This document shows positions 1 to 24,186 of a stretch of DNA of 24,186 bases, piece by piece. Each line of letters begins with the position of its first letter. Position 1 is the first letter of the stretch. Origin of the DNA: a virus; IMG/VR virus record IMGVR_UViG_3300006925_000147, positions 1 through 24,186 of that record; one strand, 5' to 3'. The translations under genes were made by a program, and so were the position numbers. The notes under the pieces were generated by a model. The model was not told where the DNA came from. It ran no database searches and was given only the letters and a program-made list of their open reading frames with translations.

Positions 1-9
1 ATTGGTAGA

Positions 10-29
10 TTTGAAGTTTGAAGTTTGAG
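10..29 (-). promoter_or_regulatory. Leader motif TCAAACTTCAA, tandem copy 1
   Basis: On the minus strand this reads TCAAACTTCAAACTTCAAA, the 11-base leader motif with one extra CAAACTT unit. It lies downstream of hairpin copy 1. By analogy with the other four copies it should precede a leftward gene that starts beyond the window edge. Confidence 0.6.
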
Positions 30-31
30 AG

Positions 32-80
32 GGTTCGTATATTACCTTCTTCGTAAACTCAGAAGGTATATATACTCACC
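32..80 (-). ncRNA. Conserved intercistronic RNA hairpin, copy 1
   Basis: Read on the minus strand: GGT, then GA, GTATAT, a bulged A, TACCTTCT, a ten-base loop GAGTTTACGA, then AGAAGGTA, ATATAC, GA and ACC. The 8-bp and 6-bp helices are perfect. The 2x2 internal loop (GA opposite GA) could form tandem sheared G-A pairs. It begins five bases after the stop codon of the 85-255 gene and precedes a tandem copy of the leader motif. No U-tract follows on either strand, so it is not a standard intrinsic terminator. Copy 2 (1042-1090) differs by paired substitutions (T78:A34 becomes G:C; T68:A43 becomes C:G), which supports selection on structure. The function is unknown. Confidence 0.75.
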
Positions 81-84
81 TCTA

Positions 85-255
85 TTATTGGAAGTCCGTT
101 GTCGAGATGCCGAACTCTCGGAGGTCGATGTACACATCAGCGTCAAACGCATCTGACACCATGTGAATGGCCTCCTCGTCCTCCATGACGGAGAAGATGA
201 GGTATGACATCACGAGTTCCTTGTGGCTCATGCCGTTGAATGGGTTGTCGCTCAT
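85..255 (-). CDS. Small acidic protein, unknown function (56 aa)
   Basis: Starts MSDNPFNGMSHKELVMSYLI and ends ISTTDFQ. The ATG at 255 overlaps the stop of the upstream 252-395 gene (ATGA), so the pair is probably translationally coupled and both belong to the cassette released by the 418-466 ribozyme. The reading frame extends further upstream, but that extension lies inside the other gene and is not favoured. It ends in tandem stops (TAA TAG) just before hairpin copy 1. The product is acidic, with a cluster of Asp and Glu (VMEDEEAIH, FDADVYIDL), and has no signal peptide or recognisable domain. Small acidic early phage proteins often act on host enzymes, but nothing here shows that. Confidence 0.7.
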   Translation of the reverse strand: MSDNPFNGMSHKELVMSYLIFSVMEDEEAIHMVSDAFDADVYIDLREFGISTTDFQ

Positions 256-395
256 CGTACTTGCGTTTTGGCTTCCGCCACGTCCAACAAGTAAGAGATG
301 AACTGGCCGATGCCAGTCAACACGATTCCCCACGCCAGTGACATTTGAGCGTACATCAGGAAGGGAACACCGAAGGTTGCAATGAAATCTTGCAT
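252..395 (-). CDS. Small hydrophobic, probably membrane protein (47 aa)
   Basis: Starts MQDFIATFGVPFLMYAQMSL. Residues about 5-38 are almost continuously hydrophobic, enough for one long or two short membrane spans, followed by a charged tail (DVAEAKTQVR). The ATG at 395 is chosen because it lies six bases after a copy of the TCAAACTTCAA leader and 28 bases after the predicted hammerhead cleavage site; the upstream in-frame extension would be ribozyme and leader sequence. The stop overlaps the start of the 85-255 gene. A holin, a superinfection-exclusion protein or another early membrane peptide would fit the size, but there is no family evidence for any of these. Confidence 0.7.
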   Translation of the reverse strand: MQDFIATFGVPFLMYAQMSLAWGIVLTGIGQFISYLLDVAEAKTQVR

Positions 396-401
396 AGCAA
401 A

Positions 402-412
402 TTGAAGTTTGA
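402..412 (-). promoter_or_regulatory. Leader motif TCAAACTTCAA, copy 2
   Basis: Exact 11-base match on the minus strand, six bases before the ATG of the 252-395 gene. It lies in the part of the transcript that remains attached to the downstream genes after hammerhead cleavage. Confidence 0.7.
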
Positions 413-417
413 AAATT

Positions 418-466
418 GATACTGACACCAAAGGTGTTTCGGCTATTGAAGCCTCATCAGAGTACC
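418..466 (-). ncRNA. Type I hammerhead ribozyme, copy B
   Basis: Minus strand, in order: stem I GGUACU (466-461); core CUGAUGA (460-454); stem II GGCU-UCAAU-AGCC (453-441); core GAAA (440-437); stem III CACC-UUU-GGUG (436-426); UC (425-424); stem I partner AGUAUC (423-418). The last G of stem III plus UC makes the canonical GUC cleavage triplet, so the predicted cut is between 424 and 423. Stem I is the open stem, hence type I. Stem II and stem I differ from copy A by compensatory pairs. The UGA stop of the upstream 457-609 gene lies inside the catalytic CUGAUGA segment, so a terminating ribosome and a folded ribozyme should exclude each other. Confidence 0.93.
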
Positions 467-609
467 TGCTTGACGGACTTGACCCGATGCCCATCAGGGC
501 AAAGGTCAAGCGCTCGTTCCTTGGCGTCCTTGTCACTTGACGCCTCGAAGGTGACCGCATCCCAATCGTCGCGGTCGAACCCTCGGTAGTGAATCATTCG
601 GTAGGTCAT
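457..609 (-). CDS. Small charged protein, unknown function (50 aa)
   Basis: Starts MTYRMIHYRGFDRDDWDAVT and ends HRVKSVKQVL. The ATG at 609 overlaps the stop of the upstream 606-767 gene (ATGA). The product is rich in Asp, Lys and Arg with no membrane segment, and looks like a small soluble alpha/beta protein; I do not recognise a family. Its final codons (GTA CTC TGA) double as the 5' strand of stem I and the start of the core of hammerhead copy B, so the coding sequence and the ribozyme constrain each other. Confidence 0.7.
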   Translation of the reverse strand: MTYRMIHYRGFDRDDWDAVTFEASSDKDAKERALDLCPDGHRVKSVKQVL

Positions 610-767
610 GACAAATCTTCGATTTCTTGTGTGACCATCATCTGCATGTCACATGACATACTTGTGAACTCCTCTGAGTTGTAGTAGGCATCAGCCCCGA
701 ACACGTTGTACATGTCCACCATGGCTTGCAACTTGGCGATTCTCGCCTGAACATCTGAATTTTTCAT
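606..767 (-). CDS. Small protein, unknown function (53 aa)
   Basis: Starts MKNSDVQARIAKLQAMVDMY and ends VTQEIEDLS. The frame stays open upstream to 923, but that extension would run through the ribozyme and the leader. The ATG at 767 lies 11 bases after a leader-motif copy and 26 bases after the predicted cleavage site of hammerhead copy A, so it is the supported start. The N-terminal half is a plausible amphipathic helix. The protein is acidic and Met-rich, with no known domain. The stop overlaps the start of the 457-609 gene. Confidence 0.7.
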   Translation of the reverse strand: MKNSDVQARIAKLQAMVDMYNVFGADAYYNSEEFTSMSCDMQMMVTQEIEDLS

Positions 768-778
768 TGGAAATGAAT

Positions 779-789
779 TTGAAGTTTGA
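779..789 (-). promoter_or_regulatory. Leader motif TCAAACTTCAA, copy 3
   Basis: Exact 11-base match, 11 bases before the ATG of the 606-767 gene. Its first two bases (789-788) are also the last two bases of the stem I strand of hammerhead copy A, so the ribozyme and the leader are physically fused. Confidence 0.7.
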
Positions 790-839
790 TACAGACACCC
801 CGAAGGGTGTTTCGTCCATTGAGGACTCATCAGTGTACC
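788..839 (-). ncRNA. Type I hammerhead ribozyme, copy A
   Basis: Minus strand, in order: stem I GGUACA (839-834); core CUGAUGA (833-827); stem II GUCC-UCAAU-GGAC (826-814); core GAAA (813-810); stem III CACCC-UUCG-GGGUG with a UUCG tetraloop (809-796); UC (795-794); stem I partner UGUAUC (793-788), which pairs with GGUACA including one G-U. Cleavage is predicted between 794 and 793, after GUC. All conserved core segments of the hammerhead are present. It sits wholly between two cistrons, starting seven bases after the stop of the 847-1002 gene, and would separate that gene from 606-767 and 457-609. Confidence 0.95.
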
Positions 840-846
840 TGTGGTG

Positions 847-1002
847 TCACATACCCAAGTGGGCTTCGAGTTCTTCGTCGAGGTGGTATTTGAGGATGTA
901 ATCCTTTGCAGAGGGGTCGTCACCTAACGTCCTGTAGACGTCTACACTTGTCATGTAACCTGAAGCGATGACGCAATCGATGATGTCTGAAACGTTTGAC
1001 AT
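847..1002 (-). CDS. Small acidic protein, unknown function (51 aa)
   Basis: A complete short ORF starting MSNVSDIIDCVIASGYMTSV and ending LEAHLGM. The ATG at 1002 lies ten bases after a leader-motif copy, in the same arrangement as its neighbours, and this context is the main reason to believe in so short a gene. The C-terminal half (KDYILKYHLDEELEAHL) looks helical and acidic. It stands alone in its cassette: hairpin copy 2 lies upstream and hammerhead copy A directly downstream. I do not recognise the family. Confidence 0.65.
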   Translation of the reverse strand: MSNVSDIIDCVIASGYMTSVDVYRTLGDDPSAKDYILKYHLDEELEAHLGM

Positions 1003-1012
1003 GATGGTTGAA

Positions 1013-1023
1013 TTGAAGTTTGA
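1013..1023 (-). promoter_or_regulatory. Leader motif TCAAACTTCAA, copy 4
   Basis: Exact 11-base match on the minus strand, ten bases before the ATG of the 847-1002 gene and about 20 bases downstream of hairpin copy 2. Confidence 0.7.
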
Positions 1024-1041
1024 ATTTCGAGTTAGAGAGAG

Positions 1042-1090
1042 GGGTCGTATATCACCTTCTTCGTAAACTCAGAAGGTGTATATACTCCCC
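1042..1090 (-). ncRNA. Conserved intercistronic RNA hairpin, copy 2
   Basis: Minus strand: GGG, GA, GTATAT, bulged A, CACCTTCT, loop GAGTTTACGA, AGAAGGTG, ATATAC, GA, CCC. The architecture and the ten-base loop are identical to copy 1 (32-80), with two base pairs changed on both sides. It begins 11 bases after the stop of the 1101-1652 gene and is followed by a C/T-rich stretch and leader-motif copy 4. It has no U-tract. It occupies the same cistron-boundary position as the hammerheads and could be an RNase processing site, an mRNA-stabilising end, an unconventional terminator or an unrecognised ribozyme. Confidence 0.75.
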
Positions 1091-1100
1091 CACTCATGGG

Positions 1101-1652
1101 TTAGTGGGTTGGGTCGAATGGCAAGTCAGAGAAGCAAACTTCGTTTGCCGTGGGTGTCACATCTGACGCCATCATGACGGCCAAGGTAGCAGTCAACTGC
1201 TCCAACTTAGCTTCCAAGGAAGCTACACGATCGTCTGACGTCACCTGAGCAGGGGAAGCAACAGCTTCCTTCACTGCCTCGGCTTTCCTCATGGCTCGGC
1301 TTTCAGCCCCTGTGTGACGTGACACGTCCTGAGCCGACTTTCGAGCCGATTCGACGGAAGCCTTTGGCTTCTGTGTGGATGGTGTGACAGGTGTGTCTGC
1401 CTTGCCGTGGAAGGCCTTTTCTTGCTTGTCAGCTACTTTAGTAGCTGTGGTGGCTTTGCCACTCTTTTGCTTCCGCTTACGCTTCTTCGAAGCGTTCTTC
1501 TTGGTGGACTCCAAAGAGTCCAAGTACGCCATCAGGTCACGGACTGCGGCCTTAGCCTCCTTGACTCGACCTTCGGTCGTTGAGAAAGATGCAGCGTTCA
1601 CTGCTGACTTAACTGCTTTCAGCAGTTCTACACGATTGGTTTGATTGTTCAT
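1101..1652 (-). CDS. Lys/Ala-rich basic protein with C-terminal coiled coil (183 aa)
   Basis: First gene of the leftward operon, with the ATG at 1652 following a leader-motif copy by 13 bases and the TAGCTTTG promoter by about 50. Residues 1-50 (MNNQTNRVELLKAVKSAVNA onward) look helical. Residues about 52-120 are a low-complexity, strongly basic linker (KKRKRKQKSGK) that is probably disordered and could bind nucleic acid. Residues about 143-162 (DDRVASLEAKLEQLTATLAV) form a short coiled coil, suggesting oligomerisation. The composition is reminiscent of small nucleoid- or RNA-binding proteins, but I recognise no family. It ends 11 bases before hairpin copy 2. Confidence 0.75.
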   Translation of the reverse strand: MNNQTNRVELLKAVKSAVNAASFSTTEGRVKEAKAAVRDLMAYLDSLESTKKNASKKRKRKQKSGKATTATKVADKQEKAFHGKADTPVTPSTQKPKASVESARKSAQDVSRHTGAESRAMRKAEAVKEAVASPAQVTSDDRVASLEAKLEQLTATLAVMMASDVTPTANEVCFSDLPFDPTH

Positions 1653-1665
1653 CGTAGATGAAGAT

Positions 1666-1676
1666 TTGAAGTTTGA
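1666..1676 (-). promoter_or_regulatory. Leader motif TCAAACTTCAA, copy 5
   Basis: Exact 11-base match in the 5' untranslated region of the 1101-1652 gene, 13 bases before its ATG. This copy follows a promoter rather than a ribozyme or hairpin, which suggests that the motif acts in translation or RNA binding and is not a part of the ribozyme. Confidence 0.65.
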
Positions 1677-1704
1677 CGACCAAGACCGAGTGTCGAGGTC
1701 GGTA

Positions 1705-1735
1705 CAAAGCTAATTCAGGAGGTTCGTTGCCACAA
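1705..1735 (-). promoter_or_regulatory. Bacteroidota-type promoter of the leftward operon
   Basis: Minus strand TTG (1735-1733), a 20-base spacer, then TAGCTTTG (1712-1705), matching the Bacteroidota primary-sigma consensus TTTG/TAnnTTTG with normal spacing. Transcription should start near 1700, giving a 5' leader of about 48 bases with leader-motif copy 5. This is the best two-element promoter in the window and suggests early expression by host RNA polymerase. Confidence 0.65.
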
Positions 1736-1834
1736 GTTTTTCGGCAACCAATTCCATGCGCGATTTTACTTTCAGTAAAACACCCGCGAAGAATTCGTGT
1801 ATGCGCGTAATGCACAGAGCCGTCCAGCGTGTCG

Positions 1835-1864
1835 TGATGCAGTGTGACGTGGTGCAGTGTGGCG
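1835..1864 (+). repeat. Two tandem 15-base repeats (iteron-like)
   Basis: TGATGCAGTGTGACG is followed immediately by TGGTGCAGTGTGGCG; 13 of 15 positions match. A weaker third unit (1820-1834, sharing CAG-GTG-CG) precedes them. Directly repeated sites in a non-coding divergence region are typical of initiator or regulator binding, but no cognate protein can be named. Confidence 0.5.
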
Positions 1865-2213
1865 TCATGGCGGAGGGGTTTGCGGTTAGGCCGTAAGGGG
1901 GTAGGGGGATTGTCCCGTAGAGGTTTGTAACCGATGGAAACTTCGGCTGTACCGCTGCTCCAACTGAGTCCACGTAACCTGCTCGGCACCAGTCAGTTAC
2001 GAAAAGCTAGAATGTATGCGCAAAACGTGACGTGTATCGTACCCACGGGGTTGCGTAATGCGTTTAGGTGTCACGTGCGTAGCGTATATAGGTACGTATA
2101 ATCCCCAGGATCTGTATTACACCCTCAAATTTCAAAGCGGGTTCGCCCTCGATCGGCTCACACTCGCTTCATGTAGAAGCATACAAGCTGTTCTATGACA
2201 GTAAGTTAGACTC

Positions 2214-2338
2214 GTTTACTTAACCTAATGCTCTAGCTGATTCATAAGTCAGAAATCTGCTGTAACTTCGCCTCGAAGCAAACGAGAAAGAGAAGCTTCT
2301 TAAGTAAATAAGTGAAAAGCTCCTAGGCGGTCTTAGGA
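2214..2338 (+). ncRNA. Potential structured leader or small RNA
   Basis: A nine-base inverted repeat (TTTACTTAA 2215-2223 and TTAAGTAAA 2300-2308, plus a flanking G-U) encloses two small hairpins, CTGA/TCAG (2237-2252) and CTTCG-CCT-CGAAG (2266-2278). A further TCCTA/TAGGA stem lies at 2321-2338. The layout resembles a multi-branched RNA upstream of the first rightward gene. There is no second copy to test covariation and no matching riboswitch class that I recognise, so this is tentative. Confidence 0.3.
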
Positions 2339-2398
2339 AATGTAAGAACATTTCAAGCTGTTACTATATTGCTGAATAGGCGCGAGGACTGCGCTTAG

Positions 2399-2406
2399 TA
2401 TATTTG
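2399..2406 (+). promoter_or_regulatory. TATATTTG -7 element before the transglycosylase gene
   Basis: TATATTTG with four bases to the ATG at 2411, inside TTAGTATATTTG, which is shared with the portal and fibre promoters. No TTG at normal -33 spacing. Predicted transcript start falls at or next to the start codon. Confidence 0.6.
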
Positions 2407-2410
2407 TGTC

Positions 2411-2977
2411 ATGAGGATGCTAAAGACGACCCCCCAGGGTCCAACCAAACCAATTAAGAAGATCGCAGTAGAGGGTCCTGACGGAGAGACGTTCTACGTA
2501 GACGATCCTGAGTACGCTGTTCAAGAAGTAGAATACGAGACGGATTCTGCTAAGAGGATCTACAGGCAGATGATGGCGGAGACAGGTGGAGAAAGAGATC
2601 CAAACAAAGCAGTGTCTCCTGCTGGTGCAAGAGGTAGATGGCAGATCATGCCAGGAACTCAGAAGGACCTCGAAGACAGGGGGTTCATCCCCAAGGGTCT
2701 TGATCCATTTAATCCTCTGGATAGTCGGTTGATGCGGGATGCCAAGATCGAAGCCCTGTCTAAGCTTAAGTTCATCAGTAGTCCCCCTCAAGAAATATCC
2801 GAAGCGAACAGACTATCGCGCATCTATGCCAGCTACAACGCTGGGGAGGGAACCGTACTCACAGCTCTAAATAAAGCTAAGGCTGATGGGGTAGATATAT
2901 ACGGTGATCCGAGGCTGTTTATGGAGTATCTCCCTGATGAAACGCAGGGGTATCTAAACAAAATTCTTTTTGATTAA
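2411..2977 (+). CDS. Lytic transglycosylase-like protein (SLT fold, 188 aa)
   Basis: The protein is predicted to cleave peptidoglycan glycan strands. The N-terminal 45 residues are a variable, probably disordered tail. The SLT/lysozyme-like core begins at about residue 46 (DSAKRIYRQMMAETGG) with candidate catalytic Glu57, followed by the conserved block SPAGARGRWQIMPGT (69-83) and the family's YNAGEG motif (142-147). There is no signal peptide. It could therefore be a virion-associated enzyme that opens the wall at entry, or a cytoplasmic lysis enzyme released by a holin. Its first ATG is used because it lies four bases after TATATTTG. The 2987 gene follows with ten bases between. Confidence 0.8.
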   Translation: MRMLKTTPQGPTKPIKKIAVEGPDGETFYVDDPEYAVQEVEYETDSAKRIYRQMMAETGGERDPNKAVSPAGARGRWQIMPGTQKDLEDRGFIPKGLDPFNPLDSRLMRDAKIEALSKLKFISSPPQEISEANRLSRIYASYNAGEGTVLTALNKAKADGVDIYGDPRLFMEYLPDETQGYLNKILFD

Positions 2978-2982
2978 CTTTG
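2975..2982 (+). promoter_or_regulatory. TAACTTTG -7 element before the 2987 gene
   Basis: TAACTTTG fits TAnnTTTG and lies four bases before the ATG at 2987. The first three bases are the TAA stop of the preceding gene. It has the same spacing as the TATATTTG sites but no -33 partner. Confidence 0.45.
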
Positions 2983-2986
2983 CATC

Positions 2987-3751
2987 ATGAGACCCCAAAG
3001 AAAAAATATGCCCAGTGGCTTGATGATGGCGCTCGGGGGAAGGCTTAAGGACAAGGAGGCCCCTTCTTACGGAGAAGGCGGCACCATGAAGTACCGCAAC
3101 GGAGGAATGATCTACGGAGAGCAGAGCGCATCTGTCACTCTCCCAGATGAAAGTGCTAAGAAAGAAAAGAGATTCGTAAAGTCTAACTACGGAAGTGGAG
3201 AGGACAGAATCACGGAGACGGACATCCGTGCAAACCCATGGCGTGATCCGTACACGAAAATACATAGCTCAGGCTACGGAAGGGTCCCTAAGGAAATGGA
3301 CACCCCAGGCTACTTCCTCATGGAAGGATATACTGATGAGCAGCAAGCTAGGAACGTAGAAAGGGGTCGTCCAGACGCTAGACAGACGTATGTTCTTGAA
3401 GTAAATCCTGACGGATCTAAGAGGGTTGTACCCTTTGGTCAGCTAAGAGATGAATTCACCTCTGGAGCGGAGGGCGAAACAGCCACCGACATTCTTGAGG
3501 CCATGGATATCCCATTCACTAAAACTGACAACGGGTTTATGCTCCCCTCAAAAGAGCAACAGATTCGTAGACTCATGGATATGAGAGAGAACTATGGATT
3601 GGGTGATATCACCTTCAAAGATCTCCAGAATGAGATGGGGCTTAACATTCCAGAAATGCAAGAGGGTGAGTACCGCGAAGCTCTTGAGCAGGCAATGGGC
3701 AGAAGAGCTGCGGGTCAGGTTACACAAGCAAGAGCCTCTAGGCAACGGTAA
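2987..3751 (+). CDS. Unknown protein, possibly virion-associated (254 aa)
   Basis: The product starts MRPQRKNMPSGLMMALGGRL. Its N-terminal 45 residues are basic and Gly-rich, with repeated GG motifs (YGEGGTMKYRNGGMIYGE) like those in the small basic proteins at 20212-21147. The middle is hydrophilic (NPWRDPYTKIHSSGYGR). The C-terminal third is helical and Glu/Arg-rich (LQNEMGLNIPEMQEGEYREA). It has no catalytic motif or membrane span. The shared GG tail and its position beside a transglycosylase make an internal virion or ejected protein plausible, but no homologue is recognised. A bidirectional terminator follows. Confidence 0.7.
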   Translation: MRPQRKNMPSGLMMALGGRLKDKEAPSYGEGGTMKYRNGGMIYGEQSASVTLPDESAKKEKRFVKSNYGSGEDRITETDIRANPWRDPYTKIHSSGYGRVPKEMDTPGYFLMEGYTDEQQARNVERGRPDARQTYVLEVNPDGSKRVVPFGQLRDEFTSGAEGETATDILEAMDIPFTKTDNGFMLPSKEQQIRRLMDMRENYGLGDITFKDLQNEMGLNIPEMQEGEYREALEQAMGRRAAGQVTQARASRQR

Positions 3752-3772
3752 AACCAAAACAGTAAAAAAAAG

Positions 3773-3800
3773 AAAAGCCCCTCTCGGGGCTTTTTCTTTG
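3773..3800. terminator. Bidirectional intrinsic terminator
   Basis: AAAAGCCCC-TCTC-GGGGCTTTT: a nine-bp stem with a four-base loop, preceded by an A-rich run and followed by TTCTTT, so it works as an intrinsic terminator on both strands. It sits between the convergent genes ending at 3751 and 3816. Confidence 0.9.
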
Positions 3801-3815
3801 CATGATACTTTCTTA

Positions 3816-4331
3816 TCAGTTGAAGCAGAGGAACTCTGGCTCGTCTCTTGCGATACGCATAGGATCATTTGATCGCACGATATTGTCGTTGACACTGTAG
3901 AACCCTTGAGACAGACCAGCGTTGATGAAGTTGTCGTTCATCATAACCACCAAGCTTTCACCTAGCTCGTTCATATCTGCATCAAAGCAGATGATCAAGT
4001 ACGTGCCCTTTTCATAGAAGGGGCAGAAAACAGTATCAGAAGAAGCTCTGAAAGAGGCGTACATCTCGAAGTCTGCCTCCTCGTAAGTCATGAGGTCCAT
4101 AGGCAGCACACCGTTTCCGCAGTAAGGGAAGTCATTGTTGATGCCGTTGACCTTAAACACTGCCACTTGATCGGGTGTTCCGTTTTCAGAAACCATAGCT
4201 TCAAGGACGGTGTGCTTAAGAGCTGCCTCTGCACTCACCTCAACCTTCCCGCTAAGGATTTCGTTGAGCGATTGAGAGAACGATGTTGCACTCATGATCA
4301 GGAGGGCGGCTGTTGCAATGTAGTTACGCAT
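3816..4331 (-). CDS. Exported protein with signal peptide, unknown function (171 aa)
   Basis: The ATG at 4331 is chosen because it gives a good signal peptide (MRNYIATAALLIMSATSFSQ) with probable cleavage after the FSQ; a longer in-frame extension to 4394 would bury it. The mature part is acidic with four cysteines (in PYCGNG, VFCPFY, IICFDAD and FLCFN), which could form two disulphides outside the cytoplasm. The family is not recognised. It faces the M15 peptidase gene across a divergent 100-base spacer and converges on 2987. A phage-encoded exported protein could modify the infected cell surface, alter receptor access, or be a moron gene. Confidence 0.7.
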   Translation of the reverse strand: MRNYIATAALLIMSATSFSQSLNEILSGKVEVSAEAALKHTVLEAMVSENGTPDQVAVFKVNGINNDFPYCGNGVLPMDLMTYEEADFEMYASFRASSDTVFCPFYEKGTYLIICFDADMNELGESLVVMMNDNFINAGLSQGFYSVNDNIVRSNDPMRIARDEPEFLCFN

Positions 4332-4433
4332 GATTGTTGATTTGAATTTTGTAAATTTGTTCGTTGCTGATCTCATTGTAAGGCAGGGAAGCAATTACCT
4401 CCAAACATTTCAGCAAGAAAATTTCAAAAAAAA

Positions 4434-4904
4434 ATGCAACTATCTGAAAACCTGACGCTTAGAGAATGCACTAGAAGCACGACAGCAGTAAGGCTCGGTA
4501 TAAACAACACACCAGATGAATGGGAAACAGAAAATCTTAGGCAGATTGCTCGATATGTATTTCAACCTCTTAGGGATGGGATCGGAGTTCCTATATACGT
4601 GTCGAGCGGCTATCGTTCGCTTGATCTCAACACTGCGATCGGCGGCTCAAGTCGTAGTCAGCATATTCAGGGGAGAGCTCTCGACCTGGACGCAGACGTT
4701 TACGGAGGTACGACAAACGGTGACATCTTCCGCTATATACTCAACTGCATTGAGTTTGATCAGCTCATTTGGGAATTTGGTGATGAAGACAATCCTGATT
4801 GGGTTCACGTTAGCTACGTCCATGATGGCCATAATCGCGGTCGTGTTCTCCAAGCTGTTCGCAATGATCAAGGACAGGTTGAGTACAAAGTAATGTTCGA
4901 TTAA
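4434..4904 (+). CDS. M15-family peptidase, probable endolysin (156 aa)
   Basis: A zinc-dependent D-Ala-D-Ala-type carboxypeptidase or endopeptidase fold of the M15_3 kind, expected to cut peptide bonds of peptidoglycan. Visible motifs: VSSGYRS (56-62), SRSQHIQGRALDLD (73-86) with predicted zinc ligands His77 and Asp84, LIWEF (111-115), and DWVHVSY (122-128) with zinc ligand His125. The whole protein is one domain with no signal peptide, as usual for holin-dependent endolysins. The ATG follows a run of A residues. Its stop overlaps the stop of the opposing 4901-5323 gene. Together with the transglycosylase at 2411 the phage has two wall hydrolases of different bond specificity. Confidence 0.85.
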   Translation: MQLSENLTLRECTRSTTAVRLGINNTPDEWETENLRQIARYVFQPLRDGIGVPIYVSSGYRSLDLNTAIGGSSRSQHIQGRALDLDADVYGGTTNGDIFRYILNCIEFDQLIWEFGDEDNPDWVHVSYVHDGHNRGRVLQAVRNDQGQVEYKVMFD

Positions 4905-5323
4905 GACTCTAGTCTTCTGTAAAAGGCCTGCACGATCATGCGGGCTTTTTGCGTTATAGCATAGCGTACCCTGTAGTTCATCTTAGTCTCTTCGCGGAAC
5001 AAGTGATCCTCGCGTGTGTCTGACGGCGTTAGCTTATCGAAGTGCTTGTATACGAGCCCTCCACGTTGGAGAGGAAACAGAATCCTATTACCGAAGTTCT
5101 TCTTGTTGAACCCGTACTCGTCTGCTGCGTAGTTAATCGTCCAGAACTCTTTGTCATACGCCCACAGCAGGAACTCAAGGTGACTAAAGGAGATGTCGTT
5201 GTCCTCGCAGAACATAGTGCGGGTGGACCTAAGGTGTTTTAAGTAGTTGTTGTTGACGTACCTATCGTCCAGGAACGACACCTCTCTGAACAATCGCTTC
5301 TTTCGAACTTTCGTTTTGGGCAT
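4901..5323 (-). CDS. Winged-helix (MarR-like) DNA-binding protein candidate (140 aa)
   Basis: A basic N-terminus (MPKTKVRKKRLFREVSFLDD) is followed by a helical segment ISFSHLEFLLWAYDKEFWTI (about 44-63), a putative recognition region (AADEYGFNKKNFGNRILFPL), a wing-like hairpin (RGGLVYKHFDKL) and a C-terminal helix preceded by YRVRYAITQKARMIVQ, a pattern typical of MarR-like winged-helix proteins. I therefore infer a dimeric transcription regulator, without knowing its operator. It is a lone leftward gene opposing the rightward lysis gene, with which it shares the TTAA stop region. A TATTTTTG element (5351-5344, minus) upstream could be its promoter. The Rfam/Pfam family is not confirmed. Confidence 0.65.
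   Translation of the reverse strand: MPKTKVRKKRLFREVSFLDDRYVNNNYLKHLRSTRTMFCEDNDISFSHLEFLLWAYDKEFWTINYAADEYGFNKKNFGNRILFPLQRGGLVYKHFDKLTPSDTREDHLFREETKMNYRVRYAITQKARMIVQAFYRRLES
4921..4950 (+). terminator. Intrinsic terminator embedded in the opposing gene
   Basis: AAAAGGCCTGCA-cgatca-TGCGGGCTTTTT: a 12-bp stem with two G-U pairs followed by a U-run. It ends the M15 transcript but lies inside the last codons of the leftward 4901-5323 gene. Confidence 0.75.
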
Positions 5324-5343
5324 GAAATAATTTGTATCTTAGA

Positions 5344-5351
5344 CAAAAATA
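5344..5351 (-). promoter_or_regulatory. Possible -7 element of the winged-helix gene
   Basis: Minus strand TATTTTTG fits TAnnTTTG and lies 20 bases before the ATG at 5323. No clear -33 TTG is visible, and the run of T makes a chance match possible. Confidence 0.35.
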
Positions 5352-5355
5352 AGCT

Positions 5356-5655
5356 ATGAACTACGAAGACGTTGAATTCCTCTCAGAGCTTTACACTAAG
5401 ATACTCGAAATTGAGAACCTAGTGAAGGAGAGAGGGTATGAGAATAGAATCATGTCGGCGATCGTTGTAGGGCTCATGGATGAAATTGAATCCGCCGAAG
5501 ACGAATCAGTAGAGATGAAGTCGCTGTTTAGTTACAACCTGGACTCCACAGAAGAGCTCGACATCATAGTCGACTTGATGAGAGAGACCTATGAAGACGA
5601 CACAGACAACGACCTTAGAGACATGCTGGGAGATCTCGGCATATCTCTAAACTGA
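5356..5655 (+). CDS. Acidic protein, unknown function (99 aa)
   Basis: The product starts MNYEDVEFLSELYTKILEIE. It is strongly acidic and mostly helical, ending DLRDMLGDLGISLN. It has no signal peptide, membrane segment or recognised motif. It opens a tightly packed rightward run: its TGA overlaps by one base the ATG of the exported protein at 5655, and that gene in turn overlaps 6299, so co-translation is likely. Start codons of this run lack Shine-Dalgarno sequences. Any role is undetermined. Confidence 0.7.
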   Translation: MNYEDVEFLSELYTKILEIENLVKERGYENRIMSAIVVGLMDEIESAEDESVEMKSLFSYNLDSTEELDIIVDLMRETYEDDTDNDLRDMLGDLGISLN

Positions 5656-6299
5656 TGAAGACATCAACTATCCTTCTACTTCTTGTGCCCTCAATACTTT
5701 TGGCTCAGCCAAGGTTTGACACAGGAAACAAACACGAAGACAAGTATTGGGTGGGAACAGCCCTGACTCTTGGGGGAATCACGATGATCAACCATGCCGA
5801 AGGACCTATCGAAGCTATTGGCGCAGTGTGGGCTATCGGCGGTGTGGCTAACCTAGCCTCCGCAGAGATAGAGTCTGAGTACAGAGGATACTATCCTAGC
5901 GATGTTTCTTGGAAAGAAGAGGTACTCCCATGCTTATCTATGTTCGTGGCGGGAGCATTCAACGGAGTTAACCAAGACCTGCTGTTCCATTACCATGAAT
6001 TCGAGAACACATTCCCTAACGCATCAAGGCAATTCTGGGACCCATCTATAAGTTGGAGAAACAAGTACATGAATGGAGACCCTTCTCAGGGTGAAGCTTT
6101 CCCAGGATCTAGTACTATATTTGCATCAGTTACTGACGGGTACCATGCAACGGTAGCTGCTAGAAATATAATGTTGACAACGACCGTGTGTCTATCTCCC
6201 AAGACAAAAGGGTGGAAGCCATTCGTAAAGCGAACGCTGATGTATAGCGCATTTTACGGGCTCGGGTTTGAGATAGTCTACGGCAAATTAATTAAGTGA
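5655..6299 (+). CDS. Exported membrane-associated protein, unknown function (214 aa)
   Basis: It begins with a signal peptide (MKTSTILLLLVPSILLAQ), followed by hydrophobic, Gly-rich stretches at about residues 32-45 and 51-69 and a third at about 90-103. A conserved-looking aromatic block follows (FENTFPNASRQFWDPSISW, about 117-135), and later TDGYHATVAARN. I recall similar FW-P-ISW-NKY and TDG-H segments in hypothetical Bacteroidota proteins, but cannot name a function. The export signal and membrane segments place it in the envelope, where it could affect lysis, superinfection or cell-surface properties. It overlaps both neighbours by one base. Confidence 0.7.
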   Translation: MKTSTILLLLVPSILLAQPRFDTGNKHEDKYWVGTALTLGGITMINHAEGPIEAIGAVWAIGGVANLASAEIESEYRGYYPSDVSWKEEVLPCLSMFVAGAFNGVNQDLLFHYHEFENTFPNASRQFWDPSISWRNKYMNGDPSQGEAFPGSSTIFASVTDGYHATVAARNIMLTTTVCLSPKTKGWKPFVKRTLMYSAFYGLGFEIVYGKLIK

Positions 6300-6538
6300 T
6301 GGAAGAAGGATACGTAAGAAAGATCGTCATAGGCCAAGACCCTAAGAATGGGATGGCCTACTATATAGGCATGAGAGCTGGTGACGGAAAAGTCTCTGCA
6401 ATCGTGCTTGATACAGAATTTCTTCATAAATTTGGAACTACAAGGTACTTGGTGTATGTAGAGAAAGAGAACGAGACGTTCCTCTGGAAGAGCATAAACC
6501 AGATACCTACCATAATTGAATACGACTTAAATTTCTAA
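6299..6538 (+). CDS. Small protein, unknown function (79 aa)
   Basis: Starts MEEGYVRKIVIGQDPKNGMA and ends IEYDLNF. The ATG at 6299 overlaps the previous stop (TGATG); a GTG three bases upstream is possible but less likely. The pattern of alternating hydrophobic residues suggests a small beta-rich domain. There is no known family. It is followed two bases later by the GroES-like gene. Confidence 0.65.
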   Translation: MEEGYVRKIVIGQDPKNGMAYYIGMRAGDGKVSAIVLDTEFLHKFGTTRYLVYVEKENETFLWKSINQIPTIIEYDLNF

Positions 6539-6540
6539 TC

Positions 6541-7131
6541 ATGCGAACATTTGATCTGTTTGTCGTGGAAATCGACAATCCGATTAATGACACAGTCACC
6601 ACCAAGGGTGGCCTGGAACTGTACGTCGACAATCGGTTCAAGGAGTTCGAGAACAGGGTGAATGAAGGCCCTGTGGTCTCCACCCCGTTCAAATACGACA
6701 CTGGAGTCGAGGAGGGCGACACGCTGTACTTCCATCATCACGTCGTGATCAATGGTGGGCAGCCGCTCACTGGGTACGAGAACCATTATCTCATCCGCTG
6801 GAACGACGAAAGCACCGTGGCTAATCAAGCGATTGCGTGCAAGAAGAAAGATACCGACGAAGTAATCCCTCTTGGCGGATGGGCGATCCTCGAAGATCTG
6901 GAAAATGCAGAGGAAGAGGACAAGGATAAAGACGAGATTGTACTCGTGAAACTGAAAGAAGCACCCACTAAGACAGCGCGTGTAGCGTTTGACAGTCCAG
7001 ACATGGAAGACCTAGGTTTGAAGGTTGGCGACGTCGTCGGATTTAAGAAAGGTATTGACTACAGATTCAAAATTGATGGCAAGGAATACATCCGCATCCC
7101 CCAAGACTACCTCGATTACGCAGAAGTTTGA
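6541..7131 (+). CDS. GroES-like co-chaperonin candidate (196 aa)
   Basis: The C-terminal 40 residues (LGLKVGDVVGFKKGIDYRFK then IDGKEYIRIPQDYLDY) match the end of Cpn10/GroES proteins, where a GD-V-F-K motif is followed by IDG-EY and a final acidic strand. The N-terminal half (GPVVSTPFKYDTGVEEGDTL) resembles another beta-barrel half, and an acidic linker (EEEDKDKDEIVL, about 128-139) lies between them. GroES is about 97 aa; this protein is twice that and may have a long insertion. Phage co-chaperonins such as T4 gp31 help host GroEL fold the capsid protein, the most likely role here. A remote GroES-fold protein of other function remains possible. Confidence 0.6.
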   Translation: MRTFDLFVVEIDNPINDTVTTKGGLELYVDNRFKEFENRVNEGPVVSTPFKYDTGVEEGDTLYFHHHVVINGGQPLTGYENHYLIRWNDESTVANQAIACKKKDTDEVIPLGGWAILEDLENAEEEDKDKDEIVLVKLKEAPTKTARVAFDSPDMEDLGLKVGDVVGFKKGIDYRFKIDGKEYIRIPQDYLDYAEV

Positions 7132-7156
7132 GACGGTCAACGCAGCTGAGAGACTG

Positions 7157-7402
7157 ATGAACAGCATGCAAGTGGCCATTGACAACATGATCGATGAGAT
7201 CAAGAAGCCTGTAGACCCAGAAGCTGGAGGGTCAGCCAGAAAAGCAGAATTACAATCAATTAAACAAACAGCCATCGACTGCAAAGAGCTCATCATTGAG
7301 CGCCAGAAGCTGGAGCAGATGGTAAAACAATTAAGAGACAATGGCCAAATCGAAGAAGACAAAGACTACTCAGGAGGATTCGCAGAGCGATTCTCAAAGT
7401 AA
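7157..7402 (+). CDS. Small coiled-coil protein, unknown function (81 aa)
   Basis: Starts MNSMQVAIDNMIDEIKKPVD and ends DYSGGFAERFSK. Residues about 30-60 (AELQSIKQTAIDCKELIIER onward) form a probable coiled coil. I chose the ATG at 7157 because codons upstream overlap the end of the GroES-like gene and read as Ser/Thr-rich out-of-frame sequence; starts at 7076 (ATG) or a TTG at 7025 are alternatives. The product is charged and soluble. The family is not recognised; small coiled-coil proteins beside packaging genes can be small terminases or head proteins, but there is no DNA-binding motif to support that. Confidence 0.6.
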   Translation: MNSMQVAIDNMIDEIKKPVDPEAGGSARKAELQSIKQTAIDCKELIIERQKLEQMVKQLRDNGQIEEDKDYSGGFAERFSK

Positions 7403-7496
7403 GCAGTACTGGTGGAAGAACATGACCATTACCGAAGATGACGTAAAGAGATATAAGTTCTGGGAGGACATGTGGAACGGTGAGTATGAAAGCTAA
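7341..7496 (+). CDS. Short overlapping gene, unknown function (51 aa)
   Basis: A complete ORF in a different frame from the preceding gene, overlapping its last 62 bases. It starts MAKSKKTKTTQEDSQSDSQS and ends FWEDMWNGEYES. The C-terminal half is rich in aromatic and acidic residues (KQYWWKN, RYKFWEDMW), unlike a chance frame, and extends 94 bases past the neighbour's stop in a segment with no other gene. Its stop is one base before the tRNA-like element. I do not recognise a family. Confidence 0.55.
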   Translation: MAKSKKTKTTQEDSQSDSQSKQYWWKNMTITEDDVKRYKFWEDMWNGEYES

Positions 7497-7497
7497 T

Positions 7498-7577
7498 CGG
7501 CGAGTATCTCCTCAAGCTTATACCTTGTAGAAAGAGTAATCGGTCACATGCGGGTTCAAGCCCCGCCTCGCCGACCA
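7498..7577 (+). tRNA. Non-canonical tRNA-like element with encoded CCA
   Basis: A perfect seven-bp acceptor stem (CGGCGAG 7498-7504 with CTCGCCG 7567-7573), discriminator A, encoded CCA (7575-7577), and a textbook T arm (GCGGG-TTCAAGC-CCCGC). The 45 bases between do not fold into normal D and anticodon arms: there is no GG in a D loop and no five-bp stem with a seven-base loop. The best hairpin is CAAG-CTTATAC-CTTG (7513-7527), which would present a UAU-like anticodon (Ile) but leaves no D arm and a 21-base variable region. Either a degenerate tRNA or a tRNA mimic whose acceptor and T arms are maintained. Confidence 0.55.
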
Positions 7578-7578
7578 T

Positions 7579-7652
7579 GCCCTCGTAGCTCAGCTGGATA
7601 GAGCATTTGCCTTCTAAGCAAACGGTCACAGGTTCGAATCCTGTCGGGGGTA
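7579..7652 (+). tRNA. tRNA-Arg (anticodon UCU)
   Basis: A complete cloverleaf: acceptor GCCCTCG/CGGGGGT, D arm GCTC/GAGC, anticodon stem TTTGC/GCAAA with loop CTTCTAA (anticodon TCT at loop positions 3-5), T arm ACAGG-TTCGAAT-CCTGT and discriminator A. CCA is not encoded, unlike in the preceding element one base away. It decodes AGA, a codon used freely in the phage genes around it, so it probably supplements the host pool late in infection. Confidence 0.95.
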
Positions 7653-7666
7653 CAAATTAAATAATC

Positions 7667-7855
7667 ATGGCAGAATACATTTGCAAGTGCGAGAAAAAGC
7701 ACGAGGAAAACAAGAGCGGAGTTACTATTAAGTTCGATGGTGACGGAGCATATCACGACATTAAATGTCCGTGTGACAAGTACATGGAGCTGAAGAGCCC
7801 CAAGACGGGTGCTCCCAAGCTCGGTCGAATGGATAGCCTCGGAAGAAGCTACTGA
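7667..7855 (+). CDS. Small Cys-rich protein, possible zinc ribbon (62 aa)
   Basis: Starts MAEYICKCEKKHEENKSGVT. Two CxC pairs, CKC at residues 6-8 and CPC at about 34-36, are placed like the ligands of a small zinc ribbon with a beta-hairpin between. The C-terminal third (SPKTGAPKLGRMDSLGRSY) is basic and probably disordered. It begins 14 bases after the tRNA-Arg, and its TGA overlaps the ATG of the glycosyltransferase gene by one base. The function is unknown; nucleic-acid or protein binding would suit a zinc ribbon. Confidence 0.7.
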   Translation: MAEYICKCEKKHEENKSGVTIKFDGDGAYHDIKCPCDKYMELKSPKTGAPKLGRMDSLGRSY

Positions 7856-9012
7856 TGAGCAGGCCTACAATCTGTCTTTCTATGATCGTCAAGAACGAAG
7901 AGAAGGACATTAAACGATGCCTTGAAAGTGTAATCCCTTTTATTGACTATTGGGTTATATCCGATACTGGCTCGACAGACAAGACGAAGGAGCTTATCCA
8001 GGAGATCATGGATAAGCACGAAGTTCCTGGGGAGCTGCACGAGCATAAGTGGAAAGACTTCTCTGCCAACAGGAACTACGCCCTTGAGCTTTCTAGAGAT
8101 CACGCTGATTTCATTTGGTTTATGGATGCTGACGACAATTTCTGCCCGAACGGAAGCGATCCCTTTTCTATCCTTAGCGACAAGTTCGAGTTAATTCACA
8201 TGAACTATCTATTTGAGAATGAAGGAGTTACGTTCAGTAGAGCCTGTATGATGAAGTCCGCCGCCGACATGGAGTTCAAGGGAGTGCTTCACGAGATCAT
8301 AGCCAACACTGACGGCAGCACTGTGAGCTCAGGACTAAGGGTTAACATCCCTCAGTTTGGTCACATCGTTGCAAGAGCTTCGCCTCTAAAGAGAAACAAG
8401 ACTGAGCGCGACAAATACCTGAACGACGCTAGAATACTTAATAGGGATCTAAAAAACAACCCAGACAATTACAGGTCTATGTTCTACCTCGGGCAATCGT
8501 ATCAGCTTGCAGGTGAGCTTAAGAAAGCTATCAAGGCTTATGAGCGCAGGGCTTCTTTCCCAGACAAGGGGTATGATGAAGAGGTGTACCTCTCATTGTA
8601 TGAGATTGCCAAGATGAAGATTGGGATGAAGCGACCAGAGCCAGAATGTATTGACAGTTGCGTTAGGGCATGGGAGTCCAATTACTCAAGGATTGAACCT
8701 ATCCACTTAGCCATGCAGTACTTGTACCTAAGAGGCAGGTATCCATACGCCCTTGCTTTGGGCACGCTTGCTGCTCAGTATATCAGCCCTTCTATTTCTA
8801 GCGCCAAACTTGAGCTTGACGTTTACGACTACAAGTTCCCAGACATCTACGCTAGATGTATCTTTAGATGCGGGGATTCAGATAAAGCAAAGAGCACACT
8901 CAAGTCTTTTATTGATTCGTACCAAGGAGATCCTTCCAAAGAGCGTGCGATCGAAGAGCTTGAAACCACCTTGTCTATCCTATCGGATTACGATAAAGAA
9001 AAAGAAAAGTGA
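7855..9012 (+). CDS. GT2-family glycosyltransferase with TPR-like C-terminus (385 aa)
   Basis: The N-terminal 100 residues carry GT2 (GT-A fold) motifs: SMIVKNEE (9-16), the nucleotide-sugar-binding SDTGSTD (36-42), FSANRNYAL (69-77) and the metal-binding DADD (91-94). After residue 200 there are TPR-like helical pairs (YRSMFYLGQSYQLAGELKKA). This is the architecture of a GT2-TPR protein that transfers a sugar from a nucleotide sugar to an unidentified acceptor, possibly a virion protein, modified DNA or a cell glycan. There is no membrane segment, so it acts in the cytoplasm. Its end overlaps the GTG start of the terminase gene, which argues for expression with the virion genes. Confidence 0.85.
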   Translation: MSRPTICLSMIVKNEEKDIKRCLESVIPFIDYWVISDTGSTDKTKELIQEIMDKHEVPGELHEHKWKDFSANRNYALELSRDHADFIWFMDADDNFCPNGSDPFSILSDKFELIHMNYLFENEGVTFSRACMMKSAADMEFKGVLHEIIANTDGSTVSSGLRVNIPQFGHIVARASPLKRNKTERDKYLNDARILNRDLKNNPDNYRSMFYLGQSYQLAGELKKAIKAYERRASFPDKGYDEEVYLSLYEIAKMKIGMKRPEPECIDSCVRAWESNYSRIEPIHLAMQYLYLRGRYPYALALGTLAAQYISPSISSAKLELDVYDYKFPDIYARCIFRCGDSDKAKSTLKSFIDSYQGDPSKERAIEELETTLSILSDYDKEKEK

Positions 9013-11129
9013 TTGTAGACGTAGATGGATACGAAGATAAAGGGATTAAGATCGACCCTAACGGTACGGAAGGTGAGGCTATTGAACTCCATGGGATTCT
9101 TGTTGTCCTCCCGAAAAAACCAAAGCGATCTGAAATACTCTTCCATGACCAGCCAAAGGCTATGCAGATGTGGGGACGCATTCCTATGCCCAAAGAGCTG
9201 CAAATGGTTAGAAGTATGGATGAGTGGTTCGAGAACCCTCCCGAGTTTAGAAAGAAGTTTTCTGGTTACATCGAGAAGGAGTTTGAACGCAGGCGTAACG
9301 GTGTTTGGTTTTACAACAATGGCGTCCCTACGTATATTACTGGAAGGCACTACATGCTCCTCCAGTGGTCTAACATCGATATCGGAGCCCCGTACTATCT
9401 TGCGTTCCAACGTGAAATCTTTCTCCACATGGCTGCGTGCGAAGCTGATCCCCGTTGTGTCGGTCAGCTTTATACTAAGTGTCGCCGTTCTGGGTATACT
9501 AATATCTGTTCTTCTGTTCTTGTTGACGAAGCTACGCAGGTTAAAGACAAGCTTCTTGGGATTCAGTCGAAGACTGGTAAGGATTCTCAAGAGAACATTT
9601 TCATGAAGAAGGTCGTTCCGATCTTTAAATCATACCCGTTCTTTTTCAAACCCATCCAAGACGGTACAACTAACCCGCGCATGGAGTTGGCTTTCCGAGA
9701 GCCATCCAAGCGAATTACGAAGAATAACAAGACGTCATACAAAGGCGACGCCCTGAATACTATCATCAACTGGAAGAATACCACGAACAACGCATACGAC
9801 GGGGAGAAGCTACACATGCTGTACCTGGACGAAGCAGGCAAATGGGAGAAGCCAGTTGACATACGAGAAGCATGGCGCATCGAGAGAACTTGCCTTATCG
9901 TAGGCAAGAAGATTGTAGGCAAAGCATTGGTAGGTAGCACTGTAAACCCAATGGACAAAGGAGGTAGTGAATACAAAGTTTTGTGGGAGGATAGCAACCC
10001 GAACGAAAGGAACGCAAACGGCAGAACTAAGACTGGACTTTACCGTATCTTTGTGCCCGCCTATGAAGCACTTGAAGGATTTTTTGACAAGTACGGAGAG
10101 CCAGTCATTGATGATCCTGGTAGTCCTGTGGATGGTATTGACGGTGATACTATTGAGCAGGGGTCGAAGACATACCTAAAGAATGAGAGAGACAGCCTCA
10201 AGGACGATGCTTCTGAACTGAACGAGGTTGTCAGGCAGTTCCCTTTTACAGAGGAAGAAGCCTTTAGAGATAGCATCGAGGGGAGTCTGTTCAATGTAGG
10301 CAAGATCTACCAGCAGATAGATCACAACAACGACTTGTATCCAAACCCTGTAGTCAGGGGCAACTTCATGTGGAAGGAGAAGGACAAAGAAGTTATATTC
10401 TCTCCTGACCCTAACGGTAGGTTCCACGTAGCTTGGCAGCCTGCCTCTGCAGACAGAAACAAATTCATAGATGAACGTGGAAAGAAAAAACCTGGGAATA
10501 GCCACATTGGTTGTGGCGGTGTTGACTCTTATGACCTCGATCAAACTGTTGACGGCAGGGGGTCCAAGGGAGCTCTACACTTATACAACAAGTTCAACAT
10601 GCACGCCCCCGCAAACATGTTTGTTGTTGAGTATGCTTCCAGACCTGACCTTGCCAGCATTTTCTACGAAGACGTTCTTATGTGCGCCTTCTACTACGGC
10701 TATCCACTCCTCGTGGAAAACAACAAGTACGGCATTGTAAGGTACTTTGAGTCAAGAGGTTACGATGGCTACCTAATGGACAGACCAGCTCACTTAGCAT
10801 CTTCCAGCTCTAAGGTTAACGTCAAGACTAAGGGTATCCCGTCGAACTCCCAAGACGTAATTCAATCTCACGCTCAAGCGATTGAGGCTTACATTCATGA
10901 TCATGTAGGTGAGAACTCAGAGACAGGGGAGTTGGGTAAGATGTACCTCAACAGGACTCTTGAGGATTGGATAGGTTACAAGATCTCAAATAGAACCAAG
11001 TTTGACTTGACGATTAGCTCTGGTCTAGCGCTTCTTGGGTCACAAAAAGTCAAAGCAGAGAAACCCAAGTCTGACTTCAACGAGAAGAAATTCTTTAGGC
11101 ATCATAAGATAAAACACTGGCACTCGTAA
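9009..11129 (+). CDS. terL: Terminase large subunit (706 aa)
   Basis: The ATPase-nuclease motor that packages DNA into proheads. The ATPase half shows a deviant Walker A (KCRRSGYT, 157-164) and Walker B with catalytic Glu (LYLDEAG, Asp274-Glu275). The C-terminal RNase H-like nuclease has acidic residues in GCGGVDSYDLD (Asp506) and VVEYASRPD (Glu541), with a third acidic site expected before NRTLEDW. Segments such as YITGRHYMLLQW and YPFFFKPIQDG resemble Crassvirales terminases as I remember them. The GTG at 9009 overlaps the previous stop; the first in-frame ATG is too far downstream to be the start. No small terminase gene is evident alongside it. Confidence 0.93.
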   Translation: MIVDVDGYEDKGIKIDPNGTEGEAIELHGILVVLPKKPKRSEILFHDQPKAMQMWGRIPMPKELQMVRSMDEWFENPPEFRKKFSGYIEKEFERRRNGVWFYNNGVPTYITGRHYMLLQWSNIDIGAPYYLAFQREIFLHMAACEADPRCVGQLYTKCRRSGYTNICSSVLVDEATQVKDKLLGIQSKTGKDSQENIFMKKVVPIFKSYPFFFKPIQDGTTNPRMELAFREPSKRITKNNKTSYKGDALNTIINWKNTTNNAYDGEKLHMLYLDEAGKWEKPVDIREAWRIERTCLIVGKKIVGKALVGSTVNPMDKGGSEYKVLWEDSNPNERNANGRTKTGLYRIFVPAYEALEGFFDKYGEPVIDDPGSPVDGIDGDTIEQGSKTYLKNERDSLKDDASELNEVVRQFPFTEEEAFRDSIEGSLFNVGKIYQQIDHNNDLYPNPVVRGNFMWKEKDKEVIFSPDPNGRFHVAWQPASADRNKFIDERGKKKPGNSHIGCGGVDSYDLDQTVDGRGSKGALHLYNKFNMHAPANMFVVEYASRPDLASIFYEDVLMCAFYYGYPLLVENNKYGIVRYFESRGYDGYLMDRPAHLASSSSKVNVKTKGIPSNSQDVIQSHAQAIEAYIHDHVGENSETGELGKMYLNRTLEDWIGYKISNRTKFDLTISSGLALLGSQKVKAEKPKSDFNEKKFFRHHKIKHWHS

Positions 11130-11135
11130 TTTTAG

Positions 11136-11143
11136 TATATTTG
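11136..11143 (+). promoter_or_regulatory. TATATTTG -7 element before the portal gene
   Basis: Within TTTAGTATATTTGCG, seven bases after the terminase stop and five bases before the ATG at 11149. It predicts a leaderless or nearly leaderless portal transcript. Confidence 0.65.
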
Positions 11144-11148
11144 CGCTA

Positions 11149-13605
11149 ATGTACGGGGACAACAAACCAACCAAAAAAGGATTTCCCAGTCCTCTTGAAA
11201 AGAAAGAGGTAAAAGAAAGTCTCTCTTATGGTCTACAATACGCTAAGGCTATTGAAAACCAATGGGGTACTCTCGATAGAGAGAACTCACTTATGAGGCG
11301 AAGACGGGATACGTTCCTTAAGAATCGAGCTTACGCTAATGGAACGCAAGACACTGCGATCTACCGTCAGCTTCTTACGGGTATGGACCCGAACAATGGG
11401 GATGGGACTTTCCTGAACCTGGACTTTACTCCAGTGCCTATCCTCCCTAAGTTCGCTAGAATCGTAGTGAACAAGATTTTGTCCCGAGAGCCTTACCCTA
11501 ACTTGGAGGCCGTTGACCCTCTCTCTTCCTCTGAGAAGGATAGGGAGCGCAAGAAGATGGAGGCTCTCATCAAGGCCAAAAAGCAGCTCTCCGAAATCAA
11601 AGAAAAGACTGGAGTGGATGTCGCTGAGGTGGACTCTCTTCCAGACACTCTAGAGGAGGCTGAGATCTTTATGGGGAACAACATCAAGTCTTCTTCTGAG
11701 ATCGCTGCACAGATAGCAACCAACATGACCCTGCAGTGGAATGATTTCCACGACTCTATTTACAGAAGGTCTGTCAAGGATATTGTGGATCTAGGTATGG
11801 CTGTAGTGAAAAGAAGCAACGATCCTAACTATGGAATCAAAACGGATTACGTTGACCCAATCGATTTCGTTCACAACGAAGTAAAAGACCCTTCTTTTGG
11901 CGATATGGTCTACGCAGGCCACATCAAGAGAATGCCTATTCATGAACTCAAGAGATTGGCTGGAGATCAGCTGACTGAGGATGATTACAAGAAGATTGCA
12001 GATAAGGTAAAGTCGAAGAATCAAAACAAGTCTCATAGAATGTCTCAGTCTACGTATGACCCCGAAACAAATCGGAGTCACTACGGGTATGACGAGTTCA
12101 TGGTGGAGGTTCTTGAGTTTGAGTTTTTGTCTGTGGACAAAATGTACTTCGAGGAGAAGGAAAGCAAGTACGGCAACGTAGGTTTCTACGCAAAGGAAGA
12201 GGGATATAAAGCTCCTAAGAATTCTGTATACAGAAGAGAGGTTAAGTGCCTTGAGAACGAGACTGTGTATGGTGGTTACTACGTGATTGGATGCGACAAG
12301 CTCTTCAGCTACGGCATGAAGACTAACATCCCCAAAAACCTCTATGACCTTTCAAAAGCGAACCTTTCTTACTCTGTCGTTGCAACGAACATCGACAACA
12401 TGGTGCCTAAGTCCATGGTGAATAGCTGCATTGGTTTCGCTGACCAGCTCCAGCTTACACACCTCAAGATTCAGCAGGCAGTAGCCAAGGCTAAGCCTGA
12501 CGGCATCATTATTGACATCGAGGGATTGGAGAACGTCCAGCTCGGTAAGGGGGGAGAGCTTCAGCCACTTGAGCTTCACGACATCTACGAGCAGACGGGT
12601 GTATTCTACTACAGAAGTAAAAACCCAGAGGGTGGATTCCAAAACCCACCGATCCGAGAGATTGGTAACGCTGTTCGAAACATCAATGAGTTTGTTGGTC
12701 TGTACAATCACTATCTGAGATTGATAAGAGACACTACGGGCATCAACGAGATGATGGATGCTTCTACACCTAAAGGGGATACTCTCGTGGGTGTTCAGCA
12801 ACAAGCAATCGCGGCTGGCAACAACGCCATTTACGACATGACTCACGCATCTATCGTCCTCTTCAAGAAGGTTTGTTCAGACGTAGTCAAGTGCTTGCAA
12901 GTCTTGCCAGTAGGTAGTGTTATCTACGACGCCTACACTAATGCTGTTGGTCAATCTAACATGGAGGTGCTTTCTTCATTCGAGAATCTTCCTATGTACA
13001 ACTTCGGTGTGAGAATCGTAAAAGAGATGGAGGACACTGAGCGGCAATACCTTGAGCAGAACATTCAGATCGCGCTGTCTCAGAAGGAGTTGGATATCGA
13101 GGATGCCATAGCCATAAGACAGCTTAAAGATGTCAACCAAGCCGAGAGGCTTCTTGTTGTGAGGAGGTCTAAAAGAATAGCTCGCAATCAGCAGATTGCA
13201 ATGCAAAATTCTCAGCAGCAAGCGCAGATTCAGCAGCAATCAGCCGCCGCTGCATCTCAATCCAGACAGCAGGAAATGCAAATGGAAGCTCAGATCGATG
13301 CTCAGAAGATGCAAATGAAGGCTCAGTTTGACATGCAGATGGAACAAGTCAAGCATCAATACCGCAAGGAGATTGAGCTTATCAGAGCTCAGGCAACACT
13401 TGGATTCAGAACCGAAGAGCAAGAGTTCAAAGAGAAGCTTGAAGTACTCAAAGAGGATCGCAAAGACGAGCGTGTTGAGAAGCAAGCAGTCGAACAAAGC
13501 AAGCTTATCTCACAGAGAAAAGGAGATAGGTCGGAGTTGAGTGATGCCAAAGATGTGGCTCAAGAACAGGCCGAAGAAATAGTTAACAACATCATTGATC
13601 AGTAA
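11149..13605 (+). CDS. Portal protein (818 aa)
   Basis: The dodecameric channel at the capsid vertex to which the terminase docks. It is identified by its place directly after terL, its size in the range of large podovirus and Crassvirales portals, and segments typical of this group (SVKDIVDLGMAVVKRSNDPN and GIKTDYVDPIDFVHNEVKDP at about residues 207-245; LIRDTTGINEMMDAS near 530-545). Residues about 679-770 are Gln-rich coiled coil (QQAQIQQQSAAAAS; MQMEAQIDAQKMQMKAQFDM), suggesting a long C-terminal helical barrel that projects into the capsid. Its TAA overlaps the next ATG by one base. Confidence 0.88.
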   Translation: MYGDNKPTKKGFPSPLEKKEVKESLSYGLQYAKAIENQWGTLDRENSLMRRRRDTFLKNRAYANGTQDTAIYRQLLTGMDPNNGDGTFLNLDFTPVPILPKFARIVVNKILSREPYPNLEAVDPLSSSEKDRERKKMEALIKAKKQLSEIKEKTGVDVAEVDSLPDTLEEAEIFMGNNIKSSSEIAAQIATNMTLQWNDFHDSIYRRSVKDIVDLGMAVVKRSNDPNYGIKTDYVDPIDFVHNEVKDPSFGDMVYAGHIKRMPIHELKRLAGDQLTEDDYKKIADKVKSKNQNKSHRMSQSTYDPETNRSHYGYDEFMVEVLEFEFLSVDKMYFEEKESKYGNVGFYAKEEGYKAPKNSVYRREVKCLENETVYGGYYVIGCDKLFSYGMKTNIPKNLYDLSKANLSYSVVATNIDNMVPKSMVNSCIGFADQLQLTHLKIQQAVAKAKPDGIIIDIEGLENVQLGKGGELQPLELHDIYEQTGVFYYRSKNPEGGFQNPPIREIGNAVRNINEFVGLYNHYLRLIRDTTGINEMMDASTPKGDTLVGVQQQAIAAGNNAIYDMTHASIVLFKKVCSDVVKCLQVLPVGSVIYDAYTNAVGQSNMEVLSSFENLPMYNFGVRIVKEMEDTERQYLEQNIQIALSQKELDIEDAIAIRQLKDVNQAERLLVVRRSKRIARNQQIAMQNSQQQAQIQQQSAAAASQSRQQEMQMEAQIDAQKMQMKAQFDMQMEQVKHQYRKEIELIRAQATLGFRTEEQEFKEKLEVLKEDRKDERVEKQAVEQSKLISQRKGDRSELSDAKDVAQEQAEEIVNNIIDQ

Positions 13606-14000
13606 TGGCCAAAGTAAATCTAGATATAGCCCCTAGGCTAGACATCACATGTAAGAGAGGTGACAGCTTCAAACTTGTGGTTGACTTTCAGACCGCCATG
13701 CCCTCATTGGATGGCACGAACTCTAGCGCATACCTTCTCAAGGTAGCTGAAGACTCCGAGTCAACTCCAAACGCGATTACTTTTGCCTACGATGTTGAGG
13801 ATGGCGAAGCATCAAATTCTCAGCTTACGGTTACTTCTTCAGCGGCCACAACTGCTGACATCGAGCCAGGTCTGTACGTGTACGACCTTCAAGTGACGGA
13901 TACTGCTGAAGACGTCTTTGACAACGTCGGTGGTAGCGCATACATCAAGACTCTGCTGTACGGAACCTTCAGGGTAAACGACGACGTCGACGCCACCTGA
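13605..14000 (+). CDS. Small beta-rich structural protein candidate (131 aa)
   Basis: The product starts MAKVNLDIAPRLDITCKRGD. Its strand pattern (DSFKLVVDFQ, AYLLKVAED, GLYVYDLQVTD, LLYGTFRVNDD) suggests an Ig-like or BppU-N-like beta sandwich of the kind found in baseplate and fibre-attachment proteins. It overlaps the portal stop by one base and is separated from the giant fibre gene by a short promoter-bearing gap. A role as adaptor between the portal or tail and the fibre is plausible. The assignment rests on pattern and position only. Confidence 0.65.
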   Translation: MAKVNLDIAPRLDITCKRGDSFKLVVDFQTAMPSLDGTNSSAYLLKVAEDSESTPNAITFAYDVEDGEASNSQLTVTSSAATTADIEPGLYVYDLQVTDTAEDVFDNVGGSAYIKTLLYGTFRVNDDVDAT

Positions 14001-14010
14001 TCTTCTTTAG

Positions 14011-14018
14011 TATATTTG
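14011..14018 (+). promoter_or_regulatory. TATATTTG -7 element before the fibre gene
   Basis: In CTTTAGTATATTTGCAG, four bases before the ATG at 14023. It is almost identical to the portal element, which indicates the same polymerase specificity and probably the same timing. Confidence 0.65.
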
Positions 14019-14022
14019 CAGT

Positions 14023-17000
14023 ATGAGTAGTCCAAAGGTAATTGTAAATTCCACACCAGTAGTCAAAGTCAATTACGGGCTGCCCGCTGTTGGGGTTCCA
14101 AAAGGAGGAACTAGACCACAGGTATTAAAAAAAGTTTCAGGCACCGACTACGACACCGAGTGGGGTGACGCTGAAATACTTGTTCTTAATAGAAGCGGCT
14201 TAACGTTCAGCGGCACTTTATCTAAAGGAGATCCAGTTTACTTGACGTCTGGATCAGCTCTAGCGGCATGTGACGCTTCAAACTCTGACACCCTCCCTCC
14301 TATTGGATTGGTGGCTGGGGATGTTTCTGCGGCTACTGATGACGTAGAAGTTATAGTTTTTGGGGGTTTATACAACATGGACACCTCTAGCTTTTCTGCT
14401 GGAGATAGATTGTACGTGGATGTAGGCGGAGGCCTCACTGCCACTGAACCTAGTGGCTCTAACGGGTCCTTCTATGTCGGCGTGGTAACGAAAGTAGACG
14501 CTTCTGAAGGCGCCGTATCTGTGGATATATCGGGAGTCAATGGGAACACTTTTGACCTTGCTCACACCAAGGTTTGGATCGGTAACATTAATGGCGTCGC
14601 TACCCCTACAGATCACGAACTTAAAAGACTCATTGATGTAGATTCATTTTTGAATCCAAGTGCAAACGAAGTACTTAGGTACTCTGGAGTTCAGTGGGAG
14701 GCTGTGTCATTGGGGTTTGATGACATCCCGCTCGACCAGCTAAATGTTGGTCAAGTGTACGCAGGCAACTCCTCAAACCAGGCCACAGCTACAGACACCA
14801 TCTACGTGGATATTGCCAACAGCAGAGTTGGTATTGGAACCACGTCTCCGCTCGAAGCGCTGCATGTAGATGGCAACATCAAGGTAGAAAACAGTGCCAA
14901 CAACACACTTATAGGTCATTCTTGGAGCTCATTAACAACGGCCTCTGAATCTACCTCGTTGGGTTGGAGGGCTTTGCTTTCAGTTACTACAGGGGACAGG
15001 AATACCGCTATTGGCGGAGAGGCTTTGCGAGGTACCAGCAATGGTTTTGAAAACACAGCCGTCGGTTATGGCGCGTTAGTTATTGGTAATCACAGCAAAA
15101 ACACCGCTGTTGGATATAGAGCTGGTATATACGGTAGTGGAACATCAAACTCTGTATATGTAGGGTGGCGCGCGGGAGAGTATACGGGGGGTTCTGACAA
15201 CGTCCTTGTTGGCCGTCAAGCTGGGTTTGGTGCAGGTGGCTCCACCTTTACTCAGACCGTAGCCGTAGGGTCCCTCGCTCTTTCATCTCTCACTACTGGT
15301 AATGGAAACACAGCCGTAGGCTTCGCCTCGCTCGATGCGCTAACAGACGGCTCATCTAATACTGCTATCGGCTTCAGAAGCATGGAGTCAGCTGTATCAG
15401 CGGGTCAAAACACAGCTCTAGGATATGAGGCTCTTAAAGACCTGACTACCGCTGGAAGTAACATAGCGGTCGGATACAGAGCTGGAACGAGCTTGACGAC
15501 GGGCGCGGCAAACACTCTTGTTGGTCATGGCGCAGGCGTCTCTCTGACCACACAGGGCAAGAACACATTGATCGGGAACAGCACGACGGGAACAGAAAGT
15601 TCCGTTTCCGTAGGTAGCGCAGCTTCATCAGGAACGCAATCTGTAGGCATAGGCCAACAGGCTGATGTAGAGGGGCAGGCTATTGGGATTGGGTACCAAG
15701 CTGATGCTGGAGATGACTCCGTTGCTATCGGATTTATTGCTAGAGCAGAGACCGACAGTGTTGCTATCGGTAGGGAGTCGGGCAGATACAATCAGGGTGA
15801 GAACAACGTGGCTATTGGATTCAGGGCTGGCATTGGTCAAAACACAATCAATGGGTCTAACTACGACTACAATGTACTTATTGGTTACGAAGCTGGAAAC
15901 GTTCTTGAAGGAGGGTCGGGTAACATCCTTATTGGGTACAAAGCAGGTCAATTCCTTGAGAACGAAAACAACAGACTCTATATCGCAGGCCACGCTCAAG
16001 TAGCTACAGGAACGCCTCTCATCTACGGTGAGTTTGATACCGAGTTCGTTAAAATCAATGGAGATCTTGAAGTAAGAGACGAAATAGTAAGCAGTAGCGG
16101 AGCCGATATTGTGATTAATCCTGACGGAGCAGGTCGCGTTGTCATGGGCAACTACGAGTTCGACGTTGACCAAGAAGTAGGTGAGGGTACTGATAATTAC
16201 GTTCTTACGTATGACGATGCTACTGGAGAGATTTCTTTGAAGGAGAATCTTCAAGAAATAGAAGGTGCTACAGAGATAACTTTTGCGATAAGGAATGACG
16301 AGGGAGCTTCTATCCCAGCAGGCACCCCTCTGTACTCTAAAGGTGAGATTGGGAGCAGTGAGAGAATAAGAGTTGGTATTGCTGACGCCAGTGATCCAGA
16401 TAAGATGCCATCTATTGGTATTGCCAAAGAAACTCTTGCTGATCAGGCTGACGGCGACGGCATGATCATGGGCACGTTTAATACGAACCTGACTGGGTAC
16501 ACTGGGGCGGATGAAAACCAAGTCCTCTACGTAGCCGTTGGAGGCGGCCTACCCACAAACGTAAAGCCTACTGGTTCTGGGAACTTGATTCAAAACGTAG
16601 GAATCGTCTTGAAGGCAAACGGGGCTGGAACCAATGTTCAAGGTCTTAAAGTCTCTTGCATTGGCAGAACCAACGACGTACCGAATCTTGCCGTAGGAAA
16701 CATCTGGGCAGGTAACTCAAGCGGAGTAACCCAGTCCACAAGCACGGCTTATATAGACATTGCTAACGGCAGAGTTGGTATCGGCACCACATCCCCTACT
16801 CAAGCCCTTCATGTAAGCGGCTCAGGAAAGAACATATATATTGACGACGGCAACTTAGTTCTGAACGCAGCAAACTCTGGTAAAGTATACTTCGGTGTAG
16901 CTGGAGAGATGGGTGCGAGTAATACAGGAAACTCAGTAACACTTCAGAAAAGCGGAAACGGCAATAAGTTTTTGTTTGACACGCAGAACGGAGATTTGAT

Positions 17001-18234
17001 CGTTCGAAATGACAACACAGGCGCTTACACAGTAGTCGAAAAAGAGGCTATTAGAATAAATTCTTCAGGAGCCCTCAAGTTCCTTCAGCACAACGGTGCC
17101 ACGAACAATGACGGAAAGGTTCTTGTTTGGAAGAACTCGCCTTCTTCAGTAACCAACGTAAGAGGCGTGGTTGATGTTGCTGGAGACTTGAGGGTTAACG
17201 ACTACTCTTCTGGGTCTGCCGTTGAGGTTGCCAGACTCGGTAATGACGGGGTTCTCAGGTTCTGGGAGGGTGCCAACTACGTAGGCCTGAAGGCTGCTTC
17301 AGCCATGACCTCTGATGTAGAATTTGCCCTGCCAGCTTCTGACGGTACTGCAGGGCATGTGCTTGTAACAGACGGTTCTGGAAACTTGAGTTTTGCCGCT
17401 CAGTCTGGCGGAGGTCTTTTAGAAGATGATCCTTCTCCTAGCCTATCGGCAGACCTAGATGTTTATGATGGAACAACACCTCATTCCATCACCACCACCG
17501 AGACTAACGGAGACATATCAATCCAGCCCAACGGCACAGGTAATGTGTTGCTAGGTGATTATGAATTTGATGGTGATCAAGGAGCAGCATCTGGTCTTGA
17601 CAATTACGTCTTGACATACGACCATGCTTCAAGAACAATCTCTCTTGAAGCTTCACAAGGATTGCAGTCTACAGGTACCATTTCTAGTAATGAGGTTCCA
17701 TTCTTCTCTTCTGGAGATTTGGCGACCGATACTGACTTCACATTCGATAGCGACATCCTGACGGTCCCGATGGTAACTCAGGACAAGATACGGAAACTGA
17801 AGCCTTCTCCTACTTCTGCCGTAGGATCTTTTGGATCGAACTCTCAGACTATGTCGAGATTCGGTGGCAATGTTAGCGTTACCGTAGGACTGGTTTACGC
17901 AGCCTCTGGCGGGTCGTTCGGCCTGGCCGACGCTGACTCAGAGTCTAGCGCCAAGGGTCTTCTTGCTGTAGCGTCAGCAACAGGGAACTCGGACTCTACA
18001 GATATGGTTGTTCAGGGATTTGTTAAGCTGTCCTCAAACGGGGGTTTCTCCAGTGCGAGTGCTGGAGACCCTCTGTACATCAGAGCCTCTGCAGGCACAC
18101 CTGCGAGTGAAGGTCTTCTTACATCTAGCGCTCCTACAGGAACAGGAAATATTGTTAGAGTCGTCGGGTATGTCTCAGACCCCACTAATGCAATCGTATA
18201 TTTCAATCCAGATAACACTTGGATTGAATTATGA
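14023..18234 (+). CDS. Large tail fibre or appendage protein with YadA-like repeats (1403 aa)
   Basis: A modular fibre, probably a trimer, for host recognition. Residues about 52-171, 751-880 and 1284-1403 are three related modules (a GDPLY/GDRLYV-type strand, a VGGGL or AGTP turn, a VG-V strand). Residues about 293-645 contain roughly 20 repeats of the NTAIGY-AG kind, the left-handed beta-roll of YadA-type adhesin heads. The segment IANSRVGIGTTSPLEALHV (about 265) recurs as IANGRVGIGTTSPTQALHV (about 914), and YEFD plus DNYVLTYD recurs near 709 and 1178. The third module forms the C-terminus (NPDNTWIEL). No peptidase S74 chaperone domain is evident. It overlaps the next gene by ATGA. Confidence 0.85.
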   Translation: MSSPKVIVNSTPVVKVNYGLPAVGVPKGGTRPQVLKKVSGTDYDTEWGDAEILVLNRSGLTFSGTLSKGDPVYLTSGSALAACDASNSDTLPPIGLVAGDVSAATDDVEVIVFGGLYNMDTSSFSAGDRLYVDVGGGLTATEPSGSNGSFYVGVVTKVDASEGAVSVDISGVNGNTFDLAHTKVWIGNINGVATPTDHELKRLIDVDSFLNPSANEVLRYSGVQWEAVSLGFDDIPLDQLNVGQVYAGNSSNQATATDTIYVDIANSRVGIGTTSPLEALHVDGNIKVENSANNTLIGHSWSSLTTASESTSLGWRALLSVTTGDRNTAIGGEALRGTSNGFENTAVGYGALVIGNHSKNTAVGYRAGIYGSGTSNSVYVGWRAGEYTGGSDNVLVGRQAGFGAGGSTFTQTVAVGSLALSSLTTGNGNTAVGFASLDALTDGSSNTAIGFRSMESAVSAGQNTALGYEALKDLTTAGSNIAVGYRAGTSLTTGAANTLVGHGAGVSLTTQGKNTLIGNSTTGTESSVSVGSAASSGTQSVGIGQQADVEGQAIGIGYQADAGDDSVAIGFIARAETDSVAIGRESGRYNQGENNVAIGFRAGIGQNTINGSNYDYNVLIGYEAGNVLEGGSGNILIGYKAGQFLENENNRLYIAGHAQVATGTPLIYGEFDTEFVKINGDLEVRDEIVSSSGADIVINPDGAGRVVMGNYEFDVDQEVGEGTDNYVLTYDDATGEISLKENLQEIEGATEITFAIRNDEGASIPAGTPLYSKGEIGSSERIRVGIADASDPDKMPSIGIAKETLADQADGDGMIMGTFNTNLTGYTGADENQVLYVAVGGGLPTNVKPTGSGNLIQNVGIVLKANGAGTNVQGLKVSCIGRTNDVPNLAVGNIWAGNSSGVTQSTSTAYIDIANGRVGIGTTSPTQALHVSGSGKNIYIDDGNLVLNAANSGKVYFGVAGEMGASNTGNSVTLQKSGNGNKFLFDTQNGDLIVRNDNTGAYTVVEKEAIRINSSGALKFLQHNGATNNDGKVLVWKNSPSSVTNVRGVVDVAGDLRVNDYSSGSAVEVARLGNDGVLRFWEGANYVGLKAASAMTSDVEFALPASDGTAGHVLVTDGSGNLSFAAQSGGGLLEDDPSPSLSADLDVYDGTTPHSITTTETNGDISIQPNGTGNVLLGDYEFDGDQGAASGLDNYVLTYDHASRTISLEASQGLQSTGTISSNEVPFFSSGDLATDTDFTFDSDILTVPMVTQDKIRKLKPSPTSAVGSFGSNSQTMSRFGGNVSVTVGLVYAASGGSFGLADADSESSAKGLLAVASATGNSDSTDMVVQGFVKLSSNGGFSSASAGDPLYIRASAGTPASEGLLTSSAPTGTGNIVRVVGYVSDPTNAIVYFNPDNTWIEL

Positions 18235-19154
18235 GTGTAAGTAAAATAAACGGTGTTACTTGGAGTGATATCTCCAAGACCAATGGAGTTGCTAGTGCAG
18301 ACATTGAGAAAGTCATGGGTGTCGAAGCGGCTGATACGCTTCTTCTAGATACCTATACTGGCACTACGGCAGCGTATAGCTTTAGAAAGCTTAGAGCTGC
18401 GTACTCGGGCAACTGCATAAGGGTTCAAAACGACAACGGAATAAATCTTGATATTGGGTTTTCAGGTGGGTACTTAGATACAGCTGCCATAGCAACGCAC
18501 TGCGGAAGTGGAGATGGAAAAATAGTTACCTGGTACGATCAATCATCGTCAGGCGCTAACGTAACTCAAAGCTCAGCTTCAGCAATGCCCATTATATTCT
18601 CTAGTGGGTCCATGAACAACGTCAATGGCAAGGCTGCTGCTTCTTTTGACGGGGGGGATAGATTAAGGTCTTCATCAGCCTTCGACCTTCATGCAGGCAC
18701 TTACTATGCAACAAGCGTAGTTTCAATAGGTAGCTCTGTACCCAACGCTCAGATCCTTAGCCAAGACGATTCTGCTGCGGGAAGCACCTCTAGGATAGCT
18801 CAGTACATAAGGCTCGCATCAACGGCAAGACTTATAGCTTTTCTCACAACTGGTAGCGTAGTTCAAGATCGAGGCAACGTTCCAGGAACAAACTCACAGC
18901 AGCAGATTTCAACTATAGCGTTATCAAGTAGCCTTGAAGCTTTTGTAGATTCCGCCAGTAATGGGTCGACTAGCTATAGCGGATCATTAAGAAACGGATC
19001 TGACGAAGTTTCTGTTGGATCCAGCAATAGAAGCACTACTGCTTCAGATTTATTTACAGGAGATATCCAGGAAATAATTCTTTGGGATGGTGATCAATCT
19101 TCAAACAGATCCCTCATTGAATCTGCTGTTGATACTTACTATTCAATAACATGA
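18231..19154 (+). CDS. Fibre-associated lectin-like protein (307 aa)
   Basis: The N-terminus has three short repeats (KINGVTW, KTNGVAS, KVMGVEA) typical of fibre stalks. Residues about 48-150 (AYSFRKLRAAYSGNCIRVQ, CGSGDGKIVTWYDQS, VNGKAAASFDGGDRL) match the fold seen at the start of arabinofuranosidase B-like and LamG-like phage tail proteins. The remainder, ending GDIQEIILWDGDQSS, completes a concanavalin-like jelly roll. It therefore probably binds surface glycans; I see no clear catalytic signature, so enzyme activity is unproven. It is coupled by ATGA overlaps to the fibre gene before it and the small gene after it. Confidence 0.75.
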   Translation: MSVSKINGVTWSDISKTNGVASADIEKVMGVEAADTLLLDTYTGTTAAYSFRKLRAAYSGNCIRVQNDNGINLDIGFSGGYLDTAAIATHCGSGDGKIVTWYDQSSSGANVTQSSASAMPIIFSSGSMNNVNGKAAASFDGGDRLRSSSAFDLHAGTYYATSVVSIGSSVPNAQILSQDDSAAGSTSRIAQYIRLASTARLIAFLTTGSVVQDRGNVPGTNSQQQISTIALSSSLEAFVDSASNGSTSYSGSLRNGSDEVSVGSSNRSTTASDLFTGDIQEIILWDGDQSSNRSLIESAVDTYYSIT

Positions 19155-19543
19155 TAAAGTACGTAGACTCTTCTCTGAACTCAGACCTTAACACTCTAGC
19201 AAAAATGAGATTAGCTAGTCGGTGTTTATTTTTATGTGTTAATCCATCTGTAGTCCCTCCATACTCTTCGTACAATTTTTTTGAGGTGTCTGAGGAGGGA
19301 GATAGATCGGTTATGATTGTGAATGAAAACGAGAAGATTAAAATTTCAGATAAGGATCATCTATCTGAATTTCTTGATTTGTTTTCAATAACGGAGTCAG
19401 AAAAAAACTCCATACTCGATTCTGTATCTGTAGGCGACAAGGTCAGCTTTTCTTTTATTGAGCCTAGCTCGATGGTAAAAAAGACTTATGACGAAATGGT
19501 CGATCTTGGTCTACTAAATATTGAAGACGTTGACGACATGTAA
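19151..19543 (+). CDS. Unknown protein after the fibre genes (130 aa)
   Basis: The product starts MIKYVDSSLNSDLNTLAKMR. It is acidic, with a central region FEVSEEGDRSVMIVNENEKI and C-terminus GLLNIEDVDDM. There is no membrane segment or known motif. The ATGA overlap with the lectin-like gene makes it the last member of the fibre transcription unit, the usual place for a fibre-assembly chaperone or a small fibre subunit; nothing in the sequence decides between them. Confidence 0.65.
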   Translation: MIKYVDSSLNSDLNTLAKMRLASRCLFLCVNPSVVPPYSSYNFFEVSEEGDRSVMIVNENEKIKISDKDHLSEFLDLFSITESEKNSILDSVSVGDKVSFSFIEPSSMVKKTYDEMVDLGLLNIEDVDDM

Positions 19544-19562
19544 GAACAGCTTCGTATATTTG
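19530..19562 (+). promoter_or_regulatory. Promoter of the 19586 gene (TTG-N22-TATATTTG)
   Basis: TATATTTG at 19555-19562 with a TTG at 19530-19532. It lies 23 bases before the ATG, so this unit has a short A/T-rich leader, unlike the leaderless units. Confidence 0.6.
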
Positions 19563-19585
19563 CACCAACAATAAATTTCATTTCA

Positions 19586-19864
19586 ATGCCACAAACATTT
19601 ACAACCAAGAGATGGTCTATCTCAGAGGAACAGAACTTCGGGGAGTTCACATTGCTAAACCCTGAAGTCAAGGTTCTTGCATGTCAAGTTCTCTGGAACA
19701 GCGCTGTGCTTGTGATAGAAGCCACTGAGAACGGAGGTGCATTCAAGCATCGCAGCAGTGTGTCGTATGCTAATCCAGCTGAGACCGACATCAATGAAAT
19801 CGTAGACGCAGCGATGACGGCTGCATTCCCTGGCGCTACTGTGACTACAGAGCCAGCGGAGTAA
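19586..19864 (+). CDS. Small structural protein candidate, unknown (92 aa)
   Basis: The product starts MPQTFTTKRWSISEEQNFGE. It is beta-rich in the first two thirds (VLACQVLWNSAVLVIEATE), then helical (INEIVDAAMTAAF), with an acidic end. It has its own promoter and is followed by a strong terminator, so it forms a single-gene unit, often a sign of a highly produced virion or decoration protein. No family is recognised. Confidence 0.65.
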   Translation: MPQTFTTKRWSISEEQNFGEFTLLNPEVKVLACQVLWNSAVLVIEATENGGAFKHRSSVSYANPAETDINEIVDAAMTAAFPGATVTTEPAE

Positions 19865-19880
19865 AACAATAAAGAACCAT

Positions 19881-19915
19881 AAAGAGAGGGGCCATCGAGC
19901 CCCTTTCTTTGTTTT
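19881..19915 (+). terminator. Intrinsic terminator after the 19586 gene
   Basis: AAAGAGAGGGGC-catcga-GCCCCTTTCTTT: a 12-bp stem including one G-U, followed by GTTTT. It runs straight into the next promoter element at 19917. Confidence 0.9.
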
Positions 19916-19916
19916 G

Positions 19917-19924
19917 TATATTTG
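19917..19924 (+). promoter_or_regulatory. TATATTTG -7 element before the 19929 gene
   Basis: In TTTTGTATATTTGCG, four bases before the ATG at 19929 and one base after the terminator T-run. Supports the ATG at 19929 over an upstream in-frame TTG, which would lie before the predicted transcript start. Confidence 0.65.
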
Positions 19925-19928
19925 CGTT

Positions 19929-20210
19929 ATGAGCAGTCCAAGCGCTATCTCCAAGAGAATAAAGAACATGCTAAAGAAGTATGGGCTGAAGGGTGTGAAC
20001 AAGGCAAAGAAGACACCTAGCCACCCGAAGAAGTCTCATATCGTTCTCGCCAAAGAAGGCAACAAGATCAAGCTAATTCGTTTCGGAGAGCAGGGCGCCA
20101 AGACTAACCAGAACGCGAAACAGCGCAAGGCTTTCAAAGACAGGCACAGAAAGAACATTGCCCGTGGCAAGATGAGCGCAGCTTGGTGGGCTAACAAAGT
20201 AAAGTGGTAA
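19929..20210 (+). CDS. Conserved basic phage protein, unknown function (93 aa)
   Basis: The product starts MSSPSAISKRIKNMLKKYGL. The blocks KAKKTPSHPKKSHIVLAKEG, KLIRFGEQGAKTNQ, RKAFKDRHRKNIARGK and MSAAWWANKVKW match a small basic protein that I recall as widespread beside head genes of marine podoviruses and related phages. No function has been established that I know of. Very high Lys/Arg content suggests DNA or capsid-interior contact. The start is set by the promoter four bases upstream. Confidence 0.8.
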   Translation: MSSPSAISKRIKNMLKKYGLKGVNKAKKTPSHPKKSHIVLAKEGNKIKLIRFGEQGAKTNQNAKQRKAFKDRHRKNIARGKMSAAWWANKVKW

Positions 20211-20211
20211 C

Positions 20212-20397
20212 ATGAACGCAGTCAAGTACAACAAGGGAGGCAAGCTCAAGGTGAGCACGAAAACTATGAGTGTTCCACCGCCCGATGGGTATCACTGGAT
20301 GGAGGAGCGTGGTAGATACTTCCTCATGAAGGGAGACTACAAGCCACACCCAGGCGCCGTCAAAAACGCAAAGTTCAAACTTGTAAATCATTCTTAA
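20212..20397 (+). CDS. Small conserved phage protein, unknown function (61 aa)
   Basis: The product starts MNAVKYNKGGKLKVSTKTMS. The blocks PPPDGYHWMEERGRYFLMKG and YKPHPGAVKNAKFKLVNHS look like a conserved small head-region protein seen with the preceding gene in other phages, as I recall. The N-terminus has the GGKLK motif shared by its neighbours. One base separates it from the previous stop, and one from the next start. Basic and soluble. Confidence 0.75.
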   Translation: MNAVKYNKGGKLKVSTKTMSVPPPDGYHWMEERGRYFLMKGDYKPHPGAVKNAKFKLVNHS

Positions 20398-20398
20398 T

Positions 20399-20824
20399 AT
20401 GCCAGGAAACAAATCAAGAATAAGCTACCTGCTAGATCAGCTTGAAAGAGCGGACGAAGGTAGAAGCACTAGCCCAGACAGAGCCGCTCACCTGTCTTAC
20501 ATAGATGACAGGATCGGAGATATGCTTTCTCCTTCTGAAGCTAGAATGGCAAAGGAAGATCTAACTAGAAGAAGACTTCAAGGTGAGTCTGCTAAAGGTC
20601 AAGCCGATGCCATATCTAAGATGAATAGCGGAGGAAAGGTAAAGTTCAATAAGAAGTATACATCTGGTTCGAGTAACGTCTCTGAAAGAAAAAAGTTGAT
20701 GGCTGAGATTGCAGCTATTTACAAGAAGTACAGAGGGTCAAAAGAAAAGAGAAAGAAGAAAGGATTCCCACCTGCTGTAGCTGCTAGACTCAAGAAGCTT
20801 ATGGCTAAAAGAGATAAGATATGA
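20399..20824 (+). CDS. Lys-rich helical protein, unknown function (141 aa)
   Basis: The product starts MPGNKSRISYLLDQLERADE. The first 75 residues are charged helix (RISYLLDQLERADEGRS; EARMAKEDLTRRRLQGE). The sequence MNSGGKVKFNKKY follows at about 75-87, then a very basic helical tail (YKKYRGSKEKRKKKGFPPAV, ending KRDKI). The GG motif and basicity are shared with the adjacent genes. It is probably a DNA-binding or capsid-internal protein, by composition only. It overlaps the next gene by ATGA. Confidence 0.7.
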   Translation: MPGNKSRISYLLDQLERADEGRSTSPDRAAHLSYIDDRIGDMLSPSEARMAKEDLTRRRLQGESAKGQADAISKMNSGGKVKFNKKYTSGSSNVSERKKLMAEIAAIYKKYRGSKEKRKKKGFPPAVAARLKKLMAKRDKI

Positions 20825-21147
20825 AGCCACTAAAGAAACCTACAGAAGATCAAGAAGGTCTGAAGAAACTCCCCGAAAAAGTTCGAAATAATATGGGCTA
20901 CTTAGAAGAGGGTGGTTCTGTACAGAAGTACAAGAAGGGAGGAAAGGTTGGAAAGAAAGGCAAGGGCTATGCCAGCCTGGATGCTGCTGAAAAGCAAGTA
21001 TACAAAAGAGGACTGGCGGCTTATATGAGCTCAGGAAACAGACCTAAAACATCTCAGCACGCTTGGGCTATGGCAAGAGTAAGGTCAGCATTTGGAAAGA
21101 GAGAGGCAGCCAAGATCCGCGCAGGCAAGAGCAAAAAGAAGAAGTAG
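20821..21147 (+). CDS. Lys-rich protein, probable head-region protein (108 aa)
   Basis: The product starts MKPLKKPTEDQEGLKKLPEK. After this segment comes VRNNMGYLEEGGSVQKYKKG and a second GGKVGKKGKG, then a helical domain (LDAAEKQVYKRGLAAYMSSG; HAWAMARVRSAFGKREAAKI) and a KSKKKK tail. It is strongly basic. The pattern of PT-DQ-GLKKLP followed by GG repeats recurs in small head proteins of marine phages in my memory, without known function. Last gene before the scaffold promoter. Confidence 0.7.
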   Translation: MKPLKKPTEDQEGLKKLPEKVRNNMGYLEEGGSVQKYKKGGKVGKKGKGYASLDAAEKQVYKRGLAAYMSSGNRPKTSQHAWAMARVRSAFGKREAAKIRAGKSKKKK

Positions 21148-21158
21148 TAATTTCATTA

Positions 21159-21166
21159 TATATTTG
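21159..21166 (+). promoter_or_regulatory. TATATTTG -7 element before scaffold and capsid genes
   Basis: In CATTATATATTTGCAC, 15 bases before the ATG at 21182, leaving a short A/T-rich leader. No terminator lies between here and the capsid gene, so this promoter probably serves both. Confidence 0.6.
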
Positions 21167-21181
21167 CACAAAATTTAATTC

Positions 21182-22264
21182 ATGGAAAATCAAGAAGTTA
21201 ACGAGACTCCGTCAGTGGAGTTTCTTTCTGACGAGCAAGTTCAGAACGTCACACCTGAAGAGATTCAGCAGTCAGAGGCAGCTACACCGCCGCCGCCTGA
21301 TGTGATTGATCTGGATGCAGCGATGGAGTCAGAACAGCAGGAGGCAACGGCACCTGTTGAAGAAACATTTGACAATACAGAAAACCAACAACAAACACAA
21401 GAGTCGCCAGTCGACCTCGACGCAGAAGTTCTCTCATATCTAAGCGAAAAGCTGGGTAGAGATCTTGGGTCGTTCGATGATCTGGCTACTCAGCAACAAG
21501 AAAGCGTGCTTGATGAGCGCGTAGAAGCTATCGCTCGGTTCGTCCAAGAGACTGGCCGAGACCCTCAGGACTGGTTTAGATATCAGCAACTCAATGCCTC
21601 CGAAATGGATGACATTACCGCTGTTAAGATCAACATGATCTCAGACTATCAAGACCTTTCTTCAGACGATTTAGATACGCTTCTGTCAAGCAAATACAAG
21701 CTCGACCCGAATCTGCATACAGAGGAGGAGGTGAAACTTTCGATGTTGCAGTTGAAGATGGATGCTAAAGAAGCTAGGGATAAGATTAACGGTCTCCGTG
21801 AGTCTTACAAGACCCCCGTGGCTCAACAGCAGTCTGTCGACGACACTTCTCCGTTTGATGACCAATGGGTCGCAAGCATGAAGAAAGATCTTGGCGCCCT
21901 TGATGGTGTCGAGTTCGATTTGGGAGACGGTAAGTCTTTCACCTTCGGTTTGACCAACGACTACAAAGGTCAGCTTGCTGAGAAGAATACTCGCCTTGAA
22001 GAGTTCTTTGATCCTTACGTGAACGAGGATGGGAAATGGGACTACGATATGCTGAACATGCACCGCACTGTGATTGACAATATCGAAACGATTGTACAGT
22101 CAGTCTACAAGCAAGGCATGTCAGACGGTCAACGAGGAATCGTTAACCAAGCAGCAAACGTCAGTGCTAAAAGCCCGAACCAAGGAAGTTCTCAATCAGG
22201 AGATTCGTCACTCGCAGCGCAGCTTCGGCAAGCGTTGGGAAATGACCGTCTCACATTTCGTTGA
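21182..22264 (+). CDS. Scaffolding protein candidate (360 aa)
   Basis: An acidic, Gln/Glu-rich, mostly disordered N-terminus (EEIQQSEAATPPPPDVIDLD) precedes helical, coiled-coil-prone sequence (residues about 190-215, KLSMLQLKMDAKEARDKING). A small folded segment follows (ALDGVEFDLGDGKSFTFGL) and then a helical Gln-rich C-terminus (SLAAQLRQALGNDRLTFR). Its position immediately upstream of the major capsid gene and its composition are those of phage scaffolds, which guide prohead assembly and are then lost. No protease domain is visible. Confidence 0.8.
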   Translation: MENQEVNETPSVEFLSDEQVQNVTPEEIQQSEAATPPPPDVIDLDAAMESEQQEATAPVEETFDNTENQQQTQESPVDLDAEVLSYLSEKLGRDLGSFDDLATQQQESVLDERVEAIARFVQETGRDPQDWFRYQQLNASEMDDITAVKINMISDYQDLSSDDLDTLLSSKYKLDPNLHTEEEVKLSMLQLKMDAKEARDKINGLRESYKTPVAQQQSVDDTSPFDDQWVASMKKDLGALDGVEFDLGDGKSFTFGLTNDYKGQLAEKNTRLEEFFDPYVNEDGKWDYDMLNMHRTVIDNIETIVQSVYKQGMSDGQRGIVNQAANVSAKSPNQGSSQSGDSSLAAQLRQALGNDRLTFR

Positions 22265-22289
22265 TTAATAACTTGCTAATAACTATAAA

Positions 22290-23663
22290 ATGGGAGCAAC
22301 TAACCAGGACAACGGCACAGCCTACGGTCCTAAAAGCCTCGGGCTCGGGGCGCAGAACTACACTTCATTGGGATCACTTCTCGACCCAACGAAGGAGGAT
22401 GTAAGAGAGCTTTACATCGAAACTTTTGGAGATCAGGGATTGACAGGATTCTTGGATCTCACAAATGCAGTGAGAAACGCAGGTACTTCTGATGAAGTCC
22501 AGTGGTACGAAGAAGGCCGCTTGCACAGAACTTTCAGCATCACCTCTACAGGTGCTTTGGTTGACGGAACTGCGCAAACCTTCACTATCACAGCTGACGA
22601 TTCAGTTGACACTATAGTAAACTCAGAGGACATCGTTCGTGTAAACGACGTGTTGTTGAGAGGGGACGACAGAATCATCGTTACAGAGGTTAACGCTGCA
22701 GTTACTTTCTCTGGCGTGCCTATGAACGCCAACGCATCAGCCATCTCAACTGCAGCTGAGTGCGCAGTAATCGGTAACATGTACGGTCAGGGAACTGCCC
22801 AGCCAGGTAAGTTCTACCAGTCTTCACTCACGAAGCGTAGAAACAGCTACATTATCACCAAGGACACGTTCCACGTCAATGGCTCTCAGGCCACCAACAT
22901 CGGTTGGTTGAAGGTCGGCGGCCAGTACAGATGGTACGTTAAGGGTGAGATGGACGCTCGTAAGCGCTTCATGAACCAGCGTGAAGCGATGATGTTGTGG
23001 TCTAACGGTAGCTCTACTGCAGCCGACACACTCACCGTTGGTACAACCTTCAACAAGTCTGAAGGATACTTCGCTGCCGTTGAGGACAGAGGCATTACTA
23101 CTGACGAGTTTGGAACCGTTGGTGGTGGCGCGGGTACTCTCGCTGACCTCGACGCGATCATCTTGGAGCTCGACAAGGAGGGCGCAGTGAACGAGTACGC
23201 TATGTACTTGAACAGACAGGCCTCTTTGGATATTGATGATGCCTTGGCTACGGGTATTGGAGGATCTATCACTGGAGGCTTGGCTTCTCAGTTTGGTGCC
23301 TTCAACAACTCTGAAGACTTGGCTGTAAAGCTCGGCTTTAAGTCCTTTACTCGTGGTGGCTACACTTTCCACAAGCACGACTGGAAGCTGTTGAACGACC
23401 CAACCATGGGTGGTATCGGCAACGTCAAGGGCGCGATGGTGCCTATGACTCAGGTTGCTGACGCTAGCACTGGTGTCAAGTCTCCAGCTTTGGAGATGTG
23501 CTACAAGGCTGCGAACGGGTACAGCAGAGACATTGAGCACTGGGTCGAAGGTGGTGGAGTCCTCGGATTCAACACCAACGACGAGGACGTGGCTAAGTTC
23601 CACTACCGCTCAGAGTGCAACTTGGTAACTCGCGCTGCAAACCAGCACGTATTGCTCAAGTAA
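22290..23663 (+). CDS. Major capsid protein (457 aa)
   Basis: The main shell protein, expected to have the HK97 fold. Support comes from its place after the scaffold, its length, Gly/Asn/Thr-rich beta composition, and a following strong terminator. The N-terminal arm (MGATNQDNGTAYGPKSLGLG) leads to a helix (TKEDVRELYIETFGDQGLTG). Residues about 90-165 look like a small beta insertion (TAQTFTITADDSVDTIV). The C-terminal half includes YTFHKHDWKLLNDPTMGGIG and ends RAANQHVLLK. It starts at the ATG after an A-rich leader (AACTATAAAATG). Confidence 0.88.
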   Translation: MGATNQDNGTAYGPKSLGLGAQNYTSLGSLLDPTKEDVRELYIETFGDQGLTGFLDLTNAVRNAGTSDEVQWYEEGRLHRTFSITSTGALVDGTAQTFTITADDSVDTIVNSEDIVRVNDVLLRGDDRIIVTEVNAAVTFSGVPMNANASAISTAAECAVIGNMYGQGTAQPGKFYQSSLTKRRNSYIITKDTFHVNGSQATNIGWLKVGGQYRWYVKGEMDARKRFMNQREAMMLWSNGSSTAADTLTVGTTFNKSEGYFAAVEDRGITTDEFGTVGGGAGTLADLDAIILELDKEGAVNEYAMYLNRQASLDIDDALATGIGGSITGGLASQFGAFNNSEDLAVKLGFKSFTRGGYTFHKHDWKLLNDPTMGGIGNVKGAMVPMTQVADASTGVKSPALEMCYKAANGYSRDIEHWVEGGGVLGFNTNDEDVAKFHYRSECNLVTRAANQHVLLK

Positions 23664-23677
23664 TCTAAATGGTAATC

Positions 23678-23706
23678 GAGGGGGAGAAACGGTCTCCCTC
23701 TCTTTT
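23678..23706 (+). terminator. Intrinsic terminator after the capsid gene
   Basis: GAGGGGGAGA-aacgg-TCTCCCTCTC: a ten-bp stem with one G-U, followed by TTTT. It would strongly reduce read-through into the next gene. Confidence 0.85.
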
Positions 23707-23737
23707 ACTTTCTATTCTTTAATTAAAATCTAATTCA

Positions 23738-24186
23738 ATGGCGACTAAAACAACTAGCCGTAAAAAGGCTACAGGCTCTACGACGGCGGCTATGGTAATT
23801 CCTAGCAACTCTCAAAGAAAAGCCCCTACTGCCGACGGAAAGGCAAAACAACTGCACGAGTACAGACTGAACAGACCTGGAGGTGCTGTTTACTTGATGA
23901 GAAACACTACGTACAACTACTACGACGAGGACCTAAATAAAGTCCGAAACGTGAGATACTGTGCTGGAGAGACCTCTATTTTTTCAGACGAGCAATCAGA
24001 CAACCCTGTAAGAACTCCACTCACCTTTAGAATGGGCGTATTGCTTGTCAATAAAACTCAGCCGAATCTGATTGAGTTTATGTCGAAGCATCCAGACAAC
24101 GTAGCTAATGGCGGCACTAAGTTCTACCTGGTTGACTACGTATCTCAGAAGCAAGAAAGCTTGGACGACGAGTTCCTTGCTGCAGA
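23738..24186 (+). CDS. Post-capsid protein, unknown function (partial, window edge)
   Basis: An open frame of 149 codons running off the window end. It starts MATKTTSRKKATGSTTAAMV after an A/T-rich leader. The N-terminal 35 residues are basic and disordered. Later residues (EYRLNRPGGAVYLMRNTTYN, RMGVLLVNKTQPNLIEFM, FYLVDYVSQKQESLDDEFLA) look like a compact alpha/beta protein. Small basic-tailed proteins just after the capsid gene are commonly head-completion or capsid-associated proteins in these phages, but I cannot name this one. Confidence 0.75.
   Translation, partial: MATKTTSRKKATGSTTAAMVIPSNSQRKAPTADGKAKQLHEYRLNRPGGAVYLMRNTTYNYYDEDLNKVRNVRYCAGETSIFSDEQSDNPVRTPLTFRMGVLLVNKTQPNLIEFMSKHPDNVANGGTKFYLVDYVSQKQESLDDEFLAA

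Follow-up and report, generated by a model that had tools for sequence, protein, structure and literature searches.

Arm order is treated as fixed in known tRNAs, and to our knowledge Allo-tRNAs, tRNA-Sec and tRNA-Pyl all keep it. The permuted tRNA genes of algae and archaea are circularly permuted at the level of the gene and give a canonical mature tRNA, and the tRNA-like domain of tmRNA combines an acceptor and a T arm without a D stem. In the core of a canonical tRNA, base 9 contacts the 12-23 pair, base 45 contacts 10-25 and base 21 contacts 8-14 next to 15-48.

The window analyzed here is the whole 24,186-base virus contig IMGVR_UViG_3300006925_000147, which carries genes for a large terminase, a portal, virion proteins and an endolysin. 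Its terminase is 40–48% identical to those of Flavobacterium phages and one unclassified Caudoviricetes record, and close relatives of the phage are present in IMG/VR. At positions 7498–7577 (plus strand, as for all window features below) lies an element that, judged from comparison with its relatives, is very probably a functional tRNA-Ile(UAU) reading AUA, in a phage class with canonical positions 10–21 placed 3′ of the anticodon arm. It sits one base 5′ of an ordinary tRNA-Arg(UCU) (7579–7653; Rfam, 70.6 bits), which ARAGORN called while missing the element. A 51-codon open reading frame without a PHROG match (7341–7496) has its stop one base before the element. The first-pass annotation had drawn the outer parts correctly: 7498–7577 are the exact limits, the acceptor stem is a perfect 7-bp helix (CGGCGAG, 7498–7504, with CTCGCCG, 7567–7573), the T arm at 7550–7566 is ideal (stem strands GCGGG and CCCGC, loop TTCAAGC), the discriminator A73 (7574) is followed by an encoded CCA (7575–7577) and the adjacent tRNA-Arg is normal. 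The total length, about 77 nt before CCA, is also normal. The encoded CCA was discarded as a mark of the class, being incidental and found in only 17 of 115 UAU or GAU relatives.

The center of the element had been read as lacking both a standard anticodon arm and the GG of a D-loop, and here the first reading did not hold. Positions 7513–7527 form a 4-bp stem (CAAG with CTTG) closed by a 7-nt loop, CTTATAC, with U33, the anticodon UAU (7519–7521) and A37; a GG is present at 7542–7543, but 3′ of the anticodon arm rather than 5′. Only 8 nt separate the acceptor and anticodon arms, with no D stem or D-loop there. The Rfam tRNA model (RF00005) spans the element end to end at 28.5 bits, below its gathering cut-off of 29 (E = 7.3e-6 in the record), and no covariance model returned the ordinary tRNA fold that had been named as evidence against the annotation. 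In the Rfam alignment, the acceptor and T arm fit and 7513–7527 is the anticodon arm with UAU, while 15 D-arm model positions are replaced by four bases and an 18-nt insert follows the anticodon arm. Folding of the single sequence is weak, at z = −1.69 and with 13 of 200 shuffles doing equally well; we regard the element as beyond chance because of the Rfam E value and, above all, covariation across relatives. None of the other Rfam 15 families reached its gathering score on the element. YrlA (Y RNA; 20.4 bits against a cut-off of 69) was rejected, as the match consists of the T arm and neighboring tRNA only. ARAGORN and cmscan made no tmRNA call on the window, and no tag reading frame was present.

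Relatives were collected with patterns based on the scaffold acceptor(7) - TAT[AC][CT]CCT - hairpin(4+7+4) - NN-GAAAG[AG][GT]TA[AG][CT][CT]GG - 5 to 7 nt - T arm - acceptor - N73. Scans of IMG/VR returned at least 120 stretches for the hairpin plus T arm, at least 120 for the scaffold lacking U at base 34, and 33 for U34 followed by C, G or U at 35. Removal of two false matches without stems (L342 and L345) from 184 unique pattern matches left 182 elements, mostly from phages and mostly found by patterns that preset the scaffold. Of 171 unique elements with a 6-nt spacer, 148 remained after duplicates in acceptor, hairpin and T stem were removed; these formed the ungapped alignment A1, from which the covariance model R1 was derived. 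R1 matches 7498–7574 at 92.4 bits, the window element itself being one row of the model. Because its matches at 28–34 bits include ordinary tRNAs (L391, L395 and L406), weak hits were not counted. The phage L002, with 92% terminase identity to the window, carries the element upstream of the same tRNA-Arg. Among 61 terminase-relative loci with enough upstream DNA, the tRNA-Arg is preceded by an ordinary tRNA-Ile(UAU) in 6, by tRNA-Met(CAU) in 15 and by no further ARAGORN tRNA in 38; the new type occurs there in L002 and, in divergent form, in L022, and none of these loci has the new type together with an ordinary tRNA-Ile. Another phage closely related to that of the window has a new-type tRNA-Ile accompanied by two ordinary tRNA-Arg(UCU) genes (L083:9095 and 9556, minus strand).

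Covariation strongly supports a common structure for the relatives, in which a normal acceptor stem is followed by a 4-bp anticodon arm enclosed in a 3-bp helix, then by a stretch matching canonical D-arm positions 10–20a and finally by a T arm. In A1, 98.3% of cells are paired, versus 63.8% after shuffling, and the covariation score is 0.904, versus 0.232 for shuffled columns and at most 0.155 for slid partners. Eighteen of the 20 pairs change on both sides, every helix contains such pairs, and RNAalifold, unaided, produced the identical 19-pair fold. The acceptor has 7 bp, all seven covarying over the 148 relatives, with N73 unpaired. Broken acceptor stems in relatives, which the first-pass annotation had named as counting against it, are not the rule: 154 of the 182 elements pair 7/7, 23 pair 6/7 and five pair fewer. 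The T stem has 5 bp with a 7-nt T-loop and covaries, including a compensated C-G to T-A change in L002. U8 and A9 (7505–7506) are invariant columns of A1 that were preset in the search patterns. The core helix P2, supported by pairing counts, covariation and RNAalifold, joins CTC at 7508–7510, the equivalent of canonical 23–25, to GAG at 7534–7536, the equivalent of 10–12; it is paired in 182 of 182 elements and fully Watson–Crick in 181. The pattern allowed 16 combinations, of which CCC/GGG (62), CTC/GAG (60), ACC/GGT (59) and the wobble form CTC/GGG (1) occur, and divergent members outside the pattern add the complementary forms CCG/CGG, CGC/GCG, CAC/GTG and CGG/CCG. Counting against the tRNA reading, pair 11-24 is purine-pyrimidine, the reverse of its orientation in ordinary elongator tRNAs, T13 and T22 are unpaired, and the anticodon stem stops at four Watson–Crick pairs. 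The anticodon stem covaries, with 44 distinct 5′ strands, and its four Watson–Crick pairs are flanked by T27 and mostly T43; the 7-nt loop has U33 and a purine at 37, which is A in 181 of 182. C32 and U33 were preset in most search patterns, and with the hairpin left free 13 of 13 true matches still had CT.

The anticodons of the 182 elements are GAU (59), UAU (56), ACG (27), UCU (25), CAU (6), CCU (6), UCG (2) and CCG (1), in proportions that reflect the search patterns. All are of Ile type (GAU, UAU and CAU) or Arg type (UCU, UCG, ACG, CCU and CCG). Viral-contig scans for A or C at base 36, for G or T at base 35 and for NAG returned zero stretches each, and GCU and ACU were absent among the matches listed in the IMG/VR scan of base 34 other than U. 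That only Ile and Arg are served is a striking puzzle. The base after the GG, equivalent to canonical position 20, follows the same division: it is A in 61 of 61 Arg-type elements and T in 119, G in one and C in one of the 121 Ile-type elements, and T (7544) in the window element. Across the 171 equal-length elements, this base is as informative about the Ile/Arg class as anticodon base 35, at the highest value possible, and the pattern persists in 62 representatives below 80% identity; Fisher and CMH values are not literal probabilities here because the 182 elements share ancestry. A scan with T20 preset and the hairpin free gave 15 matches, two of which lacked stems and were dropped; the 13 true matches were all GAU, UAU or CAU. 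Base 73 is A in all 121 Ile-type members, CAU included. Among ordinary tRNAs encoded in the same loci, 150 of 152 tRNA-Arg have A20, versus 1 of 73 tRNA-Ile. The bacterial identity sets given in PMC9976931 are A20, C35, U/G36 and A/G/U73 for Arg and A73, U20, A35, U36 and A37 for Ile. By this comparison, the synthetase identity bases of the new type match the anticodon with one divergent exception, a UCU member in a Saccharibacteria metagenome-assembled genome (L393, G008:C185:2181-2264) that has T at the position-20 equivalent and T73 and is the only departure seen from the A20 rule.

The new form replaces the ordinary tRNA of the same anticodon in tRNA-rich loci. In 93 loci with at least eight ARAGORN tRNAs, the loci being stretches rather than whole genomes, an ordinary tRNA of the same anticodon lies beside the new type in 4 of 99 instances, versus 202 of 645 locus–anticodon combinations without the new type. 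The redundant instances are GAU (3 of 46 loci) and CAU (1 of 4 loci), with none for any other anticodon. The crAss-like phage tikkala has a tRNA cluster without an ordinary tRNA-Ile(GAU) and with a new-type one, and the analyzed stretch of bajarodcaudo virus 1 has no ordinary tRNA-Ile and a new-type UAU. For the Samistivirus Mildred21, a Streptomyces phage with a single annotated tRNA-Arg (CCU), R1 adds new-type Arg(ACG) and Arg(UCG), a divergent Arg(UCU) and an Ile(GAU), the last being redundant because an ordinary Ile(GAU) is also annotated. The two tRNAs of the window read AUA and AGA, which account for 77 of 366 Ile codons and 138 of 295 Arg codons, respectively, in the 23 window open reading frames counted.

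These patterns bear on whether the element might be a tRNA mimic or decoy that is charged or bound but takes no part in decoding, such as one that soaks up an anticodon nuclease. In the subgroup of the window, variation is concentrated in the acceptor and T stems, and the core beyond the searched hairpin hardly varies (the hairpin itself being preset by the pattern); only Ile and Arg are represented, and both points would suit a mimic. Against it stand the many anticodons, each with matching synthetase identity bases, the almost invariant A37 and the displacement of same-anticodon ordinary tRNAs, and we consider this explanation very unlikely. The charged mimic suggested in the first-pass annotation is retained in one half: the element is probably charged, whereas its anticodon, its identity bases and the exclusion of same-anticodon partners point to real tRNAs for Ile and Arg rather than to a mimic.

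To locate the D segment of the tRNA-Ile(UAU) proposed here, a profile of canonical positions 10–20a was trained on 666 ordinary tRNAs from the loci of the relatives. Of these ordinary tRNAs, 649 of 666 gave the best match at column 10. For 177 of the 182 elements of the new type it lay at column 37, downstream of the anticodon arm, and the best score averaged 8.8 bits against −0.6 for the runner-up. In the window element the match starts at 7534 and the transposed D-loop spans 7538–7546, with A14 at 7538, R15 at 7539 and G18 and G19 at 7542–7543. A14 is invariant in the new type. R15 and the base at position 48 (T, 7549), which we take to be the Levitt pair, covary as such a pair does, the 182 combinations being A-T (146), G-C (20), G-G (9), A-C (6) and G-T (1). 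On this reading, the chain runs 1–9, 22–25, anticodon arm, 10–13, 14–21, 48, T arm.

This order also argues against a tRNA that simply lacks the D arm, as animal mitochondrial tRNA-Ser does, its variable loop being long and D-loop function absent. The Rfam alignment could be read in that way, since most of the D arm is missing from it and 18 extra nt follow the anticodon arm, and mitochondrial tRNAs without a D arm are functional (PMC4013460). The 18-nt insert is not filler, however: it reads A14-R15-YY-GG-N20 like a canonical D-loop, has the position-20 identity base and the 15-48 covariation, and carries the second strand of the covarying core helix. A D-armless tRNA with a filler insert was rejected after the identity-base and 10–20a profile tests, and we hold it to be very unlikely. 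The intact T arm, CCA and 3′ acceptor strand would also fit an attP core, in which the phage keeps a host tRNA gene's 3′ end for attachment, or a tRNA in decay, and a decayed copy (L394) exists elsewhere. As the first-pass annotation had held for decay, this explanation is almost certainly wrong. It is refuted by the covariation seen in the core helix and in the acceptor's 5′ strand: over 148 elements the acceptor, on both of its strands, varies with compensation, as do the T, anticodon and core helices. The class is also widespread in many phages, and the window lies among virion genes with no integrase in the 10 proteins scanned. We conclude that this is a real and selected class of unusually wired tRNAs, and most probably a functional one.

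Members of this class were found in marine relatives of the window phage, in crAss-like and other gut phages and in Microbacterium phages; Streptomyces phages made up 79 of the 83 records matched in one search. All 24 large metagenomic virus records searched have the element, having been chosen for it. Thirteen elements lie in metagenome-assembled bacterial genomes, and of two such contigs checked, an endolysin-like gene is present in one and a helicase that matches phage families in the other; a phage origin of these elements is likely. Among 296 Bacteroidota genomes, the single one with the element was the seed picked for having it, and one query of plasmids found none. ARAGORN overlaps only 3 of 263 new-type copies, and published phage records mostly leave the genes blank or under other names, so counts of phage tRNAs are too low. 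In Mildred21 (NC_042008.1), where the four genes lie at 91367-91442, 86379-86453, 94857-94933 and 73703-73779, Arg(UCG) is annotated as tRNA-Phe(gaa) and Arg(UCU) as tRNA-OTHER, and Arg(ACG) and Ile(GAU) have no annotation; the new-type Ile(GAU) of phage EGole is annotated as tRNA-Leu.

Several further observations were made in these loci. In two Samistivirus phages a new-type Ile(GAU) starts about 14 bases after the end of a (tRNA) nucleotidyltransferase gene (L383:23167-23688 and L211:1960-2481), whose product may be a matched CCA-adding enzyme, and the Mildred21 gene for a Ro-like RNA-binding protein lies within the tRNA region (L383:30769-32421). L394 (G006:C52:902-987) is an apparently decayed copy with a disrupted core helix, T stem and anticodon loop but an acceptor that still pairs. 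In one tRNA cluster (L126:1717-8367), several duplicates of Ile(GAU), Asp, Asn and Cys occur together with two divergent members of the new type. Seven phage tRNA-Ile(UAU) genes with a normal D arm (L094:5642-5735, minus strand; L095:12861-12954; L101:1266-1361; L112:12285-12379; L140:13587-13682; L156:11309-11404; L159:3479-3573) share the AAGCTTATACCTT hairpin with the element, as preset by the search, and have a long variable arm, unexpected on a tRNA-Ile, with a 7-nt loop containing GAT.

Taken as a class, the elements are likely to represent a second phage tRNA architecture, in which the same L-shaped core is reached through another chain order in many phage lineages, for IleRS and ArgRS only, and which is charged and used by ordinary bacterial ribosomes. 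The usual L could be kept because the new junctions (9 to 22, 45 to 10 and 21 to 48) join bases that are neighbors in the canonical three-dimensional core. The window element would be transcribed and finished at CCA, folded through these junctions and charged by the host IleRS (Arg members by ArgRS), and would then decode on the host ribosome, topping up the supply for AUA. The wiring may have been favored for evading host enzymes that need a normal D arm to attack or edit a tRNA, although this is a guess.

Literature searches, in which subscription papers and bioRxiv preprints were mostly outside reach and absence is no proof, found no published phage tRNA with a transposed D-loop, and the words 'phage' and 'virus' do not occur in the available text of a review of non-canonical tRNAs (PMC7609411). 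This large phage family for Ile and Arg only is apparently undescribed. Like the Allo-tRNAs, tRNA-Sec and tRNA-Pyl covered in that text, it is a natural departure from the standard cloverleaf. The new type resembles D-arm-lacking mitochondrial tRNA-Ser in having no D arm between the acceptor and anticodon arms, but it keeps the GG and D-stem strands elsewhere, has a normal length, is phage-borne and serves Ile and Arg only. In contrast to tmRNA, the element has a real anticodon arm and neither a long insert nor a tag reading frame. Permuted tRNA genes likewise have a changed segment order in the gene; in the new type, however, the acceptor strands are at both ends, and only 10–21 has moved, the 3′ half not preceding the 5′ half. 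With canonical tRNA-Ile and tRNA-Arg (RF00005) it shares the 7-bp acceptor, A73 (in Ile), TTCRA T arm, 7-nt anticodon loop with U33 and A37, U8-A9, GG D-loop motif and identity bases at positions 20 and 73, and it differs in having 10–21 after the anticodon arm and a 3-bp core helix around that arm. A natural, widespread class in which the core is kept and the wiring changed would separate topology from shape in the tRNA plan, and would offer clean tests of recognition by IleRS, ArgRS, EF-Tu and the ribosome and perhaps an orthogonal tRNA scaffold.
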